This document shows, in pieces, positions 1 through 64,000 of a DNA stretch of 64,000 nt. The stretch comes from Nitrospiraceae bacterium. GTDB lineage: Bacteria; Nitrospirota; Thermodesulfovibrionia; UBA6902. The stretch is taken from positions 1 through 64,000 of the forward strand of contig QZJG01000030.1 in assembly GCA_003599275.1 (NCBI GenBank), in the 5' to 3' direction. A program made the translations under genes and the position numbers. The notes under the pieces are model-generated. The model worked only from the letters and a program-made list of their open reading frames with translations, was not told the origin of the DNA and searched no databases. Position 1 is the stretch's first letter. Every line of letters starts with the position of its first letter.

Positions 1-756
1 ACGCCTCTGCAGATATTTGAAAAGTTGATCCAGGGGAAGTCGATTTACTTCACTGTGACCCTGCCGGAAGGCTCCACTCTCGAAGACGCAAAATCAAAAC
101 TGAAGGAGCCGGGGCTGGTCAGTGAGGAAACCTGGCAGCTCGTCTACGAAAGAGGCTTCCTTGATTCCCTTGGCATAAATGCCCCAAGCCTTGAAGGCTA
201 TCTGTTTCCCGACACCTATAATTTTGCAAAAGGGACGGAGCCTGCCACTATTTTCAAGACGATGGTCCAGAGATTAAGGGAGAAGTTTGATCAGCCTCTC
301 ATAAAGCGGGCCGCGGAACTCGGGCTGAGTGAGAACGAGACGCTGACGTTAGCCTCGATTATTGAAAAGGAGGCCTTCCTCGATGAGGAGAGGGCGGTCA
401 TATCGGCTGTATATCATAATCGTTTAAAGAAGAACATCAAACTCCAGGCCGACCCAACGGTCGTCTATGGGATTAAGACTTATCTGCGCTGCATAACAAA
501 GGAAGACCTCAGGAGAAAGACGCCTTACAATACCTACATAACAAATGGCCTGCCACCGGGACCTATCGCGTCGCCCGGGCTGAAATCCATTGTGGCGGCG
601 CTCTATCCCGCAAACGCCGGCTACCTCTATTTTGTCTCCAGAAATGACGGCAGCCACCATTTCTCCAGGACGAACCAGGAGCACTCAAGGGCAGTGATGC
701 TGTACCAGCGGAACAATAACGTCGGCAATACACAGGATGGCGAAAAAATCAACTAA
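1..756 (+). CDS. mltG: Endolytic murein transglycosylase MltG, 5' truncated by window edge
   Basis: YceG/MltG-family membrane-anchored lytic transglycosylase that cuts nascent glycan strands in the periplasm and so ends peptidoglycan chain growth. The reading frame is already open at base 1, so the N-terminal membrane anchor lies outside the window. A TTG at 25 is in frame but is not the real start. Family marks are VTLPEGST near the left end, LFPDTYNF, the catalytic-glutamate motif LASIIEKEA (first Glu codon at 364-366) and the LQADPTVVYG motif. The C-terminal GLPPGPIASPG segment and the final SRNDGSHHFS are also typical. The stop overlaps the start of ispG by 20 bases, implying translational coupling. 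Identification is secure; the full length is unknown. Confidence 0.95.
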   Translation, partial: TPLQIFEKLIQGKSIYFTVTLPEGSTLEDAKSKLKEPGLVSEETWQLVYERGFLDSLGINAPSLEGYLFPDTYNFAKGTEPATIFKTMVQRLREKFDQPLIKRAAELGLSENETLTLASIIEKEAFLDEERAVISAVYHNRLKKNIKLQADPTVVYGIKTYLRCITKEDLRRKTPYNTYITNGLPPGPIASPGLKSIVAALYPANAGYLYFVSRNDGSHHFSRTNQEHSRAVMLYQRNNNVGNTQDGEKIN

Positions 757-1786
757 ACAGATAACGCTTGGAGACCTCAGCATCGGAGGGGGCGCGCCCG
801 TTGTCGTTCAGTCCATGACGAAGACCGACACGTGCGACGTCCGTTCCACGGTTTTCCAGATAAAAAGACTTGAAGCCGCGGGATGCGAAGCTGTGCGGGT
901 TGCCGTTTTAAATGCCGATGCTGCCGGGACGATAAAATCCATCAGGAAGAAAATCAAAATCCCTCTCATAGCCGATGTCCATTTTGACCACAGGCTTGCG
1001 CTCTCAGCGCTGGCAAACGGTGCGGACGGGCTGAGGATAAATCCCGGCAATATCGGGAGCAAGCTTAAAGTGAAAGAAGTCGTCAGCGCTGCAAAGGACA
1101 AAGGCGTCCCGATCAGGATCGGGGTAAATGCCGGCTCTCTCGAAAAAGAACTTCTGAAGAAATATGGCCATCCCTCTGCAAAGGCCCTTGTGGAAAGCGC
1201 GGGGAGACATATAAAGATACTTGAAGGCCTGAAATTCACTGCCATTAAGGTCTCTCTCAAGGCGTCCGACGTCATGAAGACCGTGGAGGCTTACAGGCTG
1301 TTTTCCAAAACATACCGCTATCCGCTTCACATCGGCATATCAGAGGCGGGGCCCGCATTTCAGGGGACCATCAAGAGCGCGGTCGGACTGGGGATACTTC
1401 TCTCGGAAGGTATCGGCGATACGATCAGGGTCTCTCTTACCGCAGACCCTGTTGAGGAAGTAAGGGTCGCGTATGAAATTTTAAAGTCCCTGCATCTGAG
1501 ACAGACAAGTCCCGAAATAATCTCATGCCCGACATGCGGACGCTGCCAGATAAATATACGGGGAATTGTTGAAAAAGTTGAGGCAGGCCTGATGAAGGTG
1601 AAGAAACCGCTGAAAGTCGCTGTGATGGGCTGTGTAGTAAACGGCCCCGGCGAGGCACGTGAGGCAGACATCGGGATCGCAGGAGGAAAGGGCATGGGCA
1701 TCCTTTTCAAACACGGCAAGGTGGTGAAGACGCTGAAGGAAGATGAACTGTTCAGTACCCTGATGAGAGAGATAAAGAAGTTATGA
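737..1786 (+). CDS. ispG: 4-hydroxy-3-methylbut-2-enyl diphosphate synthase (flavodoxin) IspG
   Basis: Converts 2-C-methyl-D-erythritol 2,4-cyclodiphosphate to HMBPP in the MEP isoprenoid pathway. The 349-residue protein has the bacterial two-domain layout: a TIM barrel (about 1-255) and a C-terminal 4Fe-4S domain. Cluster ligands are visible as Cys264 and Cys267 in CPTCGRC, Cys299 in MGCVVNGPGE, and Glu306, matching the three-Cys-one-Glu set known for the family. The ATG at 737 lies inside the end of mltG and the stop overlaps the next gene by four bases (ATGA), so mltG, ispG and the deacetylase-like gene probably share one transcript. Confidence 0.97.
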   Translation: MAKKSTKQITLGDLSIGGGAPVVVQSMTKTDTCDVRSTVFQIKRLEAAGCEAVRVAVLNADAAGTIKSIRKKIKIPLIADVHFDHRLALSALANGADGLRINPGNIGSKLKVKEVVSAAKDKGVPIRIGVNAGSLEKELLKKYGHPSAKALVESAGRHIKILEGLKFTAIKVSLKASDVMKTVEAYRLFSKTYRYPLHIGISEAGPAFQGTIKSAVGLGILLSEGIGDTIRVSLTADPVEEVRVAYEILKSLHLRQTSPEIISCPTCGRCQINIRGIVEKVEAGLMKVKKPLKVAVMGCVVNGPGEAREADIGIAGGKGMGILFKHGKVVKTLKEDELFSTLMREIKKL

Positions 1787-2631
1787 GAATCTTTTATTCT
1801 CCAAAATGTCTTGAATATTCCCTGCCCGGCCATCCGGAATCCCCTGAAAGGGTTTCGGCGACTTACAATTATCTTAAAGGGAAGTGGGTTGAATTTATTG
1901 TGCCCGGACCTTGTTCCGATGAAGATATTTTGCTGGCCCACACACCGGAACTGCTTGATAGTGTCAGGAAAGAAAAATTTATTGATTTTGATACACCTTC
2001 ATTTCCCGGCATATTTGATATTGCGAAGTTGTCGGCAGGCAGCGCTGTTAACGCGGCCATGCATTGCCTGACCACAGGCGAAAAAACTTTTTCACTCATG
2101 CGGCCGCCGGGGCACCACGCGACAAGGAGCAATCTCGGCGGTTTTTGTTATTTCAACAATATCGCCATTGCCTCATTAAAAGCGAAAGAGAAAATCGGGA
2201 AGGTCGCGATCGTGGATTTTGACTGCCACCACGGAAACGGCACGGAAGATATCATGCACGGCAGGGAAGATTTCCTGTACCTCTCCCTGCATCAAAGCCC
2301 TTTATATCCCGGCACGGGATTGCGGAGCAGGGAAAACTGCATTAATTATCCGCTTCCACCGGGTACAACGCCGGACGAATATCTCTCTGCATTGCAGGAT
2401 GGATTAAAGCATGTTGAGAAATTTAATCCCGATGTTCTGGCAGTTTCCGCCGGATTTGACACGTACAAACTCGACCCGATTACCAGCCTTACCCTGGAAA
2501 AAGATACATACCGGAAAATAGGCGGGATGCTCGCCGGTTTGAACAAACCTGCTTTTGCGATACTTGAAGGCGGATACAGCAGAGACCTTCCGGAATGCGT
2601 ACATCAATTCCTGCTCGGATTTGAAGAATAA
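1783..2631 (+). CDS. Histone deacetylase / acetylpolyamine amidohydrolase family protein
   Basis: Zinc-dependent deacetylase of the arginase/deacetylase fold (282 residues, about family length). Visible active-site elements are RPPGHHA (His111 and His112), VDFDCHHGNG (Asp147 and His149 as zinc ligands), SAGFD (Asp226 as third ligand) and the C-terminal EGGYS tyrosine. Bacterial members act on acetylpolyamines, acetoin-related compounds or acetyl-lysines; the sequence does not tell which. Its ATG overlaps the ispG stop (ATGA), suggesting translational coupling. It ends three bases short of convergent nadB. Confidence 0.9.
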   Translation: MRIFYSPKCLEYSLPGHPESPERVSATYNYLKGKWVEFIVPGPCSDEDILLAHTPELLDSVRKEKFIDFDTPSFPGIFDIAKLSAGSAVNAAMHCLTTGEKTFSLMRPPGHHATRSNLGGFCYFNNIAIASLKAKEKIGKVAIVDFDCHHGNGTEDIMHGREDFLYLSLHQSPLYPGTGLRSRENCINYPLPPGTTPDEYLSALQDGLKHVEKFNPDVLAVSAGFDTYKLDPITSLTLEKDTYRKIGGMLAGLNKPAFAILEGGYSRDLPECVHQFLLGFEE

Positions 2632-2634
2632 GAA

Positions 2635-4209
2635 TCAGTCAATCCAGTCAGCCGCCCGGTCTTTTTGGCAAGCGGTGTGCTTTTGCCAGTTCTCCCCCCG
2701 TTCTCTGTAATCCGAGCGGAAATGTGCGCCTACGCTTCCTCTTCTGAGAAGGGCCGACTCGGCAATGAGGGCGGCGACCGTCATCATATTCTTTAACTCA
2801 AAACCCCTCCTGTCATTGAACGGCATATCCATAATCATATCTTTTCCGCCCAACCATTTTTTTGCAACGGAGAGAGAGTCTTGGCACCTTATAATGCCCA
2901 CCCTCTCCCACATTAACTGCCTGAGAGAGCTTCTCGTCTTTTCTATGTCGATATCCGACATTGTCCCGTTTTGTGCGCATCCGTTCGGGACGTCGTGAGG
3001 GATTTCCGCATTCCCCCCCTGTACATATTCCGAGGCCTTTCTCCCGGTCCTCGCCCCATAAACAAGCCCCTCAAGGAGGCTGTTTGACGCGAGACGATTT
3101 GCGCCGTGCACTCCCGTGCAGGCGACCTCTCCGGCGGCGAAAAGCCCCCTGATGTTCGTTTCGCCGTCGATGGTTGTGTAAACGCCCCCCATAATGTAAT
3201 GTGCAGCAGGGGATACGGGGACCATTTCTTCTGTAATGTCGATGTTGTATTGAAGACATGTGGAATAAATGCGGGGGAACCTTCTCTTTATAAAATCCTT
3301 GTCCATGTGGGTCAGGTCGAGATAAACGTGTTTGGCTTTTGTCTTGATCATTTCAGACAGGATGGCCCTTGTCACGGCATCACGCGGAGCAAGTTCGGCC
3401 ATCTCGTGATATTCGGGCATAAATTTTTTGCCGTCAATGTTTCTCAATACGGCCCCTTCCCCTCTCATGGCCTCGCTTAAAAGGAACTGGGGGGCCGCAG
3501 GTGAATACAGCGTGGTCGGATGAAACTGTATGAACTCCATATCGACAAGCAATGCCCCAGCCCTGTGGGCAATCGCTATGCCGTCGCCCGTTGCAATCAT
3601 GGGGTTTGTTGTCCTTGAATAGACCTGGCCTGCGCCGCCGGTTGCCAGGATTACTGCCTTTGCAAAGATATTGATGACCGAATCGCCCCTCAGCACGGAG
3701 GCCCCGATACACCTGCCATCCTGCACAATCAGGTCGAGAGTGTTGGCAAAGTCATACCTTGAAATAGAGGGAAAGGACCTCGCCTTTTTAATAAGGACGC
3801 GCTCGATCTCCCTTCCGGTTGCATCGCCGCGTGAATGAAGGATCCTTTTTCTTGAATGGGCAGCCTCCATTGTAAATGAAAGTTTGCTGCCTTCCCGGTC
3901 AAATGCAGCTCCCCATGATATGAGCTCGCGTATGAGCCCAGGGCCTTCTTCGACTAAAATCCTTACGGCCTTCTCCCTGCAAAGGCCGTCACCGGCCTTT
4001 ATAGTATCTTCATAGTGGATACTCACTTCATCCTCATCGCTCAGTGCGACTGCAACGCCTCCCTGCGCGTATTCAGTGCTGCTTTCAGTCAATTTGTCCT
4101 TGGTTAGAACGAGCACGCTGCCTTTCGGGGCGAGTTCGATGGCAACCCTCAGGCCTGCAACGCCACCGCCGATTACGAGGAAATCTACCTTTTTTAGGGG
4201 AGGTTTCAT
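2635..4209 (-). CDS. nadB: L-aspartate oxidase
   Basis: FAD enzyme that oxidises L-aspartate to iminoaspartate, the first step of de novo NAD synthesis; it can use fumarate instead of oxygen. The 524-residue protein has the N-terminal dinucleotide fold GGGVAGLRVA. Active-site and substrate regions include SSTEYAQGGVAVAL, HSRGDATGREI, EFIQFHPTT, PAAHYIMGG and the FAD-binding stretch around GLFAAGEVACTGVHGANRLASNSLLEG. The C-terminal helical domain ends with the usual HFRSDY. nadA and nadC are not adjacent. It stands alone, convergent with the deacetylase-like gene. Confidence 0.96.
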   Translation of the reverse strand: MKPPLKKVDFLVIGGGVAGLRVAIELAPKGSVLVLTKDKLTESSTEYAQGGVAVALSDEDEVSIHYEDTIKAGDGLCREKAVRILVEEGPGLIRELISWGAAFDREGSKLSFTMEAAHSRKRILHSRGDATGREIERVLIKKARSFPSISRYDFANTLDLIVQDGRCIGASVLRGDSVINIFAKAVILATGGAGQVYSRTTNPMIATGDGIAIAHRAGALLVDMEFIQFHPTTLYSPAAPQFLLSEAMRGEGAVLRNIDGKKFMPEYHEMAELAPRDAVTRAILSEMIKTKAKHVYLDLTHMDKDFIKRRFPRIYSTCLQYNIDITEEMVPVSPAAHYIMGGVYTTIDGETNIRGLFAAGEVACTGVHGANRLASNSLLEGLVYGARTGRKASEYVQGGNAEIPHDVPNGCAQNGTMSDIDIEKTRSSLRQLMWERVGIIRCQDSLSVAKKWLGGKDMIMDMPFNDRRGFELKNMMTVAALIAESALLRRGSVGAHFRSDYRERGENWQKHTACQKDRAADWID

Positions 4210-4546
4210 GATGGAAAATATTAAAGCATTTAGGGGGTTAAGTCAATTTACAGAGATCGACAACTTGCCCCCTTGTAAAAAATTGATGCCCGCAGGCATA
4301 ATAGTAGCTGAAAATTTATGCAGCCCCTGATGTACAAGATCATCCATGCAATATTTAAATATCCGAAAGCAATGATTGTTGACCAGGCAAGGGCGCAGAA
4401 AAATAAAGAGTCATAATTGAACAATTAGTTTTTTTTATTGGACTATCAGAGCGGTGCATATTACTATTGTGAGTCCAATTTTTCAGTTGAAAAACGAAAA
4501 ATCAAACTATCCCAACCAAAAAAGTTATAAAGGAGGTCCCTAAACT
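4210..4546. other. Intergenic region between nadB and the sulfur-transport run
   Basis: This 337-base divergent gap is AT-rich. It carries an 8-bp inverted repeat (4437-4444 with 4472-4479, 27-base loop) placed 68 bases before the GTG start at 4547; it could be an operator. A T-run lies just left of it at about 4429-4436. A strong ribosome-binding site (AAAGGAGG) precedes 4547. No convincing promoter hexamer pair, ORF or RNA was recognised. Confidence 0.4.
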
Positions 4547-5974
4547 GTGGAAGAGAACGGAACAAAAAACAAATTGTGGGCTTTTATAATCACGGGCGCT
4601 TTGATACTTATCAGCCTTATGTATTACAACGCAAATGTATTTTATATGTACCTTGTAGCATACATATGGTTCGGGTTCGCATACGGGATGATGCTTCAGT
4701 ACGGGAGATTTTGTTTTGCCTCTGCATCGAGAGATCTTTTTGCCGCGGGCGTCCCGCGAATGGCGGTAGGTATTCTTGTAGCGCTTATGTTTTTCAGTCT
4801 GATTCAGGCGACTCTTGCTTCAACCAATATGAGCACATTCCATCCAGCTCCATTCGGGATACACACCTTAATAGCAGGCCTGATCTTCGGGGTAGGGATG
4901 GTCCTTTCAGGAGGCTGCGCTTCAGGTTCTCTCTATAAGATCGGCGAGGGGAACATGACTTCCTTCCTTGCGGCGTTCTTTGGACTTTGCATCGGTCAGG
5001 CGGTATTCGTGGATGTAAAATGGTTCGATTTTCTGATTCCCCAGAAGTGGGTGGCCACTGCCGCCGCAAAAGGAATCCCGGCGGATAAAATGACCTCATC
5101 TTTTGATACATATCTTGCTGGATACGTCTGGGACCAGCCGACTGTCCGTATGTCTGACACAGCGGCAATCAAGGCAGCCCTGCCCGGCGCAGCTAAATAT
5201 TTCATCGGTGACGCGCTTCTGACAGCCCTTATCCCGGCGGTAATACTTCTTATTATCATTTATGTCTTCTATACAAGAAAGGGTTTTCTTAAAAAACGCT
5301 CAAAGCAGAAAGGCTCCCCAGCCAACGGTTTCGGAGACGATGCCGCAGGCATGTGGAACATGATAACGGCCTCCCAGAGAACGACGTTGATGGGCGTCCT
5401 GATCGGTATCGTAGCCGGACTTCATATCCTTGTAATGAAAGGCATGCAGTTGAGATTCGGCGTTGATAACTTCGGACGGCTGCTGACAAAAATGGGGCAT
5501 ACGGGAGATGTATCAATAAGCGGAAAAGTCTTCGATCCGGGATACTGGTATATCACAAGCCAGGAAGGCCAGTTCGGCGCATGGATCCTGGAAAAATTCG
5601 GATGGAACATGCACGACAATATATTCTTTGGAGTCAATAACGGGCTTCCTGAACCATGGCGCAACCCTGCTCTCTGGATGTCCTTCGGTATCATCTTCGG
5701 AGCAATGGTAATGGCGCGCCTTAGCAATGAATTTAAATTTAAAATGCCCAAGGGCGAGCTTATCGTCTGGGGACTTCTCGGCGGCTTGCTGATGGGCTTT
5801 GGCTCAAGACCCGCCCTCGGCTGTAACATCGGCGCCTTCTTTATAAGAGTTGCAGGCGGTGACCCGAGCGGCTGGTTATACGGCACCGGCATGGTAGGCG
5901 GGGCTTTTATCGGGGTCAAATTCTTCAACTGGTGGTCCGAAAGGAAAATGGCAAAGGAAATGGAAGCTTTCTAA
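4547..5974 (+). CDS. YeeE/YedE (TsuA-like) thiosulfate/sulfur transporter family protein
   Basis: Polytopic inner-membrane protein of 475 residues with roughly ten hydrophobic segments. Conserved cysteine motifs typical of YeeE/YedE proteins are RFCFASASRD, GGCASGSLYKIGEG and, in the C-terminal half, GFGSRPALGCNIGAFF. In characterised relatives these cysteines pass thiosulfate through the membrane. The TusA-family gene next door mirrors the known YeeE-YeeD pairing. Selenium-linked YedE proteins exist too, so the exact substrate is inferred. The GTG start is chosen because of the strong AAAGGAGG upstream. Confidence 0.85.
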   Translation: MEENGTKNKLWAFIITGALILISLMYYNANVFYMYLVAYIWFGFAYGMMLQYGRFCFASASRDLFAAGVPRMAVGILVALMFFSLIQATLASTNMSTFHPAPFGIHTLIAGLIFGVGMVLSGGCASGSLYKIGEGNMTSFLAAFFGLCIGQAVFVDVKWFDFLIPQKWVATAAAKGIPADKMTSSFDTYLAGYVWDQPTVRMSDTAAIKAALPGAAKYFIGDALLTALIPAVILLIIIYVFYTRKGFLKKRSKQKGSPANGFGDDAAGMWNMITASQRTTLMGVLIGIVAGLHILVMKGMQLRFGVDNFGRLLTKMGHTGDVSISGKVFDPGYWYITSQEGQFGAWILEKFGWNMHDNIFFGVNNGLPEPWRNPALWMSFGIIFGAMVMARLSNEFKFKMPKGELIVWGLLGGLLMGFGSRPALGCNIGAFFIRVAGGDPSGWLYGTGMVGGAFIGVKFFNWWSERKMAKEMEAF

Positions 5975-6025
5975 TCGAAGGCTTTGTGTCAATTAACTTA
6001 ACCTAAAATAAGGAGGAGTACAGTC

Positions 6026-6277
6026 ATGGCAATGAAATTCGAAAAAACAGGAGATGGAACTTATATGCTTGATGTTTGTGGATACGTATGTCCGCATCCT
6101 CAGATATATTGCAAGAAGTCCCTCGAGAAGATGAATGAAGGAGATGTCGTTGAGGTAATACTTGATAACCCGTCATCCGTTGAAACAATAATACAGATGT
6201 GCGACCAGGTCGGGCATGATGTATCGGACAGGAAAACCGAGGGCGGCAAAATCCATATGAAGATTAAAAAGGGATAA
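6026..6277 (+). CDS. TusA/SirA-family sulfur carrier protein
   Basis: Small cytosolic sulfur-transfer protein of 83 residues. It shows the family signature in DVCGYVCPHPQIYCKKSLEKM, with the CPxP cysteine that carries persulfide, followed by VVEVILDNPSSVETI. The ATG at 6026 has a strong AAGGAGGAG site. It follows the YeeE/YedE transporter by 51 bases and precedes the GGYG-repeat protein by 27, so it likely receives sulfur delivered by the transporter, as TsuB/YeeD does for TsuA. Whether it feeds tRNA thiolation, molybdopterin or a catabolic route cannot be told. Confidence 0.9.
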   Translation: MAMKFEKTGDGTYMLDVCGYVCPHPQIYCKKSLEKMNEGDVVEVILDNPSSVETIIQMCDQVGHDVSDRKTEGGKIHMKIKKG

Positions 6278-6304
6278 TGTTTATCCTGTATTTAAGGAGG
6301 AATT

Positions 6305-6592
6305 ATGAATAAGCCTCTTGCGATAACTATCGCAATTGTCGTGGTAATAATCGGCTTTCTGCTCGTCTACAGCCAGCAACACGGTATGTCGGAGCAGGGT
6401 GCCCAGGGACACGGTGGAGCAGCAGGCGGTTATGGCTCTGCTCCCGCGGCAGGCGGCTACGGTTCTGCTCCCGCGGCAGGCGGCTACGGCTCAGCCCCGG
6501 CAGCAGGCGGTTATGGACATGCTCCTGCAGCGGGTGGTTATGGTGCACCCTCCGGCGGTTATGGAGCGCCTTCCGGCGGGTACGGCCACTAA
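6305..6592 (+). CDS. Single-pass membrane protein with GGYG-rich tandem repeats
   Basis: Protein of 95 residues with one N-terminal membrane segment (about residues 5-22) followed by a low-complexity tail built of tandem GGYGSAPAA-type units, shortening to GGYGAPS at the end and finishing GGYGH. The ATG at 6305 has a clear AAGGAGG site. It sits in the TusA-to-Usp run. No family is recognised. The glycine/tyrosine tail is likely disordered and projects from the membrane; orientation is uncertain. The lipoprotein at 7166 also ends in GGYG, so the two may be functionally or evolutionarily linked. Confidence 0.75.
   Translation: MNKPLAITIAIVVVIIGFLLVYSQQHGMSEQGAQGHGGAAGGYGSAPAAGGYGSAPAAGGYGSAPAAGGYGHAPAAGGYGAPSGGYGAPSGGYGH
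6424..6588. repeat. In-gene tandem repeat encoding GGYG units
   Basis: Tandem 27-base units shortening to 24 and 21 bases, all encoding GGYG followed by a small Ala/Pro/Ser spacer. The array is prone to unit gain or loss. It lies entirely within the 95-residue gene and stays in frame. Confidence 0.85.
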
Positions 6593-6633
6593 AACAGAAG
6601 TATACTAAACCTCTTAACAAGCTGGAGGCATAG

Positions 6634-7104
6634 ATGAAAAAGATATTGATTGCAGTTGACGATACAAAGGGCAGTAAGGCTGCATTTGAGACTGCAGGCA
6701 GCATATTCACCTGTATACGTCCGGAGACAACGGTCTTATGCTATGTGGAAAAACTTGAAGGCCGATCTTTAATGGATGATACGCTTTTAAGTGTCTCGGA
6801 GATGGCTACCTTAAAGGAAGTGTTGGAGGGAACGGAGTATCAGGAAGCGCTGGATAAAAGAGCGCAGGCAATTCTGGGTCATTACAAAAAGGCGCTTGAG
6901 GACAAAGGTATAAACGGGATAAAAACCGTGATCAGAAAAGGCCATCCTGCCGAGGAGATTCTTGAAACTGCCAAGGAAGAAGGCGCAGAGATGATTTTTA
7001 TTGGTTCGAGAGGGCAAAGGGTTTCCTATTTGTTCATGGGAAGTGTCAGCCGGGAGGTTGTGAATGGTTCACGAGTACCGGTATTTGTTGCTAAAACAAA
7101 ATGA
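6634..7104 (+). CDS. Universal stress protein (UspA family)
   Basis: Cytosolic Usp-fold protein of 156 residues. The N terminus MKKILIAVDDTKGS and the C-terminal ATP-binding motif GSRGQRVSYLFMGSVSREVV (G-2x-G-9x-G-S/T form) mark the nucleotide-binding type. The start has a GGAGG site 9 bases upstream. It lies 41 bases after the GGYG-repeat gene and is probably cotranscribed with the sulfur-import run. The specific stress signal is not evident. Confidence 0.92.
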   Translation: MKKILIAVDDTKGSKAAFETAGSIFTCIRPETTVLCYVEKLEGRSLMDDTLLSVSEMATLKEVLEGTEYQEALDKRAQAILGHYKKALEDKGINGIKTVIRKGHPAEEILETAKEEGAEMIFIGSRGQRVSYLFMGSVSREVVNGSRVPVFVAKTK

Positions 7105-7165
7105 TCCGCATCTCCTTTGATGGAGATGTTCAATTAATAACCCTAATCAAGGAAAGGAGAATCAA

Positions 7166-7345
7166 ATGAAAAAATCCATTCTGATGCTTTGTGCGTTAAT
7201 GCTTCTTGGCCTCTCCCTTATTGCCTGCCAGAAGAAGGAACAGGCCACCGAGGCGCCAGCACAAACCGAAACACCAGCACCGACCGAGCAAAAGCCTGCT
7301 GAATCCGGCGAACAAAAGACTGAAACCGGAGGCTATGGCAAATAG
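7166..7345 (+). CDS. Small 59-residue lipoprotein with Pro/Glu-rich tail
   Basis: ATG at 7166 preceded by GGAAAGGAG. The first 21 residues form a lipoprotein signal peptide with lipobox LIAC, Cys21 being the predicted acylated residue. The mature 39 residues are Ala/Pro/Thr/Glu/Gln-rich and end ETGGYGK. Such disordered tails are common in small envelope lipoproteins. The terminal GGYG echoes the repeat protein three genes upstream. No known family. Confidence 0.7.
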   Translation: MKKSILMLCALMLLGLSLIACQKKEQATEAPAQTETPAPTEQKPAESGEQKTETGGYGK

Positions 7346-7390
7346 CAGTTGTTTATCAAAGCAGTAAAGACGCATTAAATATCTGCATAA

Positions 7391-7422
7391 ACATACGGGG
7401 TACTGATCGGTACCCCGTATGT
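7391..7422. terminator. Perfect 13-bp hairpin between the sulfur run and the FAD oxidoreductase
   Basis: Arms 7391-7403 and 7410-7422 are perfectly complementary around the 6-base loop TGATCG. No U-run follows. It lies 45 bases after the lipoprotein stop and ends 12 bases before the next ATG, so it may end the upstream transcript or shape the leader of the downstream gene. Confidence 0.5.
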
Positions 7423-7434
7423 GTCTGACCAGCT

Positions 7435-8862
7435 ATGAATTTTCCCATAACTACATTAAATCCTTCCGAGAAACTTCCGTTCAGTGAAAATTCGACTATC
7501 GTCCTTGGCGGCGGCCTTGCCGGTCTTTCCTCTGCCTATGTCCTGGCAAAGGCCGGACAACCTGTCGCAGTGTTTGAAAATGATCCCGGTGTTGGAGGGC
7601 TCTCAAAAACAATACATCACGGCGAGTATAAATTTGATCTTGGAGGACACAGGTTCCTCACAAGTAACGAACAAACGGAGCGCTTCATAAGGACCCTGCT
7701 GGACGGCGAATACCTGACCGTGCCGCGCAAGAGCAAGATATTCATGAACGACAGGTTCTTCGACTATCCACTGAAACCGGCAAATGCCCTTTTGGGGCTC
7801 GGCATGTCCACAACGTTAAAAGCTGTTGCCGATTACGGGAAGGAAAAGATCAAAAACTCTTTTAAAAGATCGGCGCATATTTCTCTCGAAGACTGGGTAG
7901 TGGCGCATTTCGGCAGGACCATGTTTAATATTTACTTCAGGGAATACAGCGAAAAGGTTTGGGGCCTGGAATGCAAAAGGATCAGCGAAGAATGGGTATC
8001 AAAGAGGATAGAAGGGCTCTCATTAGGGGTGGCCATAAAAAATGCGCTCTTTAAATTCACCGGGAAAAAGGTCCCTACCCTGATGGACAAGTTCATCTAT
8101 CCCCAAGCGGGAATTGGACGGATTTCAGACAAACTGAAAGAAGAAATAGAAAAAGGGAACAGCGTAGTGACCAGCACCAGAATAACGCAGATAAACCACA
8201 AAGACTCCGCCATAACAAACATGCTGGCGAAAAACTGTGAAAGGACTCACGATATCAAAGGAGACGAATTTGTCTCCAGCATTCCGCTGACAACCCTTGT
8301 GAAAATTCTCAACCCTGCCCCTCCGGACGATATTCTTGAAGCTGCGTCAAAACTCAGATACCGGGACCTCGCAATCGTCACAATAATGCTTGATAAAGAA
8401 AGGGTCACTGACCTTACCTGGCTGTATCTGCCGGAGAAGGACATGCCTCTCGGCAGGATCCACGAGCCGAAAAACTGGAGCCCTCAGATGGCGCCGGAGG
8501 GGAAGACCAGTATTGTTGCCGAATACTTCTGCTTCAGGGAAGATAAAATATGGAATTCAACCGACGAGGAGCTCGCATCGATTACGGTGAAGCAGTTGGA
8601 GAAGCTCGGATTAATAAACAGGAGCGATGTCATTGACAAATGTATACTTAGAGTGCCTAACGCATATCCTGTATTTGAAGTCGGATACCGTGAGCATTAC
8701 TCAAGGATACTGGAATACCTTAAGAACTTTAAAAACCTGCACATCATCGGCAGGAGCGGTATGTTCAGATACTACAATATGGACAGGGCGATAGAGACGG
8801 GGATAGAAACGGCGGAAAAAATATTGATGGAAAAATCCCGGATTTCTTCTGCTATCCAATAA
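7435..8862 (+). CDS. FAD-dependent oxidoreductase (amine oxidase / protoporphyrinogen-oxidase-like)
   Basis: 475-residue flavoprotein with the N-terminal dinucleotide motif GGGLAGLSSAYVLAKAG and the ENDPGVGGLSKT and DLGGHRFLTS segments of the NAD(P)/FAD amine-oxidase superfamily; MDRAIETGIETAEKIL near the C terminus closes the FAD site. Relatives are often found in polysaccharide loci and are annotated either as protoporphyrinogen-oxidase-like or UDP-galactopyranose-mutase-like proteins. The substrate is therefore not assigned. No ribosome-binding site is visible before the ATG, which follows the perfect hairpin at 7391-7422. Confidence 0.75.
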   Translation: MNFPITTLNPSEKLPFSENSTIVLGGGLAGLSSAYVLAKAGQPVAVFENDPGVGGLSKTIHHGEYKFDLGGHRFLTSNEQTERFIRTLLDGEYLTVPRKSKIFMNDRFFDYPLKPANALLGLGMSTTLKAVADYGKEKIKNSFKRSAHISLEDWVVAHFGRTMFNIYFREYSEKVWGLECKRISEEWVSKRIEGLSLGVAIKNALFKFTGKKVPTLMDKFIYPQAGIGRISDKLKEEIEKGNSVVTSTRITQINHKDSAITNMLAKNCERTHDIKGDEFVSSIPLTTLVKILNPAPPDDILEAASKLRYRDLAIVTIMLDKERVTDLTWLYLPEKDMPLGRIHEPKNWSPQMAPEGKTSIVAEYFCFREDKIWNSTDEELASITVKQLEKLGLINRSDVIDKCILRVPNAYPVFEVGYREHYSRILEYLKNFKNLHIIGRSGMFRYYNMDRAIETGIETAEKILMEKSRISSAIQ

Positions 8863-8922
8863 GCATCTCCGACTTATCAGTGCTTTGACAACAGAAGTCT
8901 CCTCTTGGCATCAGGAAAGAAG

Positions 8923-8998
8923 TGGTGGAGGTGAACGGGATCGAACCGATGACCTCCTGCTTGCAAAGCAGGCGCTCTCCCAGCTGAGCTACACCCCC
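8923..8998 (-). tRNA. tRNA-Ala (anticodon TGC)
   Basis: On the minus strand the 76-base sequence folds as a cloverleaf: acceptor GGGGGTG pairs with CACCTCC, D arm AGCTCAGCTGGGAGAGC, anticodon stem-loop with TGC, and T arm with GTTCGATCC. CCA is encoded. The acceptor contains the G3-U70 wobble pair that is the alanine identity element, and the discriminator base is A. Confidence 0.97.
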
Positions 8999-9092
8999 GA
9001 ATCTCAAAGAATATTCGAGTACTCATTTTAAATTGAACGGATAAAATTGTCAAACATTCGACATTTATTATCGTATGAACGCCATCAACCAT

Positions 9093-9118
9093 ATAGAAAA
9101 ATAACTTTATTTTTCTAT
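9093..9118. other. AT-rich hairpin in the gap upstream of the secreted repeat protein
   Basis: Perfect 11-bp arms (9093-9103 and 9108-9118) with loop ACTT, in the 238-base gap between tRNA-Ala and the gene at 9237. It could be a terminator or an operator; nothing else is recognised in the gap. Confidence 0.35.
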
Positions 9119-9236
9119 TAGAAAGGTTCTATTATTTTATTATCCTTAGCACAATTGGGGTCTCACCGATTTTTCCTTGTGAAGCTTTTGTAATTTAGGG
9201 CTTATTATTCAAATATAAATTGATCAAGGGGTAATT

Positions 9237-10907
9237 ATGAGGAACTTTCCGTATCTTCTTTCAAGTTCATTGCCAAAGGGTTCAAAAATCGGGGTGTTGT
9301 TGTTTTTGTTTATTGCCGTGCTGACGGCTTTGCCGGTAACTGCGTCCGATGAATGGACGATCGAGGCGGTAGATGCGCCAAGCATGTTTTTCAACAGCTA
9401 CAATAGAGCGACAGCGATTGATAAAATTACAGACCAGCCGCACATTGTTTATGGAGGAGATCGCCTTTTTCATGCATTTTTTGACGGGACCCAATGGCAA
9501 TATGAAACAGTGGACAATTCTTCCAGTATTGAACAAGACGCCTCTATCGCCATTGATTCAAACAACAGCATACACATCAGTTATTACGATTCAACGAACA
9601 AAATACTCAAATACGCGACCAATGCTTCAGGCGCATGGGTTGTCTTAACAATAGATGCAGCCGGAGATGCGAGGAGCCTATCTTCCATCGCTGTAGATTC
9701 CGAAGACAAAGTGCATATCAGTTATTATGATTCTTCCAACAGCAGTCTCAAGTATGCGACTAACGCATCAGGTTTGTGGGTTATCTATACAATAGATTCT
9801 TTAGGAGACGTGGGGCTAAATCCATCTATCGCCATAGATTCAAACAACAATGTGCATATCAGCTATTATGACGTTACAAACGGCGATCTCAAGTATGCAA
9901 CAAATGCCTCAGGTTCATGGGTAACGTCTACAATTGATTCATCGGGCGATTCAGGACGTTACAACTCCATAGCCCTGGACTCATACAACTATGTACATAT
10001 CAGTTATTATGATAACACCAACAAAGACCTCAAGTATGCGACGAATGCCTCTTATGACACAGACGACGACGGTGACGGCTATACGGAGAATCAGGGAGAT
10101 TGCAATGATTCAGACCCGGATGTCCATCCCGGTGCCGCAGAGATATGCGACGCTATCGACAACGATTGCGACGGACAGACGGATGAAGGCAGTATTTGCG
10201 GGCCTGTAGACCTTATCGTCTCCGTCCTGACAGCCCCGGCAAAGGCAGGGGAAGGGCAGACGATCACAGTGAAGGACACGACCATAAATAACGGCACAGG
10301 GATGGCAGGCGAATCGGCAACTAAAATCTACTGGTCCGCAGACAAAAAATACGATGCTGAGGACATCGAGCTTGGAAGCAGGACGGTCCCTGCGCTTGCG
10401 GGAGGGGCAACAAGTACAGGAGACATATCCGTAACCATACCCTCAGGCACATGCTCAGGCACATATTATCTCATAGCAATGGCGGATGCGGACGGTGCAG
10501 TTTCAGAGACAAGCGAGACAAACAACAACACGGGCAAATCCATAAAGATAAAACCTGACCTGATAGTATCCGGCATAAAGGCGTCTGCAAGCGCGCCGCA
10601 GGGGGCGACAATCACAGTCACAACCACGACAAAGAACAAAGGAGTTTGCGCGGCGGAGGCGTCGACAACGAGGCTTTATCTCTCAACGAACAGTACCTAT
10701 GATTCAGGAGACACTGAGCTTGGAAGTAGTGCGGTCCCGGCGCTTGCGGCAGGGGCGGCAGACAAAGGCAGCACTTCCGTGACCATTCCGGAGGGAACAA
10801 CCGCAGGCGCATATTACATAATAACAATATCGGATGCCGATGCAGTTGTATCGGAGACAAGTGAAGCGAATAACGATAACTATAAGCCGATAACAATAAC
10901 TCCGTAG
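9237..10907 (+). CDS. Secreted protein with 47-residue repeats, MopE-like metal-binding segment and two CARDB domains
   Basis: 556 residues. A signal peptide (hydrophobic run about 18-34, ending VTAS) is followed by about four copies of a 47-residue unit containing HISYYD and LKYATNAS, probably a beta-propeller-like module. Next is an Asp/Cys-rich stretch (DDDGDGYT, DCNDSDPDVHPGAAEICD, DNDCDGQTDEG) like the MopE/thrombospondin-3-type calcium- or metal-binding motif. Two tandem CARDB-type adhesion domains (about 325-440 and 441-556) follow, each starting DLIVS and ending with SETSE. The architecture suggests an outer-surface or secreted adhesion protein. No sorting signal is present at the C terminus. 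A GGGG-type ribosome-binding site precedes the ATG. Confidence 0.75.
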   Translation: MRNFPYLLSSSLPKGSKIGVLLFLFIAVLTALPVTASDEWTIEAVDAPSMFFNSYNRATAIDKITDQPHIVYGGDRLFHAFFDGTQWQYETVDNSSSIEQDASIAIDSNNSIHISYYDSTNKILKYATNASGAWVVLTIDAAGDARSLSSIAVDSEDKVHISYYDSSNSSLKYATNASGLWVIYTIDSLGDVGLNPSIAIDSNNNVHISYYDVTNGDLKYATNASGSWVTSTIDSSGDSGRYNSIALDSYNYVHISYYDNTNKDLKYATNASYDTDDDGDGYTENQGDCNDSDPDVHPGAAEICDAIDNDCDGQTDEGSICGPVDLIVSVLTAPAKAGEGQTITVKDTTINNGTGMAGESATKIYWSADKKYDAEDIELGSRTVPALAGGATSTGDISVTIPSGTCSGTYYLIAMADADGAVSETSETNNNTGKSIKIKPDLIVSGIKASASAPQGATITVTTTTKNKGVCAAEASTTRLYLSTNSTYDSGDTELGSSAVPALAAGAADKGSTSVTIPEGTTAGAYYIITISDADAVVSETSEANNDNYKPITITP

Positions 10908-10919
10908 ATTTCGCAGATG

Positions 10920-10958
10920 CCGGAGAAGACCTTTCCGGAACAGAAGGGTCTTCTCCGG
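10920..10958. terminator. Hairpin after the CARDB protein
   Basis: 12-bp perfect arms (10920-10931 and 10947-10958) with a 15-base loop, 12 bases after the stop. No clear U-run follows, so termination is likely but not certain. Confidence 0.55.
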
Positions 10959-11119
10959 TAAGCAGATTGCAATGCGTGCAAGTTTTCACAATTCCCCGGG
11001 AAAAAAGATTTCCGTTTTCTCCCTCTTTTCCGTTGTCTCCGGCCCATACCCTGAAAGCACTGCCGTGTCCTCAGGTAATTCCGCCCGGAAGACCTGAAAT
11101 ATCTTATACTATAAATCGT

Positions 11120-13921
11120 ATGACTATAGACGCTGAGATGATAAAGGCGGTATCCGAAGTATCACGCAGCACACCGGACCCGAAAAGGGCAGAGACAAAT
11201 TTACTCAGATTCCTGGAAGCGGCGCAGGAGAAGGAACGCTTTCTGCCTTATATGAAGGAAGCCGCCGGTCTTTTTGCCGCGAGTCAATTCCTCTCGAATT
11301 ATTGCGTATCAAATCCCGACGAGCTCTACTTTGCATTGAAAAGTCTGAATGGTCCTGTCACCAAAAAACTCCTTCTGGAAAAGGGCAGTGAAGAACTTGC
11401 AGCCGGGGATGCCGACGTTGCTGAAATAATGAAAAAGATACGGTCTTTCAGGAAACGGTATCTTTTGCGTATCACCCTGAGAGACATTGCAGGCGAGACG
11501 GACATCCTGTCTTCCATGGATGAACTTACCTGTCTTGCCGAGGTGGTGATCGATTTTGCGCTCAGGTGTTCCCTGTTAATCAATTCCGGAAAATTCGGGA
11601 CCCCTCCGGACGGTGGAGAACTCAGCCTTATTTCTCTCGGCAAACTGGGCGGCGAGGAGCTTAATTACAGTTCCGACGTTGACCTTATAGCGGTTTATGC
11701 CCTGGAAGACGGTCAGACCTCAGGCGTCCTGAGCCCGTCCGGCGTTAGGATGAACAGGGTGAGCAGCGGTGAATTTTATTCCAGGGTCATCGGGCTTTTC
11801 AACAGGCTGCTCTCGGTCAATACTGAAGACGGCATCGCCTACAGGGTCGATCTCAGACTGAGGCCGCAGGGCGAGAAGGGAGAGATCGCACTTCCTCTCA
11901 GGGCTTATCATACATATTATGAAACCTGGGGGCGCACATGGGAAAGGATGGCCCTGATAAGGGCGAGGCCCGTCGCGGGCAGTATGCGGCTCGGCAGAGA
12001 GTTTATGGGGATGGTAGAGCAATTTGTATGGAAGAAGCCGGTTGACTACTCAGAGATAGAAGAGATAAGGGCGCTGAAGAAAAAGATAGATTCGGCCTTT
12101 TCAAAAGATGACATCAAGCGGGGATATGGAGGGATCAGGGAGGCGGAATTTTTTATACAGACCTTTCAGCTCATATACGGGCATGAACACGGCGGGCTCA
12201 GGACACACAGGCTCTTAAATGCGATCCAGTCCCTCAGGTGGCTGGGAATAATTCCCGAAGGGGACCTCATTACGCTATCGGACAACTACCTGTATCTGAG
12301 GCGTGTTGAACATTTTCTCCAGATGAAAGACGACCTCCAGACGCATTCCCTACCCGCGTCAATGGATGATCTGACTTCCCTTGCCGCCAAGACGGGACTT
12401 TCTTCAGTGGATGAATTTCTTTCAGGTTTGAAGCTGAGGCGAATGAAGATAAGGAGCATGTATAATTCCCTCCTCGGCACGGAAGACGATGCATATGCAG
12501 AAGCCCTCACATTGCTTGAAGGGGACCTCGGTGACAACGAACTTGCGGGTTATCTTTCTTTCAGGGGCGTGAAGGAGCCTTATGCGGGCATGAAGGACCT
12601 GAGGGGGATAAAGGGACAGTTCGATTTCTTCAAGACGCAGCGGGAGCGCTCCGTCATGAGGAAGGTCCTTCCTTTGCTCATCGAAAACGCATTGAGCTCG
12701 GAGAGTCCCGGCAGGGCGCTCAAGGGGCTTGAGAGTTTTTTTGCGTCCGTCGGCATTAAAGAAGCCTACCTGACGGGATTTATGGAGAGGCGGGAGATGA
12801 GGGACGGCATAATGAAGATATTCTCTCTGAGTCCGTACCTGACGAGAATTCTGCTGGGCAGTCCGAGATACATCGATCTTCTTCTTGAAGGCAGCGTCAT
12901 AAGGAAGACCCTGAGAAAAACGGAAGAGGAGCTGAGAAGGGGCATCCCCTGTGAGAACATTGAATCCTGGATTGCAGAGTATAAAAATGTGGAAGAAATC
13001 CGTCTGGGCAGTTTCTTTCTCATGCGCGTCATAAAAATAAATAATTTAGTAAAGTGCCTGTCGCACCTTGCGGACGCGGTAATCGGGACGATAACGTCGG
13101 CAGCTGGGGTGAACGGCCGTCTGCCGCTGCATACCGGTTTCACCGTCCTTGCAATGGGAAAGCTGGGCGGCAGGGAAATCACCTTTGGTTCAGACCTCGA
13201 TATTCTCTTCCTTGCCGAGAAATCAGATGACTTGAAGATTGCGGAGAAAATCCTGAAGACATTAACTGCATATACGGACAAAGGCATACTCTATAATGCC
13301 GATACCCGGCTGAGACCCGACGGCACAAAAGGGGTGCTTTTAAATAATGCGGAGGGCTACAGGAATTACTACCTTAAGAGCGCACATCCATGGGAAATAC
13401 AGGCGCTCCTCAAGATGAGACCGATTACGGGAGACGGCAACTTGTCCGGGTCATTTCTGGAAATGATCAGGGAAGTCATATTGAAACGGGGAAGAGAGCT
13501 GGAAAGGGCGGACTTGAAGGCAATGAGGGAAAGGATTGTGAAAGAGCTGTCTCACGAATCAAGGGGAACAGACGTAAAGCTCGGGCCCGGAGGCATAGAG
13601 GAAATTGAGTTTTATGTTCAGTGGCTTCAGGCCCACAATGCCTCAACATCTCCCGCGATACTTGTACAGGATACGGCAACGGCGATAAAGCGGCTTCTCA
13701 AGGCGGGATTAATCAGCGATGAAGCGGGGAAAACCCTTCTCTCTGCCTATGAATATATGAGGACGATTGAGACATTTATGAGATTAAACGAAGAACGTGT
13801 GATCACTGAGGACCCGGAGTTTGCTACCCTGGCCGGGATTTTTCTCGGCCATAAAAACAGGGAAGAGTTTCTCGAAAATTTGAAGGCCGTGAGAAGTAAA
13901 GTCATGGAAGTGGTCCGGTAG
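11120..13921 (+). CDS. glnE: Bifunctional glutamine synthetase adenylyltransferase/deadenylase GlnE
   Basis: Adds and removes AMP on glutamine synthetase in response to PII and glutamine. Both nucleotidyltransferase halves are intact: SLGKLGGEELNYSSDVDL in the N-terminal deadenylase half and AMGKLGGREITFGSDLDIL in the C-terminal adenylylase half. Each is followed by its GlnE-specific element (GYGGIREAEFFIQTFQL and GPGGIEEIEFYVQWLQ). The frame stays open upstream to 10967, but that part crosses the terminator region and looks non-coding. I chose ATG 11120 (933 residues, family length); a second ATG at 11138 is possible. No Shine-Dalgarno is seen. A TATACT at 11105-11110 could make the transcript nearly leaderless. 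glnA lies 1 kb downstream. Confidence 0.93.
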   Translation: MTIDAEMIKAVSEVSRSTPDPKRAETNLLRFLEAAQEKERFLPYMKEAAGLFAASQFLSNYCVSNPDELYFALKSLNGPVTKKLLLEKGSEELAAGDADVAEIMKKIRSFRKRYLLRITLRDIAGETDILSSMDELTCLAEVVIDFALRCSLLINSGKFGTPPDGGELSLISLGKLGGEELNYSSDVDLIAVYALEDGQTSGVLSPSGVRMNRVSSGEFYSRVIGLFNRLLSVNTEDGIAYRVDLRLRPQGEKGEIALPLRAYHTYYETWGRTWERMALIRARPVAGSMRLGREFMGMVEQFVWKKPVDYSEIEEIRALKKKIDSAFSKDDIKRGYGGIREAEFFIQTFQLIYGHEHGGLRTHRLLNAIQSLRWLGIIPEGDLITLSDNYLYLRRVEHFLQMKDDLQTHSLPASMDDLTSLAAKTGLSSVDEFLSGLKLRRMKIRSMYNSLLGTEDDAYAEALTLLEGDLGDNELAGYLSFRGVKEPYAGMKDLRGIKGQFDFFKTQRERSVMRKVLPLLIENALSSESPGRALKGLESFFASVGIKEAYLTGFMERREMRDGIMKIFSLSPYLTRILLGSPRYIDLLLEGSVIRKTLRKTEEELRRGIPCENIESWIAEYKNVEEIRLGSFFLMRVIKINNLVKCLSHLADAVIGTITSAAGVNGRLPLHTGFTVLAMGKLGGREITFGSDLDILFLAEKSDDLKIAEKILKTLTAYTDKGILYNADTRLRPDGTKGVLLNNAEGYRNYYLKSAHPWEIQALLKMRPITGDGNLSGSFLEMIREVILKRGRELERADLKAMRERIVKELSHESRGTDVKLGPGGIEEIEFYVQWLQAHNASTSPAILVQDTATAIKRLLKAGLISDEAGKTLLSAYEYMRTIETFMRLNEERVITEDPEFATLAGIFLGHKNREEFLENLKAVRSKVMEVVR

Positions 13922-14000
13922 AAAGAAAAATCTGCTCCGGGTCAAAATGTAATTTGCGCAAATTGGCATATATGAAATTTTTATACCGCCTATTAATCCC

Positions 14001-14030
14001 TTGAAACCTGTACGTTAAATCGTGTAAAAC
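14001..14030 (+). promoter_or_regulatory. Possible promoter of the PilZ fusion gene
   Basis: TTGAAA (14001-14006) and TAAAAC (14025-14030) are separated by 18 bases. Transcription would begin within a few bases of the ATG at 14039, which lacks a ribosome-binding site. This would be a leaderless transcript; evidence is weak. Confidence 0.3.
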
Positions 14031-14038
14031 TATAGCAC

Positions 14039-14839
14039 ATGGAAAAAAGGGCCTTTGAAAGAATACCCACAAGCATGAAGGCGGATTTGCAATGCGCCGG
14101 CACGGAGCACCACGGGACGATCAGAAACCTCTCTGAAAACGGAATGTTCATCAGTATGAAAAAGACGTTCTTCCCCTTTGACTCTCACCTCGGAATATCT
14201 ATCCCTTTGAGGGAAGAAAGACTGGATGTTCACGGCAGGGTCAGCAGGCTTGTAGAGAGAGGCGATATCTATGACGGCATCGGCGTTGAAATCCTGCAGC
14301 CTCCTCCTGCCTATCTGGAGTTTATAAACAGGCTCAAATGGAACCCCGCAAAACGTCTGAAAACGACGGCAAGAGAACTTAAGACATTTATTTGCGGGAT
14401 ATGCAATCATGTCGCGTTTGATTTTGCGCCGATAGAATGCCCCGTCTGCCACGCGTCGATAGAGAATTTCGAGAAAAATCCCGAGGCCGTAAAAAAACCG
14501 GCAGAGGACGGCACTCTCAGCGAGATCGAAAAAAAGCATGTCCCCATAATAACGGTCCTGAAAGAGCCCAGGCTGGTCCCGGAGAGGCAGGGGATTGATA
14601 TACATATCAGGGTCGGAGAAGTCGAACATCTTATGGAAAAGGAAGACTACATTACGTTTATAGATTTTTATTTTGACGATCTCCATGTCAACCGGAAATG
14701 TCTCGGGAGGGTAAGCTTTATGTGCAGGAGGATGCAGCCTGCAGCCACGTTCCACCTGAATACCCAGACTTCCGGGATCATTACCATTCTTTCCAATTGC
14801 TGCGCTCACGGAAGCTGGATCGCCGAAGCCAACATTTGA
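14039..14839 (+). CDS. PilZ - rubredoxin-like - desulfoferrodoxin/SOR-like fusion protein
   Basis: 266 residues, cytosolic. Residues 1-100 are a PilZ domain with both c-di-GMP motifs: RxxxR (Arg4, Arg8) and NxSxxG (Asn30, Ser32, Gly35). Residues 117-145 form a rubredoxin/zinc-ribbon-like knuckle with Cys119, Cys122, Cys134 and Cys137. Residues 160-266 resemble the superoxide reductase (desulfoferrodoxin C-terminal) domain: KHVP with His167, EHLM with His197, and the C-terminal Cys254-x-x-His257-Gly matching the SOR CNxHG. The second histidine of the family HPMxxxH motif is replaced by Asp203, so the iron centre may be altered or lost. It lies between glnE and glnA. I know of no described protein of this architecture. 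Function is open: a redox- or superoxide-responsive c-di-GMP effector is one reading. Confidence 0.7.
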   Translation: MEKRAFERIPTSMKADLQCAGTEHHGTIRNLSENGMFISMKKTFFPFDSHLGISIPLREERLDVHGRVSRLVERGDIYDGIGVEILQPPPAYLEFINRLKWNPAKRLKTTARELKTFICGICNHVAFDFAPIECPVCHASIENFEKNPEAVKKPAEDGTLSEIEKKHVPIITVLKEPRLVPERQGIDIHIRVGEVEHLMEKEDYITFIDFYFDDLHVNRKCLGRVSFMCRRMQPAATFHLNTQTSGIITILSNCCAHGSWIAEANI

Positions 14840-14860
14840 ACCCGCTTAATCTGCCCTCAA

Positions 14861-14889
14861 TTGTTAAGTTTAAACTTTTGTCTTATAAT
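14861..14889 (+). promoter_or_regulatory. Sigma-70-type promoter of glnA
   Basis: TTGTTA (14861-14866) and a perfect TATAAT (14884-14889) are spaced by exactly 17 bases. The predicted start is near 14896, giving a leader of about 38 bases with an AAAAGGAG ribosome-binding site before ATG 14934. Confidence 0.7.
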
Positions 14890-14933
14890 CCGGATTATTG
14901 ACCCGAATATAAACAAATAAAAAGGAGCAAAAG

Positions 14934-16265
14934 ATGGACAAGCCCAGGGACAAAAAAGACGTTTTAGAGCTGGTGGAAAAAAATAACGTGAAATTTATCA
15001 GGCTGTGGTTTACGGATATCCTCGGACAACTGAAAAGTTTTGCCATTACAAGCGAGGAGCTCGAAGGGGCGTTTGACGAGGGGATGGGTTTTGACGGCTC
15101 ATCGATAAAAGGTTTTGCACGGATCGATGAGAGCGACATGATAGCAAAGCCTGATCCCTCGACCTTCCAGATCGTGCCGTGGAGGCCGAAGGAAAAGGCG
15201 GTGGCGAGGATGTTTTGCGATATCCTGAACCCCGACGGCACTCCGTATGAAGGAGACCCCCGTTATGCTCTGAAGAGGAATCTAAGCCGGTTGAATGAAA
15301 AAGGCTATACGCTTTATCTCGGCCCGGAGCTCGAATTTTTCTACTTCAGAAATGAGAAGGGCACTGAAGTCCTGGATGAGGGGGGATACTTTGATCTCAC
15401 GACACTGGATGCCGGAAGCGACCTGAGGAGGGAGACGGTACTTGCGCTTGAAGAGATGGGAATAAAAGTGGAATACTCCCATCACGAGGTCGCGCCTTCT
15501 CAGCATGAGATCGACCTGCGTTACGCGGACGCCCTGTCAATGGCGGACAACGTCATGACCTACAGGGTGGTAGTGAAGGAGGTGGCTTCAAAATACGGCT
15601 GTTATGCCACCTTCATGCCCAAGCCGATGTTCGGACAGAACGGGAGCGGGATGCACACGCACCAGTCTCTTTTTAAGGGCGACAGGAACGCTTTTTTTGA
15701 CGCCAAGGACAAATATTATCTCTCCGGCATCGCCAGGCAGTACATCGCCGGTTTATTAAAACATGCCCCGGAAATCACAGCGATTTGCAACCAGTGGGTC
15801 AATTCATACAAAAGGCTTGTGCCGGGATATGAGGCCCCCGTTTACATAGCCTGGGCAAGGAGAAACCGTTCAGCGCTCGTAAGGGTCCCTCTGTACAAGC
15901 CCGGAAAAGAAAAGGCCACGAGGATAGAGCTTCGTTCGCCGGACCCGGCATGTAATCCCTATCTTGCCTTCTCCGTCATGCTCGCAGCGGGACTGGAAGG
16001 CATCGAAAAAGGTTATGAGCTTTCCGAGCCGGTGGAAAAAGATATTTACCATCTCGGCGAAGAGGAAAAGAAGGAATTGCGGATAACGTCTCTCCCCGGA
16101 AGTTTAATAGAGGCCGTGGAGACAGCTGAAAAAAGCGAGGTCGTCCGCAAGGCTTTAGGCGATCACATATTCAACAATTTCATCGAGAGCAAGAAAATAG
16201 AATGGGACGACTACAGGATCAAGATACATCCCTATGAGATAGAGAGATATCTGCCGATTTTATAA
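14934..16265 (+). CDS. glnA: Glutamine synthetase type I (GSI-alpha-like)
   Basis: ATP-dependent synthesis of glutamine from glutamate and ammonia. The 443-residue length and lack of the GSI-beta insertion place it with GSI-alpha. Signatures are FDGSSIKGF, GMHTHQSLF, NPYLAFSVMLAAG and IELRSPDPACNPY. Arg63 in GFARIDESDM matches the arginine that GSI-alpha enzymes use for feedback inhibition by glutamine. Tyr372 in KDIYHLGEEE aligns with the region of the GSI-beta adenylylation tyrosine, notable because glnE is 1 kb upstream. It has its own good promoter at 14861-14889. Confidence 0.95.
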   Translation: MDKPRDKKDVLELVEKNNVKFIRLWFTDILGQLKSFAITSEELEGAFDEGMGFDGSSIKGFARIDESDMIAKPDPSTFQIVPWRPKEKAVARMFCDILNPDGTPYEGDPRYALKRNLSRLNEKGYTLYLGPELEFFYFRNEKGTEVLDEGGYFDLTTLDAGSDLRRETVLALEEMGIKVEYSHHEVAPSQHEIDLRYADALSMADNVMTYRVVVKEVASKYGCYATFMPKPMFGQNGSGMHTHQSLFKGDRNAFFDAKDKYYLSGIARQYIAGLLKHAPEITAICNQWVNSYKRLVPGYEAPVYIAWARRNRSALVRVPLYKPGKEKATRIELRSPDPACNPYLAFSVMLAAGLEGIEKGYELSEPVEKDIYHLGEEEKKELRITSLPGSLIEAVETAEKSEVVRKALGDHIFNNFIESKKIEWDDYRIKIHPYEIERYLPIL

Positions 16266-16311
16266 TATGGAGGATTGTCGCATATGTCTTTGACTTATAC
16301 CGGAGGGGGTG

Positions 16312-16340
16312 TTGACAGGTCTCCGATTGTGTGATAGATA
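16312..16340 (+). promoter_or_regulatory. Promoter for the riboswitch transcript
   Basis: A perfect TTGACA (16312-16317) is followed after 17 bases by TAGATA (16335-16340, weak -10). The predicted start near 16347 falls about 11 bases before the aptamer, a typical geometry. Confidence 0.55.
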
Positions 16341-16357
16341 TTAATCAAGAAGAAAAA

Positions 16358-16450
16358 CTGCCACCCCAAAAAAGGTAAAGTACGGGAAACCGTATGGCAC
16401 AAAGCCACCTTTCCGGTTAAAACCGGAACGAGGGGTTACTGGAGTGGCAG
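16358..16450 (+). ncRNA. Cyclic di-GMP-I (GEMM-I) riboswitch aptamer
   Basis: Helix P1 pairs CTGCCAC (16358-16364) with GTGGCAG (16444-16450). The P2 arm TACGG-GAAA-CCGTA (16381-16394) carries the GAAA tetraloop that docks in GEMM-I. The conserved GGCACAAAGCCAC core follows. The P3 arm TTCCGGTT-AA-AACCGGAA (16411-16428) is next, and the 3' strand GAGGGGTTACTGG matches the family's GGGGTTAC element. All GEMM-I landmarks are in order. It reads toward the secreted amidohydrolase at 16630. Confidence 0.9.
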
Positions 16451-16460
16451 ATAAGAAATT

Positions 16461-16490
16461 AAAGCCTGTTCAGAAATGAACAGGCTTTTG
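16461..16490 (+). terminator. Terminator hairpin / expression platform of the c-di-GMP riboswitch
   Basis: Perfect 12-bp arms (16461-16472 and 16477-16488) closed by a GAAA loop and followed by a short T stretch. It starts 10 bases after the aptamer and about 140 bases before the gene, so ligand-controlled transcription termination is likely. Whether c-di-GMP turns the gene on or off cannot be read directly. Confidence 0.75.
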
Positions 16491-16629
16491 AGTTATATGA
16501 ATATCCCCGCATAACGTAGATAGCCTTTTTCCCTCTTCCCCGGAAAGTTTATTTTAATAGCCGCGAGATGCTAAAATATTTTTGCCGGGTGGCCCCAAAG
16601 GTCACTCCGGCGAGGAGTGCAGTTGACGT

Positions 16630-17505
16630 ATGAAAAGCTTTAAGACCTGGCCGAGGGTCGCCTTCAGTCTGATCATTCTGCTTTCGGCAGCAGCATCCGG
16701 CGGCTATTCGTATGAAATCGGAAGCGCCGGTTATGTACCCCGCCTTGAGAGGCAGACACAGGCCGGTAGTCAATCAGTGGAAGATATCAGACAGATCGAA
16801 TACAACGAAATAAAGTACGATGAGGCAAGTGAAAACTACTATGGGTTCATCAAGGGGAAAATTCCCGTTTTGATCTCCGCCCCTCATGGCGCCATGCACT
16901 TCAGGAGAAGAGAAAATCGATGGAAGGGGGAGGATGAATATACTGCGTCCCTGGCTATCAAACTTGGACAACTGACAGGCGCCCATGTCATCTATGTTAA
17001 AAATAAAACGATGGAAGATCCTAATAACGATCTCACGTCCGAATATAAAAATGCGGTAGCAGAGGCGGTCAAGAAGTACAATATCAAATTCCTTCTGGAC
17101 CTTCATGGGGCGGATGAGGACCGGCCTTTCAAAGTCGATATAGGGACGATACATGATGAGCTTCTGAAAAGCTCCTGTCCCACGTTCAGGGGGACCATAG
17201 GAGAGGCCTTCTCTGATTTTGAGCCTCAGCCTTTCAATAAAAGATTTGGCGCAAAAACTCCTAACACAGTAACTTTTTTTGCAAGAAACAAATTGGGTAT
17301 CGAGGCAGCGCAGGTCGAAATCAATGCCAGATACAGGATCGTGGAAAGGAAACCGGACAGCGCCAAAGCAAAGAGCGGCATAAAACCCCATTTCAAAGCC
17401 GATGAAAAGGATGTCCTGAATTTGCTTGCGAGGCTGCAACGGACGGTCCACGAGATCAACCTGAAGATAGAAAGAGACAACAAACTTATAAATACTCCAG
17501 GTTAA
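16630..17505 (+). CDS. Secreted N-formylglutamate-amidohydrolase-like / poly-gamma-glutamate hydrolase-like protein
   Basis: 291 residues with a signal peptide (hydrophobic run about 10-24). Motifs ISAPHGAMH (His86), EDEYT (Glu101) and LLDLHGA (Asp157, His159) resemble the metal-binding core of N-formylglutamate amidohydrolases and related zinc amidases. Because it is convergent with pgsB-pgsC-pgsW, a role in cleaving gamma-glutamyl polymer is a reasonable inference; it is not shown by the sequence. It is preceded by a c-di-GMP-I riboswitch. A GAGGAG site before the ATG sits in a small hairpin (16603-16619), which could limit translation. Confidence 0.65.
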   Translation: MKSFKTWPRVAFSLIILLSAAASGGYSYEIGSAGYVPRLERQTQAGSQSVEDIRQIEYNEIKYDEASENYYGFIKGKIPVLISAPHGAMHFRRRENRWKGEDEYTASLAIKLGQLTGAHVIYVKNKTMEDPNNDLTSEYKNAVAEAVKKYNIKFLLDLHGADEDRPFKVDIGTIHDELLKSSCPTFRGTIGEAFSDFEPQPFNKRFGAKTPNTVTFFARNKLGIEAAQVEINARYRIVERKPDSAKAKSGIKPHFKADEKDVLNLLARLQRTVHEINLKIERDNKLINTPG

Positions 17506-18638
17506 ATCATCAATTCCGGAGGTCCCTGGTCTTCCTCGCGGGAGACCGTATGCATCATCCTGAAACCCCTGTCCGACCGCACAAAGAAATAGAGGCAGAA
17601 GGAAATCCCGATCAGAATACCGGCAGCCAGCCATCGGTTATATTCTCTCTTTAAATAAATGCTTCCCTCTCCGGCCTCGGGCATGTCCGAAGGGGCGACA
17701 GGCAGCCCGTAAAGCCCGGCCAGTCTCCCGATATTCCCAAGATGGATGACCGGGACCTCTTCACGGAGGAACCTCAGGATGACCGAATCCATATCTTTGG
17801 GCAATGATTGTTCCTGTGAGATGACCCCCGGTTTCAGAAAAATCTTGTATGGCCTGGTCCCGGCGGAGGCGACGCCCCCACCCACATTTATAAATACCAC
17901 CGGCGACCGGTCTTTAAGATAGACCGACATCCTGGCATCGATATTCTCACGGATGGTTTTTGCTTCAATCATTCCCAGACCGTTTCTTTTGACGGCCTGA
18001 AGGACCAGTTCCCGGCCTTTTTCCGTCATCTCTTTTCCCCGGTCACTCCGTCCGCCAATGGAAGAGGCCACTGAGCGGAAAGGGAAGAGGCCTTTTTTGT
18101 AGAGAAGATATTCCATGTCGATCCAGAGGAAATCCGGATCATTTGCCCCCCACTGGGACCCGCTTGCGCCGGAGATGATCGTGGGCCTCAACTTAAGTGT
18201 TGCAAGTGCTGCGCAAACGGAAATATTCAGCGCGGGGAAGGAGCCGGAAAAGCCCACTGCAACTTTGTCCCCCTCTTTAACACCTGACTTCATCAGAAGG
18301 TCTACCACGACAGCGGCAAAATTGGGATTGATCGTGGTCTGTTTTGCCTGGAGATCTCCGACGTCACTCGTGACCGGCGTGACCAGTGCCCCTATCAACC
18401 CTGATTGTGCCGGGTCTGTTTCCGGGTCGATATTCAATCCGCGCCCCAACCGTTCAAACCGGATTGCTTCCATCGCCTCCGAGGCCAATCTTGCCGCTGC
18501 TAATTTCTCGGCGTAATAGGGTTGTCTGACGGTGATCTGAAGCGTCTCTGCGGCAATAAGCCCCACAAGGGCAAAGCATGCAATAAAAACGTTTGCGCTT
18601 AGAGGCAGGCTTTGGGGTCTCCAGTAGACCTTTTTCAT
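17502..18638 (-). CDS. Poly-gamma-glutamate system protein (PgsW-like)
   Basis: 378 residues with hydrophobic segments near the N terminus (about 13-31) and C terminus (about 340-360), leaving a large central extracytoplasmic domain. The centre contains VAVGFSGSFPALN, TIISGASGSQWGANDP and VFINVGGGVAS. It matches the protein family regularly found after pgsB and pgsC and named for the poly-gamma-glutamate system. It starts four bases inside the end of pgsC, so the three genes form one tight operon. The biochemical role is unknown; polymer export or processing is inferred. Confidence 0.8.
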   Translation of the reverse strand: MKKVYWRPQSLPLSANVFIACFALVGLIAAETLQITVRQPYYAEKLAAARLASEAMEAIRFERLGRGLNIDPETDPAQSGLIGALVTPVTSDVGDLQAKQTTINPNFAAVVVDLLMKSGVKEGDKVAVGFSGSFPALNISVCAALATLKLRPTIISGASGSQWGANDPDFLWIDMEYLLYKKGLFPFRSVASSIGGRSDRGKEMTEKGRELVLQAVKRNGLGMIEAKTIRENIDARMSVYLKDRSPVVFINVGGGVASAGTRPYKIFLKPGVISQEQSLPKDMDSVILRFLREEVPVIHLGNIGRLAGLYGLPVAPSDMPEAGEGSIYLKREYNRWLAAGILIGISFCLYFFVRSDRGFRMMHTVSREEDQGPPELMI

Positions 18639-19090
18639 GGGGCCAGCCTCCCGCCGAGAAAGACAATCAGAACAAGGCGTACGATAACAGAAGAGATGGT
18701 CAGTGCGCCGAGGGTTTCTGGGATGCCCCGGCGATCAAACCAGATTGCGATAAGACCGGGGATGATGAACCCGATGACCGAAAATTCCGCATTCCCGAAC
18801 TCCACGGACGCGGTGACAAAATACTGTATTACCATTCCTGTCAGGTAGCCGGCCAGAATAAGAAGGATGATTCGCCGCCTTCCATACAGGACCATGACCG
18901 AGGAAAGGAGATGCACCAGGACGAAAGAGACAAAGCCCGCACCCACGGTAAGCAGCGCCGAGAGAGGTTTGGTCAGATGAAGCGCGATATATCCCGGAAC
19001 GACCAGTCCCCCGGCCGTCAGACCGAAGATTTCGGACAGAAGAAGACTCACCACGAGCCCCACCCCGATTGAGACCGGAAGGAGTTCCAT
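18635..19090 (-). CDS. pgsC: Poly-gamma-glutamate biosynthesis protein PgsC/CapC
   Basis: 151-residue inner-membrane protein with about four or five hydrophobic helices. The N-terminal GLTAGGLVVPGYIAL and the RRRIILLILAGYLTG region are typical of CapC/PgsC, the membrane partner of the PgsB synthetase in gamma-linked glutamate polymerisation and export. Its start shares the boundary base with the end of pgsB and its stop overlaps the next gene by four bases. Confidence 0.93.
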   Translation of the reverse strand: MELLPVSIGVGLVVSLLLSEIFGLTAGGLVVPGYIALHLTKPLSALLTVGAGFVSFVLVHLLSSVMVLYGRRRIILLILAGYLTGMVIQYFVTASVEFGNAEFSVIGFIIPGLIAIWFDRRGIPETLGALTISSVIVRLVLIVFLGGRLAP

Positions 19091-20286
19091 TACAAATGCT
19101 CCTTCAGGGTCGCGCGGTTCCGGAAGAACCGGACCAGACTGAGGCCCTGACCCTTGATGTTGGCCATGCCTGCTACCAGACAGGATGCGCCGCCCAGCTC
19201 GATAATCGTCTCGAAGATGTCGCTGTCGCTGCGATGTTCGGCAAACAGGACTTTCCCCATCGGTAAACCTGCGGAATCCGCCTCACGGGCAAAGAAGTAG
19301 GTCCCCGACCCGATGAGGATATAATAGTCGGCCGGCTCCCATTCTACGCATATCCTTCCAAACTGTTGAGACCGGGCAGGCCGGTCTTCCCGGCAGTTGA
19401 ATATTGCGATCCTCTTCTCCACTTCCGGAAAACGCCCGATAGCCATCTCCCAGATTTGCCGGGTGGACTCCGGATCGTTGGCTGAAAAACCGTTCACAAA
19501 GTAAATATGACGCCCGAAAAAACGGACATGAGAAATGGTTGTAGCGCCTGTATCGGGCACGGTTTTCCACATACCCTTTAATGCGGTCTGCCGGTCCACT
19601 CCAATGTCCTGACAGACCCGAAGGGCCAGGGCAACATTGGCCTTGTGTTCTACATAGGGAAAATTCGACATTTCTTCATCAGTGACCTTGTTGATGTCCT
19701 CCCCGTTAACTCCGATCAGTTTGCTCTTTCTGTCCTGAACAGCTTCTCTGAAAATGTCCAGGTTTCTCTGTTCTGCAGTATAGACCCTCCCCCCCACCGG
19801 TATCGTCCCGGCCAGGGCCAGTGCAACGTCCTTTTCTTCGGGGCCCATAACGTCCAGATGGTCCTCGCGGGCATTGGTGATGACCCCGTGCGTGGCATTG
19901 ACGAGCATAGTCTCACTCAGCCATTGATAGTTCGGCTGAAGGGCCATGCATTCAACCACGAGGGCCTGCGCCCCGTAGGCCTTTGCAACAGAGACAATCC
20001 TCGCCTGTTCGATCAGTTTCGCCCCTCCGGGTCTGAAGACCGGATACTCCGAGCCATCGGGTAAAATCATCCGAGCCAATGTCCCTGTGGTCTTGGCGCA
20101 GGTAACGATCCCCTTTTCGCGAAGCGCGCCGGCAATCAGACGGGTCACACTGGATTTTCCCCTTGTGCCATTGACATGGATGCGGACCGGGACCCCGGAA
20201 AGATCGCGCCTGAGCCGGGATGCTTCCCATACGCCCAATATGATAATCAACAAAGTTATAAGAACAAGATACTCGCTGCCGACCAA
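19090..20286 (-). CDS. pgsB: Poly-gamma-glutamate synthetase PgsB/CapB
   Basis: Mur-ligase-like ATP-dependent amide ligase that joins glutamates through the gamma-carboxyl. After a membrane anchor (about residues 6-20) comes the P-loop HVNGTRGKSS (about 37-46), then VVECMALQPNYQ and THGVITNAREDHLDVMG. The frame is open to 20454, but the extra N terminus is unlike the family. A TTG at 20286 preceded by GGGAGGGAGAA gives 398 residues, the usual length, with the anchor at the very start. First gene of the pgsBCW operon. Confidence 0.93.
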   Translation of the reverse strand: MVGSEYLVLITLLIIILGVWEASRLRRDLSGVPVRIHVNGTRGKSSVTRLIAGALREKGIVTCAKTTGTLARMILPDGSEYPVFRPGGAKLIEQARIVSVAKAYGAQALVVECMALQPNYQWLSETMLVNATHGVITNAREDHLDVMGPEEKDVALALAGTIPVGGRVYTAEQRNLDIFREAVQDRKSKLIGVNGEDINKVTDEEMSNFPYVEHKANVALALRVCQDIGVDRQTALKGMWKTVPDTGATTISHVRFFGRHIYFVNGFSANDPESTRQIWEMAIGRFPEVEKRIAIFNCREDRPARSQQFGRICVEWEPADYYILIGSGTYFFAREADSAGLPMGKVLFAEHRSDSDIFETIIELGGASCLVAGMANIKGQGLSLVRFFRNRATLKEHL

Positions 20287-20338
20287 TTCTCCCTCCCTTG
20301 TCTCTGATCTTCGACTCCAGAGAGCGCGTCTTGGAAAA

Positions 20339-20366
20339 AGTATATCAGATAAAATTCTTAAGGCAA
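20339..20366 (-). promoter_or_regulatory. Promoter of pgsB-pgsC-pgsW
   Basis: On the minus strand TTGCCT (20366-20361) and TATACT (20344-20339) are 16 bases apart, giving a predicted start near 20332 and a leader of about 45 bases. It overlaps back to back with the candidate ggt promoter. Confidence 0.5.
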
Positions 20367-20367
20367 C

Positions 20368-20396
20368 TTGACGCTGCCTGGAATCGGGTGCACAAT
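20368..20396 (+). promoter_or_regulatory. Promoter of the gamma-glutamyltransferase gene
   Basis: TTGACG (20368-20373) and CACAAT (20391-20396) are 17 bases apart. Transcription would begin about 5 bases before ATG 20409, which has no good ribosome-binding site, so the message may be nearly leaderless. Confidence 0.45.
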
Positions 20397-20408
20397 TTGG
20401 ATAAGACA

Positions 20409-22145
20409 ATGGACGATTCCGATTCCATGAAAAACAGAAAGAAGCTCTGGACACGGCTGATTCTGACAGTTGTTGCTACGATGGTTTTTGTCCTCCTCAT
20501 TCAGGTCATCGTCTCCAGATGGGACCAGGGCCGGATGCCGGTGAAGGAAAAGCGGATTGCGGCGACCTCCGGGTCCGGCATGGTGGCCACAGCCAATCAT
20601 TACGCTACAAAGGCCGGTGTTGAAATCCTGAAAAAAGGGGGTAATGCCGTTGATGCTGCCGTTGCCGCAGCTTTTGTTCTTGGTGTTGTCGAACCGTTTG
20701 CTTCGGGAATCGGGGGCGGAGGGTTCATGCTCATTTATACGGCAAAGAGTAATCAGGTCGTGACGATCGACTATCGTGAGACCGCGCCGCTCAGGGCTGC
20801 CCCGGAAATGTATCAAACCTCTTCCGGTGAGGCGATGAAAGACCGGATGAAAGAAGGCCATATGGCTGTGGCCATACCCGGGACCGTGGCCGGGCTTGCA
20901 ATGGCGTTAAGCGATTACGGGACAATGGATTTAAAAAGCGTAATGGGGCCGGCCATTAAAATTGCTGAAGACGGACACGAAGTCGGCAGGCTCCTGAATA
21001 CGATGATGAAGAAAAATTTCCGGAAGCTTTCAATGTTTCCCGCAACCGCCGGGATATATCTGAAAGACGGACTTCCTTATGAGGTCGGCGACCGGTTATA
21101 CCTCAAGGACCTGGCCGGGACTTATCGTCTTATTGCTGAAAACGGCCCGGCAGTCTTCTACAGCGGGGCCATAGCAGAAGCCATTGAAAAAGAGATGGCA
21201 GGCAAAGGGCTGATTACCGTAAAAGATCTGGCAGGTTATCACCCTGTATTAAGGGCTCCGGTCAAAGGAAGTTATCGCGGCAGTGAGATCGTTTCGATGG
21301 GACCGCCCAGCTCAGGGGGGACCCATATTATCCAGCTCCTGAATATCCTCGAAGGACATGATATCGCCCGCCTCGGTCTCAGCAATGCTGAAAGCGTCTC
21401 TCTCATGGCCGAAGCAATGAAGAGAATATTCTCTGACAGGGCGAGGTTCATGGGAGATCCCGACTTTGTGAAGGTACCCGTAGAAGAACTGATTTCCAAA
21501 GAGTATGCGGAAAAATTGAGAAAAGAAATGAGCGCTGGCAAATTAAATGAAAAGAACGCTGCGGGTAATGTCGCATTGTACGAGTCCGATCAGACAAGCC
21601 ATATCTCTGTCGCGGACAATGAAGGTAATCTGGTAGCATTGACCCAGACGGTCAATTCCTTCTTCGGTTCCGGTGTGGTTGTGCCCGGAACGGGGATATT
21701 GCTGAATAATGAGATGAATGATTTTGCCCCGGAAAAAGATGGACCGAATTCGATCAGACCCGGGAAAAGACCTTTGAGCAGCATGTCTCCCACCCTGGTG
21801 CTCAAAGACGGCAGGCCGTACCTGACCATCGGGATGCCCGGCGCCACCCGCATTATAACTGTGCTGCCCCAGATACTTATGAATCTGATCGACCATGAAA
21901 TGAATATTCAGGAGGCGATAAATGCGCCGAGGGTCCACAGCATGGCAGGCCGGGAAATATTCATGGAATCCCGCATACCGCAAGAGGTCCGGGACGATCT
22001 GGTCCGCGCGGGATACAGGCTTGTCGTTAAAAAAGATTTCGATCTCTATTTCGGCGGCGCGCAGGGAGTGATGATAGATACTGAGACGGGAATGCGTTAC
22101 GGCGGCGCCGACCCGAGACGTGAAGGGGCTGTGATCGGGTATTGA
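20409..22145 (+). CDS. ggt: Gamma-glutamyltransferase (GGT/CapD family)
   Basis: Ntn-hydrolase that transfers or hydrolyses gamma-glutamyl groups outside the cytoplasm. An N-terminal membrane segment or uncleaved signal (about residues 15-34) is followed by GGNAVDAAVAAAF and the FASGIGGGGFML stretch. The self-processing nucleophile is Thr396 in DQTSHISVAD, with NSFFGSGVVVPGTGILLNNEMNDF after it. The 578-residue length is normal. The frame is open from 20298, overlapping pgsB; ATG 20409 (or 20427) is preferred since the anchor then lies at the N terminus. Divergent from pgsB, it could trim or attach poly-gamma-glutamate as CapD does, or serve glutathione turnover. Confidence 0.92.
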   Translation: MDDSDSMKNRKKLWTRLILTVVATMVFVLLIQVIVSRWDQGRMPVKEKRIAATSGSGMVATANHYATKAGVEILKKGGNAVDAAVAAAFVLGVVEPFASGIGGGGFMLIYTAKSNQVVTIDYRETAPLRAAPEMYQTSSGEAMKDRMKEGHMAVAIPGTVAGLAMALSDYGTMDLKSVMGPAIKIAEDGHEVGRLLNTMMKKNFRKLSMFPATAGIYLKDGLPYEVGDRLYLKDLAGTYRLIAENGPAVFYSGAIAEAIEKEMAGKGLITVKDLAGYHPVLRAPVKGSYRGSEIVSMGPPSSGGTHIIQLLNILEGHDIARLGLSNAESVSLMAEAMKRIFSDRARFMGDPDFVKVPVEELISKEYAEKLRKEMSAGKLNEKNAAGNVALYESDQTSHISVADNEGNLVALTQTVNSFFGSGVVVPGTGILLNNEMNDFAPEKDGPNSIRPGKRPLSSMSPTLVLKDGRPYLTIGMPGATRIITVLPQILMNLIDHEMNIQEAINAPRVHSMAGREIFMESRIPQEVRDDLVRAGYRLVVKKDFDLYFGGAQGVMIDTETGMRYGGADPRREGAVIGY

Positions 22146-22220
22146 GATTATTCTGTGATAGAATCGTTAGTAAGGCGTTATATTAAGGTCCTCATAATAG
22201 TCTGTACATTTTTAGAGGGC

Positions 22221-22251
22221 GTCATTCCCGCTAAAGAACTTCGGGCATGAC
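22221..22251. repeat. Short GTCATTCCCG inverted repeat
   Basis: A 31-base hairpin whose ends read GTCATTCCCG and CGGGCATGAC. It is a minimal copy of the element seen at 43761-43865 and nested within 61832-61990. Confidence 0.6.
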
Positions 22252-22272
22252 TGACAAAAAAGGGAGGGAACG

Positions 22273-22704
22273 ATGAAGTCAGCGATAAAGATTATTGTGT
22301 TTGTTGTGCTGAGCGTCTTTTGGGTCTCAACTTCCATGGCGCTGCATGAGCTGTTCAAAAAAATGGACTCAAACCGAGACGGTCAGATCGACCGCGGGGA
22401 ATTTGCCGGTGACATGAAGAGGGACGCCTTCAACAAGCTTGACAGTGACAAAGACGAACACGTCTCGCAGGATGAGTGGGGCAACGGGAATTTTATAGAG
22501 GCAGGAAAAGGGGCGGAGGTCTTTAAATCCGTCGACAAAAATGCTGACAAGAGAATAAGTTTTATCGAATTTTCAGACTACTCGGAGAAATATTCAAATA
22601 TAGAAGAGGCCTTTATGACCTCTGACAAAAACAGAGACGGCGCCCTTGCCCCCGATGAGATAACACTACGCCCTCTTTTCAGATTTATCACTATACGTTA
22701 TTGA
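22273..22704 (+). CDS. Secreted EF-hand calcium-binding protein
   Basis: 143 residues with a signal peptide (about 1-23). Four EF-hand loops are visible: DSNRDGQIDRGE, DSDKDEHVSQDE, DKNADKRISFIE and DKNRDGALAPDE. The second and third lack the usual central glycine (DKDEH, NADKR), so they may bind calcium weakly. GGGAGGGAA precedes the ATG. It stands alone between ggt and glgB, with a terminator after it. Function unknown; periplasmic calcium buffering or signalling is possible. Confidence 0.85.
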   Translation: MKSAIKIIVFVVLSVFWVSTSMALHELFKKMDSNRDGQIDRGEFAGDMKRDAFNKLDSDKDEHVSQDEWGNGNFIEAGKGAEVFKSVDKNADKRISFIEFSDYSEKYSNIEEAFMTSDKNRDGALAPDEITLRPLFRFITIRY

Positions 22705-22713
22705 TTTTCAATA

Positions 22714-22740
22714 CCACAGTTTCTGCTGTGGGGTTTCTTT
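22714..22740 (+). terminator. Intrinsic terminator of the EF-hand gene
   Basis: CCACAG (22714-22719) pairs with CTGTGG (22726-22731) over a 6-base loop, followed by a T-rich stretch. Confidence 0.55.
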
Positions 22741-22744
22741 GTTT

Positions 22745-22767
22745 CCCTCCCCCTTGACGGGGGAGGG
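22745..22767. repeat. CCCTCCCCC hairpin repeat
   Basis: 9-bp perfect arms (22745-22753 and 22759-22767), continuing into a GGGTGGGGG stretch. This is the C/G-rich interspersed repeat type common in environmental genomes. A related but different element lies at the right end of the window (about 63904-63950). Confidence 0.6.
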
Positions 22768-22862
22768 TCAGGGTGGGGGTTCAGTGCTCTCCTTGACAGA
22801 AGAATGAAAGGTGATAACATTTAATTCAGACTCTGATTATCTGAAAAACGGAGGTGTTTTCC

Positions 22863-24800
22863 ATGACAGTGACAGGTTATGAAATCAGCGGGGTCAGGTA
22901 TGACCTGAGCCCGTTGACCGACCATGATATTTATCTCTTTAAGGAAGGAAACCATTTCAGGCTTTACGGAAAACTCGGCGCACATCTGATGGATGTGGGG
23001 GGCATAACAGGGGTCCACTTTTCGGTATGGGCGCCCAATGCCGAAAGAGTGTCCGTTACCGGCGACTTCAACGGATGGGACAGGGGATCTCATCAGCTCA
23101 TGCCGAGGTGGGACGGCTCCGGCATATGGGAAGGTTTTATCGAAGGTCTGAAAAAAGGGGACATTTACAAATATCATATCGTCTCGAAATTCAATGGTTA
23201 CAGTGTCGATAAGGGTGACCCCTTCGCGTTTTTATGGGAAGTGCCTCCACGGACGGCATCAATCGTGTGGGACATGGAATACGAATGGAAGGACCGGGAG
23301 TGGATGACAAACAGAAAGAAGGCCAATTCGTTAACTGCGCCCTTGTCCATTTACGAAGTCCATCCCGGGTCCTGGAGACGCGTCCCTGAAGAAGGGAACA
23401 GGTCCCTCACATACCGCGAGTTGGCCCATTATCTTGCGGACTATGTAAAGGAAATGGGCTTTACCCATGTCGAATTGCTGCCTGTCATGGAACACCCTTT
23501 CTACGGCTCATGGGGATATCAGACTGTTGGATATTTTGCCCCCACGAGCAGGTACGGGACTCCGCAGGATTTTATGTATCTGATCGACCATCTCCACCAG
23601 AACGGCATCGGCGTTATCCTCGACTGGGTGCCTTCGCACTTCCCCTCTGACCAGCACGGGTTGTCATATTTCGACGGAACATACCTGTTTGAACATCAGG
23701 ACCACAAAAAGGGATATCATCCCGAATGGAACAGCTATATCTTCAATCACGGCCGTAACGAGGTCAGAAACTTCCTTATCAGCAGCGCACTGTTCTGGCT
23801 GGAGCACTATCACGTGGACGCCCTGAGGGTGGACGCAGTAGCGTCGATGATCTATTTGGACTACGCACGAAACGAGGGCGAATGGATACCGAACATGTAC
23901 GGCGGCAAGGAGAACCTCGAAGCCATCAGCTTCCTTCAGAGATTCAATGAAATAGTCTATGCCTTCTATCCGGATGTGCAGACTTTCGCGGAGGAATCTA
24001 CGGCATGGCCTATGGTTTCACGTCCTGTTCATCTCGGCGGCCTGGGTTTCGGGATGAAGTGGAACATGGGGTGGATGCACGATACCCTGAAATATTTTTC
24101 GCTCGAGCCGGTCCACAGGAAATACCACCATAACCAGTTGACCTTCAGCATCTGGTACGCCTTTTTTGAGAATTTCATGCTTCCGCTTTCCCATGACGAG
24201 GTAACGCACGGCAAGGGCGCCCTGTTGGGAAAGATGCCCGGCGATGAGTGGCAGAGCTCCGCCAACCTCAGGCTTTTGTTCGGCTACATGTGGGGACATC
24301 CGGGGAAGAAGCTCCTGTTCATGGGAGGAGAGTTCGCGCAGTGGAGGGAATGGGTCCACGAAGAGAGCCTTGAGTGGCATGCCCTTGAACATCCTTCACA
24401 CCAGGGAGTGCAGAGATGGGTGAAAGATTTAAATCACTGTTACAGGACCGAACCCGCGCTCTACGAACTTGATTTTTCAAACGACGGTTTTGAATGGATA
24501 GACTTCCATGACTGGGAAGAGAGCATCATCAGTTTCATAAGAAAAGGAAAAGACACGCGGGACATAATCCTCGTGGTATGCAACCTTACACCTGTGCCGC
24601 GCTTCAACTACAGGGTGGGGGTCCCTCGCGGGGGGTTCTGGAAAGAGGTCCTCAACAGCGACGCCTCTGTCTACGGAGGAAGCAACCTCGGCAACTTCGG
24701 AGGCGCGTGGGCGGAGCAGGTCATGGCGCATGGAAGAGGCCATTCGGTTTCCCTCACACTGCCGCCTCTTGGAGTACTATTCCTGAAGAATACAGAATAA
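22863..24800 (+). CDS. glgB: 1,4-alpha-glucan branching enzyme
   Basis: Forms alpha-1,6 branches in glycogen. The 645-residue GH13 protein has an N-terminal carbohydrate-binding/early-set domain ([18 protein letters not shown]), the catalytic barrel with [11 protein letters not shown] (nucleophile Asp324), FAEESTAWP (acid/base Glu) and LPLSHDEV, and a C-terminal beta domain. The start at 22863 is chosen because GGAGG lies 8 bases upstream; a GTG at 22854 overlaps that site. No other glycogen gene is adjacent. A good terminator follows. Confidence 0.96.
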
Positions 24801-24808
24801 ATTCACGG

Positions 24809-24840
24809 GACGTCCGGCACAACCGGGCGTCTCAATTTTT
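24809..24840 (+). terminator. Intrinsic terminator of glgB
   Basis: 9-bp stem with one G-U pair (24809-24817 with 24823-24831), loop CACAA, then a T5 run at 24836-24840. Confidence 0.75.
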
Positions 24841-24991
24841 ACCTTCAACAAGCCCCCAAAAATTCATAATGTGACCCGTGTCACTTCAATCCGGCCTGTC
24901 TGCCTGTAAACTATAAATTAGAATAAACCTCACAGCAGCCCGGCCCGTTATCGCCTGACCGGGGTCGGCCCATGCTATGAAGGAGGAAGAT

Positions 24992-25117
24992 ATGTTGAAT
25001 GAATTAAAAAACATTTATTCTAAACTGGCGACCTCGTTCAGGGAGAAGAAACTTAAAAAACAAAAGGTCCTGATTCAGATGAAGATGATGGCCTGCTGCA
25101 TCAAGAGAGTAAAGTAA
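24992..25117 (+). CDS. Small basic protein, 41 residues
   Basis: ATG at 24992 directly behind an ideal AAGGAGGAAGA ribosome-binding site. The predicted peptide is strongly basic with an amphipathic-helix pattern (KLATSFREKKLKKQKV) and a Cys-Cys pair near the end (MACCIKRVK). No known family is recognised. The optimal translation signal and its isolated position after a terminator support a real small gene, but a short chance ORF cannot be excluded. Confidence 0.5.
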   Translation: MLNELKNIYSKLATSFREKKLKKQKVLIQMKMMACCIKRVK

Positions 25118-25206
25118 GCAGCCTCTTTTCGACTCCCCGTATGTTCGCAAATATCTGCCCTCAGATGCTGTGCAATCTGCACCGCAATACTGTTAAACTT
25201 ATCCGC

Positions 25207-25746
25207 ATGAACACATCATTTCCAGCGCCCCACCCCGTTAAACTGTTTATCGGTATGCTTTCACAGGACGTATCGCTTTTTGACCGGATTTCCGAGAGAC
25301 TCCGGAACTCCTTTGGCCCTGTCGACATGGAAAGTCCCCTTTGGTCATGGGTGCATACGGACTATTATGAAAAAGAGATGGGCAAGGGGCTGAAACGTAA
25401 ATTTATTTTTTTCCAGGACTTGATTGGTCCGGGGAATATTGCGGGAATCAAACTGAAGACAATTGAGCTTGAAAACGACTATCTGAATGAGACCGGCGGC
25501 AGGAGGATAAACCTCGATCCCGGGTATCTGGATTCTGCAAAACTTGTCCTGGTATCGACAAAGGATTTCTCCCACAGGATATATCTTGACAGGGGAATTT
25601 ACGGAGAAGTCACCCTTGCTTATTCAGGCAGGGACTATCAGATATTTCCCTTCACATATCCTGATTTCCGGAAGCCTGAATATCTTGATATCTTCAGGAA
25701 GGCGAGGGAGATTTACAAAGGACAGACGAGAGGCTCAGGGATTTAG
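25207..25746 (+). CDS. DUF4416 family protein
   Basis: Cytosolic protein of unknown function, 179 residues from ATG 25207 (the frame is open to 25141). The family pattern is clear: HPVKLFIGMLS at the start, RRINLDPGYLDSAKLVLVSTKDFSHRIYL in the middle and YPDFRKPEYLDIFRKAREIY at the end. The ATG is chosen because the domain begins immediately after it; no strong ribosome-binding site is seen. Its 3' end overlaps that of the convergent BPL_N gene by 12 bases. Confidence 0.8.
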   Translation: MNTSFPAPHPVKLFIGMLSQDVSLFDRISERLRNSFGPVDMESPLWSWVHTDYYEKEMGKGLKRKFIFFQDLIGPGNIAGIKLKTIELENDYLNETGGRRINLDPGYLDSAKLVLVSTKDFSHRIYLDRGIYGEVTLAYSGRDYQIFPFTYPDFRKPEYLDIFRKAREIYKGQTRGSGI

Positions 25747-27030
25747 CAACTCAAACAACAAACCATCGATCTCATCAATCAACTCTTTAAACATCCCTCC
25801 GTGGCTCTTTGAGGCGGAGAAAAGCTCAAGCCTTAATTTCCGGATTTCAGGATCATCGCATTTTTCGTATGTGATACGGCCTTTTTGCATGGCCTGCCTC
25901 TCCAGCAGCAGAAGTCTTTTGGCCCTATCTGCAAAAGAAGCGAGTAAATCTCTTATTTCTCCAAGCTTCTGATCTATATTCTGTGTTCTGTGCTCTGTGC
26001 TCTGCGCAGCAATCTCCTTCACCATCACATACAAAGTGCAGTACTCCAGCCCCCTAACACCCCGGCGCCACTGTAAAAGCATGGGGTTCTTCCAGAACCA
26101 GAGGAAGTTCCTCTCCCCGAGAGAGACAAGGTCAGTAATTGCTGCCTCAAGTTCAGCAATGAGTTTAGAGTTATAGCTCTTAACTCTTAACTCCTGACTC
26201 TTGACTCCTAACTCCTGACTCTTAAGGTGTTTCCATAAATTCTTCAACACCAGTTGTCCGCTCACGTCGTCAGGCGTATCAAAATGAACGAGAGATAAGA
26301 TCACTTTACCTTTACCGTAATTGCCCTCGACAACCGCCGGTTCATTGAGCAGTCTTTTCGGATCAAGATTTATCCGGTAAACCTTTTCGAGCTCTTCCCA
26401 GTCTCCATTCGTTGCAACATCTCCGACGTTTAAATCAGAGCTGAACGCATCGGGCAAGGCATCGCCATATGAAGCGAGTATTTTTATACTCCTGTCTTCA
26501 ATATAAAATTGAGACGGCCACCATGCGTGGAAGACAGGGTGTAGGGTGTAGGGTGTAGGGTGTAGCAGTGGCGATTCGCGAATCGCCACTGCATCTGCTG
26601 CTGGTATTCCTTCCCATACAGGATGCTTACTTACCTTTAATTCAATCCGGCCGCTGAAGCTCGGGACCCGTTCCTTTGTCGGCTTTCGCTTAATATTCAA
26701 AAGGCCGATGCCGTCAAGAGTCGCAAGCCCGGCGCCTCCGCAAAAGCCGAGATAGTTGCCGCCGCTTTTGACGAACTTTTTTATTTCATTTACGCCTTCC
26801 TCTCCGAGGGACTTTAATTTGTTCGACGCCCAGCCGCCGGGGGCAAAAAGCATTTTGTATTTTTTAAGTTTTCCGTTTTTAATGTCTTGAGAGCGTATTA
26901 AATCAAAAGGCAGGTTGGCGGAGTTCAATGCTTTATACGCCATGATTCCCCAGAGAAAAGATTCATCCCAGAGGAGGGCGACGTTGCTTGTCATTGGTTT
27001 ACTCATCGATGTCTTTACCTGATCGACCAT
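25735..27030 (-). CDS. BPL_N (glutamine-amidotransferase-like) domain protein with heptanucleotide inserts
   Basis: 431 residues. The N-terminal part (about 15-150) has the class I amidotransferase-like fold of BPL_N proteins: NVALLWDESF, MLFAPGGWA and the nucleophile elbow GFCGGAGLA. The middle part has RINLDPKRL and GKGKVILSLVHFD. The C-terminal part is helical with no recognised domain. Three tandem heptamer arrays and a 28-bp palindrome lie inside the gene and encode low-complexity stretches (SQELGVK-type, PYTLHP, EHRTQN) that look inserted. It follows res by 65 bases on the same strand. Start may be ATG 27006. Function unknown. Confidence 0.6.
   Translation of the reverse strand: MVDQVKTSMSKPMTSNVALLWDESFLWGIMAYKALNSANLPFDLIRSQDIKNGKLKKYKMLFAPGGWASNKLKSLGEEGVNEIKKFVKSGGNYLGFCGGAGLATLDGIGLLNIKRKPTKERVPSFSGRIELKVSKHPVWEGIPAADAVAIRESPLLHPTPYTLHPVFHAWWPSQFYIEDRSIKILASYGDALPDAFSSDLNVGDVATNGDWEELEKVYRINLDPKRLLNEPAVVEGNYGKGKVILSLVHFDTPDDVSGQLVLKNLWKHLKSQELGVKSQELRVKSYNSKLIAELEAAITDLVSLGERNFLWFWKNPMLLQWRRGVRGLEYCTLYVMVKEIAAQSTEHRTQNIDQKLGEIRDLLASFADRAKRLLLLERQAMQKGRITYEKCDDPEIRKLRLELFSASKSHGGMFKELIDEIDGLLFELLNP
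25974..26008. repeat. Heptanucleotide array, CTGTGCT type
   Basis: Five 7-base units (CTATATT, CTGTGTT, CTGTGCT twice, CTGCGCA) inside the BPL_N gene. It shares units with the array at 48544. Confidence 0.8.
26174..26222. repeat. Heptanucleotide array, TGACTCT/TAACTCC type
   Basis: Seven consecutive 7-base units differing at one or two positions, inside the BPL_N gene. On the coding strand they give a 7-residue repeat (SQELGVK, SQELRVK). Confidence 0.9.
26537..26564. repeat. Heptanucleotide array, GGGTGTA x4
   Basis: Four perfect 7-base units inside the BPL_N gene, directly joined to the palindrome at 26565-26592. Confidence 0.92.
26565..26592. repeat. Perfect 28-bp palindrome inside a coding region
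   Basis: Two 14-base arms with no loop, starting GCAGTGGCGATTCG at the first base after the GGGTGTA array. It reads in frame through the BPL_N gene. Confidence 0.92.
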
Positions 27031-27095
27031 TTGGAAATTGTCCCGTCAAAGTACCGGCTCACCCCACACCTGCGTGCAAGAAAATGGAATCTATC

Positions 27096-29783
27096 TTAAT
27101 CGCTCTTATATTTCCTGAAGTTCCTGACCAGCTTTTCAAAGCTGTCCGGTTTATATCTCTCAAAATCTTCTTCATCCACAAATACGAAATCAAACCTGTA
27201 CTTTTTCTGTGATGCATTGATGTCGACGCACCAGTTTTTCAGCCTCTCTATCTTCAATGGCACATCGAGGTCTTCAAGGCCTTTAGTTTCTACAACATAT
27301 ATTTCCTTTTCATTGGCCTTAACTATAAAGTCCGGATAGTAATTTGATATGCTGCCGTCGGCTGTAACGTAGTCGAGCCTGAAATGAACGGCAAGGTAGT
27401 TCTTTGCGTAAGAGACAATGTCAGGGCATTGCTCGAGGAATGACGCAAAGAGGAGTTCCAGACGGCTGTCCCCGATGATTTTGTTGAATATGCTTTTTTG
27501 AGGAATAAGAAAGCCCTGGTCCTTTACAACAAACGGCCTTGTCTGCCGCAATTTAATATAGTCCCGTATCTCGGCGCTTCCTTTATCAACAACTGTAAGC
27601 TCATTTATCTTTTTCTTGAATGTCTCGATTATGGTCTTGCTTGCCTCAAGCTCGGAGAGATTGCGGATTGTGTTCAAGTCGTCAATATCCACACTTCTGT
27701 CAAACAGATGTTCGCCTATAAAGGTTTTAACCTTTCCATAAAGCACATCATAACCGCTTATCAGACGGAGGTCTTTCATAATTACCTGCGCAAAGTAACC
27801 GATTACGCTCCGGTAGTCGGCAGCCATTGCCGAGTCAAGATATGTCGTGTGGGTAATCTCTCCGGTTGTTATATCTTTAAAAACAATCTCCCTTTTCTCC
27901 TCTTCGGAAAATTGCCTGTACTCCACCTTTTTTGTGGCGAACAATGAGGGCTCAAGCTCTTCAAGATTTTTATATTCCCTGTATATTCTTGGAGAAAGCA
28001 CAGGGATTTCTATATCAAGCCCGTCAATATTCTTTTTCCTGTTTTCATTGTCTATCTCAATGATGATCGGCGCCTTTGCAGCAGTGCCTTCACCCATAGG
28101 CTTGCGCTCAAGCTCCACTCCCTCGCTCTGGATAGATTCGACAAAATCCATAAAGGCATTAGTGCCGACAACGCTGACATACTCCGTCGTATCGGTTCCC
28201 GGATACATTCTCCTCAAGCCCCTTCCAAGGGTCTGCTCCGGCAAAATATTGCTCTTTGCGGCATACGCCCTTAATCCGACTATGGTGGTTACGTTCCGGA
28301 CATCCCAACCTTCCTTAAGCATGAGGACTGAGACAATTACCTTATATTGGCTTTCCATTCCGTCAATTTTATTGGATGCCTTTCTCAGCCTTTCAAGCTC
28401 TTCTTTGGACTTTTTAGAATCAGCTTCGGAGATTTCTCCGTTGTTGTTTGTATGGATAACAAGCACGGCATCCTTGAATTCAGGATAGGTATTCTCAAGG
28501 TGTTCTGCCACATCATCGCAGTTTTTTGTGTCATCCGTCATTATGAAAAGCACGGCCTTTTTACCCATCTTTTCATGTTCAGTATATGCCTTGCGCCATT
28601 CTTCCACGCCAAGCGCAATATAGTCCGCATATTTTTCCGTATAGCGCGAGCTTTGCCGTTCCTGAAGTTTCGCCCGGCTTGCCGCATCCGGCAATACAGG
28701 ATGCTTGACTACATTTTGCGTAATCGCCTCAACAAGCGGATAATCCGAAACCGTCTGCACAAAGATTGCGCCGTTATTGTGTTTGGGAGTTGCCGTTACA
28801 TCAATTTGCAGAGAGAGAAAATGGTCTTTCTGCTTCAGGCGGTTGTGTATATCTTCAATGGATTTGAACCACGCCAGACGATTGTCGTGGATGTGGTGCG
28901 CCTCATCATTGATAACAATAAGCTCATCAATCTCACGGACAATGATCCCGAGATCGACCTTTGAGTCAGTAGTTTTCCCTGTAGGCCTTTTGCCGAGAAA
29001 GTAATCCGTCAGGTCTTCATCTTCAAAGTTCGGCTCAATGTCATCTCCGGCATACACACGGTGAATGTTTGTTAGAAAGATATTGCCGGTCTTGCGGATA
29101 ATAGACACATCGTCCTGTATATGCAAGGTCAATTGAAAATCGTCCTGCCAGTTTCTGCCCTCATAGCCATTATCAGGCAAAAGCGGGTCATCAAAGAAAA
29201 CCCTGAGCCCGTCAAAGTCGGCCCTCAAACGATCTAAGACAATAATATTGGGCGCTATGATGAGGAAGTTTGTTGACAACTTTGAATCCGGCTCATAGAG
29301 CTTGTGGAAATAGCACCACGTAACTATGAGGCTCATGACCTTTGTCTTGCCACTTCCGGTGGCCATCTTTATTACGAGACGGAGCCAGTCTTCATCGAAC
29401 ATCCCTGCGGATACCGCGCCTGATGAATCGTAACGGATCAGGTCATATTTGTCTTTGACCTTAACGACTTCATAAAGATAGATAACGGTTTCGATAGCCT
29501 CGCGCTGGGCAAAGTAATAACGAAACTCCAGCGATGAGCCGTCTGCCCCGGGAATAATATGTTCCGTCTTGAACCACCAGCTAATGAGGGCTTTGCTTGT
29601 TTCAGTCGCCCCTTCATAACCGGAATCACGCCATTGTTTAACATCCCTCCGTATTTTATTGACCAGCGGGGGCAGGAGTTTGCCGTAACTTGATTCCCTC
29701 AGAGCCTCATCAGCCGGAAACCAGCGTATATCAGGATGCAGGATTTCATAGGGCGAATTTGGGAATGAAGGATGGATCGCCAT
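27096..29783 (-). CDS. res: Type III restriction enzyme, Res (helicase-nuclease) subunit
   Basis: 895 residues. The superfamily 2 helicase core has Walker A MATGSGKT (about 140-147), DEAH (293-296), TATPKHN and a C-terminal helicase half with EQTLGRGLRRMYPG (QxxGRxxR motif VI). Near the C terminus is a PD-(D/E)xK nuclease site (Asp818 in YYPDFIV, Glu832 and Lys834 in VVETKG). It cleaves DNA after ATP-driven translocation, together with Mod. It lies downstream of mod and the AlbA_2 gene on the same strand and appears intact. Confidence 0.9.
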   Translation of the reverse strand: MAIHPSFPNSPYEILHPDIRWFPADEALRESSYGKLLPPLVNKIRRDVKQWRDSGYEGATETSKALISWWFKTEHIIPGADGSSLEFRYYFAQREAIETVIYLYEVVKVKDKYDLIRYDSSGAVSAGMFDEDWLRLVIKMATGSGKTKVMSLIVTWCYFHKLYEPDSKLSTNFLIIAPNIIVLDRLRADFDGLRVFFDDPLLPDNGYEGRNWQDDFQLTLHIQDDVSIIRKTGNIFLTNIHRVYAGDDIEPNFEDEDLTDYFLGKRPTGKTTDSKVDLGIIVREIDELIVINDEAHHIHDNRLAWFKSIEDIHNRLKQKDHFLSLQIDVTATPKHNNGAIFVQTVSDYPLVEAITQNVVKHPVLPDAASRAKLQERQSSRYTEKYADYIALGVEEWRKAYTEHEKMGKKAVLFIMTDDTKNCDDVAEHLENTYPEFKDAVLVIHTNNNGEISEADSKKSKEELERLRKASNKIDGMESQYKVIVSVLMLKEGWDVRNVTTIVGLRAYAAKSNILPEQTLGRGLRRMYPGTDTTEYVSVVGTNAFMDFVESIQSEGVELERKPMGEGTAAKAPIIIEIDNENRKKNIDGLDIEIPVLSPRIYREYKNLEELEPSLFATKKVEYRQFSEEEKREIVFKDITTGEITHTTYLDSAMAADYRSVIGYFAQVIMKDLRLISGYDVLYGKVKTFIGEHLFDRSVDIDDLNTIRNLSELEASKTIIETFKKKINELTVVDKGSAEIRDYIKLRQTRPFVVKDQGFLIPQKSIFNKIIGDSRLELLFASFLEQCPDIVSYAKNYLAVHFRLDYVTADGSISNYYPDFIVKANEKEIYVVETKGLEDLDVPLKIERLKNWCVDINASQKKYRFDFVFVDEEDFERYKPDSFEKLVRNFRKYKSD

Positions 29784-29956
29784 TTCGTTAAATCCTCGAC
29801 AGTGCTATTTCAGGACAGGCACTCATAAGCGGTGCTTGTTCTATCGGACAAAACAGCACCCCATATAAGACACTTGCTAAATTTGTCCAATAGATTGTCC
29901 TCATAAATTCAATTGGTTACGAAAAAATATAATCATAATACTATACCATCATGCTA

Positions 29957-31615
29957 TTATTCTTCTCTCTGTCCTTTAGCAGGTATTAATACCATTCGAT
30001 AGCGGCGCCACCTACGTACACCGGAAAACTCAACCCGGCCCTCATCAACCAGACCATCCAAAGCTCGTTTTACAGTTCTTGCGCTAATCTCAATTCCAAT
30101 GCGACGATTAATATCACCGCTGGAAGAATCAGGATATCGAGTAAGGTCTTCAAGGATCAAAGCTCGAAGACGATGAGGCGGTATTCGACTGAGAGTAGTT
30201 TTATGATCAAGCCGGACGCCCCGCAGCCACTCCGGCGACACAAAATAACGCAGCCCTTTGGTTCTGCCACTTGTGTTAACAAGTCCAAGATTCAGCAATC
30301 GGCCAAGCCAGGGATTCAAGGCATCCTGCCCGGCAACTTCCAGGGCAGATGCAAGCATCCGTGCAGTCATGCCCTCCCCCTGTGCGAGCACACCTAATGT
30401 AATGCGCTCACGCTGAGATAACTGATACTTCTTGTCTGCATCGTCAATTAATCTTATAAGTTGCGGTTTCACAATTCGGCGCTGAATAGTAACAGCAACC
30501 CAATCAGGACCTTCAGCCGGAACAGGAACAGGGCGGCCTGATGACAACATACGGTCATACATAAGATCAAAACCGCTGCCCTCCTTTTCCATAAGTTTCA
30601 AATCATGGAATACGCGTGCCAGTCCTTCATTACGCCGCCGACTGGCATGAAGAATATTCTGTGGCGTGACTCCCAAGGGCAGGCGTCCGGGGTTCACTAC
30701 TGTCAGGCGGTCTGGATACAGGTTAAGAAAAATATCACCGCGCTGAGTATAAGGCCGGTGCACTAAGGCATTCACGAGCAGTTCTCGAATAACTTTTTCA
30801 TCGAAAGCCGGCATGCTATGACGAAACATTCCCTCTGCGACTTCATAGCTCTCCCGGAAATCAGGTACAGCACGCCAAACCGCATCTAATAATTCAATCG
30901 GTGACAAACTATAATCGTCCCATAGCAGTTTATTTACCTTCAATCCCTGTTCGTCATATTTTATGCATTGAACAACGGGAGCTGTACCCAGCCGGGACCG
31001 ATCAAACGCTGTGCCAAGCAATAAAATGCCAAGATGAGTCAGAAGGTCGCCTGCTGCCAATCCATAATGCGTCAATAGTTCATCCGGACTTTTGTCCTTT
31101 ACCGATGATTTGACTCTGTCGGATGCATGGACACTTTCAATGAAAACCTTTAGCTTCTCTGAATCCGCAGCCGGGCGCGGGACGCCAAGTGCAGTCATTG
31201 TTTCCCATACCAAACCTGGGCGTTCGTCGGCAAGACGCAATATATCGTCACCAATTACCGGCTGACAAGTTTTCCCTATGCGAACAAAATAACGGCCGTC
31301 ACATGTCGATGTCACACTTGCAGAGCGAGGAATAAGCACCTCGATAAACTGAGCTCCGTTTCCAGATGTCTCAATTCGGGGAAGCGCCTGCACATTGACT
31401 GTCAATTCATTGATGCGTTTGCGCAGCCGGTCAAGCAGTTCTTGTGCAATGACCTGTCCAGCAGGCGGCACATTCTCGTCATCCTCTATTCCAATAAGCA
31501 GACTGCCTCCCTGCCCATTGGCAAAACATACACAATCTTTGGCCAACTCATTCCAGGCGGCTGTCTTTCCGATAATGATTTTTAAAGACTTTTTATCAGT
31601 ATTATGATTTTCCAT
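29957..31615 (-). CDS. AlbA_2 (Schlafen-like) and HATPase_c_4 domain regulator between mod and res
   Basis: 552 residues. The N-terminal AlbA_2 domain (about 1-130: AKDCVCFANGQGGSLLIGIEDD, GRYFVRIGKTCQP) is followed by the GHKL-type ATPase segment (about 265-360: IRELLVNALVHRPYTQRGD, NPGRLPLGVTPQNIL, EGSGFDLMYD). A C-terminal winged-helix part follows. Such proteins are annotated as transcriptional regulators or RecG-related ATPases. The 25-base spacing to mod and position before res suggest it belongs to the restriction-modification unit as regulator or accessory effector; that is inference. Confidence 0.75.
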   Translation of the reverse strand: MENHNTDKKSLKIIIGKTAAWNELAKDCVCFANGQGGSLLIGIEDDENVPPAGQVIAQELLDRLRKRINELTVNVQALPRIETSGNGAQFIEVLIPRSASVTSTCDGRYFVRIGKTCQPVIGDDILRLADERPGLVWETMTALGVPRPAADSEKLKVFIESVHASDRVKSSVKDKSPDELLTHYGLAAGDLLTHLGILLLGTAFDRSRLGTAPVVQCIKYDEQGLKVNKLLWDDYSLSPIELLDAVWRAVPDFRESYEVAEGMFRHSMPAFDEKVIRELLVNALVHRPYTQRGDIFLNLYPDRLTVVNPGRLPLGVTPQNILHASRRRNEGLARVFHDLKLMEKEGSGFDLMYDRMLSSGRPVPVPAEGPDWVAVTIQRRIVKPQLIRLIDDADKKYQLSQRERITLGVLAQGEGMTARMLASALEVAGQDALNPWLGRLLNLGLVNTSGRTKGLRYFVSPEWLRGVRLDHKTTLSRIPPHRLRALILEDLTRYPDSSSGDINRRIGIEISARTVKRALDGLVDEGRVEFSGVRRWRRYRMVLIPAKGQREE

Positions 31616-31640
31616 GATTATTCAAAAGCAGTCTCTCGTA

Positions 31641-33725
31641 TTATTTATCCCCAACCCCCACCTCCACAATCTTCATCGTATCATTACCGAATATATCCAC
31701 AACCTTTACGGCGATCTTATAGCGTCCTTTCTGGCATTCATGAAACGGGGTTTTCAGTTCGAGCGTCCGGTCTTTCTTTGTGCGGAAGCTCTGCCACTCG
31801 TTTTCAAATACAAAGTCGCCGGTCCAGACTTCTTCAATTTCGTTGGTTTCATCTTTCTTTACCCTGACGATCTCGCGCTTGCTTTCAAAATTAAAATCCA
31901 CGCTCCAGTAATCTATCCAGTCAGTCCAGTTTTTGGTGAGGACTTCTTTGGTGACTATGCCGTCTTTGTCCTTCATGACCTTTACGATCTTGCCTTGCTC
32001 AACGACAATTCTATTCGCGCCGTTTTTCAGGCTTGCCGCTGCATTGTCTATGCTGTCCTGTGAGTAGTAGACGGAGAAGTCGGTAAGCTCTACGGCAACT
32101 GCACCTTTCTTCACATGCGGCTTTACCTCAATGAAAGACACATCGTGAAAGACAACCTGGTTCTTCTCCACCGCCCGTTTGTCAAAGACCTCACGGGGAA
32201 TGTATTTCATGGCAAGGTCTATGCCTTTTGACTTTGCCTCTTCCTGAATATTCGGGAAGAGCCCCATCTCAAACTCAAAGGCGAGGATGTCAACGCGGGA
32301 GATGCGCTTTGAGCGGCACTCAAGTATGACCTCTTCTACAAAGAGTCTCGTTACAGGCAGATTGACAGGCCCCACGGCAACCATGCGGCCTGCCTTCTTG
32401 CCGTGGAAACACCTGAAACCATCTATCGTCTCCGCGCGATAGGCATGGAGGATGAGGTTGATAAAGTCCTTTTCCTTCTGCTCAAGCTGTTTCTGCTTCT
32501 CTTCTTCCCGGAGGTTTAGATTCACGCCGATGTAGTGCGCCCGCTCGTATTTGCCGAGGTTGAGGATTTCAAAAGCGCGGAAGTCCTTGCCCTCTTCTTT
32601 AAGTTGCCGCTGAACACCAATCATGCGCTTGCGTGTTGTGTGAATGGCGAACTTGCCGAGGTCAGAGCCGATCCACTTGCGTCCAAGCTTTTCAGCAACG
32701 GCAAGCGTAGTGCCGGAGCCGCAGAAGAAGTCAGCAACGATGTCGTTTTCGTTGGAAGAGGCTTTGATGATGCGATCGAGAAGGGCTTCGGGTTTTTGGG
32801 TTGGGTAGCCAATATTTTCCGGATTTGCGCCTAAAACGTGATGCACTTCCCAGACGTCCCGCATGGGTGCCCCAGCCGATTCCTCTTCCAAAACCTCTTT
32901 TGTTGTCTCTCCTCGAACCTTCTTGCCACCAAAGCGTTTCAGTGTAGCTTCTGACAATTCCTGAAATTGTTGGTTCCAGATAGTTTTCTCATTTTTACCA
33001 AACCAATATATTGAGTCATGACTCCGCTGAAACATTGGTGATTTAGCAGGCCACCGACGGTAATGCCAAATAAGCTCATTCTTAAAAGTATTCCTTCCAA
33101 AAACCTCATCCATGACAAGTCGAATAAACCCATTCACCCGCCAATCACAATGCACATAAATACTCCCATCATCTGCAAGCAAATCCCGCATGAGGGAAAG
33201 CCGTTCATAGATCATGGCGATAAAGCTGTCCGCGCCTTTGCCCCAGGTATCTCGGTAGGCTAATTCTTCCAGCACATTGGGTTTCTTGGTAAAAGTCTCA
33301 TCGCCAATCTCTATATCCATCGAAAAGTCCGCGCCAACGTCAAACGGCGGGTCTATGTAGATGAGCTTGATACCTCCCTGTTTTTCGACCTCATCACGGA
33401 GTGGGCCGTTCTTGAGAGAAGATAGAATGAGCTTATTGTCGCCCCAGATAAGCTTGTTCGTCCAGCCTGACTTCTGCCGTCCCCTCGTATCGAAAAGCCC
33501 GAACTGGGCATTGGAATCTTCCAGCCTCTCAGCGCGCGGCTCATCCACCTGCTCGATCACCTGAAAGGGCAGTACGATATTGCAGACCTCATTGGTCTTC
33601 CCGTTCCAGACCAGCTCCACCTCGCGCTTGTCATCAAAAAGCAGGAAGCGGTACTTCTCCGGCAGAGGCTTGCCCGCATCAATCAGCTTCAGTATCTCGC
33701 GCTTTTCGTTGTCAGTAAGTTTCAT
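31641..33725 (-). CDS. mod: Type III DNA methyltransferase, Mod subunit
   Basis: 694 residues. Order of motifs is that of beta-class N6-adenine methyltransferases: catalytic DPPF (125-128), then SAM-binding DFFCGSGTT (332-340) and [18 protein letters not shown]. The middle region is the likely target recognition domain. The C-terminal half is a long Mod-specific extension. It methylates the recognition site and guides Res. First gene of the minus-strand unit mod, AlbA_2, res. Confidence 0.88.
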
Positions 33726-33821
33726 GGTTTATCGGGATGCTCAATTTTACCTGTAAGGCGACTGTTTGGGCAAGGAAAAAGGGGCATCACGATTATGAAA
33801 TTTGAGGCCCAGGGTCGTTAA

Positions 33822-35714
33822 TCAAATCCTGAATTTTCTCTCATATCCCCTCGGCGTGATCAGAAAATTTCCCCATGAGAAGGTATGCGAGTTGCCGATT
33901 ATTACGGTTGTTTGCATATCGATATCATGTGCAGGCATGTCCTGAAGATTTGTGATGACGATATCCTCATTTTCCCTCATTGCGCCTTTTACTATCCCGA
34001 CCGGGGTATTCGGGCTTCTGTATTTCAAAATTATCTCCTGTGCCCTGTTGATGTGTCCCTGCCTTCCCTTGCTTCTGGGATTATACAGCGCAATGACAAA
34101 GTCAGCCATTGCAGCGGCTTCCAGTCTTTTCTCTATGACCTCCCACGGGGTCAACCTGTCGGAAAGGCTTATCGAGGCAAAGTCATGCATCAGAGGTGCG
34201 CCGAGCCGCGCGGCACAGGCGTTCAGAGCAGAGATGCCGGGAATGACTTCAACAGACAGTGACGAGTGACAAGTGACAAGTGACAAGTCTTTTGAATTTT
34301 GAGTCTGGGCTCTGGGTTCTGTGCTCTGTGTTCTAAGCAGTTCAAACACCAGTCCGGCCATGGCATATATGCCGGGGTCTCCGCCGCTGATTATGGAAAC
34401 CGTCTTGCCTTCCAATGCAAGTTCGACCGCCTTTTTGCATCTGTCCACTTCCTGGGTCATTCCGGTAGAAACCACTTCTTTATTTTTTATCAATTCTTCT
34501 ATCAGATCCAGATACGTGCCGTATCCGACTATTACGTCAGATTCCTTAATCGCCTCTTGTGCGCGGGGAGTTATATATTCAATTCCGCCGGGACCGGTAC
34601 CGACAATGTAGAGTCTGGAACTATGAGTTAAGAGTTTAGTGAGTGGGTTTGGACCTTGAATATTGAATTTTGAATCTTCTTTCTTCTTAACTCTTGACTC
34701 TTGACTCTCGACTCTTTCCGCAATCGCCACTGTCACATTCCCGATCTTCTGTTTTGGAACAAGCAGGTTATCATCTCCTGATGCAAGCAAGGCAGCAGGC
34801 TCCGCGACTGCATTTGCGCCGACTGCCCTGAACACGGTTTTTGATTTTATTACGCCTTTCACCCTGTTAAGTTCGTCAGGACTGAATGTCCTTACCTCAA
34901 AATTATATTTCCCGGCAAAGGCAATCAGCCCCGGCTCATTACCCTTTTTATCAATGGTTGTGAGGGAGTGAATGGAAAGGAAAGAAAGATCATTCGCTGC
35001 CAGGACCTTTCTGACGGCATTATCTATCTCCATTTTCGATGTCCCGCTGTTACAGCCGATGCCGATTACAAGATTTTTGGGGCGGAGATAGAGTTTAGGG
35101 CCCGGGGTCTGGAGTTTGGAGTTTGTTATCAGAACATCCGCATTATCCGGCGTATCAACTTGAATGAATTCTTCAGGAAGTTTTATGTCTGTGTTCTTTG
35201 CTCTTTGTTCTTTGTTCTGATCGATATATACTTTCAATGTACCTTTATTTATAAGTTTTGAGGCGACACGAGAAAGAGCTTTATCGTTCTCGATGACAAG
35301 GTTCTTCTCTCTTGCCCACAAATCTATTGACGGCAGATTATTCACATCCGATGCCGTAGTTATGACGGCCTCTCCTTTCAGGAAATCCGCAATCTCTTTT
35401 GCAACTTTGTTCGCACCGCCGAGATGACCGCTCAGGAGGCTTATGGCATATTTGCCTTTTTCATCAATCACGACAACGGCGGGGTCGGTTTTCTTGTCTT
35501 TAATCAGAGGGGCTATCGTCCTTACCACAATTCCCGATGCCATGATGAAGATAAGGTTTTTGGAGCCAGGCCAGTATCGTTGTAAGGGAGAACGGCTGTT
35601 CGCCCCAACGGGTTTAAACTTTAAAACCCGCGCGTCAGGATAAAGTGTCTTCAGCCCTTTGGCTACAGTCAATCCGTTATTTGTTATGTAGAAAATCAGG
35701 GTATTATTTTTCAT
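33822..35714 (-). CDS. cbiG-cbiH: CbiG - CbiH(CobJ) fusion: cobalt-precorrin 5A hydrolase and precorrin-3B C17-methyltransferase
   Basis: 630 residues for two successive activities of the cobalt-early (anaerobic) cobalamin route. Residues about 1-335 are CbiG: LIFIMASGIVVRTIAPLIKDKK, SGHLGGAN, then NLVIGIGCNSGTS and AVAEPAALLASG. Residues about 370-630 are the SAM-dependent CbiH: YIVGTGPGGIEYITPRA, SIISGGDPGIYAMAGL, VEVIPGISALNA and LYNPRSKGR. Five degenerate 7-base arrays lie inside the gene, one forming the linker between halves, one inside the CbiH loop before VIPGIS. No other cobalamin gene or B12 riboswitch is adjacent. Both halves keep their motifs, so activity is expected. Confidence 0.92.
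   Translation of the reverse strand: MKNNTLIFYITNNGLTVAKGLKTLYPDARVLKFKPVGANSRSPLQRYWPGSKNLIFIMASGIVVRTIAPLIKDKKTDPAVVVIDEKGKYAISLLSGHLGGANKVAKEIADFLKGEAVITTASDVNNLPSIDLWAREKNLVIENDKALSRVASKLINKGTLKVYIDQNKEQRAKNTDIKLPEEFIQVDTPDNADVLITNSKLQTPGPKLYLRPKNLVIGIGCNSGTSKMEIDNAVRKVLAANDLSFLSIHSLTTIDKKGNEPGLIAFAGKYNFEVRTFSPDELNRVKGVIKSKTVFRAVGANAVAEPAALLASGDDNLLVPKQKIGNVTVAIAERVESQESRVKKKEDSKFNIQGPNPLTKLLTHSSRLYIVGTGPGGIEYITPRAQEAIKESDVIVGYGTYLDLIEELIKNKEVVSTGMTQEVDRCKKAVELALEGKTVSIISGGDPGIYAMAGLVFELLRTQSTEPRAQTQNSKDLSLVTCHSSLSVEVIPGISALNACAARLGAPLMHDFASISLSDRLTPWEVIEKRLEAAAMADFVIALYNPRSKGRQGHINRAQEIILKYRSPNTPVGIVKGAMRENEDIVITNLQDMPAHDIDMQTTVIIGNSHTFSWGNFLITPRGYERKFRI
34258..34332. repeat. Two heptanucleotide arrays in the CbiH part (AGTGACA and CTGTGCT types)
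   Basis: 34258-34285 holds four units (AGTGACG, then AGTGACA three times). 34305-34332 holds four units (CTGGGCT, CTGGGTT, CTGTGCT, CTGTGTT). Together they encode an extra loop of about 25 residues between GLVFEL and VEVIPGI, a place where related enzymes have a short connector. Confidence 0.88.
34656..34714. repeat. Two heptanucleotide arrays at the CbiG/CbiH junction
   Basis: 34656-34676 has three TTGAAT(A/T/C) units. 34687-34714 has four units (TTAACTC, TTGACTC twice, TCGACTC). They encode the interdomain linker. Confidence 0.85.
35107..35127. repeat. Heptanucleotide array, GTTTGGA type
   Basis: Three units (GTCTGGA, GTTTGGA, GTTTGTT) in the CbiG part just before the conserved LVIGIGCNSG region. 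Confidence 0.6.
35187..35221. repeat. Heptanucleotide array, TTCTTTG type
   Basis: Five units (GTCTGTG, TTCTTTG, CTCTTTG, TTCTTTG, TTCTGAT) in the CbiG part, encoding a stretch around NKEQRAKNTD. Confidence 0.8.
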
Positions 35715-35920
35715 TTGAAAATATTTCTGACCGGTTTTATCGTTTGCTGCAGGACTATTCTAACATACCGTTATTATGGAACCAACAAGGCTTTATTTTT
35801 TATGGCAGCCAATTTCATTGCATGCAAATTCGAGATCATTCCGGACGGCATCGGTATGTTATAATCCATGACGTTCTATGAGAATGTAGGGGCCGGTGAT
35901 ATAAAAATACAGGAGGAGTA

Positions 35921-37288
35921 ATGATAAATCCTGCTATCTTCAGACAATATGACATCAGAGGAATATGGGAAAAAGATTTGACCCCGGAAGTTGTTGAACT
36001 TATAGGGAAGGGGTTTGCCTCGTATCTGCTTAAAGCTATTAAGCAGGGGAAGGCCAGGATAAGTGTGGGGAGGGATGCAAGATTACATTCCCCGGCGATC
36101 AGGGACAGCCTTGTGAAGGGCCTGACGGAGTCCGGTATTGACGTTATTGATCTCGGGGTATGCCCGACGCCGCTCCAGTATTATTCCATACACAAATTGT
36201 CTCTCGACGGCGGCGTGATGATAACCGGCAGCCACAATCCGCCTGAGTTTAACGGCTTTAAATTGAGTGTGGGCAAGACCACCATCTTTGGAGAGGCGGT
36301 CCAGGACATCAGGAAAATAATAGATGCGCATGATTTCAAAAACGGCAGTGGAACTGTTGGGAGCTATCCGGTAATCGAGGATTATATCGAGTTTCTGAAG
36401 GACAAGTTCCCCAGCCTCTCCGGTATAAGAGTTGTGGTAGACGCGGGCAACGGCACAGGCGGTCTTGTGGCCCCGGAGATCATGAGGGCGTTAGGCGCGG
36501 AAGTGATAGAGCTTTATTGCCGGCCGGATGGAAGGTTCCCCAACCATCATCCTGATCCGACGGTTGAGGAGTACCTCACCGACCTTATCGCAAAGGTGAA
36601 AGAGGTCCAGGCCCATGTGGGGATAGGATACGACGGGGACGCAGACAGGATCGGCGCCATCGATGAGGATGGGAACATCATCTGGGGCGACAAACTGATG
36701 ATAATTTTTTCGAGAGATATTCTGAAGGACAACCCGGGGGCGAAGATAATCGGCGAGGTAAAATGCTCCCAGACCCTTTATGACGACATCGCCGCCCACG
36801 GCGGCGTCCCCATCATGTGGAAGACGGGGCATTCACTGATCAAGGAAAAACTCAAAAAAGAATGCGCGCTGCTTGCGGGCGAGATGAGCGGCCATCTGTT
36901 TTTCGCCCACAGGTATTTCGGTTATGATGATGCGATTTATGCGAGCCTGAGACTTCTTCAGATCATCAAGGAAGCAGGGGCGCCTTACAGCACCGCGAAA
37001 TTACTGAGGGATGTGCCTTATACGGTCGCTACCCCCGAGATACGATTTGACTGCCCGGATGATATCAAATTTGCAATTGTTGAAAAGGCCCGGCAGGCAT
37101 TCAACGAATATGAGTCGATTACGATCGACGGAATAAGGATAAAATTCGACGACGGGTGGGCGCTTGTCCGCGCGTCAAATACCCAGCCTGTTCTGGTCCT
37201 GCGCTTCGAGGCAAAAACCGAATCCCGCCTTAAAGAAATAAGAGGCATTGTTGAAGAGAGGCTGAACAGGATAATGGAGGGGGTCTAA
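35921..37288 (+). CDS. Phosphomannomutase/phosphoglucomutase (alpha-D-phosphohexomutase)
   Basis: 455 residues, four-domain phosphohexomutase that interconverts hexose 6- and 1-phosphates for surface polysaccharide and nucleotide-sugar supply. The phosphoserine loop is GVMITGSHNPPEFNG, the metal loop GYDGDADRIG, the sugar-binding loop GEMSGHLFF and the phosphate-binding loop RASNTQPVLVLRFE. A strong AGGAGGAG precedes the ATG. PMM versus PGM preference cannot be decided. It converges with the PEP-CTERM gene with one base between them. Confidence 0.93.
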   Translation: MINPAIFRQYDIRGIWEKDLTPEVVELIGKGFASYLLKAIKQGKARISVGRDARLHSPAIRDSLVKGLTESGIDVIDLGVCPTPLQYYSIHKLSLDGGVMITGSHNPPEFNGFKLSVGKTTIFGEAVQDIRKIIDAHDFKNGSGTVGSYPVIEDYIEFLKDKFPSLSGIRVVVDAGNGTGGLVAPEIMRALGAEVIELYCRPDGRFPNHHPDPTVEEYLTDLIAKVKEVQAHVGIGYDGDADRIGAIDEDGNIIWGDKLMIIFSRDILKDNPGAKIIGEVKCSQTLYDDIAAHGGVPIMWKTGHSLIKEKLKKECALLAGEMSGHLFFAHRYFGYDDAIYASLRLLQIIKEAGAPYSTAKLLRDVPYTVATPEIRFDCPDDIKFAIVEKARQAFNEYESITIDGIRIKFDDGWALVRASNTQPVLVLRFEAKTESRLKEIRGIVEERLNRIMEGV

Positions 37289-37289
37289 T

Positions 37290-37478
37290 TTATCTTTTAA
37301 ACTTCCGCCTCAGCCACAACACTGCCGCGCCGACGCCGAAAAGTACATAACTTACAGGCTCGGGAGCTACCGGGACGTTCACCGGATGGTTCGGTGGAAG
37401 AGCCGCACCAGCGGAGACAGCAAAACAGTAAGATGCCGATATCAGCAAACCGATAACCTTCAATTTATTCTTTGCCAT
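37290..37478 (-). CDS. Minimal PEP-CTERM exosortase-substrate protein, 62 residues
   Basis: An N-terminal signal peptide (about 1-26) is followed by only a short proline-rich spacer and the PEP-CTERM tail: VAPEPVSY, a hydrophobic helix and RRKFKR. The tail is the signal recognised by exosortase. After both cleavages only about 16-18 residues would remain. GGGGGTGAAGG precedes the ATG and a candidate sigma-54 promoter lies upstream. The ExeA-like ATPase typical of PEP-CTERM loci is next on the same strand. Confidence 0.85.
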   Translation of the reverse strand: MAKNKLKVIGLLISASYCFAVSAGAALPPNHPVNVPVAPEPVSYVLFGVGAAVLWLRRKFKR

Positions 37479-37525
37479 TCCTTCACCCCCTTGCTTTATG
37501 TTCTGGAAACTGAATACCGGTGTAT

Positions 37526-37543
37526 AAGCAAGTAGCTTGCCCA
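37526..37543 (-). promoter_or_regulatory. Candidate sigma-54 (-24/-12) promoter of the PEP-CTERM gene
   Basis: On the minus strand GGGCA and TTGCT place the invariant GG (37541-37540) exactly ten bases before GC (37529-37528). CA follows the GG and TT precedes the GC as in the consensus. The predicted start is near 37516, about 38 bases before the ATG. PEP-CTERM genes in other phyla are known to be sigma-54/PrsR regulated, which fits. Confidence 0.45.
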
Positions 37544-37766
37544 GTGTAAAAATATCAGACAGGATTGTTGGGCAATATCCTTACATGTCGATTTAACTCA
37601 ATGAAAAATAATGATTTCATGAAAACAAGTTCAACGTTTAATTAAAACAGGTCACAATGATATTTTGTCTGGGAATTGCCTTTAAAGGTGTGACATTTTA
37701 TAAGCGTCACAGTGACAGGTGTGCGGCGTCTCATGGGGAACGACATTAGTATTGAGTCGTATTGAG

Positions 37767-37793
37767 ATTCCCTGCGGCAGAACCACAGGGAAT
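37767..37793 (-). terminator. Hairpin after the ExeA-like ATPase gene
   Basis: 8-bp arms ATTCCCTG and CAGGGAAT (37767-37774 and 37786-37793) with an 11-base loop, just past the stop. No strong U-run. Confidence 0.4.
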
Positions 37794-37800
37794 ACGCTCA

Positions 37801-38616
37801 CTATCCATTCAAGTCGAGAGAGGATGAAACAGCGTCGATAATTTCTTTGCCTACAGGATTTGCCCTGAGGAGGAAACCTTCAAAAATGGCATTGTCGCAA
37901 ACCGTGTTGATTAACCTCGGAACGCCTTTTGTGTAATGATGGACTGCGGTGACCGCCTCCGGTGTGAAGATATCTTCATCGCACCCGGCGACTTTAAGCC
38001 TGTGCCTGATATACTCGCGGGTTATATTTTCATCAAGTCCGGTCAATTTATATTTTACGGCCACTCTCTGTTTAAGAGGCTCATCCAGCGCGAGGACGTC
38101 TTCGAGTTCGGGAAGCCCGAAGAGAACGAGCGTAATGAGCTTTCCGTCAGGGCTTTCCATGTTCAGGAGCCCCCGGAACTCTTCCATTATCTCCCGTGAC
38201 TGAAGCATCTGGACTTCGTCCATCAGGATGACCGTCTTGCGCCCGGCCGCATGTATCTCGACAAATCTTTTATATATCTGTCCGAGGATATCCAGTTTGG
38301 TCTCTCCGACATTTTCGATTCCGATCTGAAAGGCGATTTTTTTCATCAGCCAGTCCGTTGTAACGGACGTATGGATCACCACGAGGAGGGCGGCCTCGTA
38401 TTTGTCTTCTTCCAGTTCATTAAGCATCCTCCTTGCGAGAGTGGTCTTGCCCGTGCCTACCCCGCCGACTACAACCGCAAGCCCCTTCATGGCGTCGACC
38501 GCGTATTTAAGCCTTATAAGGGCCTGGGCATGCTGGGCGTTGTTGTAGAAATACCTGTTGTCTACCGTGTTTGAAAATGGATGCTCCTTTAATTTGTAAA
38601 ATTCCAGATGTTCCAT
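37801..38616 (-). CDS. ExeA/GspA-like AAA ATPase of the PEP-CTERM locus type
   Basis: 271 residues. Walker A is GGVGTGKTT (about 52-60), Walker B VILMDEVQ, followed by GLPELEDVLALDEPLKQRVA and TKGVPRLINTVCDNAI. It begins LEFYKLKEHPFSNTVDNRYFY, the hallmark of the putative secretion ATPases of exosortase loci. It probably helps assemble polysaccharide or PEP-CTERM protein export at the inner membrane. Exosortase itself is not in the window. Confidence 0.85.
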   Translation of the reverse strand: MEHLEFYKLKEHPFSNTVDNRYFYNNAQHAQALIRLKYAVDAMKGLAVVVGGVGTGKTTLARRMLNELEEDKYEAALLVVIHTSVTTDWLMKKIAFQIGIENVGETKLDILGQIYKRFVEIHAAGRKTVILMDEVQMLQSREIMEEFRGLLNMESPDGKLITLVLFGLPELEDVLALDEPLKQRVAVKYKLTGLDENITREYIRHRLKVAGCDEDIFTPEAVTAVHHYTKGVPRLINTVCDNAIFEGFLLRANPVGKEIIDAVSSSLDLNG

Positions 38617-38703
38617 AGTAAAAATGTAATGAGTAAGATTATGAGCGACCCGGAGCCGGGCGGCATTTTATATCTCCAGGTATGGACGTTACATTCCGGA
38701 GAG

Positions 38704-40368
38704 TCAAATATACGATACCCGGTCTCTCTTCTGTTTTTCTTTCTCCCCGGCCTTTTGCTGCGTCTGCTCCTTCAGCATGGCTATTTTGTCCCGGATGTCT
38801 TTAAAGTCCGGGTCCCTGGCCTGTATCTCGGAGTAAAGCTCGAAAGCAGTGTTATTATCATTGTTATTCATATATGCGCCGGCCAGCTCATATTTTATAT
38901 CCAGATGCCTCTCGTCATCACGGGAGACCTTTTCGAGAATCTTATGAAATTCTGCTATTGCCAGGGAGTAAGCGCCTTTCTCCATGTAACAGGACGCGAT
39001 CATCCGCAGGCTCAGCAGAGCCTTTTCCGGGTCTCCTGAAGCCAGCCGGAATTCCCTGACGGCCTCATCCTGAAGACCTCTTTTTTTATAATCAACCCCG
39101 GAGATGTAATGTGATTCATAATCTTCCCCGCCGGCAAGCCGCATATCCGCCTTTTCATCCGGTAATTTTTCAACGATTATTTCTTCCTTGTTATGCGGCG
39201 TCCTCAGGCCGAGGGCCTTTTCGAGATCTTCGACCTTATATCTTATTGAGGAATTGTCACGGTCCGAGACCAGGACTTCTTTGTAAGCATGGAGCGCATC
39301 TTTATACGCGCCCTCTTTTTCGTACAGCGCGGCGAGGGACTTTAACTCTCGCGTTATGGCCTCGCAGTCGCCTTTGGTCCTGTAAATATTGACTATGCGC
39401 TCTCTCACCGGAAGAGGATGCAACTCTTTAAAATTATGCAGCATCTTGAGTGCCTCATCAAGCTCCTGGGCGAGTACGGCCTCCTCTATGGCGGGAAGCA
39501 ATTCCCTCCAGGCCTTATCCGGACGGCCTTCACTCAGATAGATGTCGCCGAGGAGTTTCCTGGCCCCGGTATCGGAAGGTTTTTTTTCAATTATCGCCAG
39601 AAGTAGTTTTTTTGCATCTTCGGTCTTGCGGGCCCGAACGGCCAAATTTGCATAGGCCTGCAGGAGACCATTATCGTCAGGGGCGAAAGATACGGCCTGT
39701 GCCAGAAATTTCAGGGCCTTATCCATCTGATTTGATTTTTCCGCCAATATGCCGGAGCCGGTCAGTGAGGATATGTTTTTTGAATCTATACTTAGCGCCT
39801 TTGCGTAAAACTCATGCGCCCTGTCCGGTTCGTCTTTTGAGAGGTAATCCGAGGCAATTGAAGCGTATCCGTTTGCGGCCCTCTCTTTAAAACCCGCCTT
39901 GAGGTAAAGCTCGGACATCTTTGTCCTGATATTCACATCCGAAGGCGAAAGCTGAAGCGCACTCTCGCAGAGTCCAAGGGCCTTTTCCTGGGCGCCGTTC
40001 CGGTCGTATATCTCAGCAGCCCTCATCAGATTTTCAACGGCGTCAACGGTCACGCCTTTTTCCGCATAAAGCGCGGCCAGCGCGGCCAGGGTTTCGGCGT
40101 CAGAGGGCATAAGGTTCAGGATTTTTTTATAAAGCGCTATGGCCTTGGGGGCAAAACCGTCCTCCCTGTAAATCTGTGCGGCCTTTGTGAAATAATCTGC
40201 GGCCTCTTTTGGCGCCCCCTTTTTTAAATAAAGGTCACCGATGGTATTGCAGATATTTCCGTCTTTATTGTCTGTTATAAGTCTTTCCAGTTCGGCAATG
40301 GCCTTGTCAATCTGGCCCTTTGCGGCAAATTTCCGAGCAGCTTCTATTATTGCGGCCTTGTCTTTCAT
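38704..40368 (-). CDS. Tetratricopeptide-repeat protein
   Basis: 554 residues of mostly TPR units of about 34 residues (YLKKGAPKEAADYFTKAAQIY, ALYAEKGVTVDAVENLMRAAEIY, LYLKAGFKERA and many more), with a less regular linker around 420-440 and a C-terminal Lys/Gln-rich coiled stretch. No signal peptide or catalytic domain. The frame continues to 40533 but that extension looks random; ATG 40368 starts at KDKAAIIEAARKF. It is probably a scaffold for a secretion or polysaccharide complex, judging from the ExeA-like gene 87 bases downstream. Divergent from gyrA. Confidence 0.85.
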   Translation of the reverse strand: MKDKAAIIEAARKFAAKGQIDKAIAELERLITDNKDGNICNTIGDLYLKKGAPKEAADYFTKAAQIYREDGFAPKAIALYKKILNLMPSDAETLAALAALYAEKGVTVDAVENLMRAAEIYDRNGAQEKALGLCESALQLSPSDVNIRTKMSELYLKAGFKERAANGYASIASDYLSKDEPDRAHEFYAKALSIDSKNISSLTGSGILAEKSNQMDKALKFLAQAVSFAPDDNGLLQAYANLAVRARKTEDAKKLLLAIIEKKPSDTGARKLLGDIYLSEGRPDKAWRELLPAIEEAVLAQELDEALKMLHNFKELHPLPVRERIVNIYRTKGDCEAITRELKSLAALYEKEGAYKDALHAYKEVLVSDRDNSSIRYKVEDLEKALGLRTPHNKEEIIVEKLPDEKADMRLAGGEDYESHYISGVDYKKRGLQDEAVREFRLASGDPEKALLSLRMIASCYMEKGAYSLAIAEFHKILEKVSRDDERHLDIKYELAGAYMNNNDNNTAFELYSEIQARDPDFKDIRDKIAMLKEQTQQKAGEKEKQKRDRVSYI

Positions 40369-40574
40369 TTCCTGGATAAAACTATAAATTATCTTAAAAG
40401 CTTGCCTGTACAAAGTCAATGATTTGAAAACCGCCCCCTTTTCAGTCCCGAAATGCGCAGCCTGCCATTTCTGCTGCGAAAATGTTATAATTTCCCACTT
40501 GTTTCGAACATTTCTTTTCTGTTGCAAAAGCATAATTTAAAATTGCGCAAAGTCTTTTTGTCTAAGGAGTTACG

Positions 40575-43025
40575 ATGACGCGGCATATGATAAACATTGA
40601 AGAAGAGATGAAGACTTCCTATCTCGATTACGCGATGAGCGTAATTGTGGGAAGGGCGCTTCCTGACGTCAGGGACGGGCTGAAGCCGGTCCAGCGCAGG
40701 ATTCTTTACGCAATGCTGAGAGAAGGTCTGCTCCCGGGGAAAAAATATTCCAAGTGCGCCGGCGTGGTCGGAGAGGTGCTGAAGAAGTACCATCCGCATG
40801 GAGATTCGGCGGTATATGAGGCGCTTGTGCGGCTGGCGCAGGATTTCAACATGAGATATCCCCTCGTGGATGGTCAGGGCAATTTCGGCTCTATTGACGG
40901 TGACCCTGCAGCGGCATATCGTTATACCGAATCGCGTCTTACAAGGCTCGCCGAGGAGATGTTGGCCGACATTGACAAAGAGACTGTTGATTTCATCCCA
41001 AACTTTGATGAAACCACGGAAGAGCCCGTGGTCCTCCCTTCAAGGGTCCCCAACCTGATCATAAACGGCTCAGCGGGCATTGCGGTCGGCATGGCTACAA
41101 ATATCCCCCCGCATAATCTTGGAGAGATAATCGATGGGCTTCTCATGATGATCGAGGACTCCGATGTCACCATCAAGGAGCTGATGAAAAAAATCAAAGG
41201 CCCCGACTTTCCTACCGGCGGTTTCATTCACGGCAAACAGGGCATAACCGACGCCTACAATACCGGCAGGGGTCTGATAAAGGTCAGGGCCAAGACGGAA
41301 ATTGAAGAGCTTAAAGGAGAAAGGGAAAGTATCATTATCACTGAATTGCCCTATCAGGTAAATAAGGCAAGGCTTATCGAAAAGATTGCCGAGCTTGTGC
41401 GGGAAAAGAAGATTGAAGGCATATCCGACCTCCGGGACGAATCCGACAGGGAGGGCATAAGGGTAGTCATTGAGGTGAAACGCGGCGAGATATCGCAGGT
41501 AATACTCAACCAGCTTTACAAACACACTCCCATGGAATCCACCTTCGGCGTCATCATGCTCGCAATAGTCAACGGCCAGCCAAAAGTCCTGAACATCGCA
41601 AGGATCCTCTCGCTGTTCCTGCAACACAGACGTGACGTTGTGGTGAGAAAGACCAGGTTCGAGCTCAGAAAGGCCGAGGAAAAGGCGCATATACTTGAAG
41701 GCCTCAAGATCGCTCTCGATAATCTCGATGCCATTATCTCTCTGATACGGAAGTCCAAAACACCCGACGAGGCGCTTGAGGGACTGATGGTAAAATTCCC
41801 TCTGTCAAAGATCCAGGCCCAGGCGATACTCGATATGAGACTCCAGAGACTGACCGGACTGGAAAGGGACAAGATCATTCAGGATTACACGGACACGCTG
41901 AAAGAGATCGAGCGGCTGAAGTCAATCCTTGCCAGCCCGGCGCTTGTCGACAATATCATAAAAGAGGAGCTCCTCGATATAAAGAAAAAATATGCGGACA
42001 ATAGACGGACCGAGATAATGGCGGAGGCAAAGGAGCTGACTATCGAGGACCTGATATCCGAGGAAGAAATGGTGGTGACCATCTCTCACCAGGGATACAT
42101 CAAGAGGAACCCGCTTACTCTGTACAGGAGCCAGAGGAGAGGCGGCAAAGGGCTGATGGGCATGGAGACGAGGGAGGAGGATTTCGTGGAGCGCCTTTTC
42201 TCGGCTTCAACTCATGACCATGTTCTCTTCTTCACAAACTTCGGACGGCTCTACTGGCTCAGGGTTTATCAGATCCCTGAGATGGGCAGGGCGGCCAAAG
42301 GCAAGGCCATTGTCAATCTCCTGCAATTGTCGCAATATGAGAAGATATCCGCCGTCTTTACGATAAAGGAATTTCTGGAAGGACTTTTTCTTTTCATGGC
42401 AACGAAAAAGGGCGTTGTCAAGAAGACATCACTCACAGCTTACAGCAATCCCAGGGCCAAGGGGATCACCGCCATCAAACTCGACGAAGCTGATGAGCTT
42501 ATCGGCGTAAAACTTACAGACAGCAATAAGGACATGAACCTGAGCACTAAAAACGGCCTGTCGATCAGATTTAATGAAAAAGACGTCCGTGAGATGGGCA
42601 GGGTCGCGCACGGCGTCAGGGGAATCAGGCTCAAGCCTGATGATGAAGTCGTCTCAGTCGACGTCCTTGATGACGATACAACCCTCCTTACAGTCACTGA
42701 AAAGGGCTACGGCAAGCGGACCAAATCGGATGAATACAGGATCCAGAGTCGCGGAGGCAAAGGGATTTTCACTATAAAGGTAACTCCCAAAAACGGCAGG
42801 GTCGTTGGCGTCCTGCAGGTAAGCTCCGAGGACGAGATCATCCTCATCGCAAGCAGCGGGAAACTGATACGCATAAAGGCGTCGAACATAAGCCTTATCG
42901 GCAGAAGCACGCAGGGGGTGAGGCTTATAGACCTTGCGGAAGACGACAAGGTCGTGGGCATAGCGCGCGTGGCCGAAACAGAAGAGGAAGACGCGGGCAG
43001 TGGGGAGACGTTGTTTAAGGAATAA
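40575..43025 (+). CDS. gyrA: DNA gyrase subunit A
   Basis: 816 residues. Breaks and rejoins DNA for negative supercoiling. The active-site tyrosine is in AAYRYTESR. The quinolone-region sequence [14 protein letters not shown] has Ser at the position of E. coli Ser83 and Glu in place of Asp87, a common natural variant. The C-terminal beta-pinwheel has the GyrA box QRRGGKG, which separates it from ParC. AAGGAG precedes the ATG. gyrB is not in the window. Confidence 0.97.
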
Positions 43026-43162
43026 GAAGCAGCAATCATGGTCTGACAAATTGATACCCTTGTCTACCTCGACCATAATTTTGTCCAGGCCAAACTCAGG
43101 GCGCCAAAGAGGATGTAAGGGAAATTTATCCGGCCTCCGGTTTTTTTCACTTCTTCAGGTTT

Positions 43163-43660
43163 ATGGAATTTACGAGCAAAACACAAAAGAAAAAAGAAGC
43201 CACGGCTTTGCAGAAGCTTGGGGAGAGGCTTGTTGAATTGCCTCCCGAACAGGTCAGAAATATTGATTTACCGGCAGAAATTTATGAAGCCGTCACATTA
43301 GCAAGAACACTGAAACGCGGGGGACTGCGCAGGCAAATGCAGTATATCGGCACGTTAATGCGCCAATATGATCCCGGACCGATTAAAGAGGCCCTCCATA
43401 ATATAGAGACTGGAGACTCCAATGCCCGGCGGGCTTTCAGGGAGATAGAAAAATGGCGGGACGAACTTGCAGCCGGGAACGAAGGCATTATGGAGGAGAT
43501 ATTAATAAGATTTCCGAATGCAGACCGGCGGCTATTATCTCAGCTTGTCCGTGCCGCCCGGGAGGAAACGGGGAACAGCAAACCTCCCAAAGCGTCCCGT
43601 GCATTATTCCGTTATCTGAAAAAACTTCAAACCCCGGCCGCGTCCGAACCGAAAAATTGA
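43163..43660 (+). CDS. darP: Ribosome-associated protein DarP/YjgA (DUF615)
   Basis: 165 residues. Family pattern: KKEATALQKLGERLVELPPEQ, LARTLKRGGLRRQMQYIGTLMR and a C-terminal FRYLKKLQ. Known relatives assist late maturation of the 50S ribosomal subunit. The start has only a weak AGG site. Members are best known from proteobacteria, so its presence here is mildly notable. Confidence 0.88.
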   Translation: MEFTSKTQKKKEATALQKLGERLVELPPEQVRNIDLPAEIYEAVTLARTLKRGGLRRQMQYIGTLMRQYDPGPIKEALHNIETGDSNARRAFREIEKWRDELAAGNEGIMEEILIRFPNADRRLLSQLVRAAREETGNSKPPKASRALFRYLKKLQTPAASEPKN

Positions 43661-43760
43661 AGAACCATCCGGACTAAAAATAAAGATAAGCAGTAATTTC
43701 TCCGATTAGTAATAAGGCTGCTTGCTTTACTAAGGAGTTCATAAGTAAGCGACACAGATT

Positions 43761-43865
43761 GTCATTCCCGCAAGCCCCGAACAAGTCGGGACAGGCTCCG
43801 CGCGTCGGGAATCGACCCGAGTAAGATTCCCGACAAGTTCGGTACGAATCTCTGACCGGAATGAC
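43761..43865. repeat. MITE-like element with GTCATTCC / GGAATGAC ends
   Basis: 105 bases, terminal inverted repeats GTCATTCC and GGAATGAC, with internal inverted TCGGGAAT / ATTCCCGA and GAACAAGTCGGGACAGGC. Related copies at 22221-22251 and inside 61832-61990. Confidence 0.75.
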
Positions 43866-43922
43866 ATGTTTAGTAATTGGTTTTGTATATGAAAACGGAA
43901 ACATTATACGGAGGACATTCTA

Positions 43923-44198
43923 ATGAGTGAAGTGGTGCTGGCCGAAGGTATTTACGTGAAACGGAGCAAAAGCCAATTTGGGGGAAGAGATACTTCAAGA
44001 GAATGCGTTCTGGAAACACTCTGGTTTCCCTACAGGACTGGTGACAACTGCGTGGAGCTTTTTCCGGTCATGGACGATCTTAAGCGCGTATTGAGGATAA
44101 CGGAAAAGGTCCCCCTCGATCTTTTCAGGGAGGAGTATTCGCTGAAGGAAAACAGCAGGGAGATTTATCTTGAGTTAAAGAAAACGCTGCCGGGCTGA
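43923..44198 (+). CDS. Hypothetical protein, 91 residues
   Basis: ATG at 43923 with GGAGGAC 7-8 bases upstream. Small, acidic-basic mixed, no membrane segment or signal. Contains TSRECVLETLWFPYRTGDNCVELF and a helical C terminus (REEYSLKENSREIYLELKK). I do not recognise the family. It sits between two dispersed repeat elements, apart from any operon. Confidence 0.6.
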   Translation: MSEVVLAEGIYVKRSKSQFGGRDTSRECVLETLWFPYRTGDNCVELFPVMDDLKRVLRITEKVPLDLFREEYSLKENSREIYLELKKTLPG

Positions 44199-44235
44199 TA
44201 ACGGGGAAAGCCCGGACCACGCACGGCATCGCCTC

Positions 44236-44290
44236 TCGACAGAGCCTGTCCTGAGCTTGTCGAAGGACGACACCGAAAGTCGAAGGGCAC
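44236..44290. repeat. AGCCTGTCCTGAGCTTGTCGAAGG-type dispersed repeat
   Basis: 55 bases holding the inverted pair TCGACAGAGCC/CTTGTCGAAGG and a second TCGAAGG copy. This is an interspersed-repeat type seen widely in environmental genomes; no coding function. Confidence 0.5.
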
Positions 44291-44322
44291 AGTGTGATAC
44301 CTTGCCCATTCCGGAAAGGACC

Positions 44323-45039
44323 TTATTTTTTAATGCCCGCCTGCTCCAGAATGACGGAATATTTATATCCGCTTCCGAAGTCTTTGTCCTTATATAAAAC
44401 GCCTTCCGCGGTTACGGTGTCCCCTACCGAAGGAAGTTCCTGTGATGTAACCAGAATATCATTAGTGCCCTTTGCCGGCTCTCCGCTTCCGTCCTGAATG
44501 TGTATCCAGTTCTTGCCCATGATCTCAGGCGATACCTTGACGACCCGGCCCCTGACGACAACATCTTTCCTGTCAAGTTCGGTCCTTTTTTCATAAAGCT
44601 CGGCTATCGTGTATGCATTAAGGCTGGAAGCTTTATTAACTTTAATGGCCGTATTTGCAGGAACTTCCGCAGGCCCGCGTCCCCCGGATTTGTTAACGGA
44701 CCCATCTCCATGCTGCCCGGTAGTCCCTTCTGAAAAGACTATGGCTTCAAAGGTCCGGTTAAGCTTTTTGCTCCTGAAATTGCTGATAGTCGATCCAGGC
44801 TGAAAAGAGATATTCTGCCCAACCGCCACCTTCGTTTCGGGAATTGCCACCCATGTCTTTTTACCGTCTTTCTCAATATTGACATACGTGTAACCACCGC
44901 CATTCATTGTTTCCACAACCTTGCCGGAAAGGGAAGAAGGCGGTTCGGCTGACTTTGACGTCTCTGCATATATGCCGTTTATGGAAACCATCAGCATTAT
45001 AGTTAACATCAGGACAAACAACACCAAAAATCTTTTCAT
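44323..45039 (-). CDS. Periplasmic protein with two OB-fold-like (nucleic-acid-binding-type) domains
   Basis: 238 residues with a signal peptide (about 1-25). The first module has GKVVETMNGGGYTYVNIEKDGKKTW and NRTFEAIVFSEG. The second has VVVRGRVVKVSPEIMGKNWIHIQDGSG and GDTVTAEGVLY. Both resemble OB-fold segments of proteins often labelled nucleotide-binding. A Gly/Ser linker around 115-130 separates them. Ligand unknown. Confidence 0.7.
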   Translation of the reverse strand: MKRFLVLFVLMLTIMLMVSINGIYAETSKSAEPPSSLSGKVVETMNGGGYTYVNIEKDGKKTWVAIPETKVAVGQNISFQPGSTISNFRSKKLNRTFEAIVFSEGTTGQHGDGSVNKSGGRGPAEVPANTAIKVNKASSLNAYTIAELYEKRTELDRKDVVVRGRVVKVSPEIMGKNWIHIQDGSGEPAKGTNDILVTSQELPSVGDTVTAEGVLYKDKDFGSGYKYSVILEQAGIKK

Positions 45040-45111
45040 TTCTTATCTCCTCGTATTTTTATTTTTGTCGGAAAATTTATGTGCTTTGGGGACGTTCCGG
45101 TTTTATCCCCT

Positions 45112-45453
45112 TTAACTCTTAAACGTAAAATACACCGCCCCCAATATACAGAGGAAGGCGTAAAAGTAATCAGTCTTCCACGGCTGCCTCATATAAAACA
45201 GCGCAAAAGGGATGAATATGAGGATAGTGATTATCTCCTGCATGATTTTCAGTTGAGGCAGGTCCATGCTGGAGAACCCTATCCGGTTTGCCGGCACCTG
45301 CAGCAGATATTCGAACAATGCCACGAACCAGCTCAGTATCGCCGCTATATACCAGGGTTTGGCATTCAGGTGTTTCAGGTGGCCGTACCATGCAAAGGTC
45401 ATGAAGATGTTCGAAAAAGACAGGAGAATGATTGTTAAAAAAGCCGGTTTCAT
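45112..45453 (-). CDS. DUF486 / DMT-superfamily small membrane protein
   Basis: 113 residues with four hydrophobic helices. FMTFAWYGHLK, SWFVALFEYLLQVPANRIG and QEIITILIF are hallmark stretches of the DUF486 family, distant from small multidrug-resistance transporters. Transport is inferred, substrate unknown. Confidence 0.85.
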   Translation of the reverse strand: MKPAFLTIILLSFSNIFMTFAWYGHLKHLNAKPWYIAAILSWFVALFEYLLQVPANRIGFSSMDLPQLKIMQEIITILIFIPFALFYMRQPWKTDYFYAFLCILGAVYFTFKS

Positions 45454-45508
45454 AAAATGAGTTTAATCAAACGGCGGGGAGATTGTAAAGTTTGTCGCCA
45501 GGGGGAGA

Positions 45509-45538
45509 TACAGGCGCGGGTTTCATCCCGCGCCTGTA
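45509..45538 (-). terminator. Strong hairpin after the SWIB gene
   Basis: Perfect 12-bp GC-rich arms (45509-45520 and 45527-45538) with a 6-base loop, 29 bases past the stop of the SWIB gene. Confidence 0.7.
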
Positions 45539-45566
45539 TAAATTTATAAGATCAAATCGTTTTCCG

Positions 45567-45953
45567 TTAGCTTAAATGTTTGCCGACCAGTTTGGTCATC
45601 TCGAACATTGAAACCTTGTCCTTCTTCAATACAGCCTTAAGAGCTGCATCGGCATTTATCATTCTCTTATTGACTGAATCCTGGAGCTTGTTCTTCTTGA
45701 TATAGGCCCAAAGTTTCTTTGTGACCTCAGTCCTCGGGATCGGTTTGCTTCCGACTATTGCTGCGAGGGCATCGCTGATCTGCATGGGCTTCATGAATGC
45801 AGGATTCGGGGCCCTCTTTTTCTTGACGGTCTTCTTTGCGACTTTCTTTACGACCTTCTTGGCTGCAACTTTCTTAGCCGCCGGCTTTTTTGCCGCAGGC
45901 TTTTTCGCTGCGGGTTTCTTTGCCGCTGGCTTCTTTGCGACTTTCTTCGGCAT
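45567..45953 (-). CDS. SWIB/MDM2-domain protein with histone-H1-like Lys/Ala tail
   Basis: 128 residues. The first 48 are a Lys/Ala/Pro-rich tail of repeated KKPAA and KKVA units like eukaryotic-type histone H1 C termini. The rest is a SWIB domain (FMKPMQISDALAAIVG, RTEVTKKLWAYIKKNKLQD, FEMTKLVGKHL). Similar bacterial proteins (chlamydiae, deltaproteobacteria, Nitrospirota) are thought to bind and compact DNA. AGGAGGAG precedes the ATG. Confidence 0.88.
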   Translation of the reverse strand: MPKKVAKKPAAKKPAAKKPAAKKPAAKKVAAKKVVKKVAKKTVKKKRAPNPAFMKPMQISDALAAIVGSKPIPRTEVTKKLWAYIKKNKLQDSVNKRMINADAALKAVLKKDKVSMFEMTKLVGKHLS

Positions 45954-46148
45954 ATTCTCCTCCTCCCATATTAGGGTTAGTTTTTATTGCTACGTAATAA
46001 TCTGCACTTTTTTGAAAAATTTTTCAATCATTTTTTTCATTGTTTCTTTCTATGGAAACTTTACCGGTTGTTCCAATTCGCGAAAGATGCTTTCGGGAAG
46101 AAAAGAATTGCGCCTGAAAAGGGGAAAAATATAAGACCGGGACCGCAT

Positions 46149-46808
46149 TCAGTCCGGCAGCATATGCCGTATGATTTTACCTTCGACAAGGTAGACCATC
46201 ATCTCCGCAATGTTTGTTGCGTGGTCCGCAATGCGTTCGAGATATTTTGACACATACGTTATCTTGACAGCGCGTGAGACTGTCCTGGGGTCCTGTATCA
46301 TGAAAAACAGGAGCTCGTTGAACACCTGATAGTTCAACTGGTCGACCGTATCATCGCGCCTCAGCACGTCCCGCGCCAGGGCGGAATCTTTTTTGACAAA
46401 GGCGTCGAGCGCGTCCCTCACCATGCCCTGCGCTATCTCCGCCATCCTCGGTATGTCGATATACGGCTTGAGCTGCGGCTCCTCATTCAATTCAAGCGCC
46501 CTTTCGGAAATATCGACTGCAAGGTCTCCGATCCTTTCAAGGTCCGTGGTTATCTTCATTGTAGTGGTTATTAATCTCAGGTCCCCGGCACGGGGCTGCC
46601 GGAGCGCGATCAGCCTTATGCACTCTTCGTCTATCGCCACTTCAAGGGCGTTTATCACCGGGTCCCTGTCTATGGTCTCGGCGGCAAGCCGGGAGTTTCT
46701 TTCCGTCAGGGATTTAATGGAATCGCTGATTGCCTTTTCGACCAGCGCTCCGAGTCTCAGGACCTTTTCTTTCAGGTCCGCAAGTTCCTTTTCAAATACC
46801 GTGGACAT
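46149..46808 (-). CDS. phoU: Phosphate-specific transport system accessory protein PhoU
   Basis: 219 residues, two three-helix PhoU repeats. Marks are RDPVINALEVAIDEECIRLIALRQP and the matching second-repeat region, plus TTTMKITTDLERIGDLAVDI and KYLERIADHATNIAE with the metal-binding E-R-I-x-D-x-x pattern in both. It restrains PhoR when phosphate is ample. AAAGGAG precedes the ATG. Last gene of the pst operon. Confidence 0.95.
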   Translation of the reverse strand: MSTVFEKELADLKEKVLRLGALVEKAISDSIKSLTERNSRLAAETIDRDPVINALEVAIDEECIRLIALRQPRAGDLRLITTTMKITTDLERIGDLAVDISERALELNEEPQLKPYIDIPRMAEIAQGMVRDALDAFVKKDSALARDVLRRDDTVDQLNYQVFNELLFFMIQDPRTVSRAVKITYVSKYLERIADHATNIAEMMVYLVEGKIIRHMLPD

Positions 46809-46819
46809 TGTTGTCTCCT

Positions 46820-47596
46820 TTATCCAAATCTTCCCGTAATATATTCTTCCGTAAGTCTGCTGGACGGCGCAGTGAATATCTTATCGGTCTTATCGAATTC
46901 TATAATCTCTCCGAGATACATAAACGCCGTATAATCGGAGACCCTGGCCGCCTGCTGCATATTGTGGGTGACGATTATTATGGTCACTTCGTTCTTCAAT
47001 TCTATAATAAGTTCTTCGATCTTTGAAGTCGCCGTAGGGTCAAGAGCGGAAGTCGGCTCATCGAAAAGGAGTATGCGCGGGTCCGTGGCCAGCGCCCTTG
47101 CTATGCAAAGCCTCTGCTGCTGTCCTCCCGAGAGGTCAACTGCAAGGCTGTTGAGCCTGTCCTTGACCTCCTCCCACAAGGCCGCGCCGCGCAATGATTT
47201 TTCCACAGCTTCATCGAGAATGCCCTTCTTGCTGATGCCCCGGACCCTGAGGCCGTATGCGACGTTTTCATATATCGATTTCGGGAAAGGGTTCGGCTTC
47301 TGAAAGACCATGCTTATCTGCATCCTCACTTCAATTGGGTCTATCTCCGGGGATATGATATTAATTTTATCGGGATAAAGGATTATCCTGCCTTCATATC
47401 TGTTATGAGGGTACAGGTCATGCATCCGGTTAAAGCATCTCAGAAACGTTGTCTTGCCGCAGCCGGAAGGCCCGATCAAAGCAGTGACCTTTCTCCGTTC
47501 AACGGAGAGGTTGATATTCTTAAGTGCCTGCACACTGCCGTAGTAGAAGTTGAGATTTTCAGCTTCAGCTTTTAACTCTGTTGTCAACATTGTCAT
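46820..47596 (-). CDS. pstB: Phosphate ABC transporter ATP-binding protein PstB
   Basis: 258 residues. Walker [21 protein letters not shown], signature [14 protein letters not shown], Walker [13 protein letters not shown] and the switch histidine in IIIVTHN. The MHDL/N segment after Walker A is PstB-specific. The upstream gap to pstA holds a 7-base repeat array (47605-47639) that appears to provide the purine-rich ribosome-binding site. Confidence 0.97.
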
Positions 47597-47604
47597 AATT
47601 TTTC

Positions 47605-47639
47605 CTACTCCCTATCCCCTAAACCCTAATCTCTGTCTT
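47605..47639. repeat. Heptanucleotide array between pstA and pstB
   Basis: Five degenerate 7-base units (CTACTCC, CTATCCC, CTAAACC, CTAATCT, CTGTCTT). It fills the 45-base gap. On the coding strand it reads GGATAGGGAGTAGG just before the pstB start. Confidence 0.65.
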
Positions 47640-47641
47640 CC

Positions 47642-48577
47642 TCACCATTTTATCCTTTTTCTGAACTTGTATCTTATATAGATCGCAGCGGCATTCATAA
47701 ACAGTGTCATGCACAGCAATACTATCCCCGCAGCCGCCGCATTAATATGGAACCCCTGCTGGGGGCGCGACACCCAGTTGAATATCTGAATAGGCATTAC
47801 GGTAAACGGATCAAAAAGCCATTTAAATGATATGAACGGGAATTCCGCCGATACGGGAGCAGCCGGAAGAAAGGCTATAAATGTCAATGCGCCCACGGTA
47901 ATTATCGGCGCCGTCTCCCCGATGGCCCTTGAAAGGCCTATGATTATTCCCGTGAGTATCCCTCCTGTAGAATAGGGGATTATATGCCACCACACCGTCT
48001 GCCACTTTGTGGCCCCCAATGCGTATGAGGCCTCCCTGATTGAATTCGGAATAGCGCGTATTGCCTCTCTTGTTGCCATGATGACCATGGGCAAAATCAG
48101 CAGCGCAAGCGCGAGCCCGCCGGTGAGGACGCTTTCGCCGAATTTGAAAAAGTATACAAACATCCCCAGGGCAAGCAGCCCGTAAATAATTGACGGGACG
48201 CCCGCAAGGTTCGCGATATTGATCTCGATTATATCGGTCAGCCAGTTTTTCCCGGCATATTCTTCAAGATATATGCCCGCTGCAACGCCAAGCGGAATAG
48301 CTGCAAACGCGGTAACAAGCATCAGCAGGAAGGTCCCAACCCATGCCGAGAGGATCCCTGCTTCCTCCGGGAACCGCGAGGGGAAGGCCGTTAGAAATTT
48401 GTAACTCAACCGCTGGGAGCCGTCGATAAACAGATTTGTCATGAGTGCAAACAGAAGCACAAGTCCGGCAAGGGTGGAAACAAGTCCCGTTGCCAGAAAG
48501 ATGTAGTCCCATAATTTATTGAGCGCTATGCGTTTCTTGATGTCTGTGCTCTGTGCTCTGTGTTCTATATTCTGCAT
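47642..48577 (-). CDS. pstA: Phosphate ABC transporter permease PstA
   Basis: 311 residues with six membrane helices and the EAA-type loop around PNSIREASYALGATKWQT. The N terminus (MQNIEHRAQSTDIKK) is encoded by a 7-base repeat array that also supplies the AGGGAAC ribosome-binding site, so the first dozen residues are probably a recent addition ahead of the ancestral start. Confidence 0.96.
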   Translation of the reverse strand: MQNIEHRAQSTDIKKRIALNKLWDYIFLATGLVSTLAGLVLLFALMTNLFIDGSQRLSYKFLTAFPSRFPEEAGILSAWVGTFLLMLVTAFAAIPLGVAAGIYLEEYAGKNWLTDIIEINIANLAGVPSIIYGLLALGMFVYFFKFGESVLTGGLALALLILPMVIMATREAIRAIPNSIREASYALGATKWQTVWWHIIPYSTGGILTGIIIGLSRAIGETAPIITVGALTFIAFLPAAPVSAEFPFISFKWLFDPFTVMPIQIFNWVSRPQQGFHINAAAAGIVLLCMTLFMNAAAIYIRYKFRKRIKW

Positions 48578-48606
48578 TTGTTCCCTGTTCCCTGAATCCT
48601 GCGCCT
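48544..48606. repeat. Heptanucleotide array across the pstC-pstA gap and pstA start
   Basis: Nine consecutive 7-base units: CTGTGCT twice, CTGTGTT, CTATATT, CTGCATT, TGTTCCC twice, TGAATCC, TGCGCCT. Two sub-families are joined. It spans the N-terminal codons of pstA and the whole gap. Confidence 0.88.
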
Positions 48607-48611
48607 TCTGT

Positions 48612-49502
48612 CTAATACGCTTCCCTTATCCTCTTTCTCAGCCAGAATCCTATTATGTTGAAAAACAGCGTCATCAGAAAAAGGACCATGCCGGCGGCGA
48701 ATATCGTCTTGTATTCAATAGTCCCGTGAGGCACGTCGCCGAGACTGACCTGTACTATGTACGAAGTCAACGTCTGGACCGGCTCCATCGGGTTGATTGT
48801 GAAATTAGGCATCATGCCCGCTGCTATTGCAACAACCATTGTTTCTCCTATGGCCCTCGATATGCCCATGATGAAAGCCGCAGCGATGCCGGAGAATGCA
48901 GAGGGGATGACGACTTTGAATGCCGTCTGAAGCTTTGTCGCCCCCATTGCATATGAGCCTTCCCTGATATACATCGGGACCGCCTTCATGGCGTCTTCAC
49001 TGACGGAGCTGACATATGGCACTATCATGACCCCCATGATTATTCCCGGGCTGATCGCGTTGAAACCTGAAAGGTCGGGCAGAATTTTCTGCAAAAGGGG
49101 GGTCAGGAAAAGCAGTGCAAAATAGCCGTAGACAACAGTCGGCACCGCCGCTAAAAGCTCGAGCACCGGCTTTATCGTTTCTCTTAATTTGTGCGGAGCG
49201 TATTCACTCAGATATATCGCACTGATCAGACCGACCGGCAACGCAACCATGAGCGAAATTGCCGTTATCAAAAGCGTCCCGGACACAAGGGGGAGGATGC
49301 CGAATTTCGGCTCTGCGAAAAGAGGCGTCCAGGTAGTGCCGGTGAAAAATTCCACTACGGAAACCTCCTTGAAAAACCCGTAAGATTCATACGTCAATAT
49401 GACAACAATGCTCAGTGTGATGAATACGGAAGAGAGGGCGCAGAGGAATAACCCCGTTTCTATGATGCGCTCCTTTATTTTCCGCGAGACGGTCCTTTTC
49501 AT
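48612..49502 (-). CDS. pstC: Phosphate ABC transporter permease PstC
   Basis: 296 residues, six membrane helices, with LRETIKPVLELLAAVPTVVYG, SGFNAISPGIIMGVMIVPY and the coupling-loop stretch YIREGSYAMGATKLQTAFKV. The characteristic large N-terminal periplasmic segment (FTGTTWTPLFAEPKFGILPL) is present. Starts 7 bases after pstS. Confidence 0.96.
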   Translation of the reverse strand: MKRTVSRKIKERIIETGLFLCALSSVFITLSIVVILTYESYGFFKEVSVVEFFTGTTWTPLFAEPKFGILPLVSGTLLITAISLMVALPVGLISAIYLSEYAPHKLRETIKPVLELLAAVPTVVYGYFALLFLTPLLQKILPDLSGFNAISPGIIMGVMIVPYVSSVSEDAMKAVPMYIREGSYAMGATKLQTAFKVVIPSAFSGIAAAFIMGISRAIGETMVVAIAAGMMPNFTINPMEPVQTLTSYIVQVSLGDVPHGTIEYKTIFAAGMVLFLMTLFFNIIGFWLRKRIREAY

Positions 49503-49509
49503 GTGAGTT

Positions 49510-50514
49510 CTACTTCCCGCTTTCCATCTTCAGCAAATCCTCTATCTTCACTCCGGCCTTTGCCTCGCCGCTGAACATTGTTCCGGTTTTCACCTTTGCA
49601 AATCTCTCTTCCGCAAGCTTATAGGCAGTTGAAGGGAGCGGAATGTATTTGACCTGTTTTACGAGTGTTGGGGCCTGTTTTAAATAGAACTCCACAAACT
49701 CCTTCACTTCAGGGCTGGACATGGATTTTTTGCTCACATAAATAAATATGGGTCTTGAGAGCGGCTCGTATGTGCCGTCCATGACCGTCTTCTCGGAAGG
49801 AAGGACCGGACCCTTTCCCCCGTCGACCGGCACAAGTTTAAGCTTGTCTTTATTTTCTTCATAATATGCAAGCCCAAAGTACCCGAGGGCGTTTTTGTCG
49901 CCTGCTATTCCCTGCACGAGTATGTTGTCGTCCTCACTTGCGGTGAAATCACCCCTCGAGGCCTTTGATTTTCCGTTTACAGCCTCCGTGAAGTAATCAA
50001 ACGTCCCTGAGTCGGCGCCCGGCCCGAAGAGCTTCAGCGGGGCATCGGGCCATTCGGAACGCACCTGGTTCCACTTTTTTATTACTCCCTGGGCCGCAGG
50101 CTCCCACATCTTTTTCAGGTCCGCAACAGTCAGTGAAGTCACCCATGTGTTTTTCCTGTTCACCATTACGGCGAGCCCGTCGTATGCAACCGGAAGCTCT
50201 ATGTATTCAATTTTCTGCGCTGTGCAGGCGTCCATCTCTTTCTTTAAAATCGGCCTTGAGGCGTCGGATATGTCTGTCTCGCCCCTGCAGAATTTCTTGA
50301 ATCCGCCGCCTGTCCCTGAAATCCCTACCGTTACTTTGATCCTGCCCCTTTTGGCCTTCTGGAACTCCTCAGCCACTGCTTCCGTAACAGGATAAACAGT
50401 GCTTGAACCGTCAATCTTTACTGTTTTGTCCTGCGCTGATACGGGTATCGATGCTGCTGCCGATAAAATCATGAGGGCCATTATGCCTATCAGAAATTTG
50501 TTCAGCATTTTCAA
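49510..50514 (-). CDS. pstS: Phosphate-binding periplasmic protein PstS
   Basis: 334 residues with a signal peptide (cleavage near VSAQ). Phosphate-site stretches KIDGSSTVYPVTEAV, VGISGTGGGFKKFCRGETDISDASRP and FGPGADSGTFDYFTEAVNG are all present. It belongs to the larger PstS-family group common outside enterobacteria. AAGGAGG precedes the ATG. A candidate Pho box and a leader hairpin lie upstream. Confidence 0.96.
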   Translation of the reverse strand: MKMLNKFLIGIMALMILSAAASIPVSAQDKTVKIDGSSTVYPVTEAVAEEFQKAKRGRIKVTVGISGTGGGFKKFCRGETDISDASRPILKKEMDACTAQKIEYIELPVAYDGLAVMVNRKNTWVTSLTVADLKKMWEPAAQGVIKKWNQVRSEWPDAPLKLFGPGADSGTFDYFTEAVNGKSKASRGDFTASEDDNILVQGIAGDKNALGYFGLAYYEENKDKLKLVPVDGGKGPVLPSEKTVMDGTYEPLSRPIFIYVSKKSMSSPEVKEFVEFYLKQAPTLVKQVKYIPLPSTAYKLAEERFAKVKTGTMFSGEAKAGVKIEDLLKMESGK

Positions 50515-50593
50515 AACCTCCTTTAATTAGAAAGGTATCATAATACCGGGGCCATGAATAGCCCGGTTACCTCTGAATACGATACCAAAGTAT

Positions 50594-50621
50594 TGTTACA
50601 GGAATATTAAGGAAGTGTTAA
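50594..50621 (-). promoter_or_regulatory. Candidate Pho box upstream of pstS
   Basis: On the minus strand three half-site-like words (TTAACA, TTAATA, TGTAACA) recur at 10-11 base steps. It lies about 80 bases before the pstS start, in the gap after phoR. The match to consensus is loose. Confidence 0.35.
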
Positions 50622-50640
50622 ATTTGTGGGAAGGCCCGGG

Positions 50641-52410
50641 CTATGCCGGAATTATTATTTTCACTGCCGTCCCTTTGCCGGGCGTGCTTTCAATTTCCAT
50701 CTCCCAGCCGTGCGCCTTTACGAGATGTTTGACTATCGCAAGACCGAGCCCTGTGCCGCCTAATTCGCGGGAACGTGAGCTGTCAACCCTGTAAAACCTT
50801 TCTCCGAGGCGGAAAAGATGCTTCAGGGGAATGCCGATGCCGGTGTCGGAGACGGTGATCTCGATGGGACCGGCATCAGGGGTCAGGGGTTGGGGGTTGG
50901 GGGCCCTTTGTGCGCTTATGCGCACATCCCCCCTTTCCGTGAATTTGACAGCGTTATCGACAAGGTTAAGAAGTATCTGCTCAAGCCTGTCTCTGTCGGC
51001 GCTGATGATTATTGCATCCGTTCCGACCGATTTTTTCACAAGAATATCTCTTGCAGCAGCCTGAACAACCACCGCCTCAATAACGCGATCAATTACGTCT
51101 GAGACGTCCACCTTTTTCTTGTTCATTTTTATAACGCCGAGCTCAACGCTTGAAAGGGTCAATAAGTCGTCAACCAGCCTGTTGATCCTTTCGCTCTGGT
51201 CTGTAATTGTCTGAAGGAATTTCACGGCGTGCTCTTTGTCGTAAAGCGCGCCGTCGAGAAGCGTTTCGGCAAAGCCCTTTATTGCCGTTATCGGGGTCTT
51301 TATTTCATGCGAGACGTTTGCCACAAAATCCTTTCTCATCTGTTCGAGTCTTTCCACCCGTGTCATGTCATGGAAAATGGCCGCCACTCCCGCTATTTCG
51401 CCGACAGTATAAGAAATGGGCGACACCATGACGGACAGGTGTCTTTGCTCCGGATAATCGATAACCAGGTCAGCGGAGCCTGTCGCGCGGCTGCTTCTGA
51501 CCTGGTCCACGAGAGACAGGAATTCCTGGTTCCTCACAACTTCCATGAACTGCCGGCCTTCCAATTCGGAAAGACCAAAGAGCTCCCTCGCCGCATTATT
51601 TGAAAGCTCGATGACGCCGCGTGTATTGATAAGCAGGAGCGCGTCGGGTATGTTCTTTATAATTACATTCAGCCGGTTTGCCTTTTCGTCCCTTTGCGCG
51701 ATGCTGAGCTCCATTTCCGATGCCATATCGTTCAGGTTGTGAGCAAGCCCGGTGAACTCTCCAGCCCCTTCAAGGCGCAGTCTCTTTTTTAAAAAACCGT
51801 GGGCCAATGCATCGGCATAATCGCTTATCCGGTTCACGAATCTCCTGATCCTTTCCATCTGCCAGGTGAGGACAAGCCCTGACAGCAGGATTATCAGGAT
51901 GACCGAAATATTGATTTTCAGCCTTAAGGCATTGACGGAAGCAGCCACGTCCTTCAGCGGAACGGCAAGCCTGACAAACCCGTCCGTCCGTCCCTCATTT
52001 GTGATCTTTCTTGCCAGGTAAAGGAAGTCATGCTTCAGCGTATCGCTGTGCCTGACGGACCATCCGGTATCAGAAACAATTGCCTGCCGGATTTCCAGCC
52101 TGTCGGCATGGTTGTCCATTTTTAACGAATCATTGTCTGAATCACCTAACACCTTCCCGTTGATGTCAATAACTGTAACACGTGCGCCGGTCTTTTCCTT
52201 GATCCGCCTGCAAAATTCATCAAGAGCGGCTGCCTGGCTGAAAGGAATATTTTCCGATATAATGCCCGCCTGAATGGAGAGGCTGTCTTTCAGATTGCTG
52301 ATATAGCCTGAACGCACGACATTAGTGACATAGAGTTCAATAAAGATTACGGAAAGCAGAAGGACCAAAAAATATATCAGGAATATTCTTCTGAAAAGAT
52401 GCGCCTTCAT
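50641..52410 (-). CDS. phoR: Phosphate regulon sensor histidine kinase PhoR
   Basis: 589 residues. Two membrane helices (about 9-29 and 165-185) flank a periplasmic sensor domain. HAMP and PAS regions follow, then the dimerisation domain with phospho-acceptor FVANVSHEIKTPITAIKGF and the ATPase domain with NLVDNAVKFTERGD, VSDTGIGIP and GGTGLGLAIVKHLV. A 7-base repeat array (50876-50903) encodes an extra loop (about APNPQPLTPD) inside the ATPase domain. Overlaps phoB by four bases. Confidence 0.94.
   Translation of the reverse strand: MKAHLFRRIFLIYFLVLLLSVIFIELYVTNVVRSGYISNLKDSLSIQAGIISENIPFSQAAALDEFCRRIKEKTGARVTVIDINGKVLGDSDNDSLKMDNHADRLEIRQAIVSDTGWSVRHSDTLKHDFLYLARKITNEGRTDGFVRLAVPLKDVAASVNALRLKINISVILIILLSGLVLTWQMERIRRFVNRISDYADALAHGFLKKRLRLEGAGEFTGLAHNLNDMASEMELSIAQRDEKANRLNVIIKNIPDALLLINTRGVIELSNNAARELFGLSELEGRQFMEVVRNQEFLSLVDQVRSSRATGSADLVIDYPEQRHLSVMVSPISYTVGEIAGVAAIFHDMTRVERLEQMRKDFVANVSHEIKTPITAIKGFAETLLDGALYDKEHAVKFLQTITDQSERINRLVDDLLTLSSVELGVIKMNKKKVDVSDVIDRVIEAVVVQAAARDILVKKSVGTDAIIISADRDRLEQILLNLVDNAVKFTERGDVRISAQRAPNPQPLTPDAGPIEITVSDTGIGIPLKHLFRLGERFYRVDSSRSRELGGTGLGLAIVKHLVKAHGWEMEIESTPGKGTAVKIIIPA
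50876..50903. repeat. Heptanucleotide array inside phoR (TCAGGGG/TTGGGGG)
   Basis: Four 7-base units, TCAGGGG twice then TTGGGGG twice. Encodes a proline-rich loop between two beta strands of the kinase ATPase domain. Confidence 0.85.
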
Positions 52411-53102
52411 AAATCTCCGTCCACATAATATCCGATACCCCTTCTCGTCTTGATATATGCAGGATTTGAGGGGTCATCCTCTATCTGTGCCCTGAGCCGT
52501 CTGATGTGCACGTCAACGGTACGCGGCTCTACAAATGCCTCATCCTTCCATACCGCGTTCAGAAGCATGTCCCTGTCAAACACCCTCCCTTTTTTCCGGA
52601 CGAGATAGAGGAGGAGTTTAAATTCGGTCGCGCTGAGTTTTACGGGCCTGCCTTTTTTCAGCACCGTATAGGTCCCGGCATTAATTTCAAGGTCTCCGAT
52701 TTTTAATACCGCGTCTGCAGGCGTCTCCTCACGGCCGCGTCTCAGGACGGCCTTGACGCGGGCAACCAGCTCACGGGGACTGAAAGGCTTGGTAATATAA
52801 TCATCCGCTCCCATTTCAAGGCCGAGGACCCTGTCGATCTCTTCCCCTTTTGCGGTGAGCATGATGATGGGAAGCGAAGCGCTTTGAGGGTTGTTCCTTA
52901 TGGCCCTGCAAAGCTCCATGCCGGACATGCCCGGAAGCATCAGGTCGAGGACAAGCAGACTGAGTTTCTCCTTCCGGATCAGTGTAAGGGCGCCCTCACC
53001 GTCGACAGAGGTGGACACATCAAAGCCTTCTTTTTTAAGGTTGTACGCCACAAGATCAGCGATGTCTTTTTCATCTTCAACGACCAGTATCTTTGTCTTC
53101 AT
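52407..53102 (-). CDS. phoB: Phosphate regulon response regulator PhoB
   Basis: 231 residues: receiver domain with acidic pair Glu9/Asp10 and phospho-acceptor Asp53 in LVLDLMLPGMSG, switch LTAKGEE, then an OmpR/PhoB winged helix (LSATEFKLLLYLVRKKGRVFDRD, VDVHIRRLRAQIEDDP). The frame is open to 53390 but that part runs through a dispersed repeat. ATG 53102, which begins MKTKILVVEDE, is the real start. It is translationally coupled to phoR (ATGA overlap). Confidence 0.96.
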   Translation of the reverse strand: MKTKILVVEDEKDIADLVAYNLKKEGFDVSTSVDGEGALTLIRKEKLSLLVLDLMLPGMSGMELCRAIRNNPQSASLPIIMLTAKGEEIDRVLGLEMGADDYITKPFSPRELVARVKAVLRRGREETPADAVLKIGDLEINAGTYTVLKKGRPVKLSATEFKLLLYLVRKKGRVFDRDMLLNAVWKDEAFVEPRTVDVHIRRLRAQIEDDPSNPAYIKTRRGIGYYVDGDL

Positions 53103-53241
53103 GATTTTCTCGCGGGGCTGCGTACATTTTAACACAATCCGGCGCCTTCCCCTGCAAAGGGAGAGGGAAAAAAGGAAACCCGCAGTAGAGACTGCGGTGC
53201 ATTGAAAATCTAACAGGCTGCTGAAAAAGTCGGTTTTCAGT

Positions 53242-53384
53242 GTCATTGCGAGGAACGTTAGTGACGAAGCAATCTCAACCATATTGATTAATATAGAAGC
53301 GGATTGCTTCACGGAGTTTACCCGGAACGTAAAGACGAGATTCTTCGCTTCGCTCAGAATGACCCGCGAAGGGTCCGCAATGAC
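53242..53384. repeat. GTCATTGCGAG inverted-repeat element upstream of phoB
   Basis: 143 bases bounded by GTCATTGCGAGG and a CCGCAATGAC end, with internal GAAGCAATCTC and GATTGCTTC. It fills most of the 306-base gap between phoB and the chemoreceptor gene; the rest of the gap shows nothing else. Related copies: 59872-59954 and 62752-62885. Confidence 0.75.
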
Positions 53385-53408
53385 AGCCAAAATACTTTTT
53401 CGCCGGAA

Positions 53409-54920
53409 CTATCCTACATGAAACGCCGATATCCGGGCCTGCAGTTTCCCTGCTACCTCCGTAAGCTCCGATACAAATCTGATTGTTTCTTCCGACGAAT
53501 CATGTGTATTTTTTGCTATCTCCGAAACGTGCTGTATATTTGTGGCTATCTCATCAGACGCGGAAGACTGCTCCTCAACAGCCGTGGCAATCTGTGTTAT
53601 CAGGTCGTTGACCTTGGTCACGTTTGACATAACTCCATCAAAAGATTGATTGACGTTACTCATCGAAACCACTGTCTGCTCCGAACTTCTTTGTATGTCC
53701 TCTATTATCGATTTTATCTCCGCACTTGCCTTTGTGGTCCTCTCGGCAAGCTTCCTTACCTCTTCCGCCACTACTGCAAAACCTTTCCCGTGCTCTCCTG
53801 CGTTGGCGGCCTCTATAGCTGCGTTTACTGCAAGCAGGTCCGTCTTGTTGGCTATATCGTTTATGAAGCTTATGACCTCTCCAATTTTCGCGCTCTTTTC
53901 GCTCTGCTCAAAAATAGCATTTGTTGTCTGGGTAATGATCCCCCTGCTTTCATTCACTATCGTGTTGGCCTCCCTTGAAAATGCGCTTGCGTTAGCTGCC
54001 GATCTCGCTATCTCGGATATGGTAGCGGTCATTTCTTCCGCAGCCGCAGCCACTGCCATGGCCTGTGATACCTGTTCCCCAACTTCTTTGCCGGTCTGTC
54101 CGCTTTTGGCGGAGAGCGATAATCCGATAGCGGAAAGTTCTGCTACTGCATTGGCCACTTGTTTAATTATATCCTTTACCCCCTGGCACGCCTTGCTTAC
54201 TCCTGATGAGAGTGTCCCTATCTCGTCATTGCCGGTACAATCAATTTCCACTGTAAAGTCCCCTGTTGATATCTTTTCCATCTTCTCTGTCAGATGATAA
54301 ATGGGTTTGAGTCTGTTATTTAAGATCAGAACTACAAGCCCCACCGCAATTAACATTCCCAAAATTCCAATTCCTGAATAGAGTCTTCCAGCAGCGCTGA
54401 TTTTATTCAGGGACTCTGTTATCGGCACTTTTATGCTTATTGCGCCAAGGACAGTCCCTTCACTCACATTATGGCAGCCGAGACAGTTTTTACCCATATA
54501 ATTCGACTTTGCCACATAAGGAAATATCCCGCGAATATATTCCCCTTCAACTACAATCTGCTCCCTGGCCTTCTCTATAGTCTCTCTTTCAGCAGCGTCT
54601 CTTGAATATTCTTCAGAAGCTCCCCTGCCGAAGTCTTTATCAAGGGCATTAGACCTTATGACCCTTACGTCCGCTATGTGGGACATCTGTTCAAGGAATG
54701 CCCCCTTGCTTGTCTTAAAGTCTCCGGAAACCATCATTGTTGTCAAGGCATTCAATACCGTGTCCCTATAGCCTTTGAATGTCGTACTTTTTACCTCGTC
54801 AATCACAATATTCTTTGTCTTGCCCGTTGTTATTATGACGGTAATTATGACGCCGATAAATACCGCGACAATCAAAGGGATTGCAACTTTCCACTTCAGG
54901 GACAGGTTATTCATATTCAT
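53409..54920 (-). CDS. Methyl-accepting chemotaxis protein with c-type haem sensor motif
   Basis: 503 residues. Membrane helices about 12-31 and 185-205 enclose a periplasmic sensor domain containing a haem-attachment motif CLGCH (Cys146, Cys149, His150). HAMP ([14 protein letters not shown]) and the signalling hairpin follow, with the tip [20 protein letters not shown]. No obvious C-terminal pentapeptide. Haem-binding receptors of this layout in Geobacter-type bacteria sense redox state or gases, so a similar role is inferred. It directly precedes cheA in coordinates and is transcribed after it. Confidence 0.9.
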
Positions 54921-54941
54921 TTAAAATACCTCCGTTAACAT

Positions 54942-57224
54942 TTAACGTGCATTACCACACATTATTGAACTTGTTTCCGTTATCATTTCCTTTACATCTA
55001 ATAAAAACGTAATCCTGCCATTAAATATGGCAGAGCCTGTTGTTCCTCGTAAGATATTCTCATCCCTGTTGATCAAAGCCTCTTCCATCCTGTTTATTCC
55101 AAGCAGGCGTCCGACGAGAAGTCCTGCCTCTCTGCCGTTATCAGTCAGTATCACCATATAATATTGCTCAAACTCATTTTGGGCAGGGATGCCTGTTATA
55201 GACGGGATGGTGATCAGGGGGGTTATCCTGCCCCTGTATTTCACCATCGGCCTTCCGCCGATCTCCTCAATATCCGTTTTCTGTATGATCTCAATCTCTT
55301 TAATCTTTCTTGCAGGAATGGCATATTGTTCATTGTCCAGATTGTCCACTAAAACGACGTTTATTGTGTTTGTCTCAACTTGTTTTGCTTCCTTCCGGCC
55401 TGCGCCTTCGGCATCCATCTGCCTCTCTGCCGCCTTTGACATCTTCATTAAAGCATCCACGTCAAGGATAAAGGTAATAGAGCCGTCTCCAAGGATGGTC
55501 GCGCCTGACAGGGCCTGCGGCTCGGCTATGCCCTCAAGACAGTTGAGCGGCTTGATAACCACCTCTTCCTGTCCCGATGTCCTGTCCACTACCAGACCCA
55601 TCCTGAGCGTCCCGTGTTTTAAAACGACGATGGTGACCTCGGCATCATTGTCATATTTGTAAGAAAGGTCAAATAACTCGGACAATAAAACAAGCGGCAT
55701 CAACTCGTCCCTCATCCTGAATATCCGGCTGCCCCTCAGCATTTCCATATCGCCGTATCTTATCCTGTGAGTTTCAAGGACATTCGACAGCGGCACAGTG
55801 TACCTTTGATCGGATATGCTCACTATAAGGGTATCGAGAATGGCCAGCGTCAGGGGGATCTTCATCTTTATTTCAGTGCCTGCGCCAAGCACTGAATCCA
55901 TTACAATCTGGCCTCTTAATTTGTCGATATTGGTCTTAACAACGTCCATGCCGACTCCCCTGCCGGACGTCTCGGAAACCGTTTTTGCGGTTGAAAAACC
56001 GGGGGCGAAAATAAAATCGAATAACGCCTGTTTTGACAGTTTATTCGCCTCTGCTTCGGTGACCATCTTCTTTTCGACAGCCTTTCTCTTGACTGCTTCA
56101 ATATCGATCCCCCGGCCGTCGTCTTTTATGCTGATAACGACATAGTTGCCCTCATAGTATGCCTTCAGGTCAATCCGCCCCATCCTTTGTTTGCCGATTT
56201 TTTCCCTTTCATCCGGAGGTTCAATCCCGTGGTCAGCCGAATTTCTGATTAGATGAGTGAGCGGATCTCCTATGCCTTCAACAATATTTTTATCAATCTC
56301 CGTATCGTCGCCGGCAACAAACAGCTCTATCTCTTTATTCATTTTTTTTGCGATGTCCCTGACGATCCGGCGGAATTTATTGAACACCGTCGAGACAGGC
56401 ATCATCCGGGTCTTCATAACAGCCAATTGTATTTCCGTTGTCAGATGGTTAATGTAGCCGCCGGCCTCGGTCAAATCAAAATTTATTGTCTCATCGTCGG
56501 GATACTTTCTTGAAAGGATCCTGTGAAGCTGCAGGTTCCGGTTGCGCGAAAGGACAAGCTCTCCTACAAGGTTAAACAGGGCGTCCAATTTCTCCACGTT
56601 TATCCTTATCGACCGTATATCTTCCTTTTGGGGTTGTGTATCCGGGGCTGTTGTTTGAGATTTGGGCGCTGCCGGGAGGATGGCTGCCGGGGCATCGTTT
56701 TGCGGACAGACTTCCGCTGTTGCATTTTTAGCGGCTGCAGGCGCCTGTTTTTCTGTTCCCGGATCCACCTCTTTTGCCGCCGGTCCACTGTCTTCCCTGA
56801 TCAGGTCTTCAAGCCTCGCAGTGATATCGTCCGTGTTTATGGTTGAGTCCGTTTTATTTTCTTCAATGTCCTTCAGAATCAGTTTGATTACATCGACGGC
56901 ATTTAATAATGTGTCCATTATGCGGGAGGAAAGCGTCAACTCGAATTTTCTGAGTTTGTTAAGCACGTCCTCTGTCTTGTGTGAAGTGCGCTCCAGGTTC
57001 TTGAGCCCCATAAACGAGGAAGCGCCCTTCATGGAATGGAATACCCGGAAGATATTATTAAGCAGCTCGGTATTCCCGGGTTCTTTTTCAAGGGTTATAA
57101 AATCGAGTTCAAGGCGCTGGAGCCCCTCGTTTGCCTCGGCCAAAAATTCCTTCAGGATGTCGTCCATCATCATGTCGGCCGATAATTCGCCGACTGCAGC
57201 ATTTTGTACTGTTTCTTCCGCCAT
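54942..57224 (-). CDS. cheA: Chemotaxis histidine kinase CheA with an extra C-terminal CheW domain
   Basis: 760 residues. Hpt domain with phospho-acceptor His63 in FHSMKGASSF; Ala/Pro/Gln-rich linker (about 150-205) in place of a clear P2; dimerisation helices; ATPase with LTHLIRNSADHGIE, DDGRGID and GRGVGMDVVKTNI; first regulatory CheW-like domain (LAILDTLIVSISDQRYTVPL); then a second CheW domain (about 615-755: VVLVDNLDNEQYAIPARKIKEIE). It has no attached receiver. Start has no overlap with the CheW-PilZ gene (four-base gap). Confidence 0.92.
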   Translation of the reverse strand: MAEETVQNAAVGELSADMMMDDILKEFLAEANEGLQRLELDFITLEKEPGNTELLNNIFRVFHSMKGASSFMGLKNLERTSHKTEDVLNKLRKFELTLSSRIMDTLLNAVDVIKLILKDIEENKTDSTINTDDITARLEDLIREDSGPAAKEVDPGTEKQAPAAAKNATAEVCPQNDAPAAILPAAPKSQTTAPDTQPQKEDIRSIRINVEKLDALFNLVGELVLSRNRNLQLHRILSRKYPDDETINFDLTEAGGYINHLTTEIQLAVMKTRMMPVSTVFNKFRRIVRDIAKKMNKEIELFVAGDDTEIDKNIVEGIGDPLTHLIRNSADHGIEPPDEREKIGKQRMGRIDLKAYYEGNYVVISIKDDGRGIDIEAVKRKAVEKKMVTEAEANKLSKQALFDFIFAPGFSTAKTVSETSGRGVGMDVVKTNIDKLRGQIVMDSVLGAGTEIKMKIPLTLAILDTLIVSISDQRYTVPLSNVLETHRIRYGDMEMLRGSRIFRMRDELMPLVLLSELFDLSYKYDNDAEVTIVVLKHGTLRMGLVVDRTSGQEEVVIKPLNCLEGIAEPQALSGATILGDGSITFILDVDALMKMSKAAERQMDAEGAGRKEAKQVETNTINVVLVDNLDNEQYAIPARKIKEIEIIQKTDIEEIGGRPMVKYRGRITPLITIPSITGIPAQNEFEQYYMVILTDNGREAGLLVGRLLGINRMEEALINRDENILRGTTGSAIFNGRITFLLDVKEMITETSSIMCGNAR

Positions 57225-57228
57225 CTAT

Positions 57229-57975
57229 TTATCCCTTGATCAGATTAATTATCTTGCCCTCAATTACTTCCGGAGGCTCTTTAAACTTGACACATGCGTG
57301 GTTGCCCGACTTGTCCTGCCCGCTTATGGTGCAGACGACCATCCCTTCCAGATGTATATCGTCCTTGAGGACCTTGATCTCAGTCCCCATGTTTATGCGG
57401 TCTTCGACCTGCAGTTTGCATCCTCCGAGGGATATATCCAGTATCCTGCACGGCTTCCGGCCGGATTCCACACCATCGCTGAAAACTGAAAAAAGGGCCA
57501 GCATGTCCGCAGCCTTTCTTGTATGCTTTCTTTTTTCATGAAGCTGCCCGGATATTCCCTCGATATTTATCACGCCTTCAGGGTCTATGTGGACGAGGAG
57601 TCTGTTCTCAAGGCGTTTTACTCCAACTATATATTTTGCTTCTGTCTTGGATATGGTAGACGGGGGTTTTTCAAGCTCGTCATCGTTGATGTCCATGATC
57701 GTGCCTATGGAGTCGACGAGTATCCCCATTATGCGGTTTTTTATCGAAAGAATGATGACATTGTATCCCTGATCGGCCCTGTCCCTGATTTTGAAGGCAA
57801 CAGCTAAATCTATTACAGGGACCAGGTTTCCCCTGAGATTTACAAGCCCCTTCAACCATGAAGGGGAATCAGGCACCCAGGTGTTCTTAAGCTCTGAAAA
57901 AGGTTTTATCTCCTTCAGGCAGCTAATGTTCATGCTGAAGTGTTCAGCGCCTATTCTGAATGTTAAGGCTTTCAT
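57229..57975 (-). CDS. CheW - PilZ fusion protein
   Basis: 248 residues. Residues 1-140 are a CheW domain (FRIGAEHFSMNISCLKEI, WLKGLVNLRGNLVPVIDL, IILSIKNRIMGILVDSI). Residues 145-248 are a PilZ domain with RxxxR (Arg149, Arg153) and DxSxxG (Asp180, Ser182, Gly185), both needed for c-di-GMP binding. It could couple receptors to CheA in a c-di-GMP-dependent way. Between cheR and cheA on the same strand. Confidence 0.85.
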   Translation of the reverse strand: MKALTFRIGAEHFSMNISCLKEIKPFSELKNTWVPDSPSWLKGLVNLRGNLVPVIDLAVAFKIRDRADQGYNVIILSIKNRIMGILVDSIGTIMDINDDELEKPPSTISKTEAKYIVGVKRLENRLLVHIDPEGVINIEGISGQLHEKRKHTRKAADMLALFSVFSDGVESGRKPCRILDISLGGCKLQVEDRINMGTEIKVLKDDIHLEGMVVCTISGQDKSGNHACVKFKEPPEVIEGKIINLIKG

Positions 57976-58116
57976 CCGGCATCTCTCCTGAAAGACAATT
58001 CAATAGCGCCATTAATTCCCTGTCTTGCTAATCTCTTATCGGCAAGGGAAAAGGAAACTTAAGCGGGTATGACAGCATGGGACCATTGAATCTAAAAACG
58101 GCGTCCTGATAAAACT

Positions 58117-58956
58117 CTATTTCCTGTACCCTACCGCATTTACGAAATGGACCAGCTTAAAGTCGTTATCAAAACCAAATAGCGTCTCTGAATGTCCCAG
58201 AAACATATGACCGCCGGGTTTAAGGTTTTCATAACAAGTCTTTAATACCTTCTTTTTTGACTCAGCATCAAAATATATCAGTACATTGCGGATTAACAGA
58301 AGATCAAGTTTATTGAATTTTTTAGAGCCTTCAGTGTCCATAAGATTGCATTTCCCGGGGATTACCATTGCCTTAATATCGTCCCGTATTTCATACCTGT
58401 CACTGTCGAGCTGTCTGAAATATCTCTGCCTTATGTCAGGGGCCGCGTTCCTCATCGAATAACTGCTGTATATGCCTGTCCTGCATGCCTTGAGAACATC
58501 ATCATTTATATCAGTAGCAAAAATCCTGACGGACCATTTGCTTAATTCTCCCTTAAGCTGTTCGGCAAGCATAATGGCAATGGTGTAAGCCTCTTCGCCT
58601 GAAGAAGCCGCGGCGCTCCATATCCGCACCTGTCCGAAACCAAGCGCCCTGTTGGTTTTTATTATTTCCGGGATGACGTTCTTTTCAATTGTTGCAATGA
58701 AGCTCCGGTCACGGAAGAAACTGGTCTCGTTGACGGTTATTGTGTTGAAGAGGGTATTTAATTCCACGCTGCCGGGACTGCCGAGATATTTTATATAGCA
58801 GGGAATATTGCCGCAGCCTGTCTTATCCAGTCGTTCCCTGATCTTCATTTCAAGCTGGAAACGGTTTCTCCCGGTGAAAAGTATGCCGCTTTTTTTATAA
58901 ATATATTCTCTCAGGGAGTTGAATTCATCATCGGGAAGCTTATAACCGTCAGCCAT
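58117..58956 (-). CDS. cheR: Chemotaxis protein methyltransferase CheR
   Basis: 279 residues. N-terminal helical domain then the SAM-binding domain: ITVNETSFFRD, IWSAAASSGEEAYTIAIML, RIFATDINDDVLKACRTGIYS and LLIRNVLIYFD. It methylates receptor glutamates, setting adaptation of the haem MCP and others. Its start overlaps the end of the HDOD gene by eight bases. cheB is not in the window. Confidence 0.95.
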   Translation of the reverse strand: MADGYKLPDDEFNSLREYIYKKSGILFTGRNRFQLEMKIRERLDKTGCGNIPCYIKYLGSPGSVELNTLFNTITVNETSFFRDRSFIATIEKNVIPEIIKTNRALGFGQVRIWSAAASSGEEAYTIAIMLAEQLKGELSKWSVRIFATDINDDVLKACRTGIYSSYSMRNAAPDIRQRYFRQLDSDRYEIRDDIKAMVIPGKCNLMDTEGSKKFNKLDLLLIRNVLIYFDAESKKKVLKTCYENLKPGGHMFLGHSETLFGFDNDFKLVHFVNAVGYRK

Positions 58957-59830
58957 TTATAATCTTCTCCAGCTCTGATATCTCACTGTCCGCCCTGTCG
59001 AGGTCCATTACAAACCCTGCCAGATCGATGTCTTTGACATGAGGATTTCCATCCCTGACAATAGCAAATGCTTCGGTCTCATTTATAATGGTCCCCCGCA
59101 TATCCCCGCCGAAGCCGAAACCCCTGAGTCTTGCTATCTGGTCCGCCAGAGAAACAACCGCGACCAATTCTCTGTGCTCTTCTGATGCATCCCTTACGGA
59201 ATGGTGATATGCGGCGGTTTCGATAAACATCCGGGGCAGTTTCCATTTTTCAAGAAGCCAACTGCCGATACTGCTATGTGACTCACCGATAATCTTATTC
59301 TCCGCTTCACCAATAGACACATTGTTATCATAGGTCAGCCTGACTACTTCGGAATATACATCGTGATCGGACCTGTCTATTATGATTTTGCCAATGTCAT
59401 GAATCAGTCCGGCAAGATAAAGGTCCTCCCGGACTCCGATGCTGAATTCCCTGCAGAATATCTTTGCAATTATCCCCGTGGCGATTGAATGTCTCCAGAA
59501 CATCTTCAGGTCTATTGTTTTCATTCCGGCTGGAGGTTTCAGGGCAGGGCCTATGCTGCAAAACATGCAGAGCGACGCCAGCTCTTTAAGACCGATAAGA
59601 TTTACTGCCTGCTGAAGGGACGAGACCTTATATGGAAGTCCATAGAAAGCCGAATTGGCTATCCTCAGGATGTTTACGCTCAAAGAGGGGTCTTTTTCAA
59701 TAAGATCGCTTATCTCCCGCACGTCGCAGTTCCCGGCGTTAAGTAATTTGATGAGGTCGTTCATTACGCCGGGGATAGGCGGCAGGTATTCGATAAGACT
59801 TTGTATTTTGTCTTTAAAATTTTCAAGCAT
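58949..59830 (-). CDS. HDOD-domain signalling protein
   Basis: 293 residues. HDOD pattern: YLPPIPGVMNDLIKLLN, LIEKDPSLSVNILRIANSAFYG and VSSLQQAVNLIGLKEL. The HD-like site HDIGK is retained, then SHSSIGSWLLEKWKLP. Proteins of this type work as regulators of signalling or stress. First gene of the chemotaxis run. Confidence 0.88.
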   Translation of the reverse strand: MLENFKDKIQSLIEYLPPIPGVMNDLIKLLNAGNCDVREISDLIEKDPSLSVNILRIANSAFYGLPYKVSSLQQAVNLIGLKELASLCMFCSIGPALKPPAGMKTIDLKMFWRHSIATGIIAKIFCREFSIGVREDLYLAGLIHDIGKIIIDRSDHDVYSEVVRLTYDNNVSIGEAENKIIGESHSSIGSWLLEKWKLPRMFIETAAYHHSVRDASEEHRELVAVVSLADQIARLRGFGFGGDMRGTIINETEAFAIVRDGNPHVKDIDLAGFVMDLDRADSEISELEKIING

Positions 59831-59871
59831 TGGGTCTGTATTAATACAAACGCAGTTACTAACGTTACATC

Positions 59872-59954
59872 GTCATTGCGAGCGACCAACGGGAGCGTGG
59901 CAATCTCTCTTTTAAACTACAAGATTGCTTCGGCGCTTCGCTTCTCGCAATGAC
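59872..59954. repeat. GTCATTGCGAG / CTCGCAATGAC inverted-repeat element
   Basis: 83 bases, perfect 11-bp terminal inverted repeats, internal GGCAATCTC and GATTGCTTC. MITE-like, between typA and the HDOD gene. Confidence 0.85.
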
Positions 59955-60009
59955 ACTGAATTTAATGAGTTTGTATTTAAGAACGGCATTCCCGGAGGTT
60001 ATCTTAAGA

Positions 60010-61818
60010 CTATCCCTTTGCCTTCGGCCTCTTATTAGCATCGAGAATCCTTTTCCTGAGCCGTATTGACTGGGGCGTTACTTCAACAAGCTCATCTTCT
60101 TTGATGAATTCTATTGCCTGTTCAAGATTTAACAGCTTCGGCGGTATCAGCATCAGCGCTTCATCGGAGCCTGAGGCGCGCATGTTGGTCTGCTTCTTTT
60201 CTTTTATGACATTGACGTCCAGGTCGCTTTCCCTTGAATTTTCGCCGATGATCATCCCTTCATAAACTTGCGTATTTTCTCTTATTAATAATGTCCCTCT
60301 CGGCTGCAGGTGAAAGAGCGCATAGGTGGTTGATTTGCCGGGCCTGTCGGCAACAAGCACGCCGGTCTGACGCTTTGAAAGATGACCGTGCCACGGCTCA
60401 TACCCGTCGAACAAATGATTGAGAAGTCCCGTGCCTCTTGTGTCGGTAAGGAACTGGGACCTGAAACCGATCAACCCCCTTGAAGGTATCCTGAATTCAA
60501 GCCTCACCCTGCCGTTACCGTTGTTCTGCATCTTCTGCATCCGGCCCTTTCTCATTCCGACCTGCTGTGTCACCACACCGACAAAATCCTCGGGCACGTC
60601 AATGACGAGCAATTCCATCGGCTCATTGACAACGCCGTTTATCTCTTTTGTTATCGTCTCGGGCATTGAAACGGAAAGCTCGTATCCCTCGCGCCTCATC
60701 ATTTCAATGAGGATGGCAAGCTGCAATTCCCCGCGCCCCATTACATTAAACGAATCCGATGCGCCCTCAAAATCTACCCTGATTGAGACGTTGTAGAGGA
60801 GCTCCTTTTCAAGTCTCTCTCTCAGGTTCCTTGAGGTCACGTACTTGCCTTCCTTGCCTGCAAAAGGCGAGTTGTTAATGGAAAACACTATTGAAATAGT
60901 CGGCTCATCGACCTTTATCCTCGGCAGGGGTTTCGGGTTCTCCACGTCGGTAATCGTATCGCCGATGTTTATACCTTCAATGCCTGCAAGCGCCACAATA
61001 TCACCGGCAGACACTTCCCTTACATCGATACGCTCGAGTCCCTGGAATGTAAATATGGTTGTGATCTTTCGCTTTAACGCCTCCCCGCTGCTGTTTATCA
61101 TGGCCACGGTATCGCCTATTTTTACTGTGCCCGAAAAGATCCTGCCGATAGCGAGGCGGCCCACATAATCGTTGTAATCAATGTTTGTGACAAGGTATTG
61201 AAGAACTCCATTGCCGTCGCCGTCCGGCGCAGGGACTGTTTTCAAAATAACGTCAAACAAAGGCACCAGGTCTTCGGAGCCGTCATTCATGTCGAGTTTG
61301 GCAATTCCCACTTTTGCATTTGTAAAGACAATGGGGAATTCGAGCTGCTCTTCAGTTGCGTCAAGGTCAATGAACAGGTCGTACACTTCATTCAGCACTT
61401 CCTGGATCCTTGCGTCAGGCCTGTCGATCTTGTTTATCACGAGGATCGGAGGCAGGTTGAGCTCAAGGGCCTTTCTCAGAACAAACCTTGTCTGGGGCAG
61501 CGGACCTTCCGAAGAATCGACAAGCAGCAGCACCCCGTCCACCATCTTCATTATCCTCTCGACTTCGCCGCCGAAATCCGCATGGCCGGGCGTATCTAAA
61601 ATATTTATCTTTACCCCGTTGTATTCAACGGCGGTATTTTTTGCCATGATGGTGATCCCTTTTTCCCTCTCGAGATCGTTACTGTCCATGACCCTTTCCT
61701 GCACTTTTTCATTGGCGCGGTAGATGCCGGCCTGCTTCAGCATGCAGTCCACAAGGGTTGTCTTGCCGTGGTCAACATGGGCAATGATAGCGATGTTCCT
61801 TATATCTTCACGTTTCAT
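60010..61818 (-). CDS. typA: Translational GTPase TypA/BipA
   Basis: 602 residues from ATG 61818. G domain: [33 protein letters not shown] and NKIDRPDAR. Domains II, III and V and the TypA-specific C-terminal part ([15 protein letters not shown]-type [46 protein letters not shown]) follow. It acts on the ribosome in stress and assembly. The frame is open 30 bases further up, but the start at KREDIRN with AGAGGTC upstream fits the family. Confidence 0.96.
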
Positions 61819-61831
61819 AAGACCTCTTTTT

Positions 61832-61990
61832 TTAACCACAGAGAGCACAGAGGAAAGGAAAGATTCCGGACAAGTTCGCTACGAATCTCTGACCGAAGTG
61901 CCTGCACTTTGTGTCATTCCCGCTTGTCGGGAATCCTTCTTTTTTCAAGAACAGAAACTCCATATAAACCTTAGTGTCCTCTGTGGTTAA
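61832..61990. repeat. MITE-like element with TTAACCACAGAG ends and a nested second repeat
   Basis: 159 bases. Left end TTAACCACAGAGAGCACAGAGG pairs imperfectly with the right end CCTCTGTGGTTAA. Inside lies a copy of the GTCATTCCCG/ GACAAGTTCG element seen at 43761-43865, so one repeat appears inserted in another. It occupies the gap upstream of typA. The remaining bases 61991-62145 show no gene or clear signal. Confidence 0.75.
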
Positions 61991-62145
61991 TTTCAAATGT
62001 ATTCCGCCGTCAGACAATCCTCTCCTGCCTTGTTAATTATCAGGGAAACTGCAACAGGAAGTTTCACAGCTAAAGGCGGTGATCTGATTATAAACTATTC
62101 ACACTCTTTAATACCAGAGCTGTGGTCCACAGGCACAGTCAAGAT

Positions 62146-63030
62146 TTATTTCTGAAGCAGGCGTCCGATCTTCTCCCGCCATGTGTTAATATTTGCCGGC
62201 AGGGCATCTTTCCAAATTTCGATAAATCTTTTCTGCGCCCCATCGCGTATGGCATCGTCTCTTTTTAGCTGATTTCTTGTTGTGCCGCATGTGTGTTCAA
62301 AGGGGACATTCAGGACATAATTACTGAAGCCGTTGCCGGCTGCTCTCATGGAAATGTCTTTGTCGTAATAATGCACGCCGAACTCTTCACGAAAACCGCC
62401 GATCTTTTCAAGCACCGGCCTTTTCATGGCCATGAGCAAACCGTCGACGACCGCCACTTTTTCAAAAGGCCTGTTTATGGAAGGGCCTTCCTTTTTCGCA
62501 TGGACTATTGTCCTGCCCCTGAAGCTGCCGTCCCTGCGTAAAGTCTTTGCTCCGTAAAGTCCGGCAATTCCAACGTTCGGTGTTTTGACAATGAAGTCGC
62601 CAATTTTTACAGACCAATTTTTTTCATGGACAAATACGTCGTTATGCATGAAGCAGAGGACGTCGTATTTGGCCGCCCTTGCTCCGATGTTCAACGCCTT
62701 TGCCACGCCGAAGTTTTCGTCATTCCGGATGCAGGTGATTTTCGACTTTTTGTCATTGCGAGCCGAAGGCGAAGCAATCTCATCCACTAAGATTGCGGAG
62801 CCTGTTCCGAGCATGTCTTGAGATTGCTTCGGCTCTCCTTGAGAGCCTCGCAATGACAGGCGAGGAATCTCGCCCCTCGCAATGACATTTGACGTCCCAT
62901 CCGTTGACCCGTTGTCAACAATAATGATCTCGTATGCGGCAGCTCTATTGAATTCACGGATATGTTCAATGCATCTCCGGGTTGTTTCAAATTTATTGAA
63001 AACCGGAATGATTATGCTTATGCCTTCCAT
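62146..63030 (-). CDS. Family 2 glycosyltransferase carrying an in-frame repeat insertion
   Basis: 294 residues. GT-A fold: ISIIIPVFNKFETTRRCIEHI, EIIIVDNGSTDGT, RNDENFGVAKALNIG, CFMHNDV (DxD-like site) and FGVHYYDKDISMRA. Between GSTDGTSNV and the RNDENFG strand there are about 48 extra residues encoded by the repeat at 62752-62885. This place normally holds a short connector. The frame remains open, so the protein may still fold. It likely adds a sugar to a surface polysaccharide; next gene is a LPS-kinase-like protein. Confidence 0.85.
   Translation of the reverse strand: MEGISIIIPVFNKFETTRRCIEHIREFNRAAAYEIIIVDNGSTDGTSNVIARGEIPRLSLRGSQGEPKQSQDMLGTGSAILVDEIASPSARNDKKSKITCIRNDENFGVAKALNIGARAAKYDVLCFMHNDVFVHEKNWSVKIGDFIVKTPNVGIAGLYGAKTLRRDGSFRGRTIVHAKKEGPSINRPFEKVAVVDGLLMAMKRPVLEKIGGFREEFGVHYYDKDISMRAAGNGFSNYVLNVPFEHTCGTTRNQLKRDDAIRDGAQKRFIEIWKDALPANINTWREKIGRLLQK
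62752..62885. repeat. GTCATTGCGAG element inside the glycosyltransferase gene
   Basis: 134 bases bounded by perfect GTCATTGCGAG and CTCGCAATGAC ends, with a second internal CTCGCAATGAC near the right end, suggesting a composite of two copies. Third copy of the family in this window and the only one within a coding region. Confidence 0.88.
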
Positions 63031-63090
63031 CTGAAAATCCCCCTTAGTCCCCCTTTTACAAAGTGGGAATGTATTCCCCTCCTGGCATCC

Positions 63091-63894
63091 TCACTTCCAT
63101 CGCCGCTCCGTGTAGTGTTTTATGAGCTGTATAAATTTCTTTTTGACCCCTCTGAGTCTCCGTGGCGTCTTTTTGGAAATTTCCACGGCATCAAGGTAGT
63201 GGTCCAGGAGAGACATCTTTTCATCTTTTGTCAGCGGCAATTCCGGATGGTTCAGCCCGGCAATGTCCTTCGCAAGGTTCTTCAGCATAAACGGCCTGTT
63301 CTTTCTGATGCCGTCTATGTCTATCAATCCCGATACCTCCGTCCCTTTTATGAAGATGTGCGACAAATGCGCATCACCCAGCCAATAACCGAGGCCGTGA
63401 ATCCTGGCCACTTCACTTATGGCATTTCGATATGTTTCCATACCGGGCGTTTTTCCGCCCCTGATCAGGATGTCATAAAGGGATTCCCCCGCTACTTTTT
63501 TTATTGCAAAGAAAGGCCTTCTTCCCTTTTTAATGAAACCGTATGCAGCTACCGGCTGGACTTTTGTCCCCTGCGATAACAAATGTTCGGAGATATTATA
63601 AATAGATCGGGCCCTGTCGGTTAAATAAAAGAGCACTCTGCTTTTTATGGTCATGGGATGAAGTATTTTCAGGAAACAGTCCGTCTCCGGGTCATAAACA
63701 AGAGTTGTCGCCTTCACCGTGGCATAAAGCCTGAAGCCTTCCTTTGAGAACTCTTCCTTTACCTCTTCGTTTATATTTCTGAAAGGTTCAAGACATAACG
63801 GGCAGCCTTTTAAGACGTCGCAAAATTTCGACATTGAAGGCATGAGTCCTTCAATGCAGTGGAAAGATGCTACGTTGTTTCCGATGTGCTTCAA
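63091..63894 (-). CDS. Lipopolysaccharide-kinase-like protein (WaaP/InaA family)
   Basis: 267 residues. Kinase-like fold with FFAIKKVAGESLYD, the catalytic-loop analogue LGDAHLSHIFI (Asp and His present, the usual Asn changed to His) and the DFG-like VSGLIDIDGI. An N-terminal Cys pair (CPLC) precedes. Likely phosphorylates a core sugar of LPS or another surface glycan. It precedes the glycosyltransferase by 60 bases on the same strand, with a C-rich hairpin repeat between. Confidence 0.7.
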   Translation of the reverse strand: MKHIGNNVASFHCIEGLMPSMSKFCDVLKGCPLCLEPFRNINEEVKEEFSKEGFRLYATVKATTLVYDPETDCFLKILHPMTIKSRVLFYLTDRARSIYNISEHLLSQGTKVQPVAAYGFIKKGRRPFFAIKKVAGESLYDILIRGGKTPGMETYRNAISEVARIHGLGYWLGDAHLSHIFIKGTEVSGLIDIDGIRKNRPFMLKNLAKDIAGLNHPELPLTKDEKMSLLDHYLDAVEISKKTPRRLRGVKKKFIQLIKHYTERRWK

Positions 63895-63903
63895 CTGAAG
63901 AAT

Positions 63904-63950
63904 CTCCCCCTCACCCTATCCCTCTCCCGCGAGGGGATGAAGGGGAGGGT
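63904..63950. repeat. CTCTCCC-type GC-rich hairpin repeat
   Basis: Inverted C-rich and G-rich tracts (CCCTCACCCTATCCCTCTCCC against GAGGGGATGAAGGGGAGGG). An interspersed repeat of the same general class as 22745-22767, upstream of the kinase-like gene. Confidence 0.5.
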
Positions 63951-64000
63951 GCTTCTTTTTGATATAGGATTAATTCTTTCATCCCGTCCTTATCGCGAGA

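Follow-up and report, generated by a model that had tools for sequence, protein, structure and literature searches.

A c-di-GMP-I riboswitch aptamer and an apparently weakly coupled terminator-like hairpin precede a probably exported hydrolase gene beside pgsBCW in a Nitrospiraceae bacterium

To gain insight into a candidate riboswitch-controlled locus of a Nitrospiraceae bacterium, we analyzed a stretch of 64,000 nucleotides (hereafter the window; positions 1 to 64,000 of contig QZJG01000030.1, assembly GCA_003599275.1), in particular the leader region between the end of glnA at 16265 and an ORF located at 16630-17505 on the plus strand. This ORF encodes a 291 amino acid protein that, based on its distant family and predicted fold, resembles zinc hydrolases of the N-formylglutamate amidohydrolase (FGase) fold. 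Both the ORF and its signal-peptide-like N-terminus are as described in the initial annotation of this region, and the same is true of its convergent orientation with three minus-strand ORFs, namely pgsW, encoding a poly-gamma-glutamate system protein (17502-18638; TIGR04332, 325 bits), pgsC/capC (18635-19090; TIGR04011 and PF14102), and pgsB, encoding poly-gamma-glutamate synthase (19090-20454; TIGR04012, 457 bits over residues 63-444). These are followed on the plus strand by the gamma-glutamyltransferase gene ggt (20373-22145; TIGR00066, 542 bits). The divergent ggt and pgsB have overlapping mechanically called ORFs (20289-20454), suggesting that pgsB probably begins within its listed ORF, near 20290. 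Just upstream of glnA, 14039-14839 encodes a fusion of a PilZ domain and a desulfoferrodoxin-type domain, together with a weak rubredoxin-like segment that falls below the Pfam cut-off; this protein may combine a c-di-GMP receptor with a module resembling superoxide reductase.

The leader carries a c-di-GMP-I riboswitch aptamer. A cmscan search matched RF01051 at 16364-16443 on the plus strand, over the full model (1-87), with 63.1 bits (E = 5.3e-10) against a gathering cut-off of 35 bits, which bears out the GEMM-I element proposed in the initial annotation; it is one of five RF01051 matches above the cut-off in the draft genome. The Rfam model does not include P1, which we added from folding: on the plus strand, its P strand (16358-16368) pairs with its A strand (16440-16450) with one C-A mismatch, and the aptamer so completed spans 16358-16450, exactly the extent given before, with the GAAA tetraloop of P2 in place. 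The fold of the leader has a free energy of -62.2 kcal/mol (z = -6.7 versus shuffles). The window aptamer thus shares with RF01051 the core, the P1-P2-P3 architecture, the GAAA tetraloop and the G at the discriminating position, but differs in a P1 flank of CCC/UGGA rather than the CGA/GAA common in relatives, and in combining a very stable P1 with a weak expression platform.

The base that discriminates between c-di-GMP and cGAMP corresponds to position 16374 on the plus strand (column 11 of the Rfam alignment), which we take to be position 20 of the published numbering, and is a G. An A20G variant has been described to change selectivity from cGAMP to c-di-GMP (PMC6456294). An aptamer of the c-di-GMP type is expected from the G at this position, and a cGAMP-type aptamer was rejected for the same reason. 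Judged from its sequence, this element is a genuine class I sensor RNA for c-di-GMP.

Downstream of the aptamer, positions 16461-16488 of the plus strand form an intrinsic-terminator-like hairpin, AAAGCCTGTTCA-GAAA-TGAACAGGCTTT, a perfect 12-bp repeat with a GAAA loop, a stem of -17.5 kcal/mol and a short U-tract (UUUUGAG). The perfect 12-bp stem claimed in the initial annotation is therefore present, but its role as a terminator is less clear-cut: the plus-strand tail has just four U's before GAG, and a consensus scan recognized the hairpin as a terminator solely for the minus strand. Since the U-tract is short, the hairpin may terminate poorly. Upstream of the aptamer, a putative sigma-70-like promoter can be read on the plus strand at 16312-16340, with a perfect -35 TTGACA (16312-16317), a 17-nt spacer and a -10 TAGATA (16335-16340) that is poor at best; the consensus scan called no plus-strand promoter for the leader.

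Closer to the gene, at around 16585-16621 on the plus strand, GCCGGGUGGCC and GGUCACUCCGGC could form a hairpin adjacent to a GAGGAG Shine-Dalgarno-like site. The fold of this hairpin is not significant versus shuffles (z -0.7), and a smaller CACUCC/GGAGUG hairpin could form as an alternative to it. We discarded the possibility of a further known RNA element in the segment from 16490 to 16630, which had no Rfam match worth keeping and no significant fold. Translational control through pairing of the P strand with GGAGUGCAG near the start codon was set aside, as the P strand remains in P1 in the fold of the full leader.

In Cd1, an OFF switch of Clostridioides difficile, the aptamer and the terminator are present together, and the structure that competes with them is an antiterminator formed between the 3' strand of P1 and the 5' arm of the terminator; in ON switches of the pilM type, the terminator overlaps the aptamer (PMC9262584). 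The window leader shares with Cd1 the coexistence of both elements, as P1 and the hairpin at 16461-16488 are found together in the minimum-energy fold, and an antiterminator would likewise have to be built from the 3' strand of P1 and the 5' arm of the terminator. The pilM GEMM-Ib cGAMP ON switch of Geobacter belongs to the same aptamer clan, but the window leader has no overlap between terminator and aptamer, and its discriminating base is a G rather than an A. As the strands do not overlap, a pilM-type ON switch was ruled out and an OFF design is the only one possible. Two other aptamers of the window genome (L001 and L005) have, by eye, terminators that overlap the aptamer, as in the pilM-like ON design.

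The sole candidate antiterminator of the window leader (16439-16473, plus strand) is weak, and would pair CUGGA-gu-GGC (16439-16448) with GCC-ug-UUCAG (16464-16473). As duplexes, this pairing reaches -10.4 kcal/mol versus -14.7 kcal/mol for P1, a difference of 4.3 in favor of P1, and in whole folds of a transcript truncated before the terminator 3' arm P1 is favored by 6.6 kcal/mol, values that come from free-energy models that ignore ligand, tertiary contacts and pausing and may be off by several kcal/mol for P1. In Cd1 the antiterminator forms without ligand, whereas in the window leader P1 is predicted to win without ligand, and no Cd1-like antiterminator that wins under these conditions and excludes P1 was found with the energy model. 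Once the P strand is removed, the complementarity between the A strand and the terminator 5' arm is greater than in 96.5% of shuffles.

To place these values in context, we surveyed 89 RF01051 matches from the window genome and 40 relatives, and compared 20 leaders whose terminators do not overlap the aptamer. Coupling was measured as the gain of the terminator 5' arm from upstream pairing in a transcript cut before the terminator 3' arm, with terminators set by hand because the automatic finder missed or mis-set several of them, mostly in overlapping ON-type leaders. The gain was 0.3 kcal/mol in the window leader, the lowest of the 20, and 0.8-10.8 kcal/mol in the other 19; the window leader had also come last in two earlier comparisons in which the terminators were set automatically. 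It should be noted that shuffled terminator arms are not beaten in about half of the related leaders either, so that low complementarity is no proof of a loss of function.

Seven leaders of relatives (L112, L116, L086, L082, L029, L120, and L077), which belong to the closest aptamer subtype (P1 ..GUGGC), have a terminator complementary to the aptamer's own 5' strand: CCGAAAGGGU can pair with ACCCUUUCGG, located in the 5' arm and loop of the terminator, at -19 to -25 kcal/mol. This antiterminator includes the binding-pocket G, and hence uses the pocket strand and not the P1 3' strand. A second group of leaders, recognized by eye, builds its antiterminator from the P1 3' strand (GAAACAG with CUGUUUC). 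The window leader carries CCCCAAAAAAGGU in place of CCGAAAGGGU along with an unrelated terminator; neither type of antiterminator is present in strength, and the best pairing partner of its 5' strand is P1. The initial annotation had assumed an effectively switched terminator, a claim that our analysis does not sustain, as the antiterminators of related leaders are missing and unliganded P1 outcompetes the sole candidate. In these models the on/off machinery of the window leader looks weak or broken, and the energies predict either an OFF leader for c-di-GMP, largely shut off also in the absence of ligand, or a relic that is decoupled. As a separate observation, the next ORF in L072, L083, and L102 starts one base after the aptamer match and encodes a large protein; these aptamers reach the start codon, suggesting translational control. 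Three set members, probably the same ones, match DUF4347.

The protein encoded at 16630-17505 matched no Pfam or NCBIfam family at 1e-3 and had no convincing PDB sequence match and no plasmid match. PF05013 did not match it even at E 10, and its distant relatives scored 21.5-28.3 bits on this family, below the cut-off of 28.9. A fold search with a structure model of moderate confidence (pLDDT 71.8) gave as top match the N-formylglutamate amidohydrolase 2q7s (E 3.1e-5), and the best TM-score was obtained with 2odf (Atu2144; 0.47/0.54). Residues H86, D102, H159 and a Glu in QxEIN are conserved. The protein thus resembles the PF05013 family (2q7s and 2odf) in its predicted fold and in conserved His/Asp/His/Glu positions, but differs in its lack of a PF05013 match, its signal-like N-terminus and an identity of ~11% to these structures. 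The earlier label of N-formylglutamate-amidohydrolase-like protein is retained at the level of predicted fold and distant family, and does not extend to a PF05013 match of the window protein itself. The model points to what is probably a zinc-dependent amide hydrolase of this fold, and the N-terminal sequence to a protein that is probably exported. Matches to the hydrolase are present in 4 of the 396 genomes of the phylum sample, three of which are distantly related and fall within a single genus.

Of these 396 genomes, just two have PgsW above the cut-off. Neither the hydrolase nor the pgs block is shared with the genus, and a conserved control link was not upheld; their adjacency may correspond to a coincidence of two acquisitions at one site. 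The initial annotation proposed that c-di-GMP represses a secreted poly-gamma-glutamate hydrolase and thereby shifts the balance towards capsule. The hydrolase gene adjoins and converges with pgsBCW, ggt is nearby, and the action of an FGase-type fold on glutamyl amides is chemically plausible. We nevertheless consider this explanation very unlikely, since the protein matched no poly-gamma-glutamate hydrolase family in Pfam or NCBIfam, the loci of its relatives contain no pgs genes (nor any riboswitch by Rfam), the other genome of the class that carries pgsBCW (G060) lacks such a hydrolase next to them, and the switch appears poorly coupled. In addition, the locus has pgsB, pgsC, pgsW, and ggt, the Bacillus system also has pgsA/capA, and PgsA/CapA (PF09587) was not found in this 88.6% complete draft genome. 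Adjacency is thus the sole tie to poly-gamma-glutamate, and the claim that the enzyme degrades this polymer was not upheld. A reading in which c-di-GMP acts via the class-I riboswitch to repress an exported hydrolase, and in which this enzyme trims the poly-gamma-glutamyl polymer of the adjacent pgsBCW, is likewise very unlikely. A text search, judged from titles and abstracts, found no paper describing a control link between a riboswitch, c-di-GMP and poly-gamma-glutamate, which is weak evidence of novelty. Taken together, the control and capsule interpretation of the initial annotation is at best partly supported: what is sustained is a c-di-GMP-I aptamer with a hairpin behind it in the leader of a probably exported FGase-fold hydrolase adjacent to pgsBCW.

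The hairpin could also act chiefly as the terminator of glnA, with the aptamer lying in the glnA 3' region without a promoter of its own, given that no other plus-strand terminator was seen between the end of glnA and 16461 and that the scan called no plus-strand promoter. The TTGACA at 16312 is, however, fittingly spaced, and no c-di-GMP-I aptamer lies directly after glnA in the stretches of related genomes, which makes this explanation very unlikely. Inheritance of the aptamer together with glnA was rejected, as it is absent directly 3' of glnA in nine relatives' stretches (eight around glnA). In one relative, a c-di-GMP-I-GGC (RF03167) riboswitch variant above cut-off (L061:10959-11038) is located ~6 kb from the glnA of that genome and is not adjacent to it. 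Two readings remain. It is possible that the aptamer is a decoupled relic of an OFF switch in which the aptamer 5' strand was the pairing partner of the terminator; both this terminator and the complement to the pocket strand would since have changed, c-di-GMP may bind without controlling the gene, and the gene would be transcribed through leakage or from a promoter downstream of 16490. The pairing in the seven leaders of the closest subtype, replaced in the window by a different 5' strand and an unrelated terminator, is consistent with such a relic, as are the lowest coupling of the 20 leaders and the short U-tract, but the aptamer retains an intact P1 and core (63 bits), the residual complementarity of the A strand and the terminator arm speaks against it, and descent from that subtype would be deduced from ~62-69% identity of short RNAs. 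Slightly above it we rank a biased OFF attenuator located before a probably exported FGase-fold hydrolase acquired by the lineage, since the leader still has its aptamer core and P1 along with a residual antiterminator; we give this reading about an even chance of being correct.

In the biased OFF attenuator, c-di-GMP would stabilize P1, which would then withhold the A strand from the 5' arm of the terminator, so that the terminator hairpin would form and transcription would stop. Without ligand, much termination would occur anyway, as the antiterminator is a weak competitor of a strong P1; expression would be low and the effect of c-di-GMP small. The enzyme itself would probably cleave an amide, either in the cell envelope or extracellularly.

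The first ORFs behind c-di-GMP-I aptamers of this clade, which were chosen mechanically and in some cases are certainly wrong, often encode exported products, including multihaem cytochromes, fibronectin-type and other surface proteins, and proteins of polysaccharide export. A c-di-GMP-I leader such as that of the window is therefore ordinary in this clade, and we regard it as a rather unremarkable case of a familiar type of switch. If the proposed capsule control were true, it would tie c-di-GMP to the turnover of a poly-amino-acid capsule and link this biofilm signal to it. The comparative value of the locus lies in an aptamer and a terminator that persist while their coupling looks weak, beside sister leaders with clear antiterminators, which makes the window leader a testable contrast for the loss or rebuilding of riboswitch expression platforms after gene turnover.
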